Below are positions 1 through 64,000 of a DNA stretch of 64,000 nt, in pieces. The stretch's first letter is position 1, and every line of letters begins with the position of its first letter. The position numbers were made by a program, and so were the translations under genes. This stretch comes from Candidatus Zipacnadum vermilionense (lineage in GTDB: Bacteria; Armatimonadota; Zipacnadia; Zipacnadales; Zipacnadaceae). The stretch is taken from assembly GCA_029821755.1 (NCBI GenBank), contig JALGSV010000008.1:40411-104410 (forward strand), read 5' to 3'. The notes under the pieces were generated by a model, which saw nothing but the letters and a program-made list of their open reading frames with translations, had not been told where the DNA came from and did no database searches.

Positions 1-51
1 AGCGGCGGCACCTATCTCCCCTATGGTGATTATATGAAACGAGCCTCTTAG
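1..51 (+). CDS. possible 3' end of a CDS truncated by the window edge (..SGGTYLPYGDYMKRAS*)
   Basis: open frame from base 1 to TAG at 49-51; very short. Confidence 0.25.
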   Translation, partial: SGGTYLPYGDYMKRAS

Positions 52-87
52 TTGTCAACGGCGAAGGGAACGAACTGCGCCACGAAT

Positions 88-1329
88 CTACTGCCCGGTC
101 GGCGCGGGACCCCTCGAGTTGAGCAGAATCTCCGCCACCGCCTGGGGTAAGGTCGGCGACACCGCGGCCGATAAAATCTCCAGATTGGCCTGCCCCACCG
201 CCTTGACGAGCCCGTCTCCCGCGGAGCGTAGGTACAGCCGCGGCGATCCCGTCCGGTCAGAGGACAGCAGCAAATCGCCGCCGGGCGACACCCCCCACAG
301 GCGCTGGTTATCCGGACTGGGCGCCACTGTCTCCAGACCCTCGCCGTTGGGACGCACCTGGCAGATCTGTTGGTTACCCTCGAGGCGCCAGGTGAAATAG
401 AGGTACTGCCCGTCTGGGGACCACACCGGGTGCTGCTCGGGGATGGTATTGGCCAGCACCTTGCGGGCGACGCGCGTGGCCGCGTCCCAGACATATATTT
501 TACCCACACCGCCGTTGTCGGAAACAAAGGCAACCGCGTCGCCCTGCGGCGACCAGACTGGGGAGAGATCGCGGCTGGAGGTCTGCTCGAGCGCGCGGGT
601 TACGCCGGTCGCCGCGTCCAGTTCATACAGGCTGGGCTTCCCAGGCCGCTCGGAAACGAAGACGATGGCATTGCTTTTCGGCGACCAGGTCGGGGAATAG
701 TCCGGTGCGAGGTCGTCGGTCAACTGACGCAGGCCAGTGCCGTCGGCCTTGATGGCCCACAGATCCTGGTTGCCGCTGCGCTCGGAGACGAAGACGATCT
801 GGTGGGCATCGCCGGAGAAGGCCGCCTGGCTGTCCAGGCCCGGCTCGGTGGAGAGTCGCCGCCTGACTACGCCTCCGGCGTCAGCCAGGTACAGATCGGC
901 GTTCCCCTCGCGCACCATACTCAGCACGATCAGGAAGGTATCCGGTTCGCGCCCGACTACGTCGAGGTCCGGCCGGCGCAGGCGGATGCGCTCAATGGCC
1001 TGGGCGGCCTCCACCCCGTTGTCGGTCTCCGGCGCCAGACGGATGACCCAGCGAAAGGCCTCGATAGCGGCCTGGTCGTTGCCCAGGCTCACACACGACC
1101 ACGCCGCTCCCCACCAGGCGTCGGCATAGTTGGGGTCAATCTTGATCGCCGCACGAAACTGATCCAGCGCCGTGGAGTACTTCCGATCCCTCTTCAACGC
1201 CAGGCCGGTCTGGTAATAGCCCTCGGCCCGCGAGTCCCGCTGCGCCCAGACAGCAGCCACTGGCAGCAGCATGGCCGCAGCCAAGGCCAGGTGCAGAAGA
1301 CGTGGCATTGAGGAAGGTGTGCTTTTCAT
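88..1329 (-). CDS. exported TPR plus TolB-like (WD40-like) beta-propeller protein
   Basis: signal peptide, TPR-like N-terminus, repeated SPVWSPQGDAVAFVSD / HPVWSPDGQYLYFT propeller motifs. Confidence 0.85.
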   Translation of the reverse strand: MKSTPSSMPRLLHLALAAAMLLPVAAVWAQRDSRAEGYYQTGLALKRDRKYSTALDQFRAAIKIDPNYADAWWGAAWSCVSLGNDQAAIEAFRWVIRLAPETDNGVEAAQAIERIRLRRPDLDVVGREPDTFLIVLSMVREGNADLYLADAGGVVRRRLSTEPGLDSQAAFSGDAHQIVFVSERSGNQDLWAIKADGTGLRQLTDDLAPDYSPTWSPKSNAIVFVSERPGKPSLYELDAATGVTRALEQTSSRDLSPVWSPQGDAVAFVSDNGGVGKIYVWDAATRVARKVLANTIPEQHPVWSPDGQYLYFTWRLEGNQQICQVRPNGEGLETVAPSPDNQRLWGVSPGGDLLLSSDRTGSPRLYLRSAGDGLVKAVGQANLEILSAAVSPTLPQAVAEILLNSRGPAPTGQ

Positions 1330-1407
1330 GCTGCGATTATGCGGGCCCGTGAGCCTCTTCCCCCTCCCCTGCGAGGAGAGCGAGGAAGGGGAAGGGGTGG
1401 GGCGAAC

Positions 1408-2508
1408 CTACCACTCCAAACGCGCCGACCCCAGCTTCGACGTGATGCCGGGGCCGTCGTCGTCGTAGCTCAGGGGCAGCTCAATCGTTGCCCCGCCCTC
1501 GCGGCTGGACAGGTAGATGGCTTTGATGATCTCCACCGCGTGACGCGCTTCCCGGCCGGTAATGGCCGGCTCGCGATTCTCACGGATGGCCCGGCAGAGG
1601 TCCTCGACGTGGGCGACATGGCCCACCGAGTTGATGGCGAGCGGATCGGCGGAGGCGCCTTCCTCGGCCTCACCGACCTCCTCGGCCTCCTCGCCCTGGA
1701 TGGCCCACTTGGTGATGGCGTTCCCGTCCATCACGATGGTCCCGTCGTCCCCGCTGATCTCCATGCGCATGTTCAGACCCGGATAGTTAGAGGTGGTACC
1801 CTCCAGCACGCCCAGGGCCCCGTTCTCCCATTCCACAATCGCCACCGCCGTGTCCTCCACAGGGATGTTCCGGGTCAGGTGCCGGGCATAGGCGCTCACG
1901 CGGGCGGCCTTGCCCATGATCCACTGGATCAGGTCAACTCCGTGCACGCCCTGGTTCATCAGGGCGCCGCCGCCGTCCAACTCCCAAGTGGCACGCCAGC
2001 CGGCTGAAGCATAGTAGCTGTGCGCCCGGTACCACTTCTGGTAGCAGTCGCCCAGCACTAACTTGCCCAGCTTACCGCCGCGCACGGCCTCGCGGACCTT
2101 GATGTGCTCGGGCACGGTGCGATTCTGGAAGACGCCGGCCAGCCAGACGTGATTCTCCTCCGCCGCCTGGATGGTCTCGTCGATCTTGCGCAGGGAAATG
2201 TCAACGGGCTTCTCGCACAGGATGTGCTTACCGGCCTCGGCGGCCTTGATGGCGTGGTCACCGTGCATACCGCTGGGGGTGCAGACGCTGACAGCCTGCA
2301 CGTCCTCGCGGATGAGGGCCTCGCCAATGCTGGTGGTCCAGGCGGCGCCGTACTTCTCGGCCAGCGCCTGGGCGCGTTCCTCGATGACATCGCAGACACA
2401 CACGAGCTTGGCGTCGGCCGCCGCCTCAATGGCCTGGGCATGGGTGGGGCCGATCACGCCCGCTCCGATGATGGCAAAACCAAGGGGTTCCTGAGACATG
2501 AACTTCAC
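1408..2508 (-). CDS. Gfo/Idh/MocA family oxidoreductase
   Basis: N-terminal Rossmann GAGVIGPTHAQAI, then CEKPVDISL motif. Confidence 0.92.
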   Translation of the reverse strand: MKFMSQEPLGFAIIGAGVIGPTHAQAIEAAADAKLVCVCDVIEERAQALAEKYGAAWTTSIGEALIREDVQAVSVCTPSGMHGDHAIKAAEAGKHILCEKPVDISLRKIDETIQAAEENHVWLAGVFQNRTVPEHIKVREAVRGGKLGKLVLGDCYQKWYRAHSYYASAGWRATWELDGGGALMNQGVHGVDLIQWIMGKAARVSAYARHLTRNIPVEDTAVAIVEWENGALGVLEGTTSNYPGLNMRMEISGDDGTIVMDGNAITKWAIQGEEAEEVGEAEEGASADPLAINSVGHVAHVEDLCRAIRENREPAITGREARHAVEIIKAIYLSSREGGATIELPLSYDDDGPGITSKLGSARLEW

Positions 2509-2674
2509 TCCTGACTTATGCTGGGGCCTAGCGGCGCTTAGACCGCTCTTCTATTTCTATGTCGGGCGGCGAAGCTCCTCCTTGACCGCCCAGGCGTGTA
2601 TTACTCCTTCTTGGTCCGCCATCTCCGCCGACCCCGGCCCGCGGCGGATGTAGTCTATCGCCTCGTGCGCGCCC

Positions 2675-3106
2675 CTATCTCCCGGCACTAATCCGCGCGC
2701 CTTTCTTAGCCAAGGCATCCGCCCGCTCGTTGTGCTCGCGGCCGGCGTGGCAAATGTCAAAGTGCTCGAGTTTGGCGCTGAGTTCCTTGGCTCGCGCATA
2801 CAGCGGCTTGATGGCCTCCGTCCGCACCCGGTATTTGCCCTGGAGTTGGCGGCACATGAACTCGCTGTCGCTGATCGCGTGCAGGCGCTTGACACCGAGG
2901 TTGAGCGCCTCGGAGAGGCCCGCGATGAGGGCCTTGTACTCGGCCACGCCCACGGTGGTGATGCCCAGGGGCACCGCCTTCTCGGCGATAGTCCGGCCCT
3001 CCTCATCGAGCAGGACGTAGGCGGCCCCGGCCGGGCCGGGGTTGCCGCTGGAGGCGCCGTCGGTATAGAGGGTAGCGGCGTTGGCGGGTTGCTTCGTGGA
3101 GTTCAT
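2675..3106 (-). CDS. ribonuclease HI family protein
   Basis: YTDGASSGNPGPAG, AEYKAL, SDSEF, REHNERADALAK: all catalytic acidic positions present. Confidence 0.9.
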   Translation of the reverse strand: MNSTKQPANAATLYTDGASSGNPGPAGAAYVLLDEEGRTIAEKAVPLGITTVGVAEYKALIAGLSEALNLGVKRLHAISDSEFMCRQLQGKYRVRTEAIKPLYARAKELSAKLEHFDICHAGREHNERADALAKKGARISAGR

Positions 3107-4155
3107 TGGTTTAGTTCTTCCTTTGCTGTAATGTCGGCCGGCGGTGGTGGAGGCAGGGGGGGCGGAGGCGGGGCCACCGGTTGCAGCAGCAGCGCCGGTG
3201 GCGGCAGGTCCCTGGCAGCCGCGGAGGCCTTCAGCCCCAGGTTGGCCGCCATCACCTCCAGGTCAAAGCCCTCCTGTCGTACCCGCAGGTCGTAGTAGAT
3301 GACGACTTGCCCGCCCATGGTGATGGGCATCACCAACAACGTCACCAGCGATACCAGCGCGCCCACCAGGGCATTGGTGAGGGGGAAGCTCTGCATGTCC
3401 GAGGCGCTCGCGGCCTGCGAGGCAATGGTCAGCCCGTAGGCGAGCATCATCGGTAGCGCCACCAGCAAGCCCAGCAGGGCGTAAGCCGCCAGCGCCCGCT
3501 TCCAGCCAGGGCGGACCAGTCGGAAGGACCGGCCTATCGCGTCGATAGCGTTCCGGCGCTCCACCACGATCGCCGGGATGGCCGCCAGCAGCAGCAGGAA
3601 CCCCGCCAACATCAGGACCAGCATGATCAGCCCTCCGGCTATCATCAGTCCGATCCCGAGGGCCGGGGAGCTCACGGCCGCAAAGCCCCCCGCAAACAGC
3701 AACGGCACCCCGACGACCACGACCGCCATGCCCATGCCGAACTGGATGATGAGCTGCGCCAGGAAGAGCTGTAGCCACCAGGGCGCGGCCCGGCGGTAAG
3801 CCTCCCGTATGGTCACCGTCCGACCCAGGTACAGGTCCGAGACCGCCAGGGCCACCGCTCCGGCCGACAACGGGGCGAGAACCAGGGCACCGAGATAGTA
3901 GACCCCCAGGATGGCCATCCCGGCCATCCCGGCAACGGCCATGGCCCACCCGGGCAGGTTGTCGGAGGTGCCCTGAGACATGCCCCAGGCCCACAGGCCG
4001 CCGCCGATCACCTGCAGACCCAGCAGGGGCGCATGAACGACCGCCACCACACCCAGCAACGTGCCGAAGTTGTGCCGGTACAGCCCCACGGCCGCGTCGA
4101 GGAGGTCAGTAACCGTCCTGGCCTTGAGGGGGATGGAACCCGGTGTGGCGTTCAT
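3103..4155 (-). CDS. multi-pass membrane protein with Pro-rich C-terminus (GDPD membrane-domain-like)
   Basis: start MNATPGSIPLKARTVTDLLDAAVGLYRHNF inside ORF 3103..4305; multiple TM segments. Confidence 0.65.
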   Translation of the reverse strand: MNATPGSIPLKARTVTDLLDAAVGLYRHNFGTLLGVVAVVHAPLLGLQVIGGGLWAWGMSQGTSDNLPGWAMAVAGMAGMAILGVYYLGALVLAPLSAGAVALAVSDLYLGRTVTIREAYRRAAPWWLQLFLAQLIIQFGMGMAVVVVGVPLLFAGGFAAVSSPALGIGLMIAGGLIMLVLMLAGFLLLLAAIPAIVVERRNAIDAIGRSFRLVRPGWKRALAAYALLGLLVALPMMLAYGLTIASQAASASDMQSFPLTNALVGALVSLVTLLVMPITMGGQVVIYYDLRVRQEGFDLEVMAANLGLKASAAARDLPPPALLLQPVAPPPPPLPPPPPADITAKEELNQ

Positions 4156-4350
4156 GCGTCCTCCCGCCGCGATGAGGGAGCGACCCCGGGCCCGGCGGCC
4201 GAGGTCAGGCGGGGTCGCCACGTGTGGGCGGAGGCGGCCCGGTCCGGTGGTTGGCGCGAGAGGCACGGAATCGGGAAGCGCCCCCTCAAGTTCCGGGGCC
4301 TTCATGCCGATACGCCAGACATTCTAAGTCTGTCGGGGAGGACACTTACC

Positions 4351-4509
4351 GTGATCGCAGCTCTCATCGCACTCGTACTCGTCGCCGGGGGACTGGGCCT
4401 GCTCGGCCTGTGTGCCGGCCTGCGGGCCAGCCAGTGCTCGCAGCTTCTGGAAGAGTCGCCGGAACTCGCCGCCCCCCCGGCGCCGGTAGAGCTTCCCCGT
4501 GCCGCTTAG
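4351..4509 (+). CDS. possible small single-TM protein, GTG start
   Basis: GGGGAGG about 9 nt upstream of GTG; VIAALIALVLVAGGLGLLGLCAGL TM helix. Confidence 0.35.
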   Translation: MIAALIALVLVAGGLGLLGLCAGLRASQCSQLLEESPELAAPPAPVELPRAA

Positions 4510-4868
4510 TCCGTATTCCCCAACACCCTCCCCGATTCCTGCCCCACCTCCGCGCACTGGTGCACACCCATCGCTGCGGGCGTGTTCTCTTCCCTAAGGA
4601 GGGGCCGGATGAGCGGCGTCCGCGCCGGGAATCCGGCCCGCCGGCCGTGGGCAGGAGCGGACCGGATTCGCTGCGCTCATCACGGTCTCTCCTGGAACCG
4701 CTCCTGCGCCACTTCTACTCGTGCTCGCTTGCCTGGTGAGAACCAATCCTCACAGCAGCGAACAGCCCCCATCGCCACCTCCTCTTGACAGACCGTGCCT
4801 CCTTCTCCACACTCCGATGACACTCCTATAAGAGTCCCACAAGACGGATTCCACGGAAGGGACTCACG

Positions 4869-5606
4869 GTGACCTTACGCTAGCAGAACACTTGTATGGG
4901 TGCTGGCAGGGCGGGGGATGGCGCTCTCTCTGATTCCGGCGCCGCGGGCGGACATGGTTTTCAGCGGCTACACCCAGGCGCGGCTTACCGTCTTTGACCA
5001 AGCGCTCGACAAGTCCGACGGATTCGACGTGGCCCGAGCGCGATTGAAGTACGCGGGGCCGATCAACGACAGGGGCACGACCGCCACTCTGCAGATTGAC
5101 CTCGCCAAGCTCGATGATCGCCAGAGTGACAGCGATCCACGTAACCGCCACGTCACCCTCAAAGACGCCTGGGTGCAGCACCCCCTGAGCGAGGCGTGGC
5201 GGGGGTCTCCTACACCACGGCCCAGCGGGAGCGCACCGTCGGCGACCTGACCCAGGACTTCGATCAGAGCTGCTTGGGCATCCACCTGCGCTACAACGGC
5301 GAACAGGGCCTCAACCTGCAGACCGAGTACTACCAAGGCGAAATCCTGGGTGTGGACAGCCAGGGCTGGTACGGGCAGGTGGAGTACACAGCGAATCCCC
5401 AAGGCCTGAAGCCCTTCTACCGCTACGACGTGTTCGATGACGGGAGGGCCGGGCACCAGACCTACTGGCGCCACACTTGGGGCGTGGCCCTGGATGCCGT
5501 CCAGAACGAGTGTTTCACCCTCCAAGCTAAGCGCTACGACGACCTCAAGGGAGGCACTTTCACCAATTACAGCCTGCCATACCAGTACTCGTATGGCGAT
5601 AAGTAG
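4869..5606 (+). pseudogene. decayed porin (phosphate-selective porin O/P-like) with frameshifts and apparent internal deletion
   Basis: GTG start frame closed by TAG at 4881; signal peptide continues in another frame; frame changes again near 5196 (..WVQHPLSEAW / AGVSYTTAQRER..) with the expected middle missing. Confidence 0.7.
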
Positions 5607-5681
5607 GGCGTAGCGCCTCCGGGCGCGAAGACCCGCGTCCGGAGAGAACTGGGGCGAGGGAGGAAAAAAGCCCTGCGGGCC

Positions 5682-5711
5682 TTTACAGCCGGGGTTTGAG
5701 GGTGGTATACT
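5682..5711 (+). promoter_or_regulatory. sigma70-type promoter for tRNA-fMet
   Basis: TTTACA (5682-5687), 18-nt spacer, TATACT (5706-5711) with TGG just upstream. Confidence 0.6.
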
Positions 5712-5732
5712 GAGTTCGTCAGTCAAACATGA

Positions 5733-5809
5733 CGCGGGGTGGAGCAGTCCGGTAGCTCGCAAGGCTCATAACCTTGAGGTCGCGGGTTCGAATCCCGCCC
5801 CCGCTACCA
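5733..5809 (+). tRNA. tRNA-fMet (initiator), anticodon CAT, encoded CCA
   Basis: 77-nt cloverleaf CGCGGGG TG GAGC..CTCATAA..TTCGAAT..CCCCGCT ACCA; C1/U72 mismatch typical of bacterial initiators. Confidence 0.95.
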
Positions 5810-5823
5810 ATGCCTTATTCCAT

Positions 5824-5853
5824 GGGCCCGGCTGAGTTAGCCGGGCCCTTTTT
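5824..5853 (+). terminator. intrinsic terminator after tRNA-fMet
   Basis: GGGCCCGGCT-gagtt-AGCCGGGCCC followed by TTTTT. Confidence 0.9.
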
Positions 5854-6092
5854 CCCTAGCGAGGCAGCCTGCCCTGCCTTCTCATGACCCGTAGCGCCTC
5901 CCCCAGGCGCGGAGCGGAGGCTCTGCGTTAGGTGTGGTGCTTGTACCCCCTCTGGCGCCCACGGGAGTGTATCCTTACCTGACCTACCCGAATGGCCCTT
6001 GCCCTCATACCGCGCGTTATCGCGCTATCACGAAGGCGTAGGAGCCGTCTGAGAGGCGGCCCATGCCGCACAATCAAAGGGAGGACAGAAGT

Positions 6093-7307
6093 ATGCGCAG
6101 TAAGTGGTATTTCCTGCTGCTCGTCATCCTGCTCCTGATCGTCGTCCGGCCGCTGCTGGCCGCCGACGCCACAGGTGCGATGACCCCCGAAGAGATGCGC
6201 GCCAAGTGCATCGAGATCGACGCCGCGTGCGCGGCAGCCATGCAGAACGTCGAGGACCTACAGGCCCTCAAAGCCGTACTGCTCGGGGAACTAGGAGAAG
6301 GCGCGCCGCCGGCGTCGGTCTCCAAGCCCTCGGCCTGGGCAGACAAGATCGTCATCAGCGGTTACTTCCAGAACCGCTACGAGCATTTCTCGCCCGGCGT
6401 AGGCGCTGGGGCGGCCAACGAGGACCGCTTTGGCATGCGCCGCTTGTACCTGAACCTGCTAATCAAGACCGGCGGGCGAGCCAGTGGGGTACTAACCTTT
6501 GGCTCCGACGGCCCGAACATCAGGAAGACCGACACCGCCTGGCACAACATCTTCTGTGACTACAAGGTCACCGACACGGACACCTTGCGCTTCGGCCAGG
6601 GACCGAACCAGTTTGGTCTGGAAGCCTGGCAGTCCTCGGGCCGGCGGCTACCGTTTGAGCGCTCCGCGGTCGTCGAGGGCGGCACCCGGGGCAAGCCGGC
6701 TGGCTTCTACTTCTTGGGCTGGAATGACCGCGGCCTCTGGTGGATCCACACCCCGAAGGACCGGACCCGCTTGCCTCAGACCGTAGTCAGCGTGGTTAAC
6801 GGCTCGTTCCTCAACGATCCGTTGAACAACAGCCGCGCCGTGGCCGTGGACCTGAAGTGGCAGCCGAAGTGGGGGATGTATGGTATCTCCTGGCTCAACT
6901 CCACCTTCACCCAGCCGGCCGCACCCAATGTCGTCTGGCACCCGCGCGTACCGCAGGGCCCCTTCGCCCGCAACGCCTGGGATGGCTACGTGCGGTACGT
7001 CGCGCCTAACGACTGGGCTGTGCAGACGGAGTTCATCGGCGGCCGCATGGCCGGGAACTCGGTGCGCGGCTGGTACGGTCAGCTTGAGAAGGTGCTGCCG
7101 AATGCTCCAGGAACCGCATTCGCCAAGTACGAGTGGTATGATCCCAATACCAATGACGGCATGAGCAGCGACATCTACCGGGCGTGGATCCTGGGATACG
7201 CGCACCAGTTGGATAAGAACAACCGCATCACCGCTCAGGGCACGTGGGGCAAGATCGGCACGAGCACCCCGCGCGAGAGCGGCGTGTCGTGGCAGTACGG
7301 CTTCTAG
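6093..7307 (+). CDS. outer-membrane porin-like protein (porin O/P-like)
   Basis: signal peptide MRSKWYFLLLVILLLIVVRPLLA; beta-strand pattern ending in aromatic F; upstream GGGAGG. Confidence 0.75.
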   Translation: MRSKWYFLLLVILLLIVVRPLLAADATGAMTPEEMRAKCIEIDAACAAAMQNVEDLQALKAVLLGELGEGAPPASVSKPSAWADKIVISGYFQNRYEHFSPGVGAGAANEDRFGMRRLYLNLLIKTGGRASGVLTFGSDGPNIRKTDTAWHNIFCDYKVTDTDTLRFGQGPNQFGLEAWQSSGRRLPFERSAVVEGGTRGKPAGFYFLGWNDRGLWWIHTPKDRTRLPQTVVSVVNGSFLNDPLNNSRAVAVDLKWQPKWGMYGISWLNSTFTQPAAPNVVWHPRVPQGPFARNAWDGYVRYVAPNDWAVQTEFIGGRMAGNSVRGWYGQLEKVLPNAPGTAFAKYEWYDPNTNDGMSSDIYRAWILGYAHQLDKNNRITAQGTWGKIGTSTPRESGVSWQYGF

Positions 7308-7334
7308 CGCCCAGCTGGTAAGCCCGCAGTAAGC

Positions 7335-7370
7335 ACAGGGAGGACCCGCGCGGATCCTCCCTGTTTGCTT
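7335..7370 (+). terminator. intrinsic terminator after porin gene
   Basis: ACAGGGAGGA...TCCTCCCTGT followed by TTTGCTTT. Confidence 0.75.
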
Positions 7371-7406
7371 TACTGCCGCCTGTCTTGCCGTTACGGTAAA
7401 CCCGTC

Positions 7407-8375
7407 TTACAGCCACCTCGCCAGGAACCGCCAGGCCACGTCTCCCCGCCACTCGTGGCCGCCCTCGAAGGCGACGAACTCGAACCTCTCCCCCACTCCC
7501 AGCCGGTCGTAGTAGGCCGCCGCCCGCGTAGCCAGGCGCTGCGCGTCGCCCACCCGGAACATCGCGTCCTCCTCCCCCACCTGCACCTGCAGCGGCCGGG
7601 GGCACGCCAGCGCCACCCGCGCCGGGTCGATCTCCGGGCGCAGGAGCAGGGCGTCCAAAGCGCGGGACACCTTGGCCACCTCAACGGCGGTCAGACTGGT
7701 GCCCAGTAGGCGCAGTCGGGCATCCAGACGCGAGCGCACGCCCGGCGGGAGGGGCGAGTCGGCCGCTTGGTCGGAGAAGGGGTTGAAGACTAGGTGGGGG
7801 GCGAAGACCACGTACCCGCGCGCTGCTGCGCCGCGGATCATGTCGTGGTAGTTGGCCCCGCCCTGGAAGATCGCGGTCTCGGGGGTCCCCCCTCCCCCAT
7901 GCTGGGCGAAGATCAAGGGGGCCGGGGCCGAAAGGCCTTGCGGGACGAGGTAGAGCCCGTACGCGTGCAGGGCCGCCTCCGGTGGCTCCGGCGTCTCGCT
8001 GGTGCGGGGTGGCGCGCCTGTGACCTCCACCCAACACCGGTAGTACTTCGCCACGCGGTCCTCCCCGACCGCTTCCATACGCACCTCCCCGGCTGGCCCC
8101 AGTCCCGGCGGCGGATACCCGGTCCGCGCCCGGAGCAACTCCCGTAGCGGCTCGCTAGTGCGCAGGTACGCCTCCTCACTGGAGAAGTCGGCGGCATACG
8201 GCTCGCGTTCCTCGGCAGCCTCCCCCAACCGCTGGGTATAGGCCTCCATCTCCCGCCACTGTTCCTCGCGGTGGGGCATGGAGGCGGTCAAGTCCTCCTC
8301 GTACAACTCCTGCTTCCCGGCATCGTCAACGGCCACGCGTGGTACCTCCTGTTGCGTCCTCGTGTGTCCCCACAA
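7407..8375 (-). CDS. alpha/beta hydrolase (acetylxylan-esterase/dienelactone-hydrolase-like), apparently lacking the nucleophile segment
   Basis: APAPLIFAQHGGGGTPE, RGYVVFAPHL, LACPRPLQVQVGEEDAMF, FEGGHEW; no GxSxG found. Confidence 0.7.
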   Translation of the reverse strand: MWGHTRTQQEVPRVAVDDAGKQELYEEDLTASMPHREEQWREMEAYTQRLGEAAEEREPYAADFSSEEAYLRTSEPLRELLRARTGYPPPGLGPAGEVRMEAVGEDRVAKYYRCWVEVTGAPPRTSETPEPPEAALHAYGLYLVPQGLSAPAPLIFAQHGGGGTPETAIFQGGANYHDMIRGAAARGYVVFAPHLVFNPFSDQAADSPLPPGVRSRLDARLRLLGTSLTAVEVAKVSRALDALLLRPEIDPARVALACPRPLQVQVGEEDAMFRVGDAQRLATRAAAYYDRLGVGERFEFVAFEGGHEWRGDVAWRFLARWL

Positions 8376-8448
8376 ACTTCGGCGGCGCCGGCCTATCGAC
8401 CTGCGCCGCCTTCCCTATTCGCGTCTGGCGATTCGCCTTCCGCCGAGC

Positions 8449-11400
8449 TTACATCTCCACCTCCTGGGCCTTATCAGCCGTGAGGGTCTTCCCGTTAACC
8501 GTTGCCTCACCCGGCTCGAAGAACTCCACCGTCCACTGCTCGCCTACCTGACGGATCGCCCCAGCGGTGCCGGAGAAGGACATGCCTTCGCCCGTCCATT
8601 GCACCGGGACCTCGCTGAGGAAGACCCAGTCGGTGCCCTGGGGGGTGACCACCTTGACGCCCTTGCCGTCGGCCAGGGAGGTGAAGGTGGCGGGCTGTTC
8701 GTCGGCCTTGCGCGGGTAGAGCACTGCCAGGAAGCCCTTGCCGGGAGCCTGCTTCGCCCGCAGGTTGGTGAGGATCTCCAGCCAGGGCTGATCGACCACA
8801 TACTGCCTGGAGGGTCCCGCGATGAACTCGTTCGTTGCCTGCCGCGTGGACCACTGCGGCTGCAGCGGCTCGGCCATGAACACGTCCATCATCACCCCAT
8901 ACTTGCTGGTGACCAACGCCCGGTTGCCGTTGAACTGCACGTCCTGGGCCAGGGTCCAGATGTTCCACTCGCCCGGGAAGTTGCCCTGGCCGATCAGGTC
9001 ATCGCGGATCACGAAGTAGTTGGGCGCCAGCGGGTCGGCGTCCTTCAGCAGAGCGATCCGCCGGTTCCAGCGGGTCTCCGGAATTGGCACCACCGCCAGG
9101 GCCGTATTAGGCGGCAAGGCATGCGTGGGGTCCTTCCCGACCACGCCCTGCGTCTTCTGCACTTGCTCCCCACGCGCGTAGTCGGCCAGCTTGCCGCTGA
9201 AGAAGCCGCGGTTGTCCATGAGGTAGGAGCTGAGGTCCTTGTCCTCCCAAGCTTCCGTGCCCAGGGAGTAGTTAGCCGGGTCGAGGTCGAAGCTCTGGAT
9301 GGTCTTGAAGGCTTCGCCATCGGCCGGGGTGATCGGCCGGTGGTTAAAGCAGGCCTTGTTGAAGTACCACGAGCCCTGGAAGTACGGAGTGTACTGGGAG
9401 CCGAAATGCAGCACCAGTGGCGCACCCTTGGCGAAGAGCATGAAGCTGCCCTGATCGCCGTAGTTGTAGTGCTCGATACAGCTACCGTGCTTGAAGGCCA
9501 TCCAGGTCTCGTCCTCCGAAGGGAAACCCGAGCGTAGGACCGCGCCAAAACCCTCGAAGAGCGCGCTCTTGAGTTCCGGCTGCTTCATGGCCAGTGTGGG
9601 GTCCAGCGCCAGTTGGCTCATCTGATACCAGGACTGGTTCCCCTGCGCCTCCCAGGCCCACATCATCTCCTGGGAGAATTCCGGGTCCTCCTCCGCCGCG
9701 AAGGACGCTATCCAGCCGGGCAGGGGCATGAACTCCCACGAGCCGTTCCCGAAGGCAGGCAGTGTCCGCAGCTTCTGCACCCCGGACTTAAACCGCGGGT
9801 CCGGCGGCGTGATGACGTTCATCAGGTAGCGCATGGTCTTCTTTAGCCGCGGGTCGGCGAAGACGTCGTAGGTACCGGCCAGCTTGAGCGGCACGGCCGC
9901 CTGCATCATGGGGTACATGGCTGCCTCGAACTGATAGTGCGGGCACTCCCGCCAGGCGCCGGAGGGCTTGACCATGGTATCCAGCAGCCGCTTCTGCTCC
10001 GCCGCGCCGCGCTCCGCCCAGGCCTGGGCCAGTGGGTGCGTGGGCAGCGCGCGGGAGGCCACGGCTAGATGATGTTCCTGCCGCGGCGGCATGTTCGGGT
10101 TCCCCAGGTGCCAGCCCGTCCCGACCGCGTGCCAGTCGGGGTCGTAGACCATCTGGGCCACGAAGGCGATAAGCTCCTGCATCTCCGCCTTCTCGGCCTC
10201 GGTCGCCTCCTCCACCGCCATGGCCGCGTCGAAGCGCACCAGCTCTGTCATCGGCGAGGCATTGTTGGGTGAGGCGAAACCTACGTACCCCCAGTTGTCG
10301 AGGATGTTTGCCACGTAGAAGCGCAGGCCGGGGATGGCCCCGGCCGTAGCATACCAGGAGCTGTTCTCTTCCGGGGCCGTAGCATGGAGCAGTTCGTCGC
10401 CCACTTCGGGGTCCCCGGTAAGCACGTAAGTCAGGGGGCGCGAAGGATAGGTACGCAGGCCCTGATCCCATCCCGGGATCTGCTGCGCCCGCACCCGCGT
10501 CTCGACCAGCTTGTCGGGGTCAACGTAGAGCCGCGGGTACTTCACGCCCTCAGAGTCCCATTGGAAGATCCAATCCTTGATCTTGTCCAGCGGCAGGTCG
10601 GAGTACTTGATGACCTGCGGCGCCAGCGCCGAGCGCCCCGTGGCCGGTAAGACCTCGCCCTCCGCCCCCAGCGTGAAAGCCCACTGCCGACGCAGGGCCG
10701 TCTTAGGCCAGCCTTCCTCGAGCCGCCCGGTGTAGTGCGGCGACTCCATGTCCATCCCGTCGGTGTTCCATGCCTGCTTGACGTACAGCGGCAGGGAAAG
10801 ATAGAGGCGGCCATCCGCGCGGGTCTCGAGATAGCTGCCCATCGGGTTGCGCCACTCGCCGATGCGCCGCGGGAAGAACGACAGGGCCTGGCCCGTGGGG
10901 CTGGCATGCAGGGTCATCAGGCGCACAGTTTCCGGCCACCAGCACACATACCCGATACAGTTCACCTCACGCCGGTCGGCATTAAACTCCAGTGCGTAGT
11001 CCGTACCCACCGCCGTGTTCTTCTGGTCTACCCGCTGGCGCCAGAGCCGCCCCTGCACGGCCAGTCGGGTGGGATCAAAGCCCTCCTTTAAGCTGTACTG
11101 GAAGTAGCATTTCTCCACCGCCGCCGCGGGCATGTCGAACTCCTCGGAGACCAGCACCGCCGGCTGGCCCGCGATCACGCGAACGGTCATCGAGTACGTG
11201 CCGCCCTCCAGCTCATAGTCGGTGCGGGCCTCCGCGTAGACTGGGCCGGAGGCTACTAGCGTCGTCCTTCTCGACTTGACCGGCAGATCCCCCACCAACT
11301 GCCCCGACCCCAGCCACCGTCCGTTGGCGCTGCGCACACCCAGCAGCGGAGCGGGCATATCGGCCAGGGTCTTGCCCACCGGCTTCTCGTCGCCGGGCCC

Positions 11401-11766
11401 GGGGACCAGGGCCGCCACCTTACCGGCATCCAGCAGCAGGCCTTCCCTAAGCGACTGCGTCAGGGGCCGCCCGATCGCCGCGCCGGCGGTCAGCGTGTAG
11501 GTGACTTCGCCATCCGCCGGCAGGTCGCGCACGATGAAAGCGACCTCGACCTCCTGGCCCAAGTCGCGTATCTGCACCGGCACCAGCTGGCCGTCGGGCC
11601 CCATCAGCCGCGCCGGGTTGGGCGCCTGGGCCTTCTCCACCCGGTAGGTCACCAGTTCATCGCGCCACTGGTGGTGTAGATAGTCCTTGAGGGTGAAGGT
11701 GACGTCCGCACACGACGCCGTCGCCGCCAGCACTATAAGTATCCCAATCGTGATCGCCTTGTTCAT
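8449..11766 (-). CDS. large secreted heparinase II/III-like protein
   Basis: MNKAITIGILIVLAATASCA signal; HYNYGDQGSFMLFAKGAPLVLHFGSQY region; AGGAGG upstream of start. Confidence 0.65.
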   Translation of the reverse strand: MNKAITIGILIVLAATASCADVTFTLKDYLHHQWRDELVTYRVEKAQAPNPARLMGPDGQLVPVQIRDLGQEVEVAFIVRDLPADGEVTYTLTAGAAIGRPLTQSLREGLLLDAGKVAALVPGPGDEKPVGKTLADMPAPLLGVRSANGRWLGSGQLVGDLPVKSRRTTLVASGPVYAEARTDYELEGGTYSMTVRVIAGQPAVLVSEEFDMPAAAVEKCYFQYSLKEGFDPTRLAVQGRLWRQRVDQKNTAVGTDYALEFNADRREVNCIGYVCWWPETVRLMTLHASPTGQALSFFPRRIGEWRNPMGSYLETRADGRLYLSLPLYVKQAWNTDGMDMESPHYTGRLEEGWPKTALRRQWAFTLGAEGEVLPATGRSALAPQVIKYSDLPLDKIKDWIFQWDSEGVKYPRLYVDPDKLVETRVRAQQIPGWDQGLRTYPSRPLTYVLTGDPEVGDELLHATAPEENSSWYATAGAIPGLRFYVANILDNWGYVGFASPNNASPMTELVRFDAAMAVEEATEAEKAEMQELIAFVAQMVYDPDWHAVGTGWHLGNPNMPPRQEHHLAVASRALPTHPLAQAWAERGAAEQKRLLDTMVKPSGAWRECPHYQFEAAMYPMMQAAVPLKLAGTYDVFADPRLKKTMRYLMNVITPPDPRFKSGVQKLRTLPAFGNGSWEFMPLPGWIASFAAEEDPEFSQEMMWAWEAQGNQSWYQMSQLALDPTLAMKQPELKSALFEGFGAVLRSGFPSEDETWMAFKHGSCIEHYNYGDQGSFMLFAKGAPLVLHFGSQYTPYFQGSWYFNKACFNHRPITPADGEAFKTIQSFDLDPANYSLGTEAWEDKDLSSYLMDNRGFFSGKLADYARGEQVQKTQGVVGKDPTHALPPNTALAVVPIPETRWNRRIALLKDADPLAPNYFVIRDDLIGQGNFPGEWNIWTLAQDVQFNGNRALVTSKYGVMMDVFMAEPLQPQWSTRQATNEFIAGPSRQYVVDQPWLEILTNLRAKQAPGKGFLAVLYPRKADEQPATFTSLADGKGVKVVTPQGTDWVFLSEVPVQWTGEGMSFSGTAGAIRQVGEQWTVEFFEPGEATVNGKTLTADKAQEVEM

Positions 11767-11816
11767 CTGCTTGAACCTCCTGAGCAACTTATTGCTTACT
11801 ACGCACTACTTCCGCC

Positions 11817-12776
11817 CTAACCCACCGGCACCGCCTCTACCTGGAACCCTCTCTCCGCGCAGCGCACCCACAGATAGTGTGAGAACGCTCGGCCCGGCCC
11901 CGCGGTTTCATCGAGCACCCCGCCGGCCCCGCCGGTGATGAAGTACTTAACGCCCTCCCGCTCCTGATAGTCGTATAGCCCTTCCCCGCCGGAGAAGACG
12001 GCTGAGACGTGATAGTCGCGCAGGAGGGCATGCAGGGCGTCGCGGCAACGAGGGTAGCGGTCGAGGCTGCTGCCGCGACCCCCGGCTACCGGGAACAGCG
12101 GGCGGCCGGTCACGACGAAGATGTACTTGACTCCCAAGGCCTGGTACAGGTCGCTTACCAGCCACCACCATTGGTCCCCCGTGATGCGCTGTTCCTGGCC
12201 GGGGATCTCCGTATCGAGGATGATGAAATGCGCCTGCCAGCGGTCGAAGGAGTGGTAGGTGCCGCCGAAGTGCGAGGCGAAGGCGCGAGCGTTGGCGCTG
12301 CTGCGGATGTCGTGCGATCCAGGGGCGAAGGCCACGGGGACGGTCCGCAGGGCCTGCAGCGGTTGCAGGGCGTAGAATAGCCACTGGTACTGCTGCTCCA
12401 GCGTCGCGGGGTTCTGGCTGCCCTCGATGTAGTCGCCCGTGCCGATCACGATCTCGGGCTGTCGCCGCCCCAGGTCCACCGCCAGGCGCTGCAGCACAGG
12501 GGACACCGGGGCGCCGGGTCCCGGCCGGCACCCGCCCAGCACTCCGAGAGCCAGGCTGGTCACCGGGGTCGTGGGCGTTCCCGGCTGAACAGGAGTCTCG
12601 GTCGGCGGGCGAGGCTGGGCAGTCGGGGGAGGTAGCGTGGGGGCCTCGATGATACCGCCGGAGGGCACCGGTGCGGGCACAGGCTCCTCCTCTACCGCGG
12701 CAGCAGGGAACCATCTTCCTCCGCCGCAGAGCAGGAAAAGGCAAACAGTGAGCGCGAGCAAGCCCTCCCGACGCAT
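11817..12776 (-). CDS. exported metallophosphoesterase (calcineurin-like)
   Basis: VIGTGDYIEGSQNP, PGSHDIR, SAVFSGGEGLYDY, signal peptide. Confidence 0.75.
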   Translation of the reverse strand: MRREGLLALTVCLFLLCGGGRWFPAAAVEEEPVPAPVPSGGIIEAPTLPPPTAQPRPPTETPVQPGTPTTPVTSLALGVLGGCRPGPGAPVSPVLQRLAVDLGRRQPEIVIGTGDYIEGSQNPATLEQQYQWLFYALQPLQALRTVPVAFAPGSHDIRSSANARAFASHFGGTYHSFDRWQAHFIILDTEIPGQEQRITGDQWWWLVSDLYQALGVKYIFVVTGRPLFPVAGGRGSSLDRYPRCRDALHALLRDYHVSAVFSGGEGLYDYQEREGVKYFITGGAGGVLDETAGPGRAFSHYLWVRCAERGFQVEAVPVG

Positions 12777-12846
12777 GGGGTTAGGTTCGCGTCCCGGGCT
12801 CGGTTATCCTCCCGGGCCGGGGAAGACCCCTAGATGGTCGGGCCGA

Positions 12847-13071
12847 CTAGCAGCCCACCTTGGGCTTCAGGTAAGCCACCAGGTACGCGTTGGGCACAGT
12901 GCGCTCCACATCGGTGAGCTTGTCCAGTTGCTCCTGGTTGAGCCGAGCCAGTTCCAGGGGCCGGTCGTAGGCGATCACGACCACGTTGTCCCCCAACTGC
13001 TGCTCCAGCGCCCGCACTTTGCCGAGTGCCTCGTCATCCATAATCGCCAGTTTGATCCGGTCTTCAGCCAT
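12847..13071 (-). CDS. small protein of unknown function (74 aa)
   Basis: compact ORF with plausible composition between two assigned genes. Confidence 0.55.
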   Translation of the reverse strand: MAEDRIKLAIMDDEALGKVRALEQQLGDNVVVIAYDRPLELARLNQEQLDKLTDVERTVPNAYLVAYLKPKVGC

Positions 13072-13125
13072 TGACCTTCCTCCCGTACAGGTGGTTGTTC
13101 GCTATCGGAGACGTGGCGGACGCAG

Positions 13126-14763
13126 CTACGGTTCGGTGCCGCCCGTGGCCGGGGGACCAACGCCCGCCATGTCGTTGCGCTCGTGGATGATGCAGTCAGG
13201 CCTCGCCATTACCGAGTGATAGTTCCTGGTCAGGAAGGCCCGCAATTCGGGGAAGTCGTAGGACACGTCCGGACCGCTGACCATGGGCTTGTGGCTACCT
13301 AGCACCTCCAGTACAAAGCGGGGGCGGCTGGAAGCCATCTCCTCCATAAAGGAGGCGCGTAGCGCCCGGATGTACGGGTGGGACACATGGTGGGAGAAGG
13401 TGGTATCGCAAAGAAAGCGGGTAGCCGGGTGCGCTCGCGCCTGCAACATGGCAGCGATGGCTCCCCCCGTCCAATCCAGGGGCTGCACGGTGTCGCCCGG
13501 CCGCAAGTGCGTGCGCAGGTAGTCGGCCATGGCGTCGGCGCGGTCGGCGCTGGCCGGCTGTAGCTGCCCGCCGCCCAGCCCCCAGATCATGCCGCTGGGC
13601 GGGCGCCAGGTGGAAGCCACCGCGACCACCAACAGCAGTACCGGCGCCAGCCGTGCCAGGCGTGATAGCGACTCCGGCAGTCGCGTTAGGCACAGGGCGC
13701 TGAGCGCCGACAGGAAGAACAGGGCCGGTATCCAGTGGTACTCCCAGAACTGCGAGGTGGCCGGGTACAGGCAGTAGGCTACCGCCAGGGCCGCGAGGAA
13801 GTAAACCGAGTACCGCCGCGGCTTGTTCGCACCGGCCTGGTGAGCGGCCAGCCATCCACCGAAAACAGCCGGGCCGACCAGCACGGGATAGCCGCCCAGC
13901 ATGGCCAGATGCGCTAGCACGCACCTGGTGTGCGCGGCCCCGGCCACCGGGACCTGGCGCGGCGCCACGCTGAGTTCGGCGTACAGGGGCCACATGTGGA
14001 CCACCGAGTCCACAAACGCCTCCCACGCCCCACTGTGCCAGAGGTACAGGGCCACCGCGCTCAGCGGCAGAAGGAATCCCGCCAACGCCACGGCCGCCAT
14101 AGCCAGGGGGGACTCGCCGCCGCGGCGGGGTCTCGCCCCCGGTAGCAGCCGCGGCTGCAACATCAGATAGACCAGCGCGATCGGCAGGCCGATGGCCGCC
14201 TGTGGCTTGAGGGTAACGGCGCAACCGAACAGCACCCCGACCAGAGCGCTGCGCAGGTACCAGCGCCGCCACTCGACCGCTGCCGCCACCCACACGGCCA
14301 GCCCCACCGGCAGCATCAGCAAGAACTCCCTCTGGAAGGCATTGTAAGAGCCTAGCCCCAGGTAGTACATGCCGAACAGGGCGGGGGCGGCCGCCGCCAC
14401 GGTGCGCCCATGCCGGCGCAGCAGGGCATAGGCGACCGCCATGGCTCCACCCAGGTAAAGCAGGTCGGCGCAGCGGAAGCCCAGATTGCTGAAGCCGAAA
14501 ACCCGTGCGGCGGCGATGTTAATGGCGTAGGTCCCCGGCAGGTTCACGTCGAGGAAGTCGCGGTAGGGGACCAGGTGCAGGCGGTCCATGAGAAAGGCGA
14601 GGTAGTAGAAGAGCGCCGCGTCATGGTGCAGGCGCTGAAAGAGGGAAGAGACGGCGAGCAGGCCCACGGTCACCCACAGGAAGACGACGACTACGAGGGC
14701 AACCGGGTCCTTCAGCTTGACCGCGCCGGAGCGCGTCCCCGGCGCGTCGGGGTGTTTCGACAT
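13126..14763 (-). CDS. glycosyltransferase family 39-like membrane protein
   Basis: N-terminal TM then LDVNLPGTYAINIAAARVFG loop and many TM helices. Confidence 0.75.
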   Translation of the reverse strand: MSKHPDAPGTRSGAVKLKDPVALVVVVFLWVTVGLLAVSSLFQRLHHDAALFYYLAFLMDRLHLVPYRDFLDVNLPGTYAINIAAARVFGFSNLGFRCADLLYLGGAMAVAYALLRRHGRTVAAAAPALFGMYYLGLGSYNAFQREFLLMLPVGLAVWVAAAVEWRRWYLRSALVGVLFGCAVTLKPQAAIGLPIALVYLMLQPRLLPGARPRRGGESPLAMAAVALAGFLLPLSAVALYLWHSGAWEAFVDSVVHMWPLYAELSVAPRQVPVAGAAHTRCVLAHLAMLGGYPVLVGPAVFGGWLAAHQAGANKPRRYSVYFLAALAVAYCLYPATSQFWEYHWIPALFFLSALSALCLTRLPESLSRLARLAPVLLLVVAVASTWRPPSGMIWGLGGGQLQPASADRADAMADYLRTHLRPGDTVQPLDWTGGAIAAMLQARAHPATRFLCDTTFSHHVSHPYIRALRASFMEEMASSRPRFVLEVLGSHKPMVSGPDVSYDFPELRAFLTRNYHSVMARPDCIIHERNDMAGVGPPATGGTEP

Positions 14764-14865
14764 CTGCGGTATTCCGCTCCGTGAGACAGCCGTAGGCCGG
14801 ACCTCCGGCTCCGGATTCTCTCCTCGGTCCGGCCTATCGTCGTGCCTGTCTCGGTGCCTGTCGCC

Positions 14866-16125
14866 CTAGGTTCCCATCTCCCACGAGGCCAGGTACTGTT
14901 TCTGCTCCGGGGTCAACTCGTCTATCTCGATGCCCATCGACTGCAGCTTGAGCGCGGCTACTTTGTAGTCGATCTCATCGGGCACCTTCATCACGCCCGA
15001 GGGAATGGTGTTGTTGACTACGTACTCGGGGCACAGCGCCTGGTTGGCGAAGCTCATATCCATCACCGAGGCCGGGTGCCCCTCGGCGGCGGCGAGGTTG
15101 ACCAGCCGCCCCTCACCCAGGACGTACAGCTTGCGCCCGCCGGGCAGGTGGTACTCCTCCACCGACGGCCGGGTACGATGCACCTCCAGGGCGGTCTGCT
15201 TAAGGGCCTTGAGGTTGATCTCCACGTCAAAATGCCCCGCGTTGCACAGAATGGCCCCGTCCTTCATCGCCTCGAAGTGTGCCGCATCGAGCACCGAACG
15301 ATCGCCGGTGACGGTGACGAAGATGTCCCCCAGCGCGGCGGCCTCCAGCAGCGGCATGACCTGGTAGCCGTCCATCGCCGCCTGCAGCGCCCGCAGCGGG
15401 TCAACTTCGCAGATGATGACCAGCGCCCCCATCCCTCGCGCCCGCGTGGCCACGCCCCGCCCGCAGTTGCCATAGCCGCACACTACTAGGTGGCGCCCCG
15501 CCATCAGGAGGTTGGTGGCCCGCAGGATGCCGTCCATGGTCGACTGACCCGTGCCATAGTAGTTGTCGAACAGGTGCTTAGTGTAGGCGTCGTTTACCGC
15601 GATCATCGGGTACTTGAGCGCCCCGTCCGCCGCCATCGCCCGCAGGCGGATCACCCCGGTGGTCGTCTCCTCCATGCCCGCCTTGATGCCGGGGATGAGG
15701 TCCTGGCGCTTGGAGTGCAGCGTCGAGACCAGATCGGCGCCATCGTCAATGGTGATCGTGGGCTTCAGGTCCAGCGCCGCGTTGATGTGCTCATAGTAGG
15801 TGGTCTCAGTATCCTCACCATGCAGGGCATACACCGACACGCCGAAGTCCACGACCAACGAGGCGGCGCTGTCGTCCTGGGTAGACAGGGGATTGGAGGC
15901 GCACAAGACCACCTCCGCCCCGCCGGCCTGCAGTGTCCGCATCAAGTTGGCGGTCTCGCTGGTAACGTGCAAACAGCAAGCGATGCGCTCCCCGGCCAGG
16001 GGCTGCTCTTCCGCAAAGCGCTCGCGAATCATCGCCAGTACCGGCATGTTCCGGTCGGCCCACAGGATGCGGTGTTTCCCGGCCGCGCTCAGTTCCGAAT
16101 CGGCAATGTCGAAGTTCATATTCAT
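14866..16125 (-). CDS. ahcY: adenosylhomocysteinase
   Basis: [64 protein letters not shown]. Confidence 0.95.
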
Positions 16126-16210
16126 CCTCTTTCGCAGGTCTGCCCAGAGCAGGAGCACAGGCTAGCTAACCTGTGCTCCTGCCGCTTCATCCGACTGGCT
16201 GGGGAGCCCT

Positions 16211-17308
16211 TTACTGCAGCGGGACCGCGTTCCACCACAACTCCACTGTCTTGCGGACCAGCGACATGGCGGCCGGGTCGGAGGCAACGAAGGGAGCCAG
16301 GCTGGTGGCGTCGCCGACCAGGCGGCCCTTGGTGAACTGCAGCTCATAGCCGCCGCTCGCCGTCTGCGTGAAAGCCCGCAGGATGCCCGTGTCGCCCGGG
16401 TCGTAGACAGGGCCGTACATGGCGACCTGGCGAATGAACCGCCGCACCCACCTGGTGGCCGCGACCGCGTCATTGAACTGGAAGAAGGTCGTCTCGATCA
16501 CCTGGCCCGGTACGCTCTGCACGGCGTAGCGGCGGTAGTAGAGGTTGGTGACGCCGTCGGCCTTGAGTCGATCCCTGATGCCGACGGGGTCCTGCGCCAT
16601 GTCGGCCAGGGCCCAGGCCTCCACCGGAACCACTGCCGAGCCCAGAATCGGCCCGATCTCGGTAGTGGCCGCCGCGGGGGGCATGTTGGGGGCAAAATCA
16701 GCCGGGAGGTCCGGCGCCGCCAGCTCACCTGCCAGCAGTGCCTCGAGCTTGGTCACCAGCGCCTCGCCGTACTTGGCGACGATCTCCGCCGAGGCCAGCG
16801 GGCCCGGTGAGAAGAGACTCACCCGTCCCATGATCGGCCCGACCCGATAGCGCATGATGACCTCGCCGGGCTGGCCCGCCCGCGCAAAATAGCGGCGCTC
16901 GTCGCCCCGGCGCGGCCCCTGCAGGACGGTCGCTCCGTAGGCGGTCTCGCTGCTCATGTCCACGAAGGACCGATGTGCATCCTTGCCATCCTTGAACAGG
17001 ACCACGGTCACTTCCAGCCGGCTCTGCTCCTGGTCGTCGACCTTCTTGAAGGTCTGCGCGACGCAGAAGCGCTCTCCCCGGCGGGGGACGGGGTTGGCGG
17101 GGCCGCCATTGAACTGGGGGAAGCCGGCCCACCAGTCAGCGGGGGTCGCCACAACGCCGGCCACGTCAGTGAGGGCCGGCACGGTCGCCAGCAGGTCCTC
17201 CGGCGTCAGCGCCGCCGGATCCGCATCCGCAGCTAACACCGGGCTCAGGACGACGATCAGAAAAACCGTCACGGCCAGTAAAGTGCAGGTTGTCCGCAAG
17301 AGTCTCAT
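16211..17308 (-). CDS. exported protein of unknown function (DUF6599-like)
   Basis: signal peptide; soluble two-half architecture. Confidence 0.5.
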   Translation of the reverse strand: MRLLRTTCTLLAVTVFLIVVLSPVLAADADPAALTPEDLLATVPALTDVAGVVATPADWWAGFPQFNGGPANPVPRRGERFCVAQTFKKVDDQEQSRLEVTVVLFKDGKDAHRSFVDMSSETAYGATVLQGPRRGDERRYFARAGQPGEVIMRYRVGPIMGRVSLFSPGPLASAEIVAKYGEALVTKLEALLAGELAAPDLPADFAPNMPPAAATTEIGPILGSAVVPVEAWALADMAQDPVGIRDRLKADGVTNLYYRRYAVQSVPGQVIETTFFQFNDAVAATRWVRRFIRQVAMYGPVYDPGDTGILRAFTQTASGGYELQFTKGRLVGDATSLAPFVASDPAAMSLVRKTVELWWNAVPLQ

Positions 17309-17379
17309 CCCTTCTCTTGGTGCGCGCCAACGCGCGCCCGCCTCGCTCCGATTACTCCGCTCGCGACCCCAGTCGCGCC

Positions 17380-18249
17380 TTACCCCAGCCCTCCCCGCAC
17401 ATACTCCTCCACCGCCTCTTTCCAGTCTCGCAACGGCTCAAAGCCTAACCGCGCCCACCGTTGGTTGTCAAGCACTGAGTAGCGCGGGCGGACGGTGGAC
17501 GAGGGCCAGTCCGCCGCGCAGATGTGCTCGATCGCCACCCCTTGCAGACCCGCCGCCTGTGCCGCTGCCTCCGCCAGGTCCGCCCAGGTGGCCGCTCCGG
17601 CGTTGGTCAGGTGCACTACGCCATGCGCCTGGCTCAACGCTGCCTGCCACAGGCCTGCTGCCAGGTCCCGCGTGTAGGTGGGGCTCCCCCACTGGTCGGC
17701 CACCACCCGCAGCGCCCCTTGCTCCCGGGCCCGCGCCACTACCGAGGCCACAAAGTTCTTCCCGCCCGGTCCATAGAGCCACTGGGTGCGGACGACGAGC
17801 AAGTCCGTCAGTTCCTGCGCCGCCAGCCGCTCCGCCTCCAGCTTGGACTCTCCGTAGGGATTCAGCGGGTCGGTCGGGTCCTGCTCGGTGTAGGGCGACC
17901 CCTTGGTCCCGTCAAAGACGTAGTCGGTGCTGAGGGTCACCAGCCGCGCGCCCAGCTCGGCGCAGACCAGGGCCACGTTGTGCGTCGCGGTAGCGTTGTG
18001 CAGCAAGGCCCGCTGCGGGTCGCGGGTGCAGCCGTCTACATCGGTGTAGGCCGCGCAATGGATGACCACCCGGGGCGCGTGCGGGACGAGTGCGGCTCGG
18101 GCGTCGGCCGCTTCGCTCAGGTCTCCGTCCGGCAGATCCACCCCGATAGCCTCGACCTGCCCGGGGGCCAGGTCCAGCAGCGCCGAGCCGAGCATGCCCG
18201 CCCCCCCGGTGATAACGACCTGAATTGGCTCCAATACGACGTTTTTCAT
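17380..18249 (-). CDS. rfbD: dTDP-4-dehydrorhamnose reductase
   Basis: VVITGGAGMLGSAL, VIHCAAYTDVDGCT, LSTDYVFDGTKGSPYTEQD, YGESKLEAE. Confidence 0.92.
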   Translation of the reverse strand: MKNVVLEPIQVVITGGAGMLGSALLDLAPGQVEAIGVDLPDGDLSEAADARAALVPHAPRVVIHCAAYTDVDGCTRDPQRALLHNATATHNVALVCAELGARLVTLSTDYVFDGTKGSPYTEQDPTDPLNPYGESKLEAERLAAQELTDLLVVRTQWLYGPGGKNFVASVVARAREQGALRVVADQWGSPTYTRDLAAGLWQAALSQAHGVVHLTNAGAATWADLAEAAAQAAGLQGVAIEHICAADWPSSTVRPRYSVLDNQRWARLGFEPLRDWKEAVEEYVRGGLG

Positions 18250-18365
18250 TGGTTGTTCACGCAACTATTCTCCCTCGCTGTCGTCTATCCTTCTCGGAGC
18301 CGCACGACCCGCCGGAATATGTTATGCTTCCGGCGCGTTTATTGCTGCCCCTCGGGAGGACCAAC

Positions 18366-19499
18366 ATGCGAGGCTGGCGTATCGGGACGATCAAGGGCAT
18401 CGATCTCGAGATCAACTACACCTGGATCATCATGTTCGTGCTCTTCACCTTCGTGTTCGCGAACATGCTGCGTCCGGTGGCGCCGAACCAGCCGGTGGCC
18501 CAGTGGGTGGGCGGCGCTATCGCCTGCCTGTTGTTCGCAGCCTCGGTGCTGGTGCATGAGCTCTGCCACTCGCTGGTCGCGCTCTCGCTGGGCATCAAGG
18601 TCAGCCGCATCACCCTCTTCGTCTTTGGTGGCGTTGCGCAGGTGGAGGGCGAGGTGCCCACCCCGGGCGGCGAGTTCCTCATGTCCATCGCCGGCCCGGC
18701 CAGTTCGGCGGCCCTCGCTCTGGGCTTCTACTTCCTCAGCGGAGGACACTGGGACCCCAACAACGCGCCCGACATGGTTACCGGGGTCATCGCCTTGCTG
18801 GCTCTGATCAACCGAGCCCTGGCCCTCTTCAACATGCTCCCCGGCCTGCCGCTCGATGGGGGACGGGTGCTGCACTCCATTATCTGGGCAATCACCGGCC
18901 GGGAGCAGGCCGCCACGCGTCTGGCCTCCGCCTTCGGCGTATCCCTGGGAGTGCTGCTGATGGCCTGGGGCGGCTTCCTGGCTCTCTTTGTTCGCGGCGG
19001 GACGATGGGCCTGTGGGCCTTCGTCATCGGCTGGCTGATCCTGACGGTGGCCCGGGCGGAGGGCCGGCAGTCGGAACTAAAACAGATCCTGAAGGGTCTA
19101 CAGGTTGGGCAGGTAATGCATTGGCCCGTAGCCAGCGTCCCGGCCGGGATGGCTCTGGACACCGCGGTGCAGCAGTATGCCGCCGTGCGTCCCCAGCCGT
19201 TGTACCCGGTGATCGACGAGCGGGGAGTGGCGGTGGGAGTGCTGGAACAGTCAGGTCTGCGGAGCCATGATCCGTCCCAGTGGTCCGCGTTTACCGTCTC
19301 GCAGGTGATGCAGCCGCTGGACCCGGCGCGAATGACTATCGGCCTGCATGCAGCAGCCACGGAGGCGTTGGCCCGGATGGCGCAAAACGGCCTGGGGTGG
19401 CTGATGGTCAGCTCGGTGGAGAACCAGCCCATCGGCCTGGTCACGGAGGGCGGCATTGTCGCCGCGGCCAGTCACCGGCACGGGCCGGAGGTCGCTTGA
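18366..19499 (+). CDS. site-2 protease family (M50) with CBS-like domains
   Basis: VHELCHSLVAL (HExxH), LPLDGGRVLHS, six TM helices. Confidence 0.9.
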   Translation: MRGWRIGTIKGIDLEINYTWIIMFVLFTFVFANMLRPVAPNQPVAQWVGGAIACLLFAASVLVHELCHSLVALSLGIKVSRITLFVFGGVAQVEGEVPTPGGEFLMSIAGPASSAALALGFYFLSGGHWDPNNAPDMVTGVIALLALINRALALFNMLPGLPLDGGRVLHSIIWAITGREQAATRLASAFGVSLGVLLMAWGGFLALFVRGGTMGLWAFVIGWLILTVARAEGRQSELKQILKGLQVGQVMHWPVASVPAGMALDTAVQQYAAVRPQPLYPVIDERGVAVGVLEQSGLRSHDPSQWSAFTVSQVMQPLDPARMTIGLHAAATEALARMAQNGLGWLMVSSVENQPIGLVTEGGIVAAASHRHGPEVA

Positions 19500-19524
19500 C
19501 GCCTGACCTGCGGGACCATATAAT
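19496..19524 (+). promoter_or_regulatory. sigma70-type promoter for cysE
   Basis: TTGACG (19496-19501), 17-nt spacer, TATAAT (19519-19524); overlaps stop of M50 gene. Confidence 0.7.
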
Positions 19525-19714
19525 CCTCACACAGGACGTCCTTCGGAGCCGCAGGCTAGGCCTGGGGCTCGTTTCACAACCGGCACAACGACAGGCGTAG
19601 AGGCAGGCGCCGCGACAAGCACCACGACATCGGGGCCGCACCCCCCAGCGCAAGTCAGAAGCCCAGGGCTGGTCGCCCGAAGTCTGAGGTCTGAAGTCTG
19701 AGGTCTTCCCATCC

Positions 19715-20476
19715 ATGTTCCGCCAACTGCTAGCGGACATTCGAGCGGCACGGGAGCGGGATCCCGCGGCGCGGACTAACCTGGAGATCCTGCTGTGCTA
19801 CAGCGGTCTCCATGCCATCATCTGGCACCGGTTGTACCACCGCCTGTGGCAGTGGAAGCTGCGACTGCTTGCCCGCTGGCTGTCCCAGATCGCCAAGTTC
19901 TCCACGGGTATCGAGATTCATCCCGGCGCGACCATCGGCCAGGGCTTCTTCATCGACCACGGGGCCGGGACGGTGATCGGCGAGACCGCCGAAGTCGGCG
20001 ACGGCTGCACGCTCTTCCACGGCGTGACCCTGGGCGGTACCGGCAAGGAGACCGGCAAGCGCCACCCGACCTTGGAGGATAACGTTACCGTCGGGGCACA
20101 CGCGCAAATTCTGGGCTCTATCACCCTCGGTGAGGGCTCGGTCATCGGCGCGGGGGCCGTAGTGCTGGACAATATCCCGTCCTTCTGCACAGTGGTGGGG
20201 ACCAAGGCTTACGTAGTCCGGCGGCGGGGCGAGCGCATCTACGACTTCCGCCATGACCAGGCCATGCGCGCCGAGGACCCAGCCATCCAGTGCCTGCTTG
20301 ACCGCATCCAGCGCATGGAGCAGGAGATGTCTACTCTCCGAGCCCAGTGCGACGTCCGCCACGGCTATGTCCGCGCCTCGAAGCCGCTGCAGTGCGAGAC
20401 GGAGGAGACGGGGGGACCGACGGAGGCGGAAGCCGACGCTAGCGGGAGTTTGTCCCGCACCCAGGAAGAAGAGTAG
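19715..20476 (+). CDS. cysE: serine O-acetyltransferase
   Basis: [63 protein letters not shown]. Confidence 0.95.
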
Positions 20477-20481
20477 AGACC

Positions 20482-22095
20482 ATGAAACGTCCCCGCAGCG
20501 GCCGCCGCACCGCGCGTCGCCGCGCCGCAACTATTGCCGGCGTCACCGTGGCCATTGTCGTGCTCCTGCTGGCCGTGGCCGGCCTGGCCGTGGCTGGGCT
20601 AGTTACCAGCTTTGCCCGAGGCGCCCTTATCGCTCGCAACGTCACCGTCGGTGGACTCGCCGTCGGTGGCATGGGCCCCGAGCAGGCCCGCTCCACGCTC
20701 GAGCGCGGGCTCTTGCCGCTCATGCAGCACGAGGTTACCCTCGCCTATCCCGGCGGCGGCTTGAAGTTCACCCGCGAGCAGCTTGGCCTCTCCTGCGATC
20801 TGGAGGCCGCGCTCACCGCCGCTCGTGCCGTGGGCCGCGAACCGGCGCTGTTGAAGCGCGTCGCCACCCACTGGCGCCTGCGCCGCCAGGGCGTGGACCT
20901 CCCCGCCCCGCTCAGCGTGGACCAGACCCGCCTACAAGCCGCTCTAGCGGCTGTCGCCCCCCAGGTGAACCGCGAGCCCCTCGACGCCAAGATCAGCGTC
21001 AACGACAGCAACGTCCTCCAGAAGACCCCCGGCCAGTCCGGCGTGGTCCTCTTGGTTCCAGACACCGCTCAGGCGCTGGCCCGCGACCTGCAGAACCCGC
21101 AGGCCACCGAAGTGGATCTGGTTGTCAAGGAGCAGCCGCCCAACATCAGCGCAGAGGATCTCGCCGGCCTGCAGATGGTCCTGGCGGCCTACTCCACGCC
21201 CTACCATACCTGGCAGAGAGACCGCACCCACAACATGGCCCTGGCCATCGGTGAGGTCAACGGCACCGTCCTCAAGCCGGGCGAGGAGTTCTCCCTCAAC
21301 GAGACCGTGGGAGAGCGTACTGTGGCGGGGGGCTACCGCTCCGCCCCCATCTTCCGCGATGGCAAGGTCGTCCCCGACACCGGCGGCGGTATTTGCCAGG
21401 TCGCCTCCACCCTGTATAACACCGGCCTACTGGCCAACCTGGACATTCTCCAGCGCGACCACCATTCCCGGCCCGTCTGGTACTGCAAGACCGGCCGCGA
21501 CGCGGCTGTCTACTGGGGCTCCAAGAACCTGCGCTTCCGCAATTCACTCAAGCACACCATCGTCATTCTCGGGGAGGTCCGGGGCGACCGGCTCTGGTCG
21601 GCGGTCGTGGGCCATGCCGAGGACGACTATGACGTGGACCTGACCGTCACCAATCTCTCCACCTGGGGCAGCAACACGAAGACCATCGAGGACCCCAGCT
21701 TGCCCCCCGGCAAGCGCGTGGTGGAGAACCCCGGCTGCGGCGGCGCCCGCGCCACGCTGTGGATGACCGTCTCCCAGAACGGCCGCCAGATCAAGAAGGT
21801 AAAGCTGCACGACGACTACTACAGCGCGGTAACGCGGGTCGTGCGAGTGGGCAAGGCCGAGCCGGCGGTGCCCGAGCCGGGCGTCCCGACGACCGGAGGC
21901 GCAGAGGCGGGGACCACGCCTGGTCCGGAACTGGCGCCCGCGCCCGACACCCCGCCGCCAGCGGAAACCAAGCCCCCCCCAGCACCCAGCCCACCTCACC
22001 CGCCACCGGATCGGCCCGCTCACTGCGCACCGAGCTGGCTGTCGTTCACCCCCCGACCCAAGCCGGCCGCCACCGCGGCCTTCCGGGGAGGTTAG
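20482..22095 (+). CDS. VanW family protein, N-terminal TM, Pro-rich C-terminus
   Basis: NMALAIGEVNGTVLKPGEEFSLNETVGERTVAGGYRSAPIF...GGGICQVASTLYNTGLLA. Confidence 0.92.
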   Translation: MKRPRSGRRTARRRAATIAGVTVAIVVLLLAVAGLAVAGLVTSFARGALIARNVTVGGLAVGGMGPEQARSTLERGLLPLMQHEVTLAYPGGGLKFTREQLGLSCDLEAALTAARAVGREPALLKRVATHWRLRRQGVDLPAPLSVDQTRLQAALAAVAPQVNREPLDAKISVNDSNVLQKTPGQSGVVLLVPDTAQALARDLQNPQATEVDLVVKEQPPNISAEDLAGLQMVLAAYSTPYHTWQRDRTHNMALAIGEVNGTVLKPGEEFSLNETVGERTVAGGYRSAPIFRDGKVVPDTGGGICQVASTLYNTGLLANLDILQRDHHSRPVWYCKTGRDAAVYWGSKNLRFRNSLKHTIVILGEVRGDRLWSAVVGHAEDDYDVDLTVTNLSTWGSNTKTIEDPSLPPGKRVVENPGCGGARATLWMTVSQNGRQIKKVKLHDDYYSAVTRVVRVGKAEPAVPEPGVPTTGGAEAGTTPGPELAPAPDTPPPAETKPPPAPSPPHPPPDRPAHCAPSWLSFTPRPKPAATAAFRGG

Positions 22096-22102
22096 TCACC
22101 CT

Positions 22103-23059
22103 ATGCCCCCTTGTCTAACCGTTCTGGGCAATATCAACCTGGACTTCTCCATCCAGGTCGCGCGCATCCCGGCCAAGGGAGAAAATGTCGTCGCCGACGG
22201 CTTTGAGCTAATCGCCGGCGGGAAGGGCGCCAATCAGGCGGTGGCCGCCGCGCGCCTGGGCGCCCAGGTCCTGCTCATCGGCTGCCTGGGCAACGACGCT
22301 TACGGTAAGGTCCTGCGCAAGCGCCTGAGCCACGAGGGCGTCAACGTCAAGTGGGTCGAGACCACCGCGGAGGCCGCCACCGGCACCGCCTTTGTCTTCG
22401 TGGGCCAGGCCGACGCGGACAACCGCATCGTCTCGGTCCTAGGCGCCAATCTCAAGTGTAGCCCGCAGCACATCGAGCAAGCCCATCGTGCCTTCGAGCG
22501 CTGCGACTTCTTCCTGACCTCGCTCGGCGTGCCTGAGGACACCGTCAATCGGGCCATGCAGGTAGCGGCCGACTGCAGCGTTCCCGCGTTCCTGGACCCC
22601 TCCCCGCTGGGCAAGAAGTCGCCGCAACTGTGGACCGGCTCCAGCGTGATCACCCCCAACCAGACCGAGGCCTCGCGCCTGGTCAAGGTCCAGGTCAAGA
22701 ACTCGGCCACGGCCCTCACCGCCGCCCGCAAGATGGCCACGCGGGGCATTGAGCGCATCGCCATCACCTTGGGCTCCAAGGGCTGCCTGCTCTTGGACGA
22801 GGACGGCGCCCGCCTCATTCCCGGCTTTAACGTCCAGGTGGTCGACCCCACCGGCGCCGGCGACGCCTTCTCGGCTGCCCTGGCGATACGCCTGGCGGAG
22901 GAGGCCTCCTTCGACGAAGCCGCCACCTTCGCTAACGCCACCGGCGCCCTCGCCTGCACCGGCCGCGGCGCGCAGCTCAGCCTACCTACGCGAGATAAGG
23001 TGGAAGCGTTGCTCAAACGCACCCGGCGGGACAAAAAGCTGAAAGTGACGGCGCTATGA
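22103..23059 (+). CDS. rbsK: ribokinase (PfkB family)
   Basis: LGNINLDF, GGKGANQAVAAARLGA, VVDPTGAGDAFSAAL. Confidence 0.9.
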   Translation: MPPCLTVLGNINLDFSIQVARIPAKGENVVADGFELIAGGKGANQAVAAARLGAQVLLIGCLGNDAYGKVLRKRLSHEGVNVKWVETTAEAATGTAFVFVGQADADNRIVSVLGANLKCSPQHIEQAHRAFERCDFFLTSLGVPEDTVNRAMQVAADCSVPAFLDPSPLGKKSPQLWTGSSVITPNQTEASRLVKVQVKNSATALTAARKMATRGIERIAITLGSKGCLLLDEDGARLIPGFNVQVVDPTGAGDAFSAALAIRLAEEASFDEAATFANATGALACTGRGAQLSLPTRDKVEALLKRTRRDKKLKVTAL

Positions 23060-23141
23060 CCTTCTGCGTGGGGCGGGCTTTCTAGCCCGTTCTCCCCGAT
23101 GGCGCCGGCGTTTCCTCCGCTGCTCCCGCCGCAAACCACAA

Positions 23142-23173
23142 CGGCCCCCCGGATCGTGTCCGGAGGGCCGCTT
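23142..23173. terminator. bidirectional terminator-like hairpin between convergent genes
   Basis: CGGCCCcCCGGA tcgtg TCCGGaGGGCCG. Confidence 0.55.
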
Positions 23174-23212
23174 CACTTCTCTTGCTCATTCCCTACTACC
23201 GCCCCCCCACCT

Positions 23213-23746
23213 TCACAGCTCCATGTAGTAGGTCACCGAAGGCACCCGCGAGGTGAACCCCGCCTTCTCGTAGGCGGCCCGCGCCGGGGCGTGGGTAGCG
23301 TCCAGACCCGTGCCGACCTGGGCCCAGCGCAAGCCCTGCTCGCGGAAGAGGTCCAGCACCCGTCGGTACAGTCCGGTAGCCACGCCCTGGCCTTGGGAGT
23401 CGGGATCCACTGCGTTGTTGCTGATCTCGCCGGTGCTGTGGTCTCCCCAGATCACGTAGGTCACAAACCCCACCACCCGCCCCTCGCGCTCCGCGACCAG
23501 GCACCATTCGGGCCGTTTCTCACACTGGCCGCCGACCTCCCGAGTCTTCCTCTCCGCCCAATCTTCCCCGCGCAGCACCGCAAACAGTTCCGCCCCCATC
23601 TGCTCGCGCAGGTAGTCGAAGTACGGCTTCCAGGCGCGCCGCACGATGTTGCCGATAGCAGTCAGATCGTCGGACTGGAAGGGGCGGAAGGTGCAGGGGG
23701 CCATCAGTAAACACCTCGCGGGGACTGTCGCGCTACCGGTCTCCAA
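23213..23746 (-). CDS. GNAT family N-acetyltransferase
   Basis: VDPDSQGQGVATGLYRRVLDLFREQG. Confidence 0.85.
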   Translation of the reverse strand: METGSATVPARCLLMAPCTFRPFQSDDLTAIGNIVRRAWKPYFDYLREQMGAELFAVLRGEDWAERKTREVGGQCEKRPEWCLVAEREGRVVGFVTYVIWGDHSTGEISNNAVDPDSQGQGVATGLYRRVLDLFREQGLRWAQVGTGLDATHAPARAAYEKAGFTSRVPSVTYYMEL

Positions 23747-23760
23747 CTCGCGTCTCGCGA

Positions 23761-24309
23761 CTAAGGCCGTTCTATGCCGAACTCCGTGATCTCAAACAGC
23801 GCTGTCAGCGCATACCCCTTAGCCGCCAGGTTCTCCCGTGCGCCCTGCAGGCGGTCCACCATGGTCACCACTTGCACCACCTGCGCCTGGTACTCGCGCT
23901 CCACGGCCTCGATCGCCTGCAGCGTCGAACCGCCGGTGGTGATGGTGTCCTCCAGCATCGCCACCCGCACCCCTTCCCACAGCGGCCCCTCCACCTGCTT
24001 GCCGGTGCCGTGGTCCTTGCGCTCCTTGCGCACGAGAAACCCGGTCAACTCCCGCCCCTGCTCCTGCGCCAGGGCGATCACCGCGCCCGCGATGGGATCG
24101 GCGCCGATGGTCATCCCGCCCACGGCCTCGACCGTCGGGTCCAGGATCGCCAAGATCGACTTCGCCAACAGGCTCGCTCCCTCGCCCAGCAGGCTCACCT
24201 GCTTGCCGTCGATGAAATACGTTGACTTCTGCCCCGAGGCCAGGGTGAAGTCGCCGAAGCGCAGGGCCCGGTCGTGGATGAGTTGGCTCAGGCGGTTGCG
24301 GCCGGTCAT
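23761..24309 (-). CDS. pyrE: orotate phosphoribosyltransferase
   Basis: FTLASGQKSTYFIDGKQVSL, VRVAMLEDTITTGGSTLQAIE. Confidence 0.93.
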   Translation of the reverse strand: MTGRNRLSQLIHDRALRFGDFTLASGQKSTYFIDGKQVSLLGEGASLLAKSILAILDPTVEAVGGMTIGADPIAGAVIALAQEQGRELTGFLVRKERKDHGTGKQVEGPLWEGVRVAMLEDTITTGGSTLQAIEAVEREYQAQVVQVVTMVDRLQGARENLAAKGYALTALFEITEFGIERP

Positions 24310-24379
24310 GCGGCGGCTCCTTCGTCAACGGCCGTAGTCCGTGGCAGGTCAGCGGGCAGGGGCTTCAGTTAGCGACGCG

Positions 24380-25522
24380 TTATCCCTCACCGTGCGGAAC
24401 GACGCTGTAGTAGAGCTTCATGTTCTTGAGGGAGATCTTGATCTGCTTCTCGTCCTGGCCTCCAGCGGCAGCCGGCGGGTCCCCGTCCGGTGGCGTGCCG
24501 GCGGCGGGCGGCTCGTCGCCCTGGCCCTCCTCCGGCGGCGGAGGCGGGCCTCCAGCTCCCGGCTGCTCGGGCTTCTCGACCTCCGATGCGGGTGGCGGCT
24601 GCGAACGGGTGGCCGTCATCTCCATCTCCATGGCTAGGGCCAGACGTGCGCTGTGCATGGTCCCCGCAGTGACATCGAAGTAGATCTGCCCCTCGGCGTT
24701 CATCGCCATCAGGTCAATCTTGCCCAAAGCCGGCTTGCCTTCCGCCGGGGGTTGCATGGGCAGGTCCTTCATCTCCCAGTCCCCGACCATCCCGATTCGC
24801 GCCATTTGGTGGTCGCCGATGTTCCCTATCTCCTCCAGGGTGTAGTGAACCGTCAGCGGCATCGGCTCCGCCTGGCCGGGCATGGGCATCGTAAAGCTCT
24901 GCTCCCAGGTGTCGCCGGGCTTGACCGGGCCCTCCGGGAAGGCCGGGCTGTAACCCTTGAGCATCCCCTTGAGGTCCGGCATCATGCCCAGGGAGTTGGC
25001 CTGGCCCATGGTGGCCGCAAACTCCTCCAGGCCCTGCATATCCACCAGCGCCCCGCGCGGGGACATGACGAAGGTCAGCTTGTCGAGGGCCCCGGCGGGG
25101 GGCAGCCCCGGCGGCCCGGCGGGGGCTGCGCCCGGACCAGCGCCGGGCGGGGTCACGACCTTGCCATCTACGGTGAACTTGCCCTTCCCCTGGTCCATGA
25201 CCATGTGCATGGTCTGCCCCATGGCGGCAATCTCCATCGCGAGGGAGCCGAGCTTGAGCCCCAGATGCCCGTTGCCCTCCGGGTCCACCTCGCGCGCGAT
25301 CAGGTCGAAGGCCCCGTTGACGATCATGTCCAGGGGTACGGTCATTTCCCCCATGGGGGTACCGGCAATCACGATCTGCCCACCACCGGTGACGTGGAGG
25401 TCATAGGTGCGGGTGTCGTCAGGGGTGAACTGGTAGCGAAGCGTGACGGCTTCCTCAGCGCAGGCCGCGGTTGCGAGCACGAGCAGGAGCAGGAGGACTG
25501 CCAACGGGACCGTGGTCTTCAT
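24380..25522 (-). CDS. exported protein of unknown function (DUF6263-like), Pro/Gly-rich insert
   Basis: signal peptide from MKTTVPLAVLLLLLVLATAACA; TATAAT (minus strand, 25560-25555) upstream. Confidence 0.6.
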   Translation of the reverse strand: MKTTVPLAVLLLLLVLATAACAEEAVTLRYQFTPDDTRTYDLHVTGGGQIVIAGTPMGEMTVPLDMIVNGAFDLIAREVDPEGNGHLGLKLGSLAMEIAAMGQTMHMVMDQGKGKFTVDGKVVTPPGAGPGAAPAGPPGLPPAGALDKLTFVMSPRGALVDMQGLEEFAATMGQANSLGMMPDLKGMLKGYSPAFPEGPVKPGDTWEQSFTMPMPGQAEPMPLTVHYTLEEIGNIGDHQMARIGMVGDWEMKDLPMQPPAEGKPALGKIDLMAMNAEGQIYFDVTAGTMHSARLALAMEMEMTATRSQPPPASEVEKPEQPGAGGPPPPPEEGQGDEPPAAGTPPDGDPPAAAGGQDEKQIKISLKNMKLYYSVVPHGEG

Positions 25523-25579
25523 GGAAGATTCTCCCTCACCGTAGATTGCCGCCATTATACCCCCTTGCAGGGAAAAGAC

Positions 25580-25609
25580 AACGGCCCGCCGGAATCCCGG
25601 CGGGCCGTT
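25580..25609 (-). terminator. intrinsic terminator downstream of pnp (bidirectional)
   Basis: perfect 13-bp stem AACGGCCCGCCGG-aatc-CCGGCGGGCCGTT with T-rich flanks. Confidence 0.85.
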
Positions 25610-25635
25610 CTTTTCGCGTTGCTGCGGACCGACTG

Positions 25636-27954
25636 CTACTGCTTGGCGCGGAAGTACGCCCGGCCGCGGTTCTCATCGTCCTCGCCGCCGCCGGCAGGGC
25701 CTGTCGCAGCCCCGGGGGCGCCACCCGTAGGCGCTGCCGAGCTGCCGCCCTCGCTGGAACGGGGAGCGCCGCCGCTTCCGCTGCGTCCACCGCGTCCGCC
25801 CCGATCGCCGCCGCGGCCTCCGCCGCCGCCCCCACGGCCCCCGCGCCCGCCACTGCGCTCGCGCGGTTCGGGGATGACGTCGCTATCCACGTCCTTGGCG
25901 GTCAGGCGGACCTTGCCCTCGCTGTCCACCTCGATGACCTTGACGCGCATCATATCGCCGACCTTGGCGACATCCTCCGTCTTCTCCACACGGTGAGGCG
26001 CGAGCTGGGAGATGTGTACCAGGCCGTCGCGGCCCGGGATCAACTCCACGAAGGCTCCGAAGGTGGTCGTCGAAACGACCTTACCCTCGAAGATCTCGCC
26101 AACCTCCACGTCACGGGTCATATCGTAGATGGCGGTGCGACAGCCCTCCGCCTTCTCGCTGTCCTCACCGAAGACCAGGACCGTGCCGTCGTCCTCCATG
26201 TCGATCTTCGTCTCGTAGGTATCCTGCAGCCGCCGGATGTTCTTCCCACCTGGCCCGATGACCATGCCGATTTTCTCGGGATCGATCTTGAGGGAGAACA
26301 TGCGCGGCGCGTACTTGGACAGGTCCTCGCGCGCCCCGGACAGGTCTGCGTCCATGACGTCGAGGATCTGCATGCGTGCCACGCGCGCCTGCTCCAGCGC
26401 CGCCCGCATGATCTCGGTCTTGATGCCCGGGACCTTCATGTCGAGCTGCAGCGCATTGACGCCGGTGCGGGTGCCGGAGACCTTGAAGTCCATGTGTCCG
26501 GCGTGATCCTCCAGGCCCTGGATGTCGGTCAGCACCGCCCAGTTGTCGTCGTCCTGGTAGATGAGCCCCATGGCGATCCCCGCCACCGGCGCGGTGATAT
26601 TGACTCCGGCGTCCATCAGGGCCAGGGTAGCGGCGCAGACGGAAGCCATGGAGGAGGAGCCGTTGCTCTCCAGCACTTCGCAGACGACGCGCAGGGTGTA
26701 GGGGAAGTCCTCCGCCGACGGCAGCATGCGCTCGAGGGACTTCTGCGCCAGATGGCCGTGACCGATCTCGCGACGGCCGGCGCCGCGCAGGGCGCGCACC
26801 TCACCGACCGAGAAGGGCGGGAAGTTGTAGTGCAGGGAGAAGCGGGTGTAGTCCTCTTCCTCCAGCGTCCGCACCATGCGCTGGTCGCGAGAGGCGCCCA
26901 GGGTAATGGTGGACAGCACCTGCGTCTCACCGCGGGTGAAGACGGCCGAGCCGTGCGTGCGCGGCAGCAGCCCGCTCTCCGCGGTCAGTTGCCGCAGCTC
27001 GTCGTAGGCGCGCCCGTCCGCCCGGTGCTTGGTGGTCAGGATGAGCCGCGCCATTTGCTCCTCGGAGATCTTCTCGAAGACCTCGCGGACATCGTTCTTG
27101 GGGTCCTCGTAGGTCTCGGCCAATTCCGCGGTCAGCTCCTGCAGCAACGCGTGCTCCGCGGCGATGCGCTCGCCCTTGTCCACGATCTGGATGATGTCCT
27201 TGATGCGCGACTCGGCGTTCTCGCGGACGTAGGTGACGATCTCGGAGCGCGGCTCCCAGAGCGGGTACTCCTTCTTGGGTACCCCGGCCTTCTCGCGCAA
27301 GCGCTCGATCATCTCGACCACCGGCTGGCAGGCGGCCTCGCCCTTCTCCAGCGCGTCGATGACCACGTCCTCCGGCACCTGATCGCCGCCCATCTCCACC
27401 ATCACGATGCCGGCCTTGGAGGCGACCACCAGGAAGTCCAGGTCAGCCTCCTGCTTCTGCTCGAAGGAGGGGTTGAAGACCAGTTCGCCCTCGAGGCGGG
27501 CAATCTGCACGACGCCGAAGGGGCCGTCGAAGGGGAGCGAGGACAGGTGCATGGCCGCCGAGGCGCCGATCATGGCCAACAGGTCCGCGGAGTTGGCGTT
27601 CTCGGCGGACAGGGCGGTGGCGATGACCTGCACGTCATGGCGCAGGCCAGAGGGCAGCAGGGGCCGGATGGGCCGGTCAATCTTGCGGCAGATGAGGGTG
27701 GCTTCCTCCGAGGGCCGGCCCTCGCGCTTGAAGAAACCGCCGGGGATCTTGCCTACTGCGTACATCTTCTCCTCGAAGTCCGCGCGCAGGGGCAGGAAGT
27801 TGGTGGGGACGGGGTCGGCGGAGACGCCGACGGTGACCAGCACCATTGTCTCTCCGTAGGTGACCAAAACGGCAGCTTCCGCCTGCCGGGCCAGCCGGCC
27901 AGTCTCCAGGGTCAAAGTGCGACCCATGAAGTCGATACTCTCAGTGTGGATCAT
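25636..27954 (-). CDS. pnp: polyribonucleotide nucleotidyltransferase with RGG-rich C-terminal tail
   Basis: two RNase PH folds, KH (VIGPGGKNIRRLQ), S1 (GEIFEGKVVSTTTFGAFVELIPGRDGLVHISQL). Confidence 0.97.
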   Translation of the reverse strand: MIHTESIDFMGRTLTLETGRLARQAEAAVLVTYGETMVLVTVGVSADPVPTNFLPLRADFEEKMYAVGKIPGGFFKREGRPSEEATLICRKIDRPIRPLLPSGLRHDVQVIATALSAENANSADLLAMIGASAAMHLSSLPFDGPFGVVQIARLEGELVFNPSFEQKQEADLDFLVVASKAGIVMVEMGGDQVPEDVVIDALEKGEAACQPVVEMIERLREKAGVPKKEYPLWEPRSEIVTYVRENAESRIKDIIQIVDKGERIAAEHALLQELTAELAETYEDPKNDVREVFEKISEEQMARLILTTKHRADGRAYDELRQLTAESGLLPRTHGSAVFTRGETQVLSTITLGASRDQRMVRTLEEEDYTRFSLHYNFPPFSVGEVRALRGAGRREIGHGHLAQKSLERMLPSAEDFPYTLRVVCEVLESNGSSSMASVCAATLALMDAGVNITAPVAGIAMGLIYQDDDNWAVLTDIQGLEDHAGHMDFKVSGTRTGVNALQLDMKVPGIKTEIMRAALEQARVARMQILDVMDADLSGAREDLSKYAPRMFSLKIDPEKIGMVIGPGGKNIRRLQDTYETKIDMEDDGTVLVFGEDSEKAEGCRTAIYDMTRDVEVGEIFEGKVVSTTTFGAFVELIPGRDGLVHISQLAPHRVEKTEDVAKVGDMMRVKVIEVDSEGKVRLTAKDVDSDVIPEPRERSGGRGGRGGGGGGRGGDRGGRGGRSGSGGAPRSSEGGSSAAPTGGAPGAATGPAGGGEDDENRGRAYFRAKQ

Positions 27955-28277
27955 TGGGATCCTCCTATTGTGGGGGCACGGCCGGAGGCAGCCGGAGGAG
28001 AAAGGAGGAAGCAGAGAAAACGGAGGGGGAGATAGGGCCGGTACGACGGGCGTCTCGCCCGTCGAGGTAGCGCAGGCGTCTCGCCTGCAATCCTTCTCCG
28101 CCTCCCCTTTGTCTGATTCCCCGAGTCCCACCCAAGCCGTAGCCGGGTGCCGATACGGGCCGAAAGGCCCGGTAGGACAGGTTCTTAGGCGAATTCCGAT
28201 TCGCAGCCTGTCCGGTTCGCGCCAGCCCGTGGCCGACACGAAACGGGGCGCGAGATTACCTCACGCCCCGGGAAAAC

Positions 28278-28547
28278 TTAGCGGCGCAGACCCAGAGAAG
28301 CGATCAAGGTCCTGTATCTATTGACGTCCTTCTTCCGCAGATAATTCAGCAGCCGCCGGCGCTGGCCGACCAGCATGAGCAGGCCCCGGCGGGAGTGATG
28401 GTCCTTGCGGTGGATGCGCAGATGCTCGGTGAGGTACTGGACGCGGTTGGTCAGCAGTGCGACCTGAACTTCGGGGGAGCCGGTATCGCCCTCGTGTTGG
28501 GCGTACTCCTCGATGATCTCTTTCTTCTTCTCTACGGTCAGGGTCAT
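28278..28547 (-). CDS. rpsO: 30S ribosomal protein S15
   Basis: [56 protein letters not shown]. Confidence 0.98.
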
Positions 28548-28590
28548 GCGAATACACCTGTTGTTCCTTACGAATCCGCTCCCCGGTGGA

Positions 28591-28613
28591 CCGCAGTGGC
28601 AAAGCCACTGCGG
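28591..28613 (-). promoter_or_regulatory. perfect hairpin in rpsO 5' leader
   Basis: CCGCAGTGGC-AAA-GCCACTGCGG, about 44 nt upstream of rpsO ATG. Confidence 0.55.
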
Positions 28614-28643
28614 AAGGGAGCAGACCGGCAGCCCTTGTACACT

Positions 28644-28743
28644 GATCGGTCCGGCTGCGCCGCCGGAAAACGAACGCGCCCGGCCGATCGCCGAGGCTGC
28701 TGTAGTTATGGTAACAGAAGGGGCCGGTAAAGTAAAGGTCGCC
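28644..28743 (-). repeat. copy 1 of duplicated promoter/leader element (upstream of rpsO)
   Basis: about 75 nt closely similar to 29932-30007 with inverted-repeat arms GATCGG/CCGATC. Confidence 0.65.
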
Positions 28744-28755
28744 CGGTCCCCGCAC

Positions 28756-29880
28756 CTATCTCAGCCTCCGCCAGGCGCGCTCGCAGGCCAGCAGATTCTC
28801 GGTCGGCCAATCGTGGCGCAGGCCCACTCCTGGTCCCAGGATGAAGCCCTCTCGACCGCAGTCGGCGAAGGCCCTTTCCACCGCCCGCTCCACTTGCTCC
28901 GGCGTCCCCCGCCCCAGATGCAGCGGCCCGCTGATCCCGCCCCACAGCGCCTTACTCGGCAAGCGCCGGCGAATCTCGCGCTGGTCCTGGGCGCTGGTAG
29001 CCGGGTCCCCCCCCAGCAGGCAGTCGAAGGCCACGCTGTCCAGTTCGCCCAGCAGTGGCGTGATCCCGGAATCCATCTGGTAGATGACCGGCGCTCCGGC
29101 CTCGTGGGCCAGCGCCACCTCCCGCAGCAGCGGCGGCTTCGCCAGTTGGGCGTAGAGGGTTGGGCTCCAGAAGTCGGTGGACTCGTACCATCCCCGCCGC
29201 AGGACCGCGTCAACGCCCAGCTCGAGCGCGAGCGCGAGCCGCTCCTGGAACGCCGCGTTGATGGGCGCGAGCAGGTCACACACGAAGTCCGGCTCTAGCA
29301 CCGCCCGCATCACAATCTCCTGGGGCCGGAAGAGCCATATCAGCCAGTCCAGACCGGCGGGCACCCCGGCCACCACCGGCACCTCAAACTCCTCCGCCAG
29401 CGCCCGCGCCTCCCCATGAGCCACCACCATCTGCTCCTGGTCGGCCTCGCTTTCGAGCGGGAAGAGGTACGGCAGCGCGGCGAGGTCCTCCCGCGTCTTG
29501 AAGGGAGGTTCCAGGTAGCGCGAGGGCCGGAAGTCGTCCCCCAGGGGGTACATGGTCGGCAACTCCCCCAGCCAATCCTCCGTTGCCCACAGCCGCTCCT
29601 CCAGGTCCCCCGCTGGGGTGTGCCACCACTGGACGAAGACTCTCCGGCCCTCGCGCTCCTCGAAGCGCGTCTCGGCTCTCACTTCCGGGGCGGGCGTGAG
29701 GAGAGCCGGGAGTTGGACATAGGTGTCCCAACCGCGCTCCCGGTACCAGGCCAGGCGCTCGCGCTCGGTGGTCCAGTTCGCCAGGGGGTGCCGGGGCTGA
29801 TCCCAAAAGCTCAGCACCAGCGGCACGTAGTCTACTTCTTGGCAGCGCCACGCCGCCAGCAGTCGCTCCCGTGTGGTCAT
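28756..29880 (-). CDS. uroporphyrinogen-III decarboxylase-like (URO-D superfamily) protein
   Basis: [61 protein letters not shown]. Confidence 0.8.
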
Positions 29881-29904
29881 GGTACGTTTGCCCCCTTCTC
29901 CCCG

Positions 29905-30007
29905 GTTCGGCCTTCGGTCAGTGGCGCCCCCAGGAAACGAAATCGCCTGGCCGAACGCCGAAGCTACTCGCATCATGGTGGCATAGGAAGCGAGGAAAGT
30001 AAAGTCG
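29905..30007 (-). repeat. copy 2 of duplicated promoter/leader element (upstream of URO-D-like gene)
   Basis: see copy 1; inverted-repeat arms GTTCGGCC/GGCCGAAC. Confidence 0.65.
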
Positions 30008-30288
30008 CCTCAGGAGCCTGCCTTCCTATCTGGCGGCTCCCCCCCCCGGCGGAGCAAGCGCCCGTTTCCTTCCCCTCGGGACTGTAGTTCCCCCTTTCCC
30101 CAAGCCGCAGGCGCGGGAGAGGGGGCGAGGGGGTGAGGTAAGATACTCCGCCCGCGATCGCCTACCGACAGACTAGGGTCACACCCTCCGGCGGATGCCG
30201 GGTACCGCAGGGCGCTCATTCCCGGGCAGGATAGCAGCCGACCGGTATCGAATATCCCCGCCGCCACCATCCCTCCTCGGAGGTCCCC

Positions 30289-32034
30289 ATGGCGACTGCA
30301 TACCTCGGCCGGCCTTGCTGCAACTTCCAGTTCATGGACGTGGAGGTTCTCGTCGACCCGCGCGACGGCCTTGAGAAGGCCGTGTTGGGCAACTTCGCCT
30401 CCGGTGGCGTGGGCACGATCATCTTCGTAGACCCCCGCACCGGGGCCGAGGAGTCTCTCGACCTCCCCGGCGACAACGGCCCCGAAGGACTTCTCAACCT
30501 CGACAACCGCCGCCTGCTGGTAGCCTGCAGCGAGACCTACGGCTATCTGCACTCCCTCGACCTGACCACCCGCACCTGGGCCGAGCCGCTTCGGGTAGAG
30601 AGCGAAACCTACATCTGGAACCTCTGCCGCGCCTCCGACGGCCTTGTCTACGGCGGCACCTACCCCGGCTGCAAGCTACTGCGCTACGACCCGGAGCGGC
30701 ACGTGCTGGAGGACCTCGGTCACGTCTCCGACGACCCGGGGAACATGTACAGCCGCAACGTCTACGACGCAGCCGTGGGTTACGTACTCTTGGACTGCGG
30801 CATGGTCACTAGCGAAGTCATCGCCTACGACGTGGCCACCGGCGAGCGGTGCCACGTCGGCCCCCCCGGCGCGCAGGTCCGCGAGGTCACGGCCGACTAC
30901 GTCTGTCTTACCACCGGAAGCGGCGTCGAGTTCTACGCCCCGGGCACCTGGGAGCCGCTCCCCGACCTCTCCGACCGCCTTTCCCCGCCGCTGGAGGAGC
31001 CCTTCTCCCGCACCGGCCACGTCGCCTGGCTGAGCGACGGCGGCCTGGTGGGGGTACGCGGGCAGGACCTGGCGTACCGTCCTGCGGGCGAGTCGTCCGT
31101 CCGGCTTATCCCCCTCGACGCTCCCCGCCCGGCCACCCGCATCCACGAACTCGTCCAGGACGACCGGGGCGTGCTCTGGGGCGCCAGCGCCTTCGGCCAG
31201 ACCATCTTCTCCCATGATCCGGCCACCGGCGAGACGTGGAACTCCGGAGCAGTCTGCGACAACCCCGGCGAGGTCTATGGCATGGTCTGGGTCGACGAAC
31301 GGCTCTTCCTCTCCTCCTACTGTCAGGGAGACCACGTGGTCTACGATCCCTCCCTCCCCTGGGACCAGGTCAACAACCTCAACCCCCGCACGCTGGAAAG
31401 TGTCGCCCCGGCGCTGATCCGCCCCCTGGGGTGCAGCGTGCTCGGCCCCGACGGCGGCGTGTGGACCGGCTGGGGCGCCGCCTACGGCGTTTACGGCGGC
31501 GGTCTTTCTCGCGTGGACCCGGTGACGCTGCAGGTCAGGTCGTGGTACGACCCCGTCCCCGGCCAGGCCATCGGCCACCTGGCGACGGACGACCGCTACC
31601 TCTACCTGGCCACCGCCTCCTTCGCCAGCGGCCTCCCGCCGCTGCAGGAGCCCCTGCACTTCGCTGTCTGGGACCCCGCCGGTCAAGTGGTGGACGACGT
31701 CACCCTCAGCGAGGGCGAACACCCCGGCTCGCTGGCCGCAGTAGGCGGCAAGGTCCTGCTGCTCAGGCTCGACCGCCCGGAGATCCGCGTCTACGATCCC
31801 CAGGCGCTGTACTTCGAGGACTCGATCCCCCTCCCGGAGCCCTGCAGCAGCCTAATCGCGCTCGATCCGGGCAGGGCCTTGGCTTTCTCCGCGACGCGCC
31901 GCTTCCTGGTAACGATGCCCGGCGGGACCGTGGAGGACATAGGCGACATGCCGGGGAACGCCTCCGCGGTGGCGCTAGGGCGCGAGGGAGAGTTGTACGT
32001 GGCGGTGGGGGCGGATCTCTATCGAGTGGAGTGA
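30289..32034 (+). CDS. cytoplasmic beta-propeller protein
   Basis: repeated ..LLVACSETYGYLHSLDLTTRTW.. blade-like segments; no signal peptide. Confidence 0.7.
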   Translation: MATAYLGRPCCNFQFMDVEVLVDPRDGLEKAVLGNFASGGVGTIIFVDPRTGAEESLDLPGDNGPEGLLNLDNRRLLVACSETYGYLHSLDLTTRTWAEPLRVESETYIWNLCRASDGLVYGGTYPGCKLLRYDPERHVLEDLGHVSDDPGNMYSRNVYDAAVGYVLLDCGMVTSEVIAYDVATGERCHVGPPGAQVREVTADYVCLTTGSGVEFYAPGTWEPLPDLSDRLSPPLEEPFSRTGHVAWLSDGGLVGVRGQDLAYRPAGESSVRLIPLDAPRPATRIHELVQDDRGVLWGASAFGQTIFSHDPATGETWNSGAVCDNPGEVYGMVWVDERLFLSSYCQGDHVVYDPSLPWDQVNNLNPRTLESVAPALIRPLGCSVLGPDGGVWTGWGAAYGVYGGGLSRVDPVTLQVRSWYDPVPGQAIGHLATDDRYLYLATASFASGLPPLQEPLHFAVWDPAGQVVDDVTLSEGEHPGSLAAVGGKVLLLRLDRPEIRVYDPQALYFEDSIPLPEPCSSLIALDPGRALAFSATRRFLVTMPGGTVEDIGDMPGNASAVALGREGELYVAVGADLYRVE

Positions 32035-32042
32035 ACTGTAGC

Positions 32043-34562
32043 ATGCTTCAGGCCGTAAGACTATCGTTGCCACACCACGCGACACCGGGGATGGAACGCC
32101 TGGCCTCCCTCTTCCGCCGCCTCGTGGCCGAACGTTCCGGCGTGCCGGTCGAGAGGGGCGCTCCCGTGCCCAACTCCCTCACCGTCTCCCTCGCCCTCGA
32201 CCCCTCCCTCCCCGCGGAGGGCTACCGCCTCGCGCAGGAGCCGGGCGTCGTACGGATCACCGGAACCGACGAGCGCGGCCTGCGCTACGGGATGGGCCGG
32301 CTTCTCCATGAGGCCTCCTACGGGGAGGGCACCTTCACCCCCGGGCCCTGCAGCGGCACCTCCGCCCCCGATTGCCCCGTGCGTGGCATGTACCTGGCCT
32401 TCAACTTCAACAACTGGTACGTCGCCGCCCCGCGGGAGGAGGTCGCCCGCTACCTGGAGGAGCTTTCCCTCTGGGGGATCAACGCCATCATCCTGGGCTT
32501 CCTGGTGCCCGACCCGAAGGACACGGAGGCCACCGAGCGCCGCCGCGAGGACTACCGGCAGTTCCTCCGCCTCGCCAAGGACGCCGGCATGAGTGTCGGT
32601 TTCCTCGGCTCAGTCAACTGCGGCTTCCCCGATCCCCCGATGGAGGCCCTGGCCACCGACTTCCCCGACACCACCCCCCCCCGCCGTGGTCTGGCCGGCG
32701 TCCGCGTCTGCCCCAGCCACCCCGTCGGCCGCGAGTACCTGCGCCGCACCCTCGACTCCTTCCTGGTAGGCTATGAGGACCTCGGCCTGGACTATGTCGC
32801 CGCCTTCCCCTACGATGCCGGCGGCTGCGGCTGCGAGCAATGCTGGCCCTGGGGCGCACGGGGGTACCTGGAGATCAGCCGCGACTTCTCCGCTCTCGCC
32901 AAGGCCCGCTACCCGGAGTGCAAGTTCGTCCTGGCCACCTGGTGCTTCGACGTGCGCGAGGAGTCCGACGGCGAGTACGAGGGCCTGCACGCCGTACTGG
33001 AACAAGACGCCAGTTGGGTGGACTACCTCATGGTCGACTCCCACTTCGACTTCCCCTCGTGGCCGCTGGAGCACGGCGCGCCGGGCGGCGTGCCCCTGGT
33101 CAACTTCGCGGAGATAACCATGTGGGGCCGCTATCCCTGGGGTGGATCGGGGGCTAATCCCCTCCCCGCCCGCTTTGAGCGCCTCTGGGGCCAGGCCAGC
33201 CACCTCCTCCACGGCGGCTTCCCCTATTCAGAAGGCATTTTCGAGGATATCAACAAGGCCGTCGTCGCGCGCCTGTATTGGCACAAGCAGGCCAGCGCCG
33301 AGCAGGCGGTCCGCGAGTACGTGTCCTTTGAGTTCGGCCCGCAGGTGGTGGAGGAGGTCACCGAGGCCATCTACCTCCTGGAGAGCACCTACCCACTGGA
33401 GACCCGGACGCGGGAAGACGTCGAGCGGGCCTGGGCGTTACTGCAGGAGGCTGACGCTCAACTGACCCCACGCGCTCGCGCTTCCTGGCGCTGGCGCATT
33501 CTCTACCTGCGCGGGATGATCGACGCCGAGTTGCTGCACAACGACGGAAAGCCTACCGACGCCTGCAACGAGGCCTACGAGGAGCTGATCCGTATCTACC
33601 ACGCCGAGGAAGCCGATGGTCCAGTCACCCCCAAGGGCCCAAGCTGGTACGCCCGCCAGATCCAAGAAGAGCCGCCCCCGCCGGGGGCCGACCTACCATC
33701 GCCCTTAACCTGCGACTGGCACCTTCATTCCGAGCATTCGTGCGACGGCGCCTGCATGAAGGTGGCCGATCTGCCCGCCTTGGCGGCGGCGCGCGGAATC
33801 GTGGATTTCGGCCTCACCGACCACCTCCACACTCCCTACAACCTGCCGGACCTGCAGGCCTCCCGCCGTGCCTACCTGGCGACCGACCCCTCGCCTCGCT
33901 TCCACTTCGGCGTCGAGGCCAGCGTCGTCTCGCAGTGGGAACTGGACGAGCTGGCGCGCGGCGGCCACGACAATCCGGTCTACGGCCTGCGCCAGGGCGG
34001 CCCGCCCGGCGCCGCCCCGGCCCTCGGGATCACCGCCGAGGAGTTGGCCTCCCTGGGCGTGGAGTACGTCGTCGCCGGAGTGCACTGGCCGCTGTACGTA
34101 CCCTTCGAGCGCGAAGCGATCATCCGCGACTATCATCGCCAGAACATGTTCCTGGCCACCCACCCCTTGGTGACCATCATCGCCCACCCCTGGTGGTGGA
34201 TGGGCCACTGGCAGAGCGCCGACGGCATGTACCGCGCCGAGCCGTGGTTTGACCGCTTCGATGTCATCCCGCAGTCCATGCACGACGAGTTCGCGGCTGC
34301 CGCGATCCAGCACGGCAAAGCGGTCGAGATCAACCTCAACGCCTGCCTGTTCAACCCGAGCTACCCGGCGCGCTTCGGCCACGAGTACCTGGACTACCTG
34401 GCCGGGCTGCAGGCGTGCGGCGTGACCTTCTCGCTCGCCTCGGACAACCACTCGGCGACCTACACCCCACCCTTCGACCAGGCGGCCGAGCGCCTCGCAG
34501 CGGCGGGCATTCACGACCGTGACCTATGGCGCCTCCCGCCCCGGGCCGGGGCCGACGACTAA
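32043..34562 (+). CDS. fusion: glycosidase-like (GH20/alpha-glucuronidase-like) N-terminal region plus C-terminal PHP-domain phosphoesterase
   Basis: GTDERGLRYGMGRLLHE, PVRGMYLAFNFNNWYVAAPREEVARYLEELSLWGINAI, FPYDAGGCGCEQC; then CDWHLHSEHSCDGACMKV, FGLTDHLHTPYN, FGVEASV, HPWWW, SDNHS. Confidence 0.8.
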   Translation: MLQAVRLSLPHHATPGMERLASLFRRLVAERSGVPVERGAPVPNSLTVSLALDPSLPAEGYRLAQEPGVVRITGTDERGLRYGMGRLLHEASYGEGTFTPGPCSGTSAPDCPVRGMYLAFNFNNWYVAAPREEVARYLEELSLWGINAIILGFLVPDPKDTEATERRREDYRQFLRLAKDAGMSVGFLGSVNCGFPDPPMEALATDFPDTTPPRRGLAGVRVCPSHPVGREYLRRTLDSFLVGYEDLGLDYVAAFPYDAGGCGCEQCWPWGARGYLEISRDFSALAKARYPECKFVLATWCFDVREESDGEYEGLHAVLEQDASWVDYLMVDSHFDFPSWPLEHGAPGGVPLVNFAEITMWGRYPWGGSGANPLPARFERLWGQASHLLHGGFPYSEGIFEDINKAVVARLYWHKQASAEQAVREYVSFEFGPQVVEEVTEAIYLLESTYPLETRTREDVERAWALLQEADAQLTPRARASWRWRILYLRGMIDAELLHNDGKPTDACNEAYEELIRIYHAEEADGPVTPKGPSWYARQIQEEPPPPGADLPSPLTCDWHLHSEHSCDGACMKVADLPALAAARGIVDFGLTDHLHTPYNLPDLQASRRAYLATDPSPRFHFGVEASVVSQWELDELARGGHDNPVYGLRQGGPPGAAPALGITAEELASLGVEYVVAGVHWPLYVPFEREAIIRDYHRQNMFLATHPLVTIIAHPWWWMGHWQSADGMYRAEPWFDRFDVIPQSMHDEFAAAAIQHGKAVEINLNACLFNPSYPARFGHEYLDYLAGLQACGVTFSLASDNHSATYTPPFDQAAERLAAAGIHDRDLWRLPPRAGADD

Positions 34563-34580
34563 CGATGAGGAGGAATACTC

Positions 34581-35942
34581 ATGTCCAAGACCAAGCTCCA
34601 ACAGCAACTCGCCCTGCAGGGCGGCATGAAAGCGGTTAGCGGGATTGAGGGCAAAGGCAAGCCCAAGATCGGCATGGCCGAGTTCATGTCCCTCTCCGAG
34701 CGTTTCGGGTTCTCCAAGGAGGCGCTCCGCCGGATCCGCGAGGCGGTGAGCGAGCAGGACCTGCCCGAAGGCGGTCCCTTCCTCGCCCACTTTTACTCCG
34801 GCCTCACGGAGTCCAAGATCCGGGCCTTCGAGCGCGTCGCGCGGGAGACGTTCGGCGTCAAGTACGCGGTGGCGGTCAGCTCCGGCACCGCCGCCCTGCA
34901 TGCCGCCTTCGTCGCCGCCGGGGTCGGGCCGGGGACGGAGGTCGTCTGCCCCGCGATCGGCTTCTACGCCACCGCCGCGGCCGTCGTCATGGCCCGCGGC
35001 GTGCCCGTCTTCTGCGATGTGGACCTCTCCCTGGGCATGGACCCCGCGGCGCTGGAGAAGGCGATCACCCCACGCACCGTCGCTATCGCCCCCACTCATG
35101 TGATGGGCAGTGTCTGCGACATGTCCGCGATCATGAAGGTCGCGCGCAAGCATAAGCTCAAGGTCGTCGAGGACTGCGCCCAGTCTACCGGCGGCCAGTT
35201 CCGCGGCAAGTACGTCGGCACTATCGGCGACCTGGGCTGCTTCTCCATCTCCGCCTACAAGATCATCGGCGGCGGCGAAGGTGGGCTGGTGCTAACCAAC
35301 AGCAAGCGCCTGTACGAGCGTACCTGCTGTCTCATGGAGGGCGGCGGCTTATGGCGGCCGTCCCGCTTCGCCCCGCCGCGCTACCGCGGGGAGCTGTTTG
35401 TCGGTACCAACTACCGCATGTCCGAGCTGGAGGCCGCCGTCGATGTGGTCCAGCTCGGCAAGCTGCCCGCCATCGTGAAGCGCTTCCACCAGGTCAAGCA
35501 GCGGATCGTCGCCGCTCTGCAGCCCTTCCGCGAGATCACCTGGCAGAAGGCGAACGACCCGGAGGGGGAAATCGGCTACATGCTGCGGTTCTTCCCCGAG
35601 ACCACGGCGCTGGGGCGCAAGATCGAGACGGCGCTGAACGCGGAGGGCGTCGCCTGCGGCCTGCGGGGCGAGGGCGCCGCGCCCGACTGGCACATGTCGG
35701 CCTACATGTTCCCGCTGATCCTGCAGGCGGGCGGCCCCGAGACCAGCTGCCCCTTCGACTGCCCGCGCTACCTGGAGGCCGGCGGCGCACCCCAGTACAA
35801 ACCCGGCGACGTCCCGGTAGCCGAGGACCTCTTCAACCGGGCGATCTCGATCAACCTCAACCAGTGGTACACGGCCCGCGACTGCCGCAACATCGCCAAG
35901 GCGATCAATAAGGTGCTGGGAGTATATTGCACGCCCGCCTAG
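34581..35942 (+). CDS. DegT/DnrJ/EryC1/StrS family PLP aminotransferase
   Basis: AVSSGTAALHAAFVAAGVGPGTEV, EDCAQSTGG, SISAYKIIGGGEGG (PLP Lys). Confidence 0.92.
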   Translation: MSKTKLQQQLALQGGMKAVSGIEGKGKPKIGMAEFMSLSERFGFSKEALRRIREAVSEQDLPEGGPFLAHFYSGLTESKIRAFERVARETFGVKYAVAVSSGTAALHAAFVAAGVGPGTEVVCPAIGFYATAAAVVMARGVPVFCDVDLSLGMDPAALEKAITPRTVAIAPTHVMGSVCDMSAIMKVARKHKLKVVEDCAQSTGGQFRGKYVGTIGDLGCFSISAYKIIGGGEGGLVLTNSKRLYERTCCLMEGGGLWRPSRFAPPRYRGELFVGTNYRMSELEAAVDVVQLGKLPAIVKRFHQVKQRIVAALQPFREITWQKANDPEGEIGYMLRFFPETTALGRKIETALNAEGVACGLRGEGAAPDWHMSAYMFPLILQAGGPETSCPFDCPRYLEAGGAPQYKPGDVPVAEDLFNRAISINLNQWYTARDCRNIAKAINKVLGVYCTPA

Positions 35943-35971
35943 AGCGTACTTGAGGAGTCGAATCTGGGCCC

Positions 35972-36111
35972 CGTAGGGGCGAATGCTCCGCGAGGTCGTA
36001 TCCCGCGGAGCATCCGCCCTCGCATGCCACAGGCCGTGTGAATATTCAGGTTCTCGATGATCGCGGGCGGATATTGCCGAGCGAGTACGCTCGCCAGTAT
36101 CCGCCCCTACG
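35972..36111. repeat. compound nested inverted repeat
   Basis: outer arms CGTAGGGGCG (35972-35981)/CGCCCCTACG (36102-36111) enclosing two further hairpins. Confidence 0.75.
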
Positions 36112-36155
36112 AAGCCGCCAGGCTTTTCGTACACGCACTTAGAGGAGAGGTCGCC

Positions 36156-38300
36156 TTGCCCACTCTCGACCACCAGGACAACTTCAACGTCCTCTCCACT
36201 CCCTACCCGCAGATGATGCGTAACTACCTGCAGCGGGTGACGGAGGAGGCCCTGGCCATCTGCTCGCCGCCGCCGACGCTTGACGCATGGCAGGCGCAAC
36301 GCCCCGCCCTGCGCGCCGCTCTCGCCGCCTGCTTCGGGGACCTCCCCGCCGAACGCTGCGACCTGGAGCCCACCCTCACCGGCGTCCTGTCCCGCGATGG
36401 CTACCGCGTGGAGCAGGTCCGCCTGCAGACCCGCCCCGGCTGGTTTGCGGGGGTGAACGTCTACCTGCCCGAGGAGCAGCAGGACCGCGTCCCCGCCGTG
36501 CTCATGCCTCTCGGCCATTTCCCCTGGGGTCGGCGCTCCCACGAGGTGCAGATCGCTTGCGCTACTCTGGCCCGGCGGGGCTACGTGGCCTTGACTCTCG
36601 ACATGCCCGGCTACGGCGATCGCGCCGCGGTGGGCAGCCATTCCCCCACGACCTACTTTCCCCTGCTGACCGTCGGGCTCTCGCTGGGCGGCCTGCAGCT
36701 TTGGGACAACATGCGCTGTCTGGACTACCTCTGCTCCCGCCCCGAGGTGGACCCCACCCGCCTGGGCTGCACCGGCGCTTCCGGCGGCGGCTCCCAGACC
36801 ATGTACCTCACGGCCCTCGACGACCGCATCGCCGCGGCGGTGCCCACCGTCTTCATCGGCTCGGCCCGGCATTACCCGGAGCACGGCTGCTGCGTGTGCG
36901 AGGCGGCGCGCGGGGTGGTGCAGGTCGGCGACGACTGGCGCCTGCTCTCCCTGGTCGCGCCCCGCCCCGTCTTGGTAGTAAACGCCACCCACGACCCCCT
37001 CTTTCCTATCTGGTACGGCCACCTGGCCATGGACTCCCTCCGCCACGTTTACCGCCTGTTTGACCGAGAGGAAGCCGTGGCCTTCGCCGAGGTCTACCGC
37101 GACCACGGCTACTACCAGAGCGCCCGCCTGGCCGGCTACGCCTGGTTCGACCGCTGGCTCCAGGGCGTTCCCACCGACCCTCGCGAGATAGTCGAGGCCC
37201 CCGTCTGGACCGAGCCGGAAGACGGCGATACCCTATTCGTGGAGGGCGTGGACCGGAGCGTCACCATCCCCCAGATGATTGCCCACCGCGCCCAGGAGTT
37301 GCTGCCCTCACGCTCCGCCGACCCCGCTATCGCCCGCGACCGCCTGCTCCAGCGCTGCCTGGGCGGGCTCCCCGAGGCGCCTGCAGGGCGCGGGCCACGT
37401 ACCGCACCCTTCCCGGATGAGGACGCGCCGGCCGGGGCGGGACACGCTGCCCCCGCTGCAGACCAGTTTCCCCCTCCCTTTAGGGAGGGGGGTAGGGGGG
37501 TAGGGCAGGTCTCCGTGGAGACCATCAACCGCAGGGATCACACCGTCGAGAAGCTCGCCCTCCGCACGGAGCCGGACATCCTCGTACCTGCTCTCCTGCT
37601 CAAGCCGGTCCCCGCGCCGCTTCGGAGCGGGGACCGGCAGCCCTCCCTGGCCCCGGCGCGCTTGCCGGTCTGCCTCTACCTACACGAGAGGGGCAAACAG
37701 GTCGCGACGCACAACCGGGAGGTCGGGGAGATGTTGCGGGCGGGGTGGGCGGTCTGCGCGGTGGACGTGCGCGGCAGCGGCGAGACCGGCCCGCCTGGCT
37801 GCGGCGGTCTGGTGCAGAAAGCCCTGGTCCTGGGCCGGACACTGGCCGCGCTACAGGTCTTCGACCTCTTGCGCACCGCCGACTACCTACAGGCCCGGGC
37901 GGACCTGGACGCAACTCGTCTCGCTATTTGGGGGGAGGGGTGCTGCGCCTTCCTGGCCCTGCTGGCGGCGGCTCTCGACGAGCGCTTCACCCACACCTGC
38001 GGCTACCGCCTGCTCACCTCCTACCTACACGATAGCCCCAGCCTGCAGGACCCGCTGCACTACTTGCCGGACGTAATTCGCGAGGTAGGCGATATTTGCG
38101 ACCTTGCCGCCCTCGTCGCCCCCCGCACCCTGGTGATCGCCGCACCGCGCAACGCCTCCCTGGAGCCGGCGAACGCCGCGGAGAGCTTCCGCCGCACGGT
38201 ACAGGCCTACGGCGCCGACGGCCCGCTGACGCTGGTGGAGGAGGGATACGAGGAGATGCTGGCGGCGTGGTTGGGGTGTCTGGCGCCAGCTTGCAGGTAG
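36156..38300 (+). CDS. tandem alpha/beta-hydrolase (acetylxylan-esterase-like), TTG start
   Basis: AGAGGAGAGG upstream of TTG; GCTGASGGGSQT nucleophile elbow in domain 1; second hydrolase-like domain from about 37.5 kb; track start 36057 lies in the repeat. Confidence 0.7.
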   Translation: MPTLDHQDNFNVLSTPYPQMMRNYLQRVTEEALAICSPPPTLDAWQAQRPALRAALAACFGDLPAERCDLEPTLTGVLSRDGYRVEQVRLQTRPGWFAGVNVYLPEEQQDRVPAVLMPLGHFPWGRRSHEVQIACATLARRGYVALTLDMPGYGDRAAVGSHSPTTYFPLLTVGLSLGGLQLWDNMRCLDYLCSRPEVDPTRLGCTGASGGGSQTMYLTALDDRIAAAVPTVFIGSARHYPEHGCCVCEAARGVVQVGDDWRLLSLVAPRPVLVVNATHDPLFPIWYGHLAMDSLRHVYRLFDREEAVAFAEVYRDHGYYQSARLAGYAWFDRWLQGVPTDPREIVEAPVWTEPEDGDTLFVEGVDRSVTIPQMIAHRAQELLPSRSADPAIARDRLLQRCLGGLPEAPAGRGPRTAPFPDEDAPAGAGHAAPAADQFPPPFREGGRGVGQVSVETINRRDHTVEKLALRTEPDILVPALLLKPVPAPLRSGDRQPSLAPARLPVCLYLHERGKQVATHNREVGEMLRAGWAVCAVDVRGSGETGPPGCGGLVQKALVLGRTLAALQVFDLLRTADYLQARADLDATRLAIWGEGCCAFLALLAAALDERFTHTCGYRLLTSYLHDSPSLQDPLHYLPDVIREVGDICDLAALVAPRTLVIAAPRNASLEPANAAESFRRTVQAYGADGPLTLVEEGYEEMLAAWLGCLAPACR
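37471..37490. repeat. C-rich/G-rich hairpin of intergenic type inside CDS
   Basis: CCCCTCCCT-TT-AGGGAGGGG; translated FPPPFREGGRGVG. Confidence 0.7.
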
Positions 38301-38329
38301 CTCACGGGAGGGGCCGCGGCGACCTGCGG

Positions 38330-38583
38330 TCGCGAAGTGACCGCCAACAACCTCGCCGCCCACGTCCCCAGGACCGGATCGCTCGGCGCCAGGCCCGGCC
38401 CGGGCCCGCCCGTCTCGCAGATGTGCTTCTCCGCCGACCGTCCCTCCAGCAGGTGCGGGCTGGGGTCGTCGCCCAGCAGATTCAGCCACCAGCCCTCGCC
38501 CGTTCAGCCACGCCCCCATCTGGTACCCCTCCTGGCCGGTCGCCAGAAGAGGCGCCGTCGCCGCGGTGGGGCGAATCATGTCC
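38330..38583 (-). pseudogene. frameshifted ORF remnant (MIRPTAATAPLLATGQEGYQMGAWLNG / EGWWLNLLGDDPSPHLLEGRSAEKHICETGG..)
   Basis: coding-like sequence continues in the next frame after CCC at 38499-38501; one-base difference would restore it. Confidence 0.45.
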
Positions 38584-39528
38584 CTACCCGAGCCACGGCG
38601 GCCTTCGCTTCGGCGTCTCCGCCAGCCACTCCATCCCCGCCCGCAGCTTCCCCTCTTCCGTGAACCAGGGATGGTATCCCGCCCCGTTCACGCCATTCCC
38701 ATCCATGCGGTCGCGGCGAGAAGCCACCGCCTCCCCCGGATGAGGCGTCCAGCCCAGCCAGCCCCAACCGGCCTTCTCCCACGCCGTCAGTTCCAGCCGC
38801 GCGTTGGCCGCCCGCGCCAAGTCGTCCACCCCGCCGATCCCGCCCTCGTTGCACAGCATCGGTTTGCCCCAGCGCTCCTGCACCGCCCGGCAACGCACCA
38901 GGTTCGCCTGCACCTGCTCCTCACCGTACGAGTAGGGGTGGCAGCAGAGCACGTCCGACAGCGGCGCCCAGAGGTTCATGGAATCACCGCCATTGTGCGC
39001 ACCGATAGTGATCGGCTGCTGCGCCCCGCTGCCCAGCACCGTCTCCCGCACCGCGCTCAGCCAGACCTTCTCCAACTCCGCGACCGGCTGCTCTGGCGCG
39101 GCGGCTTGCGGCTCGTTGCACAGGTCCCAGACCAGGATACGCTCATCGGCCGCCAGCGGCGTCACCAGCGCCGCGACATACCCCAGCATCGGCTCTAGGT
39201 CCCCGCGCAGGTTCTCCTCGTAGGTCCCGCCGTAGTCCCAGCACGCGTCATGCCAGCGGTTAAACAGGCACGGCATCGTCTTCATCCCCTGCTCGTCAAT
39301 CGCCGTCACGGCGTCCAAGAACTCCCCGGTGATCGCCTCCGGGTCAGCCATCCACGCGGTGAACTCAATCCACAGACGGATGGTGTTGGCGTGAGCCTGC
39401 CGCAGCAGTTCCAGCTCCTGCCGGAAGGCCTCCGGGTCATAGTCCCACCACGCCTCCTCAATCCGCGCCCCCCAGGAGGGCACCAGGTTGAACCCGCGCA
39501 TCCAGCCGTAGTCGGTGTATCGGTGCAT
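38584..39528 (-). CDS. GH5-like (cellulase-superfamily) glycoside hydrolase
   Basis: MRGFNLVPSWG, IRLWIEFTAWM, ILVWDLCNEPQA (acid/base NEP), PMLCNEGGIGG (nucleophile E). Confidence 0.75.
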   Translation of the reverse strand: MHRYTDYGWMRGFNLVPSWGARIEEAWWDYDPEAFRQELELLRQAHANTIRLWIEFTAWMADPEAITGEFLDAVTAIDEQGMKTMPCLFNRWHDACWDYGGTYEENLRGDLEPMLGYVAALVTPLAADERILVWDLCNEPQAAAPEQPVAELEKVWLSAVRETVLGSGAQQPITIGAHNGGDSMNLWAPLSDVLCCHPYSYGEEQVQANLVRCRAVQERWGKPMLCNEGGIGGVDDLARAANARLELTAWEKAGWGWLGWTPHPGEAVASRRDRMDGNGVNGAGYHPWFTEEGKLRAGMEWLAETPKRRPPWLG

Positions 39529-39554
39529 TGGTTCAGACCTCAGAATTCCCCTCC

Positions 39555-39980
39555 TTACATCTCAACCGCCTTTCGCATCTGCCGCGAGTACTCGGTAAAC
39601 ACGTCCCGCGCCCCTGTCACCTCTCGGTAGACGGTCTCGTCGTTGAGGGTCAGGTAGTCGTGCACCACCACGTTGCGCAGGCTGACGTACTCGATGAGGC
39701 GGTTGGCGAGAGCGCGCGTGAGCAGATGCCGCTTGCGCATGTTCTCGTAGCAGGCCACGTGGGAGGGACCGGGGTTGTAGCCCTTGCCCAGCATCAGCAT
39801 CCGCGCCCCGTCGGTGGCACTCTCCACCACCAATTGCAGCAACCGCTCGGCCGCCCGGCGTTTCTGGTTGTCGGCCAGGTACTCCTCCAGCGACAGCGCG
39901 GCAGGAACTGCCAGTTCCTCCAGATAGCCGCGCATGGCGGCCAGACGCTCCGTGACCGCGGCGGCGTATACGCGCTTCAT
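39555..39980 (-). CDS. hepT: HepT-like (DUF86) RNase toxin
   Basis: R-x4-H-x-Y motif RNVVVHDY. Confidence 0.88.
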   Translation of the reverse strand: MKRVYAAAVTERLAAMRGYLEELAVPAALSLEEYLADNQKRRAAERLLQLVVESATDGARMLMLGKGYNPGPSHVACYENMRKRHLLTRALANRLIEYVSLRNVVVHDYLTLNDETVYREVTGARDVFTEYSRQMRKAVEM

Positions 39981-40005
39981 AGACTCACTCTCCCCTTGCG
40001 GCTGG

Positions 40006-40413
40006 TCAAGTGTCCTCCCCCAGATGCTCCCACTGCGCCTCCTGCCATTTCCGGGCGTCGGCGAAGATGCTCCCGGCCAGGGAGCGAAAACGCAGGAACT
40101 CCCCCGGCGCGGCCTCGTACAGTGGCCGGCCCGTGTCGGCGACGACAGCCAGGAAGTTGGGTTGCGCACCGTTGAGAAGGGAGATATCCAGCGAGGCCCC
40201 GGTGATCAGGTCTCCCAACCCCCGGTAGATCGCCATCCGCCGGGCGCCGTTCACCGTTCCCGCGGCGAGCACGGCCACGTCAATGTCGCTACCTTCCTCC
40301 GCCCGCCCCTCGGCCCGCGATCCATGCAGCACCACCAGCCGCAGCCCCAACTCCCGCGCCGTCTGGGCCAGGGCCTCATGATCGTACTGAACTGTCTCCC
40401 GCGTAGCCGACAT
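40006..40413 (-). CDS. mntA: MntA-like minimal nucleotidyltransferase antitoxin
   Basis: GS-x10-DxD motif GSRAEGRAEEGSDID. Confidence 0.88.
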   Translation of the reverse strand: MSATRETVQYDHEALAQTARELGLRLVVLHGSRAEGRAEEGSDIDVAVLAAGTVNGARRMAIYRGLGDLITGASLDISLLNGAQPNFLAVVADTGRPLYEAAPGEFLRFRSLAGSIFADARKWQEAQWEHLGEDT

Positions 40414-40469
40414 ACCACCACTCTTCGCCACCCCCCGGCCCAAAGCCTCCCCGCCTCCCCCCTCCCCAC

Positions 40470-40499
40470 TTGCCACCTGCTACCTGCGACTCCTATAAT
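40470..40499 (+). promoter_or_regulatory. promoter of murJ
   Basis: TTGCCA (40470-40475), 18-nt spacer, TATAAT (40494-40499). Confidence 0.6.
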
Positions 40500-40536
40500 G
40501 CTGCCTCCTGCCCAGAGACCACGAGGCTTTCGATTC

Positions 40537-42174
40537 ATGAGCGATGAAATGGAAATGGCCGCGATGGAAGAGACCCCGGCTGAACCGGCCCGGACCCTCT
40601 CCCAAGGGTTGATGGGAGCCGCGGTGTTGATGATGGCCGCTACCTTCCTCAGTGCCATCACCGGCCTGATCCGCCTGAGTTCCCTCTACTACCTCTACGC
40701 TGAGACCCACCAGGCCGAACTGAGCGCCTACCTGCAGGCCTTCGGTATCCCCGACTTCATCTACTTCCTCGTCGCCGGCGGGGCCTTGCGCACCGGCTTC
40801 GTGCCCGTCTTTTCCCAGTTCATGGCGCGAGAGCAGGCGGAACGGGCCTGGGTGCTATTCCGCAACACCTTGTGGATCGTCACCATCTTCGCCACGTTAG
40901 TCGTCGGCCTGTGTATGGTTTTCGCCGGTCCCTTGACTCTGATCGCCGCCTGGGGGTGGCGCGACCCCTCCCACAAGTATGTTTTCGATCTGACCACGCA
41001 TTTGATGCGCATCATGTTCCCCGCCGAAATCTTCATGCTCATCGGCGGGCTGTTGATGGGTACGCTCAACGCGCAGAAGCACTTCCTGTGGCCCGCCCTG
41101 GGACCCATCTTCTACAACGTCGTCATTATCGCCGCCATCTGGCTCTCGCCGCTGCTGGGCGGGGTGCAGGCCGTGGCCTTTGCCGTGCCCGTCTCGGCGC
41201 TGTTGTGCAATGTGCTCCTGCAGATTCCCCCCCTGGTCAAGCGAGGCGCGCGCTTCCGCTTCATGCTCAACCCGCGCCAAGAGGACTTCCGCTACGTCGT
41301 ACGCCTGGCGCTGCCAGTCGTCTTCGGCCTGGCCATCGCCGAGATCAACACGGTGGTTACCAAGAGCATGGCCACCTGGTCGAATCCCGCCCTGGGCGCC
41401 CTGGCCTTCGACGTCTCCAATCGCTTGTGGAAGCTGCCCACCCGCTTCATCGGCGCCGGCATCGCCATCGCTGTCTTCGCCTATCTGGCCGATCACTATG
41501 CCCGGAAGAACCGGGCCGGCTTCCGCCGCGACTTCTCCTTCGGCATGCGCAGCGTGATCTTCCTGACCCTGCCGCCGGCTCTGGCCATGCTAGTCCTGCG
41601 CACCCCCATCATCATGCTTCTGTGCCCGCGTACCCCGGCGGATGTTGTCAGCCTCGCCTCCAACGCCCTCTTCTGGTATGGTCTCGGGATCATTCCTCTC
41701 TCCCTGGTCTACGTCCTAGCCCGTGCCTTCTACGCGCGCCACGATACCATCACCGCCTTCTGGGTAGGTGCCATATCGGTGGTGGTCTGCGTCGGTCTCT
41801 CTCTCTGGCTGGGTCGGCCAGACACCATGCAGGTCTCCGGCCTGGCCCTGGCCACCTCCGCCGCCAACCTCGCCAACGTCGTCTTCCTGGCCGTCGTCCT
41901 CCAGCACCGCGTGGGCGGTCTCGACGGCCGCCGGATCCTGCTCAGCCTCCTCCGCCAGCTCCCCGCCTGTGCCGGCTTTGCCCTGGTCTGCTGGTACTCC
42001 CTCGTGGTCTGCCAGGGCTTCCTGGGTACCACCGGCCTCACCGCCAAGCTGGCTGGGGTATTCCTCCCGGTCATCCCGGCCACCCTCGTCTTCCTGGCCC
42101 TGGCCTGGCTCTTCCGCGTGGAGGAGCTGGCTTCCGCCGGGCAGCTCATTGTTAGAAGATTCCGCAGGCGTTAG
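40537..42174 (+). CDS. murJ: lipid II flippase MurJ
   Basis: MVIN-type 14-TM protein; GALRTGFVPVFSQFMA, MRIMFPAEIFMLIGGLLMGTLNAQKHFLWPALGPIFYN. Confidence 0.93.
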   Translation: MSDEMEMAAMEETPAEPARTLSQGLMGAAVLMMAATFLSAITGLIRLSSLYYLYAETHQAELSAYLQAFGIPDFIYFLVAGGALRTGFVPVFSQFMAREQAERAWVLFRNTLWIVTIFATLVVGLCMVFAGPLTLIAAWGWRDPSHKYVFDLTTHLMRIMFPAEIFMLIGGLLMGTLNAQKHFLWPALGPIFYNVVIIAAIWLSPLLGGVQAVAFAVPVSALLCNVLLQIPPLVKRGARFRFMLNPRQEDFRYVVRLALPVVFGLAIAEINTVVTKSMATWSNPALGALAFDVSNRLWKLPTRFIGAGIAIAVFAYLADHYARKNRAGFRRDFSFGMRSVIFLTLPPALAMLVLRTPIIMLLCPRTPADVVSLASNALFWYGLGIIPLSLVYVLARAFYARHDTITAFWVGAISVVVCVGLSLWLGRPDTMQVSGLALATSAANLANVVFLAVVLQHRVGGLDGRRILLSLLRQLPACAGFALVCWYSLVVCQGFLGTTGLTAKLAGVFLPVIPATLVFLALAWLFRVEELASAGQLIVRRFRRR

Positions 42175-42338
42175 CCCCGTGGAGAAGATGGAGCGGATTC
42201 GGCAGGGGCTCCCCGCGGATGCGGTAGGCTCCCGCTCTGTCTTCCTATGGAATCAGAGGCGGGCCGGCGCGTCTATGGCAGGGCAGCGGCTCCCTACCCA
42301 GGGGTCTCGGGGTAAACATTCCAGGGAGGCTACATGCC

Positions 42339-42482
42339 CTGAGGGAGTCCGGCTCCACGTTGGTCGAGCTGCTGGTGGTGACCGCGATTACCGTCATACT
42401 GGCAGCGATTCTCTTCCCCGTCTTCGCCCGACCCCTGCCTCACGGCCGCGCAGACCCGAATCCGCCCCTGCCCTAGGCTGCT
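42339..42482 (+). pseudogene. truncated prepilin remnant
   Basis: in-frame [32 protein letters not shown] then divergence and stop; matches N-terminus of adjacent intact pilin. Confidence 0.75.
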
Positions 42483-42675
42483 CCGGGGCCCTGCCATACC
42501 TCCCGCTGGCATCTATTCATGAGGCACCTTCGGAGTACTGCAGTATGCCGCGAGGCGGAATGCAATGCATTCCCTCACCCGTCATTCCTGAGGGCTTGCG
42601 GTCATTCGTCTTTTGTTATATAATGATTGAACTTTGGCTATTGTGGCCAGAAATACCAGACTGGAGGTCACGCAC

Positions 42676-43356
42676 TTGAAGCGACACGGTTTCACTCTCA
42701 TCGAATTGCTTGTCGTCATCGCGATCATCGCGATCCTGGCAGCGATCCTCTTCCCCGTCTTCGCCCGCGCCCGAGCTAAGGCCATGCAGAACAACTGCCT
42801 GAGCAACATCAAACAGCTGACCCTAGGCTGCCTGATGTACGCCAGCGACTACGACGACCGGTTCATGAACAACAACAACGTTGCGATCGCCCCCGGCAAT
42901 GGCGCCTGGGCCGGTCAGATCTACCCCTACGTCAGGAATAACCAGATCTACGTGTGCCCCAGCGCCACCGGCACCGGCGGCAACGCAAGCACCAATCCCG
43001 TCATTAACCCCCTGGACTACAACTACAACGCTGACTTGCAGGTGCCCACACCCGCCACCCAGTCGCTCGTCAAGGCCCCCTCTTCCTGCATCCTGCTGCA
43101 CGAGGGTAGCCGCGTGGATGGCACCTACGCCTGGGGCTGGGGCAACTATAACTACGTGGCCAACGCCTTGTCCACCAACCCCAATGCCTACGCCAAGTGC
43201 CTTAAGCGCCACAACGACGGCTGCAACTACGCCTTCGTTGACGGGCACGCCAAGTGGCTGAGGATCGGTCAGGTCGGCCAGAACCAGACCACGTTCGCCT
43301 GGCCCACCGGCACGCCGGGATCGCCCCAGTGCTGGTTCGACTGGAGCTCGGGGTAG
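42676..43356 (+). CDS. type II secretion/type IV-like prepilin, DUF1559-like (H-X9-DG), TTG start
   Basis: [49 protein letters not shown] 8-9 nt upstream of TTG. Confidence 0.9.
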
Positions 43357-43462
43357 GCGGACTACCGCAGTTCATCCTCTGATTCACCAGCGCCCTCCTG
43401 CCCCCCGGCGAGAGGGCGCTGCTCTTGGCCGGCCCCGGCGGCAGCCTTCTTCGCCCCGCGGC

Positions 43463-43491
43463 TTGCGCATCCGCGCCGCCCGCGCTATAAT
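43463..43491 (+). promoter_or_regulatory. promoter of glmS
   Basis: TTGCGC, 17-nt spacer, TATAAT. Confidence 0.7.
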
Positions 43492-43525
43492 CTTCCTGTT
43501 CCCTCAGACCTCGATTGGTTCACCA

Positions 43526-43552
43526 CAGGCGTCCTCGGGACGCCTGCTTTTT
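43526..43552 (+). terminator. terminator-like hairpin in glmS 5' leader (possible attenuator)
   Basis: CAGGCGTCC-TCG-GGACGCCTG then CTTTTT, just before glmS RBS. Confidence 0.7.
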
Positions 43553-43576
43553 ATGTCTAAAGGAGACGACTGACAA

Positions 43577-45424
43577 ATGTGTGGTATCGTCGGTTACATC
43601 GGCTCTCGTTCAGCGGCGCAGATCTGCCTGGAGGGCCTGCACCGCCTGGAGTATCGCGGCTATGACTCGGCCGGAATTGCCGTCGTCCGTGACGGTGAGT
43701 TGGACGTGCGCAAGGTGGTCGGCAAGCTTCTGAACATGGATGCCTCGCTGGCCGAGACTCCCCTCCCCGGCACCATCGGCATCGGCCACACTCGCTGGGC
43801 CACCCACGGCAAGCCCTCCCTGGACAACTCCCACCCCCACGTGTCCATGAACGGCCGCATCGCGGTCGTCCACAACGGCATCATCGAGAACTACGGCGAG
43901 TTGCGCGAGCAGCTCAAGGCCGAGGGCTACGAGTTCAAGTCCCAAACCGATACGGAAGTCATGGCCCACCTGACCCAGAAGTACTATGAAGGTACGCCCG
44001 GCGCACCAGGGGACCTCAGGGCCGCCGTCGTCCGCGCCGTCCAGGATCTGCGCGGCGCTTTCGCCTTCGGCATCATCTGCGCTGACAACCCCGACCAGTT
44101 GGTGGCGGTACGCCGCTTCTCCCCGCTGGTAGTGGGCCTGGGCGAGGGCGAGAACTACATCGCCTCCGACATGGGCGCCATCCGCAAGGAAACCGACAAG
44201 GTCTACGTCATTGACGACGACGAGGTGGCTCTGATCACCCGCGAGGGCGTCGAGCTGACCGACCTGGACGGTAATCCCTTGCAGCGCGAGGCCTTCGTCA
44301 TCCCCTGGCCCGCCGACGCGGCGGAAAAGGGCGGCCACAAGAAGTTCATGCACAAGGAGATCCACGAGCAGCCCGACGCCATGCGCGCCTGCCTCGCCGG
44401 TCGCCTTTCCGACCCCGACCAGCCCCTGGTGCTCGAGGGCATGAACCTGACCCCCGACGAGATTCGCGGTCTGCACAAGGTCGTCTTCACCGCCTGCGGC
44501 ACCGCTTACCACGCCGGTCTGGTCGGGCGCTTCTTGATGGAGTACCTCGCCAAGATCCCCGCCGAGTGCGACCTGGCCGCCGAACTGCGGGCCCGCAACC
44601 CGGTGGTGCTTGACGACACCCTCTGCGTACCCATCAGCCAGTCGGGCGAGACTGCCGACACCCTGGTGGCCCTGCGCGACATGAAGGACAAAGGCTCCAA
44701 GTGTGTCTCGGTCCTCAATGTGGTGGACTCTTCCATCGCTCGCGAGAGCGACGGTGTGGTCTACATCCAGGCCGGCCCCGAGATCGGCGTCGCCTCCACC
44801 AAGGCTTTCAGCCTGCAGGTCATGACCATGACCCTCATGGCCATTCACTTCGCCGAGGTCCGCGGCACCGCCGATCCGGCGCTGCTGCGTGAACTGAAGG
44901 CGGCCCTGCTGGAGATGCCCCGGCATGCCGAGGAGCTGCTCAAGCGCGAGGACGACGTCCTCGCCGTCGCCCAGAAGTTCTACCAACTGGACGACTCCCT
45001 CTTCCTGGGCCGCGGCGTCAACCTCCCCTCCGCGATGGAGGGCGCACTCAAGCTCAAGGAGATCTCCTACATCCACGCCGAGGGCTACAGCGCCGGCGAG
45101 ATGAAGCACGGCCCCATCGCCCTGGTCTGCCCCGAGCTGTTCACGGTGGCGGTAGCGGTGCACGGGGACGTGTACGAGAAGATGATCGGCAACATCCAGG
45201 AGATCAAGGCTCGCAGCGGCCCGGTGATCGGCCTCATCGACGACGGTGACAGCCTGATGGGCGAGCAGTGCGACGCGGCCATCTGGGTTCCCCAGGTCCC
45301 TGAGATGGTCAGCCCACTCACCACGGCCATCCCCCTGCAGCTCCTGGCCTACCACATGGCCGACCTGCGCGGCGAGGACATAGACCAACCCCGCAATCTG
45401 GCCAAGACGGTGACGGTGGAGTAA
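43577..45424 (+). CDS. glmS: glutamine-fructose-6-phosphate aminotransferase
   Basis: MCGIVGYIGSRSA; two SIS domains; C-terminal LAKTVTVE. Confidence 0.98.
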   Translation: MCGIVGYIGSRSAAQICLEGLHRLEYRGYDSAGIAVVRDGELDVRKVVGKLLNMDASLAETPLPGTIGIGHTRWATHGKPSLDNSHPHVSMNGRIAVVHNGIIENYGELREQLKAEGYEFKSQTDTEVMAHLTQKYYEGTPGAPGDLRAAVVRAVQDLRGAFAFGIICADNPDQLVAVRRFSPLVVGLGEGENYIASDMGAIRKETDKVYVIDDDEVALITREGVELTDLDGNPLQREAFVIPWPADAAEKGGHKKFMHKEIHEQPDAMRACLAGRLSDPDQPLVLEGMNLTPDEIRGLHKVVFTACGTAYHAGLVGRFLMEYLAKIPAECDLAAELRARNPVVLDDTLCVPISQSGETADTLVALRDMKDKGSKCVSVLNVVDSSIARESDGVVYIQAGPEIGVASTKAFSLQVMTMTLMAIHFAEVRGTADPALLRELKAALLEMPRHAEELLKREDDVLAVAQKFYQLDDSLFLGRGVNLPSAMEGALKLKEISYIHAEGYSAGEMKHGPIALVCPELFTVAVAVHGDVYEKMIGNIQEIKARSGPVIGLIDDGDSLMGEQCDAAIWVPQVPEMVSPLTTAIPLQLLAYHMADLRGEDIDQPRNLAKTVTVE

Positions 45425-45456
45425 CCGAGGGCGGAGGGGGCTTCGCTGAAGAAGAG

Positions 45457-45495
45457 ACAGGGGCGGCACTAAGCTGTGCTGCCCCTGTTGCTTTA
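45457..45495 (+). terminator. intrinsic terminator of glmS
   Basis: ACAGGGGCGGCAC-taagct-GTGCTGCCCCTGT then TGCTTT. Confidence 0.8.
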
Positions 45496-47883
45496 CGGGG
45501 TATCCAGAGCCTGCAACACGGCCTGGACGGCGGCGAGTATGGCCGCCGCCTTCGCGTGGTCATGCGGGAACGCCTCGGGCGTAAAAACGGTGAGCGCCTG
45601 CTCCAGGCACTCCTCCGCGCGGGGCAGGTTAGTCGCGGGGTCGCCCAGGTCCGGGTCGGCATAGGTGAGCGCCAGGTTGTTCTGCGTCCCCGCCCAGTCC
45701 GCCTGATACGCCTCGCGGGTGCGCACCTCCAGGGCCGCCCCGTAGGAGGCGATCGCGCGCCCCAGGTTCTTCCCCCGGTCCCCGGTCGGCAGGTCCCCCC
45801 AGGCATTCCCCAGGTTGTTCTGCGTCGTCGCCCACTCCGCCGGATACGCCTCGCGGCTGTACACCTCCAGCGCCGCCTGGTAGCAGGCGATCGCGCGCTC
45901 CAGGTTCTTCCCCCGGTCCCCGGTCGGCAGTTGCGCCCAGGCATTCCCCAGGTTGTTCTGCGTCATCGCCCACTCCGCCGGATACGCCTCGCGAGTGCGC
46001 ACCTCCAGCGCCGCCTGGTAGCAGGCGATCGCCTCCCGCAGGTTCTCCCCCCAGTCCCCGGTCGGCAGGTCGCCCCAGGCATTCCCCAGGTTGTTCTGCA
46101 TCATCGCCCACTCCGCCGGGTACGCCTTGCGGCTGTACACCTCCAGCGCCGCCTGGTGGCAGGCGATCGCGCGCCCCAGGTTCTCCCCTCGGTCCCCGGT
46201 CGGCAAGCTCCGCCAGGCAGCCCCCAGGTTGTTCTGCGTCGTCGCCCGCTCCGCCGGATACGCCTCGCGGGTGTACACCTCCAGCGCCGCCTGGTAGCAG
46301 GCGATCGCGCGCTGCTGGTTGAGGGTGGGGTCCCCCACCGGCAGTTTGTTATAGGCTACTCCCAGGATCCCCTGCCCAGCAGCCCAAACGGCGCCGGATT
46401 CCCTCGTTAGCGATTGGGACAACTCCGCCTTCCCGCTGGGCCACCTCCGTGCTGCGCGCCGGCGGTGCTTGGCGGGCAGCGACAGCGCGGCCCGCGCCTC
46501 ATTCACCACGATCAGCAGGGGGAGAAGCGCGCTCCCGTAAAGCACCTGGTCCAGCCCGGCCAGTGACTCTCGGAGACGCACCACCTCGTCAGCTGAGAGG
46601 TGGCGCTGTGACCCGCGCCTGAGCAGTAGGCCTCCCACTTCGGGAGCGAGAACCGAAATTGACTCCCTCGGCTCGGGCAGGCGGCTGTCATGCACCAGCA
46701 GTCGTCCGTCGGGGGCCTCCTTGGCATGCTTCCGCACCAGGGCACTTAGCTCGGCCGGCAGGCGAACGGCTTCCCATGCTCTTCGCAGTGCCTCGCAACT
46801 GTACTCCCGCGACCGGCGCACCGCGCATAACTCAACCAGGTCTTCCCGGAACAGCGGGACACCCAAGCTGCGCAGGTCGCCCATGGCCTGGAGCAGATCT
46901 CGCTGGCGAGCCGACATCTTGCCCGTCGTGTCTTGCCACCGCTTGTCGTGGAATTGCCCGAATCCCTCGACGTCCGCCTCGCCTAGTTCCTTGCGCCCCT
47001 TCTCAGACTCTGTCCTCACATACTCATAGGGCAACCGGAAGCCCCCCGCGTTCCGCCGCGCCAGTTCCGGCACGATCTCGTCGGGGGCAGTCATCTCGAA
47101 AGCCTCCAGCGCCGAACGCCAGTACTTCCACTCCATGTCCTCTTCCATATCCCCCAGGTCTACCCGCTTCAGGCGCCCCGCCGCCTGGGCGCACTCCTCG
47201 TTCGCGCACACCCGCTCGAACGGTTCGGTGCGGACGTTTGCGATGATCCAGCAGTGGCCGTCGTGGGAGTTCCGGGAGTACCAGTCGAGCAGCTCCGGCA
47301 GTCTACGGAAGGTGTCGGTGGCTTTACTGACGCCGCCTTCCGGCTGGTTGCGCCAGGGGTGGTCCAGGTCGTCGAACAGCAGAATGGGCTGGTGTTGGCG
47401 GAGGGCAGCGGGGACTTCGCGCGGCTCCTCGGGCCGCTTCATGAGGTAGACGCGGGCGCGCGTCGAGAACTGGGCGGCGATCGCCTTGGCAATCTCGGCA
47501 CTCTCCCGAGTCTTGCCCGTGGCTTCCTGTCCTACCAACAGCAGCATGCGGTGTTCGATGGGATTGGCGCGCAGCGCCTTGGTCTCGGGCCTTTCGACGT
47601 ACCCCGTGGTGCGCGGACCGAGCGAGGGAAGGTTATCGAGGATGTCTGCGGGGAGGATGACCTCATAGGGCAGGTCGTCCGGAGGAGGAACCTCGGGCTG
47701 CCTGAAGAACGCCGCCCAGATGAAGAACCCAAGAAGCAGCAGCGCAATGAAGGCGCCCGCGCCCGGGGCGAAACCAGCCGCGGCGGACACGCCACCGAAG
47801 ACGGCACTGCAGAGCAGGAGGAACAGGCCGCCGATGATTGCGGCTCCAAGGGCAGTCTCAGAGAGTTGCCTTAGGATGCTCAT
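45493..47883 (-). CDS. membrane-anchored P-loop NTPase (STAND-like) with C-terminal TPR repeats
   Basis: two N-terminal TM helices; Walker A GQEATGKT; Walker B PILLFDDLD; about six 46-aa TPR-like repeats. Confidence 0.8.
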   Translation of the reverse strand: MSILRQLSETALGAAIIGGLFLLLCSAVFGGVSAAAGFAPGAGAFIALLLLGFFIWAAFFRQPEVPPPDDLPYEVILPADILDNLPSLGPRTTGYVERPETKALRANPIEHRMLLLVGQEATGKTRESAEIAKAIAAQFSTRARVYLMKRPEEPREVPAALRQHQPILLFDDLDHPWRNQPEGGVSKATDTFRRLPELLDWYSRNSHDGHCWIIANVRTEPFERVCANEECAQAAGRLKRVDLGDMEEDMEWKYWRSALEAFEMTAPDEIVPELARRNAGGFRLPYEYVRTESEKGRKELGEADVEGFGQFHDKRWQDTTGKMSARQRDLLQAMGDLRSLGVPLFREDLVELCAVRRSREYSCEALRRAWEAVRLPAELSALVRKHAKEAPDGRLLVHDSRLPEPRESISVLAPEVGGLLLRRGSQRHLSADEVVRLRESLAGLDQVLYGSALLPLLIVVNEARAALSLPAKHRRRAARRWPSGKAELSQSLTRESGAVWAAGQGILGVAYNKLPVGDPTLNQQRAIACYQAALEVYTREAYPAERATTQNNLGAAWRSLPTGDRGENLGRAIACHQAALEVYSRKAYPAEWAMMQNNLGNAWGDLPTGDWGENLREAIACYQAALEVRTREAYPAEWAMTQNNLGNAWAQLPTGDRGKNLERAIACYQAALEVYSREAYPAEWATTQNNLGNAWGDLPTGDRGKNLGRAIASYGAALEVRTREAYQADWAGTQNNLALTYADPDLGDPATNLPRAEECLEQALTVFTPEAFPHDHAKAAAILAAVQAVLQALDTP
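45600..46380 (-). repeat. tandem 138-bp coding repeats (46-aa TPR units)
   Basis: NLGNAWGDLPTGDRGENL.RAIACYQAALEVYTREAYPAEWATTQN repeated with few changes. Confidence 0.85.
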
Positions 47884-47994
47884 GCGCCCTCCCCAATGCT
47901 GGAATGGGCTGGTATCTGCGGTCATTCTACGCAGTCACACTGCGCTTGGCAACCTCCCAGGGCCGCCCAGCGGCCCCTCCGGACAAGTTCTGCG

Positions 47995-48105
47995 GACTTC
48001 GCCGGCGAGGGAGTCCAGCACTTCATCTCCCGCCATGCCGCGGCTCACCGCGAAGATATTCTAGAAGTCCTTCGCAGATTGGAATCGGAACTGCGCAACA
48101 GCTAA
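47995..48105 (+). pseudogene. possible 3' gene remnant (..EGVQHFISRHAAAHREDILEVLRRLESELRNS*)
   Basis: coding-like C-terminal sequence with no usable 5' part. Confidence 0.35.
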
Positions 48106-48139
48106 GCGCCCTCCTGTAGACAATATGTCGCTATCCCAC

Positions 48140-48168
48140 TTGCGTGAGCACTCTCGGCCCGTTATGAT
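48140..48168 (+). promoter_or_regulatory. promoter of response-regulator gene
   Basis: TTGCGT, 17-nt spacer, TATGAT. Confidence 0.55.
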
Positions 48169-48219
48169 ATACACGAGCGGGGGGAGCATAATCGCGGCCC
48201 GTTCGTCTTGAGGTGCCCC

Positions 48220-49017
48220 ATGTCGGAGGCAAGATTGCTGGTAGTTGATGATGATGAGGACTTGCGCTTAGCCATAGCCCGCAAGCTGGAGAACGAGAAG
48301 TTTGAAGTAGAGACCGCCGCTACGGGCGACGGCGCCCTGCGCGTTCTCCAATATGAGAAGCCGAACCTGGTAATACTGGACTTGGGGCTGCCGGACATGG
48401 AGGGGCTGGAGGTTTGCCGGCGGATCAAGGAGGCCTCCTCGGAGGCGCTCATTCTGGTGCTCACCGGGCGGCAGGAGGAGTCCCAGCAAATCGCCGGCCT
48501 GGAGACCGGGGCGGACGACTACCTGGTCAAACCGGTCAGCTTGCGGCTTCTCGCCACGCGGGTGCGCGCGTTGCTGCGACGTCGGCCCCTGGCCGGCCCC
48601 GCGCCCGGCGAACCTCTGCAGGTAGGCATGGTCTCCCCCGCCTCTGCCCACGACTCGGTCTGGCTGGAGAGCATGGAGCAGGAGCCCCAGGCGGAACTCT
48701 CCGACCCGGCTCCGCCCTCCGGGGAGATGTACTTCTCCCTCCCGGGCGAGTTCTGGCGCCTCGACGGACGCTGGCACCTCGTCAACGCCACCAGCGTTCC
48801 CCAGAACGAGGCCCAACTGCGCCGCATGTCCATGGGCATCGTCGAGGCCGGCCGTATTGTCGAAATCGTGGCGGACGCCAACTGGGTGGGCTCGATCAAG
48901 GAGGTCTACCTGTACGCTGCGACCACCATGGAGGAGATCCGCGAACCCCTCGCCCGCGGCTACCTGCTGGCGGACCTGTACAAGCGCGTGAAGAAACTGC
49001 AGGGCGTCGAGTCCTAG
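48220..49017 (+). CDS. response regulator receiver protein with uncharacterised C-terminal domain
   Basis: LLVVDDDEDLRL, VILDLGLPDMEG, VLTGR, LVKPVS; no recognisable DNA-binding domain. Confidence 0.88.
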   Translation: MSEARLLVVDDDEDLRLAIARKLENEKFEVETAATGDGALRVLQYEKPNLVILDLGLPDMEGLEVCRRIKEASSEALILVLTGRQEESQQIAGLETGADDYLVKPVSLRLLATRVRALLRRRPLAGPAPGEPLQVGMVSPASAHDSVWLESMEQEPQAELSDPAPPSGEMYFSLPGEFWRLDGRWHLVNATSVPQNEAQLRRMSMGIVEAGRIVEIVADANWVGSIKEVYLYAATTMEEIREPLARGYLLADLYKRVKKLQGVES

Positions 49018-49052
49018 CCGGACGCGCCGCGACGACACCCCCGCCCTTCCCC

Positions 49053-49077
49053 GGGCCGGAGCAACACGCTCCGGCCC
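49053..49077. terminator. terminator-like hairpin between convergent genes
   Basis: GGGCCGGAGC-aacac-GCTCCGGCCC; no clear T tract. Confidence 0.45.
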
Positions 49078-49095
49078 CAGCGCTCCCGCCCTGGC

Positions 49096-52000
49096 CTACT
49101 CTACCAGTCCGTACGTGACCCCCTCGGTCAGCGGCAACCCGTACTCGTCGCCCAGCCGCGCGTAGAAGGCCCAGCCGCCCGTGCCCTGGCAGACCTTGAC
49201 CAGTATCGTGTTGACGCCCTTCTTCAGCGCAATACCGGTGCGCTCGCTGTCCGGCGTCGCGCCCCGGTAGACCTCCTTGGCCAGTACCGACTTGCCGTTA
49301 ACCCAGACCGATATGGTGTCGTCGCTACCCGTGTACAGCGTCGCCGTGCGGTCCTGGTCGGAGACCACCCGGGTCAGCGCGTAGGCGCAGACATTCTCCT
49401 GGTCGGCGAACCTCCCCCGCAGGTCCACCGCCCCCGGCCCCAGCGGCGGCTTGTCCTCCGCCAGAGCTCGCTGCCACTTGACCTCCCCCCCCCCAGGCCC
49501 GCGTAGGCCGCCGGCGTCGGATCCTCCTCCGGCCCGTAGACCGCCGCAAAGCCTGCTCCCTCGGTGTTAGCGAAGGGCCCCACCACCTGCCAATCCTGGA
49601 TCATGTACTGCAGCGGGTCCGGCCGCTCGGCCATGGTGAAGACCTGCTGCGCCCGGGTGTAGCGGGCGGGTACGGCCTCCAGGGCCGCCTGGCTCATGCC
49701 CTCGGTCAGGGGGATGACCAGCGCTGGCTTGCCACCCACCGTCGCGCTCCTGCCGTCGGTACAGGGCTGCCCGTTGCGCTCCACACTCGGATTCTCCTCC
49801 AGTCCATACACCACCAGCGCCGTGGCCATGTCCGGGGTATGCTGGTCCTCCCGCACCGCGTAGTCCACCCACACCCGATTCTCCTTCGGCCGCACCACCA
49901 CCCGCGCCAGCCCCAGCCGCCCATCGGCCGATACCGTCACTCCTCCCGGCGCCTGCAGCGACCACAGCGTCGGATCAGGCAGCGGATTGAAGCCCGCGTA
50001 CGTGCCTGTGGTCGGCTCTGTCTGCAGATAGGCCATCCGCCCCGCCTCGGTAGTCAGTACCGCTCCGTTCTTTTTCAGCTGCCCGGTGCGCCCCTGCTGC
50101 GTCAGCGTCGTGTCCCGGTCCAGCCCCGGGGCCAGATACGGCCACGCCCCGTTGACCCGCCGGTAAGTGAACAGGTTGGGCGTCGCTCCGCCACCGTAGT
50201 CGGTCTTGGCCCCCATCTCCAGCAGGTCTTCCCCACTCCGGTACGAGGCGTGATACGTCAGGTTCTCCTGCTCCCACCGTACCTCCAGCGCCGCCTCCTG
50301 CAGGTGCTTCTGGAAGGCCGCGAAGTCGCCGTACTCCGTCTCGTCCCCCAGCTCGAAGACAAACCCTCCGTAGGCCTGGTCGTAAGCGGCCCAATCCGGA
50401 TCCGCTACGGGCGTGTCCTGCCGCAGGTTATAGCTATCGATCACCAGCGCCGCCTGCCACGTTCCCGACCATTCCTGCGGCGTGCCCTCGCTAAGGGTCA
50501 CCTCTGCCGTCCGTCCCAGGTCCGTCGCGGGCAGCGGGATGATCCCCAGGTAGCTCACCCCGTCGTGGATGGCAATCCGCTGTCCCTGCTTGCAGGTGAA
50601 GGGCAATTGCGTGACCAGCTGCCCCTCCACGAAGATCTCCCACGTCCGCGGCTCCTGGTAGTTGAACAGCCCAATGGTGCTCTGCAGACTCCGCAGGCCG
50701 TCCTCGGCCAGGCCCTTGACCGAGTCGTTGTTGTAGGGACTGGCAATGACCAACAGCTTGTTCTTATGCTGCAGCGCCGCCTGGCAGCCTAGCGGGTGCA
50801 TCCAGCCGTGGGTTGCATTCACCAGCGGCGTGGTATTCACGCCGTAGCGCATTACCATCGTCCCCAGGTCCTGGAGGTTCTCCACCTGCCGGTCCTCCCG
50901 CCGCCACTGCCCCATGATCGGCACCACGCTGTCGTAGGCGTCGGTGCTGGCCAGGCCATAGTGCTTGCCCAGATACGTCCGCCGCCACAGCGGGTTGGCC
51001 GAGTGCCCGCCCCACATCTTGTACGTATTGGTCATCTCGTACGGGATCGGCTTCTCGTCCACCATATACGAGACCCACTCCGGACCCCAGGGGGCGGTCA
51101 CCGACTGCTCGGCGATGCGCCCTGGCGGGGTGTCGTGCCCCATGACCTCCGCCTGCACCGGCAGCGCCGGGTTGTTCAGGTCGTGCAGCGCCCCGCTGCG
51201 GGAGAGTACATGCATAATGTCCTGCAGCCCGTCCTGGGTCACCAGCAGGTACTGCGGTGTCGAGGTCCTCGTGGAGGAGGCAATGAACCGCCGCAGGGCC
51301 GGATGGTAGGAGGAGGTCAGCTCCTCCACCGACTTGGCCAGCATCATTTGCCCCATCATCCGGTCCAGCTCCGTCGGCCCGAAGTCGGCGAACATCTTCT
51401 GATCGCTCAGGGTCAGCCCGAAGTAGTAGTGGTCCACTGACTCCTGCGTGGACCCGTCAAACCAGGCCCACAGGCGCAGCGGAAAGTTTTCCAGCCCGTG
51501 GCGCCCGTCGGCCATGGCGTCCGGCGAGCCCACGATGTTCCCGCCCAGCAGCGCCCCCATGGCCGCCGTGTGGTTGAAGTTCATCGTGCTGATGGTGTAG
51601 CAGTACCCATCCCGGAAGAAGCTCGCGTTGCCCCGCCAGTCCCCGGTGTCCTCGTAGTACTTGTTCCTCCCCCCGTGGTAGATCTCAATCGCTTGTGCAT
51701 GCTCCAGATCGCTGGTCTTGCGGTCCGGCATGACCCAGGCGGTCCAGAACTCCTGCCAGTGCTCCCGCACCGGCGCCGGCATGGCGTCCCGGTACAGGTA
51801 CCAGGCCAGCAGCCGGTCCGGCACGTCCCAGCCGTTCCAGTACCGCGGAGGGTCGGCCAGCATCCCGTCCAGCCACTTCCCATAGGCCGCATAGTCCACC
51901 GGCAGACGATACCCCCCGCCGAGCTTGTCCAGTTCCTCCACCCGCTGCCACTGCCATTCCGGCATCCACGCCGGCCGTTCCAGGGCATACCGCGCCACTA

Positions 52001-52895
52001 GCTCCTGGAACTCCTGCTCCGTCGGCATGGCCGCCGTCGGCGCCCCGCCGCTGCGCTGCTCGACCAGAGCCTCCCCCAGCACCCGGGCGTCGGTCGCGGG
52101 CGGTATCGGCCCCACCGCCGGGGCCTGGGCCACCGGGGCGCAAGTCACCACCAGCGTCGGCGCGTCCACGATGATCCCTCGTCCGCCCGTCGCCACGCCC
52201 CACTCATACGCCCCGTCCCCGTTCTGGCGGAAGCGGAAGTCGTATACCTCCCACTTCTTCACCAGCACTCCGCAGTCCGCCGCCCGCCGCAGCCTCTCCC
52301 CTAGCGTCGCCCCGTAGGTCGCCTCCGTCAGCAGCGGCGTCAGGTCCACCCGGCCCACCGGCTGCTGGAACGATACCTCCTCCGGGCCGAACTGCCGTGG
52401 GTAGCGGTCCTTCTGCTCATCCTGCGCCCCAAACTTCGCCCAGTACCCCGCCCCGTTTACGTACCCATTGTAGGTCGGCCCCAGGTCCGGGTCCGCCACC
52501 CACGGCTTGCGCAGCGCCCAGGCCACCGCGTGCCACGTCGGCTTGACCGTCTGGTACAGTTCATCGCACCCAAAGCTCAGCCGCTGGTTGTACCCGGCCT
52601 CGGCGGTGTACAGCTCGGTGTCCTGGAAGGGCAGCACCAGCTCGACCTTCCGGATCGTGTACCCCTTCCCCAGTTGCTCCGCGACCGTCTCGGCTGCGGT
52701 CGGAAACCGCACCAGCATACTCCGCAGTACCGCGTCAAACACCAGCGCCCCCGGCTCCGGCGCATCCCACTTGGCGCGAAAGCCATTGATCCCCGCCGTC
52801 TCCGCAGGAATGGTAAGCGTGACCGCCTCCCCCTGCGCCAACACCGGGGAGACCATGAGCAACGATAGCAGGCAAACCGCGAGGAGAGCTTTCAT
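49096..52895 (-). CDS. large secreted protein (unknown catalytic class) with C-terminal sugar-binding-like domain, split by a frameshift at a G10 tract
   Basis: ORFs 49374..53000 and 49096..49428 join as ..AYAGLGGG/EVKWQRALAEDKPPLGPGAVDLRGRFADQENVCAYALTRVV..; signal MKALLAVCLLSLLMVSPVLAQ. Confidence 0.75.
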
Positions 52896-52956
52896 GAAAG
52901 AACCTCCGGGCTCGAGAGTGGAGTTATGATTCGTCGGTGCGGGCGGTGAATCCTGC

Positions 52957-54363
52957 TCAGGCAGCGGCACCGGCGCGATCCACCCGCCACATCTCCACAT
53001 ACCAAACGGCGAGCGTCACGGCGTAAACCACCCGGAAGAGCACCCGCGGCGCGTCCCTCAGATAGTCACTGAACAGGGCGGGACCCAGCACCAATTCCAG
53101 CACGCCCAGCGGGACCGCAACGATCAGCGCCACCGCCGTCGCGCGGAGAATGAACACGGTGAGGGTCGACCAGTGTTGCCTCCAGAGGCGCACCCCTCGC
53201 CCTAGCGCGGCGGGCAGTGACAGGCCCTCGCCCACTACGAGGAACGGGACGAAGAAGGTGACGGCCACAAGTAGTTGGACTGGAACAGCCGCCAGCAAGA
53301 AGCAGCCGGTCCGTGCTGCCAGCATCTGGAACGCGACGACCGCGGCGACGATCAGCAGGGCTGCCGGCCAGTAGCGGACGGCGTCCCGCAAGGCTTCCCG
53401 CAAGTTCCAGCGGCGTCCTTGCGCGACCTGCCACACGAGACTCCACTCGAAGGCGGTCCCCACGGAGAGTCCCACCATACTCGCAACAACCAGCAGAGAG
53501 ACGGGGGCCCAGTCGGCCCGGGTAGGTAGCCCGCCCGGCCCCCACCATACCCCGTAGACCATTATGTAGCCCAGGTACAACGCCGCCGCCGCACCGACTA
53601 TGGCCGCGGCGGCCGCGGCTCGAAACCGCCGTCGGAGGCCCGGAGCCAGCCAGTGGGGCCGACACAGCGCTAACCCCGCCAGTCCAACTCCCAGCGCGAG
53701 GAGAAGCAACCCCAGGAATAGCGACCTCTCGAACAGATGCAGCCGAGGCCAGTCGGGGAGGAACCGCAGCAGGTACTGGGTATTGGCGTTCTGCAGGAGC
53801 GAGGAAGGAGCCAGCACCAGCCCCTGCGGCCGGAAGGCGAAGAGTCGGCGGCGCTCCTCATAGCTGTCGTGCAGCCGGAGACCCAAACCAAGAGGCGGAC
53901 TCGTGGCGCCGTCGGGCGCCACTCGGGGCCTGGTGCCGGGCTGTGTCGGGCCTGGCGCCTCGTCCTCTAGCGACACCCCCCTCTCCGCGGCCATGCGCGC
54001 ATACATGACGGGAGTGAACCATACGTGGTCGAGGACCGCCGCCACGAGCATCAAGCCCAGCAACCACCCCACCAACGTTCGATTCTTCCACAACCTTCGC
54101 GCCGCCGTCCACGCCAGACCCAGGGGATGGCGCGAGAGCGGCAAGGGGTTCGGGGCGGGGCAGCACCGCGGAGGGAGACGATGCACCAGGCTCTCCAGCC
54201 AGCCCAAGAGGAGCACGTGGCCGGGCATGAAGTACTCGTCCGTCCCCAGTTTCCTCCGGCGTGCGGCCACGCCCCCGGTAGCCACCCACCAGACCAGGGC
54301 ATACTCCCCCAGGACCACTAGCAGTCCGGTCAGGACCAGGTATTGACGCCAATCCCAGTACAT
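52957..54363 (-). CDS. multi-pass membrane protein of unknown function
   Basis: 468 aa with many hydrophobic helices. Confidence 0.7.
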   Translation of the reverse strand: MYWDWRQYLVLTGLLVVLGEYALVWWVATGGVAARRRKLGTDEYFMPGHVLLLGWLESLVHRLPPRCCPAPNPLPLSRHPLGLAWTAARRLWKNRTLVGWLLGLMLVAAVLDHVWFTPVMYARMAAERGVSLEDEAPGPTQPGTRPRVAPDGATSPPLGLGLRLHDSYEERRRLFAFRPQGLVLAPSSLLQNANTQYLLRFLPDWPRLHLFERSLFLGLLLLALGVGLAGLALCRPHWLAPGLRRRFRAAAAAAIVGAAAALYLGYIMVYGVWWGPGGLPTRADWAPVSLLVVASMVGLSVGTAFEWSLVWQVAQGRRWNLREALRDAVRYWPAALLIVAAVVAFQMLAARTGCFLLAAVPVQLLVAVTFFVPFLVVGEGLSLPAALGRGVRLWRQHWSTLTVFILRATAVALIVAVPLGVLELVLGPALFSDYLRDAPRVLFRVVYAVTLAVWYVEMWRVDRAGAAA

Positions 54364-54488
54364 GGCGCTCCCTCAGAAACCAAGACACCAGCGGGAGTGA
54401 AGTGGGTTACCTCTGTGTAGTTCGCCAGGGGGACCCCACGTCCTGCCGGAGGTAGCGCTGGCGGTGGGCGCCTGCTATAATCGCGCTC

Positions 54489-55709
54489 GTGCCTGCGTCC
54501 TCCAATACCTACCTGCGCCTGTCCGCACGGACCCGGCGACGGCTGCAACATGCCCCGCCGGGGCTCTTGCTGTTCTTTGCCGCCATTGCGCTGATGTCCA
54601 TCAGCCAGGCCATCTTTGACAGCGTCTACAACAACTACCTTAGCGACACCTTCAACCTGACCGCCTCCACCCGCGGCGAGTTGGAGTTCCCCCGCGAGCT
54701 GCCCGGCCTGCTCACCGCCGTTATGACGGGGCTATTCTTCTTCATCCGCGAGACCGGCCTGGGCGCGATTGCGGCGGGCACTGTGGCCCTGGGTATGGCC
54801 GGCATCGCCGTCTGGAGCCGCCGCTGGTGGCCCATGGTCGCCTCCACTCTCGTGTGGTCCATCGGCGGCCACTTGATCATGCCCGTGCGCGACTCGGTTG
54901 CCATCAGCCTGGCCCGCAAGGGCCGCCAGGGCCGCCGGCTGGGGCAGTTGGGACTGGTCTCCACCCTCGCCACCATCGGCGGCTTCGCCGTCGTCTACAT
55001 CGGCACCAAACTCCTGCGCAGCAACTACCCGAGCATCTTCCTCGTGGCCGCCCTCACCAGCGCTCTTGCCGTGGTCCTGTGGCTGGCCATGCCCAAGATC
55101 GGTGGCCACGAGGACCGGCCGCGGCTGGTGGTCAAGCGCCGCTACAGCTTGTTCTACGCCCTCTGCCTGTTCTTCGGCGCCCGCAAGCAGATCTTCATCA
55201 CCTTCGGCCCCTGGGTACTGGTACGCATCTTCAAGCAGCCGGCCTACGTCTTCGCCCAGCTCAACACGGTCGGCGCTCTGATCGGCCTCTTCTTCCAGCC
55301 CTGGCTGGGTCACCTCATCGACCGTTTCGGCGAGCGAGTGGTGCTGGTGGGCGAGGCCGTGCTGATGGTAGTGGTCTCGGTGGGGTACGGCTTCTCGCAG
55401 CACTTATTTGGGGATCGCTGGGGCCTGCCGGGAGTGGCGCTAGGGGCGGTCATGATCTGCTTCGTGATGGACCAGGTGCTGTTTGCGGTGGGGATGGCCC
55501 GCTCGACCTACCTGTCCAAGCTAGCCGAGCGCCCGGAGGATATCACGCCCTCCCTTTCCCTGGGCGTGAGCATCAACCACATCATCTCCATGTCCTTGCC
55601 CGCGCTAGGCGGCCGCATCTGGGACAGCTACGGCTACCAGTGGGTCTTCGTCGGCGCCGCGGTAGTGGCACTGCTCAATATCTGGGTGGCCAGCCGAGTC
55701 CGCACCTAG
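54489..55709 (+). CDS. major facilitator superfamily transporter, GTG start
   Basis: 12-TM-like; TATAAT (54476-54481) only 7 nt upstream of GTG. Confidence 0.85.
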   Translation: MPASSNTYLRLSARTRRRLQHAPPGLLLFFAAIALMSISQAIFDSVYNNYLSDTFNLTASTRGELEFPRELPGLLTAVMTGLFFFIRETGLGAIAAGTVALGMAGIAVWSRRWWPMVASTLVWSIGGHLIMPVRDSVAISLARKGRQGRRLGQLGLVSTLATIGGFAVVYIGTKLLRSNYPSIFLVAALTSALAVVLWLAMPKIGGHEDRPRLVVKRRYSLFYALCLFFGARKQIFITFGPWVLVRIFKQPAYVFAQLNTVGALIGLFFQPWLGHLIDRFGERVVLVGEAVLMVVVSVGYGFSQHLFGDRWGLPGVALGAVMICFVMDQVLFAVGMARSTYLSKLAERPEDITPSLSLGVSINHIISMSLPALGGRIWDSYGYQWVFVGAAVVALLNIWVASRVRT

Positions 55710-55795
55710 GCCCGTCCCGGAGGGGCCGTTCCACCACCGTTCAGCTCCCCTCCCGCCTTGCGACTCCTCCCTCCCCTCAGGTATAATGCCGCTTG

Positions 55796-56251
55796 GTGAC
55801 TGCTATGGGCTCCGGCGCGTATGTCTTCGTCGTCATCGCGGCCTTCGTCATTTTCTTTGCGGCACTGGCGCAGGTGCTGTCCTTTCGGCGCGGACAGTCC
55901 CTGCTGACTATGCCGCAACTGCTCCTGCGTTTGGGCACGGCCCTGGCCCTACTCTCAGTGCTGGGGCTGACCTTCTGGGGCGTTAGCCTGCAGGCCGGTT
56001 TGCGGCTGGAGGGGATGACCGAGCCGCAGCGCATGGGCCTGTTGCGCGGCGCCGCCGGTTTCTGGACGCTGGTCATGTTGCTGCTGGTGGCGTCCATTGT
56101 CATGGCCCTGTTCGACCTGCGCTACGTTCGCGCGGCCCAGCACCGCGTCCGCGCCGCCATGTATCAGAACATGGCCCGGCTTCAGGCCGAAATCCGCGCG
56201 GAAGCAGACAAGCGGAAGGCTAAGGGGAAGGAGGAGCAAGAGGATCGATAA
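55796..56251 (+). CDS. small membrane protein of unknown function, probable GTG start
   Basis: three TM helices, charged C-terminal coil; TTGCGA-N18-TATAAT ends 8 nt upstream of GTG. Confidence 0.65.
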   Translation: MTAMGSGAYVFVVIAAFVIFFAALAQVLSFRRGQSLLTMPQLLLRLGTALALLSVLGLTFWGVSLQAGLRLEGMTEPQRMGLLRGAAGFWTLVMLLLVASIVMALFDLRYVRAAQHRVRAAMYQNMARLQAEIRAEADKRKAKGKEEQEDR

Positions 56252-56271
56252 TCCATAATCGATTCCCCACC

Positions 56272-57390
56272 GTGTCCGAACACGACGCCCATTTCATGCG
56301 GCAAGCCCTAGTGCTTGCCGCGCAAGGTCTGGGGAGGACCTCGCCCAATCCGGCAGTGGGGGCGGTGGTGGTCCGGGACGGCGTAGTCGTCGGCTCCGGC
56401 TACCACCATGCCGCGGGGCAGCCCCATGCCGAGGTGGAGGCCCTCCGCGAGGCCGGGGAGGCCGCCCGCGGGGCTACGGTCTATATCACCTTGGAGCCCT
56501 GCTCCCACCATGGCCGCACCCCGCCCTGCACCGACGCCTTGATTACCGCCGGGGTGGCCCGCGTGGTCTACGCCTGCCCCGACTGCGACGAGCGCTGCGC
56601 CGGGCAGGCCGAGGCGATTCTGCGCGAGGCGGGGATCGAGACCCAGTGCGGTCCGCTGGCCGACGAGGCCCGCCGCCTCAACGAGGCCTACTTCAAGTTC
56701 AAGCAAGCCGGCCGGCCCTTCGTCACGCTCAAGCTGGCCCTGACCCTCGACGGCCGCTGCGCCACCCGCGAGGGCGACTCGCAGTGGATCACCAGCGAGG
56801 CCTCCCGCCGCCGGGTCCACCGGCTGCGCGACCAGATGGACGCGGTGATGGTCGGAGCGGGAACGGTCCGCGCCGACGACCCGGCCCTGACGGTGCGCCT
56901 GGTCGAATCACACGACGGCCGCCAGCCGGTGCGCGTGGTCTTGGCGCCTGAGGGCTTGGCCGCGACGGCGCGCTTCTTCCGCGAGCCGGGTACCACGGTC
57001 GTCGTGATGGACGGGGACCGCTTCAATGCGGCGCTGTTCAGCGACCACCGGCCGGTCGAGCGCGAGGAAGTGGACTACGCCTTGCTCCATGCCCGGCAGG
57101 ACCGATTCGACTTGAGCGAGGTCTTGGAGGAACTGGCCGCCCGGAAGCTGATGAGCGTTCTGGTGGAGGGCGGCCCCACCCTCGCCGGAGAGTTCCTCGA
57201 GGCCGGCCTGGTGGACAAACTCGTCTTCTTTTACGCGCCGAAGCTGCTACTCGACGACGAGGCCCGGAGCCCGCGGGTCGAGGGGCGGAAGGTGAGCAAG
57301 ATTGCCGCAGCCCTCAACTTCCAGATTGACGCCGTCGAGCAAATCGGGCCGGACCTGATGGTGACCTTATACCCATGTTCACCGGACTGA
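56272..57390 (+). CDS. ribD: bifunctional pyrimidine deaminase/reductase RibD, GTG start
   Basis: QPHAEVEAL, TLEPCSHHGRTPPCTDALI, reductase domain VDKLVFFYAPKLL. Confidence 0.96.
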   Translation: MSEHDAHFMRQALVLAAQGLGRTSPNPAVGAVVVRDGVVVGSGYHHAAGQPHAEVEALREAGEAARGATVYITLEPCSHHGRTPPCTDALITAGVARVVYACPDCDERCAGQAEAILREAGIETQCGPLADEARRLNEAYFKFKQAGRPFVTLKLALTLDGRCATREGDSQWITSEASRRRVHRLRDQMDAVMVGAGTVRADDPALTVRLVESHDGRQPVRVVLAPEGLAATARFFREPGTTVVVMDGDRFNAALFSDHRPVEREEVDYALLHARQDRFDLSEVLEELAARKLMSVLVEGGPTLAGEFLEAGLVDKLVFFYAPKLLLDDEARSPRVEGRKVSKIAAALNFQIDAVEQIGPDLMVTLYPCSPD

Positions 57391-58040
57391 TTGAGGAAGT
57401 CGGCACGATGGCGGGCCTGCGGGTGACGGCGGCGGGGACGGCCCTGGGTCTGCGCGCGCCAAGTCTCGCCCCGGAGGTCACCCCCGGCGACAGCGTCGCC
57501 GTTAACGGCCTCTGCCTGACGGTGGAGGAGATTCAGGGCGAACAACTGACCTTTCATCTTGGTCAAGAGACTATGGAGCGGAGCACGGCCCGCAGTTGGG
57601 CGGTGGGGCGGCGAGTGAACCTGGAGCGCGCCCTGGCCGCAGCAGCCCTTCCAGGGCACGGCGGCCGAATGGGCGGCCATATCGTCCAGGGCCATGTAGA
57701 CGGCCTCGGCCAGGTCACCAACGTCCGCCCCGCCGGCGACACCATCTGGCTGGCCCTGACCTACCCTCCGGAGGGCGCGCCGTTTCTGGTGGAGAAGGGC
57801 AGCCTGGCAGTGGACGGGGTAAGCCTGACCATTGCCCGTCTGACCGGCGCCAACCTGGAGATCCAGATCATCCCCTACACCTGGGACCATACGGCCCTAA
57901 CCGACCTCCGCCCCGGCAGCGAGGTCAACCTGGAGTACGACATCCTGAGCAAATATGTGGTAAGGTACATGGAGGCGCGCGAGGGGAAGACGGGGGGAGG
58001 ATTGACGGAGGAGATGCTGCGCGAGCAGGGGTTCATGTAG
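57375..58040 (+). CDS. ribE: riboflavin synthase alpha chain
   Basis: MFTGLIEEVGTM, SVAVNGLCLTVE, GGHIVQGHVDG, SLAVDGVSLTIA. Confidence 0.96.
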   Translation: MFTGLIEEVGTMAGLRVTAAGTALGLRAPSLAPEVTPGDSVAVNGLCLTVEEIQGEQLTFHLGQETMERSTARSWAVGRRVNLERALAAAALPGHGGRMGGHIVQGHVDGLGQVTNVRPAGDTIWLALTYPPEGAPFLVEKGSLAVDGVSLTIARLTGANLEIQIIPYTWDHTALTDLRPGSEVNLEYDILSKYVVRYMEAREGKTGGGLTEEMLREQGFM

Positions 58041-58074
58041 GCCCCTCCACATAACCGTCGCGCTGGAGACCACC

Positions 58075-58590
58075 ATGCTCCCCGACAAACTCGACCACAA
58101 CTACCGCACCCTCCGCAGCTTCACCTCCTACGCCTGCGATCTCGGCGACGGCACCGTGGAGCGCGAGATCAGCTTCCACGTGGACCTCGGTCCCTCCACC
58201 GAGCGCCACGGGGATGCCTTCCCCGTCTGGGAGACACCGCCCGGCCGGATGAGCCTGCTTTCCGATTGGTCCTTCAACGGCGGCCATGTCCTGACGCGGC
58301 AGCTTGTCATCGGCGGCAGCCTGGGGCGGATTACTGCCGAGGGGGAGTACATCTACGTGCTCAATTGCGCCGTCTTCAGCGGCGAGATGCAGCCGTGGTC
58401 GGTCGCCCGCCCGGTGCGCTACCTGCCCGGCGAGTGGCTCGCCGTCTGCTTCCATTACACTGGCCTGCCGCTGGACACCCAGGTCCGCGCCACTTTCCGC
58501 CTCCTGGAGGTCCCCGCACCTGAGGAAGCGTTGGAGGTAGAGGTGTGGGAATGGGGAGGAAGCGAGGAGAGATTCCCGGGCCCGGGGTAG
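58075..58590 (+). CDS. orphan protein of unknown function inside the rib operon
   Basis: 171-aa ORF between ribE and ribBA, same strand. Confidence 0.65.
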   Translation: MLPDKLDHNYRTLRSFTSYACDLGDGTVEREISFHVDLGPSTERHGDAFPVWETPPGRMSLLSDWSFNGGHVLTRQLVIGGSLGRITAEGEYIYVLNCAVFSGEMQPWSVARPVRYLPGEWLAVCFHYTGLPLDTQVRATFRLLEVPAPEEALEVEVWEWGGSEERFPGPG

Positions 58591-58668
58591 GTCGGCCGTC
58601 TCGGCCGACCATCGCGCCGCCGAGGTAACCAAGCGGGACACCCATCGCGCCGGGACTGGAACGAGACC

Positions 58669-59883
58669 ATGTTCGCAACCATCGAAGACGCAATTCAGAA
58701 GCTCCGCGCCGGTGAGTTCCTCATCGTCGTCGACGACGAGCGAGAGCAGAGCACTGGCGACCTGTTGCTGGCTGCTCAGCAGGCTACCGCCGAGCGTGTC
58801 AACTTCATGCTCCAGCATGCCCACGGCCTGGTCTGCGTGGCCCTCACTCGGGCGCGCGTCGAAGAGCTGAACCTCCCGCCGATGGTTTCGGATGCCGAGG
58901 ACAGCGCGCGGGCCGCCTTCACCGTTTCGGTGGATGCCCGCTCGGCCACCACTGGCGACAGCGCCGAGGATCGCGCCGCCACCATCCGCGCCTTGGTCGA
59001 CCCGGTCACCCGGCCCGCCGACCTGAACAAGCCCGGCCACATCTTCCCCATCCGCGCCATGGACGGCGGCGTGTTGCAGCGCGTGAGGCATACCGAGGCC
59101 GCCGTCGACCTGGCCCGCCTTGCGGAACTGACCCCGGCGGGCGTGACCTGCCAGATCCTGGACGCCTCCGGCCAGGCCGCCAATCTGCCTGAGCTGCAAG
59201 CCTTCGCCGCCGCGCATAGTCTGAGTCTCGTCTCCATCGCCGACCTGATCCGCTACCGCCGCCGCACCGAGAACCTCATCCGACGCGGCGCCGAGACGCT
59301 CCTACCCAGTGTCTACGGCGACTTCCGCCTGGTGGTATATACCAGCCTGCTGGACGGCACCGACTACCTCGCCGTGATCAAGGGCAACCCGGCCATCTGC
59401 GAGGCGCCGCTGGTTCGGGTCCACTCCGGCTGCGTCACCGGCGACGTGCTCGGCTCGCTCAAATGTGACTGCGGCTGGCAGCTCCACGCCGCGCTGAGTA
59501 TGATCGAGGCGGAGGGCTGCGGGGTGGTGGTCTACGTGGCCTCCCACGAAGGGCGCGGGATTGGCCTCGCCAACAAGATCGCCGCTTACCACCTGCAGGA
59601 CGAGGGACTCGACACCGTCCAGGCGAACCTGGCCCTGGGTTTCGGGCCTGACCTGCGCGACTACGGTATCGGCGCCCAGGTCCTGGCCGACCTCGACATC
59701 ACCAAGATGCGCCTGATGACCAACAATCCGGCCAAGTTCGCGGCGATGGAGGGCTACGGCCTGCACGTAGTAGAGCGCGTGCCCCTGGAGACCACGCCGA
59801 ACCCCTGTAATCTGGATTACCTGGAGACCAAGCGGAAGAAAATGGGGCACCTGCTGGGCGAGACAACGGAGGACCCCCAGTAG
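58669..59883 (+). CDS. ribBA: RibBA: GTP cyclohydrolase II fused to DHBP-synthase-like domain with altered catalytic motifs
   Basis: [55 protein letters not shown]-like domain with [12 protein letters not shown]. Confidence 0.92.
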
Positions 59884-59932
59884 GGGCGGCGCTTGCGCTG
59901 CCCGCCGTTTGCGACGAAAGGAAGAGTGTCAG

Positions 59933-60400
59933 ATGGCCAAGATCATTGAGGGACAGATGGATGCCAAGGGGCTGAAGATGGGCGTCGTGATCAGCCGGTT
60001 CAACAGCTTCATCACCCAGCGCCTGCTGGAGGGCGCCGAGGACGCCTTGCGCCGGCATGGGATGGATGAGGCCAACCTCACCGTCGCCTACGTCCCTGGG
60101 GCCTTTGAGATCCCCTTACTGGCGTTGAAGATGGCCCAGACCGGCCAGTACGACGCCGTCATCTGCCTGGGCGCCGTCATCCGCGGCTCCACCCCGCATT
60201 TCGACTTCGTCGCCGCGGAGTGTGCCAAAGGCATCGCTCAGGCGTCTATGCAGACAGGCGTGCCGGTGATTTTCGGCATCGTGACCACTGACACCATCGA
60301 GCAAGCCGTAGAGCGCGCCGGTACCCGCATCCCCAACCGGGGCTTCGAGGCGGCTCTCTCGGCCATCGAGATAGTCAATGCGCTGAAGCAGGTGGAGTAG
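59933..60400 (+). CDS. ribH: 6,7-dimethyl-8-ribityllumazine synthase
   Basis: [37 protein letters not shown]. Confidence 0.97.
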
Positions 60401-60441
60401 TCGTGGGACGGTAGTCGCCACTCGCGAGTAGGGAGACAGAC

Positions 60442-61569
60442 ATGGTTGTGCATAGGACAAACTGGGCCGTTGTGATCGTCGTATCGCTAATCGTGGGCTT
60501 GATCGGGGGCCTGGGCGGCGCCTACTGGTTCCAACAGTATGGCGGGGCCCGACCTGGCGGGAGCCTCCCGCCCGTCGTGCCTTCCCCTAGTCCGGTCCCG
60601 ACCCAGTCTGCGCAGCACGACCAGAGCCAGATCGTCAAGACCGTCGCGAAGGTCTCGCCGGCGGTAGTAACCATTACTGCCACCTCCCGCGTGCAGACCG
60701 CCGGGCCCTTCGGCATGCCCTTCCCCGGTGGCGAAGAGCGCAAGAGCCTGGGCTCCGGCTTCTTCTTCGACTACAACGACAAGCAGTACATCCTCACCAA
60801 CACCCACGTTATCGCCGGAGCGCAGGAGCTAACCGTCCGCATGACCGACGGCACCGAGTTCCGCGCCCGCAAGCTCGGAGCCAGCCCCGCCGACCTGGCC
60901 GTCATCGAGCCGATTGATGGGCCGGCCCACCCACCCACCTTGCCCCTGGGCAATTCCGACACCATCCCCGTCGGGGCCTGGGTCATCGCCGTTGGTAGCC
61001 CCTTCGGCATCGACAACACCGTCACCGTCGGCGTAGTCAGCCGCAAGGGCCCCACGCCCATTCCGGAAAGCCAAAGTCGTTACATGATCCAGACCGACGC
61101 CGCCATCAACTCCGGCAACAGCGGCGGTCCGCTGATCGACCTGGCCGGCAACGTCATCGGCGTCAATGAGATGATCTTAAGCCCCACGGGAACCAACCTG
61201 GGCATCGGCCTGGCGATTCCTGTCAATGATGCCAAGGAACTGATGTACTTCCTCATCAACCGCGGCCCCTGGATCGGCATCTCGACGGTGCCCAACCATC
61301 CTGGCCTCGCCAAGGCCGCCGGCCTGAGTACCTCCGAGGGTTTAATCATAGTGGGCGTCGTTCCGCAGAGCCCCGCCGCCCGGGCCGGCGTGCAGCGGGG
61401 CGACGTGATCCTCCGGGTAGACGCTCTGGTCATCAAGGAGCCGGAGGACCTGTCCAAGGCCATCCTCATCCACAAGATCGGCGATCGCATCTCCCTGGTT
61501 GTCCAGCGCGACAAGGAAAAGAAAACCTTCACCGTAGAGGCGGGCCGGGTCCCCGAAGGCCTTTTCTGA
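60442..61569 (+). CDS. HtrA/DegP-type serine protease with PDZ domain
   Basis: NTHVIAGA, DLAVI, INSGNSGGPLIDLAG, PDZ GLIIVGVVPQSPAARAGVQRGDVI. Confidence 0.95.
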   Translation: MVVHRTNWAVVIVVSLIVGLIGGLGGAYWFQQYGGARPGGSLPPVVPSPSPVPTQSAQHDQSQIVKTVAKVSPAVVTITATSRVQTAGPFGMPFPGGEERKSLGSGFFFDYNDKQYILTNTHVIAGAQELTVRMTDGTEFRARKLGASPADLAVIEPIDGPAHPPTLPLGNSDTIPVGAWVIAVGSPFGIDNTVTVGVVSRKGPTPIPESQSRYMIQTDAAINSGNSGGPLIDLAGNVIGVNEMILSPTGTNLGIGLAIPVNDAKELMYFLINRGPWIGISTVPNHPGLAKAAGLSTSEGLIIVGVVPQSPAARAGVQRGDVILRVDALVIKEPEDLSKAILIHKIGDRISLVVQRDKEKKTFTVEAGRVPEGLF

Positions 61570-61650
61570 CGTCCACCCAGCTATCCGTTCGTGCCGCTTA
61601 AGCGTGCCACGATCCACAATCCACGATCCACGTCTCAAGGAGGCATCATC

Positions 61651-62754
61651 TTGCAGTACCGACCTTTCGGTAAGACCGGAAAAATGGTTTCCACCCTCTG
61701 CTTCGGCGCCATGCGCCTGCCTAAGGACCACGACGAATCGGTAGAGCTACTCCGCCACGCCATGGACCTCGGCGTCAACTACCTCGACACCGCCATGGGC
61801 TACGTCGACGGCGAGAGCGAGGTCATGGTCGGCAAGGCCGTCAAGGGCCGCCGCGATCAGGTCTACCTCTCAACCAAAAACCCCTGCTGGAAGGACTGGA
61901 GCAGCGGCCCCTGGCGCGAGCGCCTGGAGACCCAGCTCACCAAGCTCGATACCGACTACATCGACTTCTATGCCGTGGTCCACGACCTGCGCTGGAAGGA
62001 CTACACCGAGCACTTCAACCAGCCCGGCGGCGGCCTGGAGGAGGCCTTCAAGGCCAAGGAAGAGGGTCTCATCCATCACCTCATCATGTCCTCCCATGAC
62101 ACGCCCGAGAACATGATCAAGCTGATCGACGAGGGCTTCCTGGAGGGGATGATCGTCCAGTACAACCTCCTGGACCGCGTCAACGAGCCTGCCCTGCAGC
62201 ACGCGCATGAGCAGGGCCTGGCGGTGTGCATCATGGGCCCGGTCGGCGGCGGCCGTCTCGCGCATCCCTCCGAGCGCCTTGCCGAGATGGCCAGCGCCCC
62301 CGTCACCTCTATCCCCGACCTCGCGCTGCGCTTCGTCCTGGCCAACCCTCACGTCACTACGGCGCTATCCGGCATGAACACCATGCAGCAGATCGACGAG
62401 AACGTCGCCACCTGCAGCCGCGAGGAGCCGTTGTCGGCCGAGGAGCTGCAGGCCATCCGCAACGCCACCGAGCAGAGCAAGGCCCTGGCCGACTTGTACT
62501 GCACCGACTGCCGTTACTGCCTGCCCTGCCCTCAGGGCGTGGCCATACCGGAAATCTTCAGCATGATGAACTACCACCGGGTCTGGGGCCTGACGGACCT
62601 GGCCCGCGAGCAGTACGCCGGCCTGGGGCCGAAGAACAAGGAAGGCCAGATGAACGCGGAAGCCTGCGTGGAGTGCGGCGAGTGCGAGGAGAAGTGCCCG
62701 CAGAACATCCCGATCCGCGAGCAACTCAAGGAGTCGCACGCAGCGTTGTCCTAG
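61651..62754 (+). CDS. aldo/keto reductase with C-terminal 4Fe-4S ferredoxin-like domain, TTG start
   Basis: MQYRPFGKTGKMVSTLCFGAMRLP; CTDCRYCLPCPQGV, CVECGECEEKCPQNI; AAGGAGG upstream. Confidence 0.92.
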   Translation: MQYRPFGKTGKMVSTLCFGAMRLPKDHDESVELLRHAMDLGVNYLDTAMGYVDGESEVMVGKAVKGRRDQVYLSTKNPCWKDWSSGPWRERLETQLTKLDTDYIDFYAVVHDLRWKDYTEHFNQPGGGLEEAFKAKEEGLIHHLIMSSHDTPENMIKLIDEGFLEGMIVQYNLLDRVNEPALQHAHEQGLAVCIMGPVGGGRLAHPSERLAEMASAPVTSIPDLALRFVLANPHVTTALSGMNTMQQIDENVATCSREEPLSAEELQAIRNATEQSKALADLYCTDCRYCLPCPQGVAIPEIFSMMNYHRVWGLTDLAREQYAGLGPKNKEGQMNAEACVECGECEEKCPQNIPIREQLKESHAALS

Positions 62755-62766
62755 CTGGAACGCGTG

Positions 62767-62933
62767 GCGCGGGCTTTCCAGCCCGCGCTCCGGTGGCACC
62801 GGCGTCTCGCCGGTGCTCCCTGGAGGGGCCGCATGGGTGGCTGCGCCGCAGGCGCAGACGGGCCCCATCCGGCCCCCAGCCTCGTTGCACAAGCCGGGAT
62901 ACTCGCTGCGGGCGCAGGCTTGGAAGCCTGTGC
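62767..62933. repeat. cluster of short intergenic palindromes
   Basis: GCGCGGGCT-TTCC-AGCCCGCGC; GCACCGGC-GTCTC-GCCGGTGC; GCGCAGGCTT-GG-AAGCCTGTGC. Confidence 0.8.
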
Positions 62934-62951
62934 TACCCTAAGGAAGACACC

Positions 62952-63485
62952 ATGAAAACCCGCTCCACCACCATCTGCGCGGTGCGCCGCGACGGCCTCA
63001 CCGCCTTCGCCGCCGACGGCCAGGTCACCGTCGGCGAGACCATCTTCAAGCAGACCGCCAACAAACTGCGCCGCTTGCGTGACGGTAAGGTCGTCGTCGG
63101 CTACGCCGGCTCGGCGGCCGACGCCCTGACCCTCTTCGAACGCCTGGAGGGCAAGCTGGACGAATTCTCCGGCAACCTCTCCCGGGCCATCGTGGAGACC
63201 GCCAAGCTCTGGCGTACCGACAAGGTCCTTCGCCACCTGGAGGCCTACATGATCGTCGCCGACCAGGAGTCGATGTTCCTCATCTCCGGCAACGGCGACA
63301 TCATCACCCCCGACGGCGAGGCCATGTCCATTGGTTCCGGCGGCCCCATGGCCCAAGCCGCCGCCCTATCGCTCCTCAAGCACAGCGACCTCCCGGCGGA
63401 CAGAATTGCCGAGGAATCCCTGAAGATCGCTTCCGAGCTGTGCCTGTATACGAACGACCGGGTCATGGTGGAGGTTGTGAAATGA
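62952..63485 (+). CDS. hslV: ATP-dependent protease peptidase subunit HslV
   Basis: [37 protein letters not shown]. Confidence 0.96.
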
Positions 63486-64000
63486 TCGAAGGTCTCACCC
63501 CCAAACAAGTAGTCGAAGAACTCGACAAGTACATTGTCGGCCAGGAGAAGGCCAAGCGCGCCGTCGCGGTCGCCCTGCGCAATCGCCTGCGCCGCCAGGA
63601 GATCAATGAGGACCTCCGCGATGAGGTCATCCCCAAGAACATCCTCATGATCGGCCCTACCGGCGTGGGCAAGACCGAGATCGCCCGCCGCCTGGCCGCG
63701 CTGGCCGACGCGCCCTTCATCAAGGTCGAAGCCACCAAGTTCACCGAGGTGGGCTACGTGGGGCGCGACGTGGAAGGCATCATCCGCGACCTGTGCGACA
63801 TCGGCTTCCGCATGGTCGAGGACGAGGCCATGGACTCTGTCTGGGGCGAAGCCGAAAAGCGCGCTGAGGACCGCCTCCTCGACATTCTCTCCGGTGCCAA
63901 GAAGCCCGCTCCCACCGGGCCGCAGGTCCCCTCCATGCTCGCCAACCTGTTCGGCGGCTCACAGCAACCCGAGACTCCTGCCCCCTCCCTCTCTTCCGAC
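63482..64000 (+). CDS. hslU: ATP-dependent protease ATPase subunit HslU (truncated by window end)
   Basis: [52 protein letters not shown] overlaps hslV stop. Confidence 0.96.

Follow-up and report, generated by a model that had tools for sequence, protein, structure and literature searches.

The three-gene cluster

The window, by which we mean the whole 64,000-nucleotide stretch that was analyzed, comes from a 104-kb contig in an Armatimonadota MAG (4.39 Mb, 95% complete). It includes three open reading frames on the forward strand (30289-32034, 32043-34562 and 34581-35942), which are separated by spacers of 8 and 18 bp, as an initial annotation of this DNA had described, and code for products of 581, 839 (from the ATG at 32043) and 453 aa. 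The cluster contains no Ns or internal stops, and all the motifs quoted in that annotation are present in it. It is the spacing alone that suggests an operon. The following features can be distinguished:

30289..32034, + strand: beta-propeller-like protein of 581 aa without signal peptide (ORF; weak DUF6923/Reg_prop)
32043..33671, + strand: glycosidase-like half of the middle protein, residues 1-543, with a GH20b-like N-domain, a TIM barrel with GCGCEQC and a C-terminal helical domain (Pfam, alignment, AF2)
32814..32843, + strand: D-AGGCGCEQC segment, D258 to C267, a candidate catalytic or metal site (Asp and Cys cluster invariant in homologs)
33672..33713, + strand: proline-rich junction PPPPGADLPSPLTC, residues 544-557 (PPPPGA and LTCDWH matches in homologs)
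33714..34559, + strand: predicted PHP metallo-phosphoesterase half, residues 558-839 (23-member alignment, YcdX profile, AF2 fold)
34581..35942, + strand: DegT/DnrJ/EryC1/StrS-type PLP aminotransferase of 453 aa (Pfam, 4e-73)

A hydropathy scan found no N-terminal hydrophobic stretch in any of the three proteins, their maximum KD over 14 aa being 1.18, 0.41 and 0.64, as against 2.4-3.2 for clearly secreted genes of the window. This agrees with the earlier remark that obvious signal peptides are missing, and the fusion protein is predicted to be cytoplasmic.

The first gene recovers only weak DUF6923/Reg_prop repeats in Pfam, and its homologs (30-36% identity) occur in 61 of 292 Armatimonadota genomes. 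The third matches the Pfam DegT_DnrJ_EryC1 model with an E-value of 4e-73. The closest solved structure by sequence is 5k8b, an 8-amino-3,8-dideoxy-manno-octulosonate transaminase (8e-56), with which the PLP-lysine region SAYKIIGGGEGG could be aligned, placing the protein in this family. Both have the PLP fold and the K-x-x-GGGEGG region in common, whereas the window's enzyme is distinguished by a long C-terminal insert and belongs to its own subfamily in Armatimonadota. A role in anti-phage defense was considered and set aside, the only matches being trivial PLP-fold ones for DegT. Downstream of the aminotransferase (36057-38300) lies a gene for a two-part alpha/beta-hydrolase (glucuronyl/acetyl-xylan esterase-like), likewise without a signal peptide, whose relatives adjoin a glycosidase-like gene in locus L071 and a PHP gene in locus L087.

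The glycosidase-like half

The N-terminal region of the middle protein contains a Pfam Glyco_hydro_20b domain (PF02838) at residues 16-85 (6e-7, 30.7 bits, above the cut-off of 26.1), and a profile match to GH20 hexosaminidases was obtained for this half at 8.9e-6. The two halves were modeled separately; a combined alignment (A1) misaligned the glycosidase-like rows, giving 28% in place of the true identity of 58%, and a phmmer search of the PDB with the whole 839-aa protein returned no match. The AF2 model of the glycosidase-like half, which is of moderate quality (pLDDT 70, pTM 0.74), displays the mixed alpha/beta N-domain and TIM barrel of the GH20/GH67/GH84/GH138 fold superfamily, and Foldseek recovered GH20, GH84, GH67 and GH138 folds with it (E about 1e-10 to 1e-9, TM about 0.4-0.5). 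The GH20b-like N-domain and, by Foldseek, the overall fold are shared with GH20, GH67, GH84 and DUF4838 proteins; identity to solved structures is about 13%.

The barrel itself is claimed by no Pfam catalytic model. The GH20 catalytic domain (PF00728) was detected neither in the fusion at E<=0.1 nor in 20 homologs at 0.01, and no GH67 middle or C domain was found; the GH67N domain gave a weak match (0.076 in the fusion, at best 4e-4 in the homologs), being touched by 5/20 members of the family, with DUF4838 touched by 1/20. Because the GH20 and GH67 catalytic-domain models fail to match, the GH20/alpha-glucuronidase-like label of the initial annotation, which the GH20b domain and the fold do uphold, is valid at the superfamily level only. 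An alignment of 20 members of the family has 60 invariant columns, including D258, E311, E357, E397 and the cysteines C262, C264 and C267, and across the segment D258, G260-C262, C264 and C267 are identical in 20/20 homologs. This family has a PYD-GGCGCxxC motif where GH20 enzymes have their Asp-Glu catalytic pair, which is absent from the PYDAGGCGC segment.

The PHP half

Nine presumed metal ligands can be assigned in the C-terminal half (H560, H562, D568, H594, E625, H681, H715, D801 and H803), all at positions that are invariant or at least 90% conserved among 23 sequences. Their motifs align with those of YcdX, with H715 lying outside that alignment and being placed by strand context. The Pfam PHP model reached residues 558-631 with 3.5e-4, which is below its cut-off, while the YcdX profile matched at 1.1e-9 and the AF2 model (pLDDT 88) resembled the histidinol-phosphate phosphatase 2yxo (E 2.5e-9) and YcdX 1m65 (E 4e-8); the assignment is therefore firmer by the YcdX profile and by fold than by Pfam. 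Both the nine-ligand motifs (HxH, D/H, H, E, H, H, DxH) and the barrel fold of the PHP superfamily are found, and the earlier description of this domain as complete-looking is borne out by the filled ligand positions and the modeled fold. Putative catalytic residues appear to be kept in both halves; in the model of the glycosidase-like half the loops around residues 356-397, which carry two candidate acids, are at pLDDT <50.

The PHP half has the beta/alpha barrel and the nine metal-ligand positions in common with YcdX and with histidinol-phosphate phosphatase (HisK; T. thermophilus HisPPase 2yxo). It differs from them in being only 18-19% identical, in a longer insert, in its sub-threshold Pfam match and in family-specific HRQ and HPWWW motifs; within its own family, identity across several phyla is 60-70%. 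No histidine-biosynthesis families were encountered among the tallied neighbors. Two other large proteins of about 1100 aa, L100 (3314-6661) and L008 (from the window's own genome), have a weak internal PHP domain and are otherwise blank in Pfam. As in the fusion, the PHP domain lies within a long polypeptide, but these proteins carry it mid-chain and have no detectable GH20b half; we take them to resemble the CehA/McbA metallohydrolases.

The junction

The middle gene is a single open frame of 839 codons, in which the glycosidase-like half (about residues 1-543) is followed by the proline-rich linker and the PHP domain (about 558-839), as the initial annotation had proposed. The PPPPGA of the junction corresponds to the C-terminal tail of stand-alone glycosidase-like homologs (..MPPPPGAM* in L041, and ..LPPGAHQGV* in L158 from the same genus), and the LTCDWH to the N-terminus of stand-alone PHP proteins, which start a few residues before DWHxHS; in the window the one passes directly into the other. 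The proline tail (PPPPGA or LPPGAxQGxV) typifies a clade of glycosidase-like proteins, seen in the window (33672-33692), L041 (7580-7611), L066, L067, L093 and L158, and is repeated once in L067 and L093.

That annotation had named a missed stop between two separate genes as the finding that would overturn it, and a sequencing or assembly error could in principle have fused adjacent genes in frame: the source is a MAG, and the junction falls in a C/G-rich run, with a stop in the +1 frame at about 33705. However, none of the codons ATG, GTG and TTG occurs in frame between residue 526 and M572, itself already past the HxH motif, so that a complete PHP half could be produced only within the fusion. 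A simple indel would have left the start codon of the PHP gene in place, and such an artefact is therefore unlikely; further, a natural C-terminus meets a natural N-terminus here, GC by codon position is nearly equal on either side and codon usage is unchanged. Given the continuous frame, the constant codon usage and the lack of a PHP start codon before HxH, a missed stop appears unlikely. We accordingly regard an artefact as very improbable and the fusion as almost certainly real.

Distribution and origin of the fusion

Close copies of the PHP and glycosidase-like proteins are found in 20/292 and 23/292 Armatimonadota genomes respectively, and only in the window's genome are both families in one frame, the fused copy being the sole member of its PHP family there. 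A second fusion was not recovered from the 292 Armatimonadota genomes, the 199 searched in the class of G298, seven further genomes, or a wider contig scan confined to relatives with short exact peptides in common. Among the genomes examined, all others that carry these widespread families encode the halves by separate genes. Within the same genus, the glycosidase-like gene occurs without its PHP counterpart in G291, and in G290 the two families are found on separate contigs. In the latter genome L076 (8123-9537) contains two tandem stand-alone PHP copies, the first with an in-frame stop and the second truncated where the contig ends.

In trees, both fused halves are nested among stand-alone proteins, so that the fusion is derived; a single other genome, JAKPKV, supplies the closest glycosidase-like relative (58% identity) as well as one of the closest PHP relatives (65%). 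A recent, lineage-specific fusion is the best reading. In the open-access papers searched, no description of a PHP-glycoside hydrolase fusion was found, which fits the earlier view that this architecture is not known as a described system: the folds are known, and the combination and both subfamilies appear to be uncharacterized.

Gene neighborhoods and co-occurrence

Neighborhoods were collected for 22 PHP, 18 glycosidase-like and 14 DegT loci, most of them with readable neighbors. No conserved partner is common to them, none of about 70 neighborhoods of relatives pairs the PHP domain, the glycosidase-like half or DegT with another of these, and the three-gene arrangement was found in no other genome, not even of the same genus. 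The stand-alone copies of either half and the DegT orthologs (60-75% identical) have unrelated neighbors, those of DegT being mixed. A propeller profile run against all the PHP, glycosidase-like and DegT loci found a propeller adjacent in one other genome only (G255), where in L079 (5625-8498) a homolog 27% identical to the window's protein is oriented divergently beside a stand-alone PHP gene. A URO-D gene lies next door in the window (28756-29976, - strand), and homologs of PHP, glycosidase-like and DegT genes have URO-D neighbors too, but it was rejected as a partner: the genome contains 77 URO-D/methyltransferase-family matches in 4.4 Mb, a large expansion that makes such adjacency background.

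With no conserved neighborhood, the 'operon' is a grouping of local extent, and conservation lends no support to an aminosugar pathway. The initial annotation had proposed that the propeller, the fusion and DegT make up a dedicated intracellular aminosugar or phosphosugar operon, and the tight spacing on one strand, the nearness of this DegT type to sugar aminotransferases and the propeller-PHP pair of G255 are in keeping with it, as is the joint presence of PHP and DegT (at least 45% identical) in 12 Armatimonadota genomes against 2.0 expected. This last count is confounded by kinship, though, and neither the mixed neighbors of DegT nor the failure of any other neighborhood, including those of the same genus, to unite the genes is what such an operon would predict; we consider it improbable.

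As the operon is not conserved, the idea of a pathway rests on the fusion and on the modest co-occurrence of its halves. Seven Armatimonadota genomes have both families against 1.4 expected (at the family level 8 against 3.7). In the class of G298, 4/7 genomes with a close PHP copy have the glycosidase-like family, as do 5/6 of the genomes with the PHP family outside Armatimonadota; among the other Armatimonadota genomes with PHP, 12/19 are without a close glycosidase-like homolog. These counts, uncorrected for kinship and genome size, lend no more than modest support to a functional link, and both phylogeny and the presence of large, carbohydrate-gene-rich genomes confound them.

Functional implications

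Being seen in one genome, a MAG, the fusion may be selectively neutral: a small deletion in one lineage could have joined halves that fold independently and serve unrelated processes, in which case it would hold no functional information. Its single occurrence in about 500 genomes, the frequent occurrence of each family without the other and the lack of conserved neighbors for either half are compatible with this. Against it stand the finding that the two families occur together more often than by chance in three separate samples, albeit with confounding, and the retention of the conserved residues in both halves despite considerable divergence, which would place the fusion product under selection. 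We regard a neutral accident as the less probable explanation, with a chance that is still appreciable.

On balance, we lean towards a lineage-specific bifunctional cytoplasmic hydrolase in which two reactions on a single small compound inside the cell, a phospho- or otherwise substituted glycoside, would be coupled. Under this bifunctional reading, a gene for a stand-alone glycosidase-like protein from the GH20/GH67/DUF4838-like superfamily would have lost its stop and become joined in frame to a stand-alone PHP gene, with essentially the whole length of both parent proteins retained. Putative active-site residues are conserved in both halves. We infer that both are active: the barrel half would act on a glycosidic bond, cleaving off a sugar, and the multinuclear metal center of the PHP half would hydrolyze a phosphate or similar ester. 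A glycoside that is phosphorylated or carries some other substituent is the probable substrate; phospho-glycosides in particular are a doubtful choice of substrate class, and that the halves share a pathway has about an even chance. The propeller and the aminotransferase, neighbors in this genome only, need not be part of its pathway. More speculatively still, the two widespread families, GGCGCxxC glycosidase-like and HPWWW PHP proteins, might catalyze successive reactions in a hitherto undescribed intracellular pathway for phosphorylated or substituted glycosides in Armatimonadota, Verrucomicrobiota, Lentisphaerota and others, with the present fusion as the clue connecting them.

For families in which no member has been characterized, a gene fusion is one of the better hints of a common function. 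If the halves cooperate, a conserved PHP family would be linked to a glycosidase-like family that the catalytic models of GH20 and GH67 do not cover, and both families could be tested with one purified protein.
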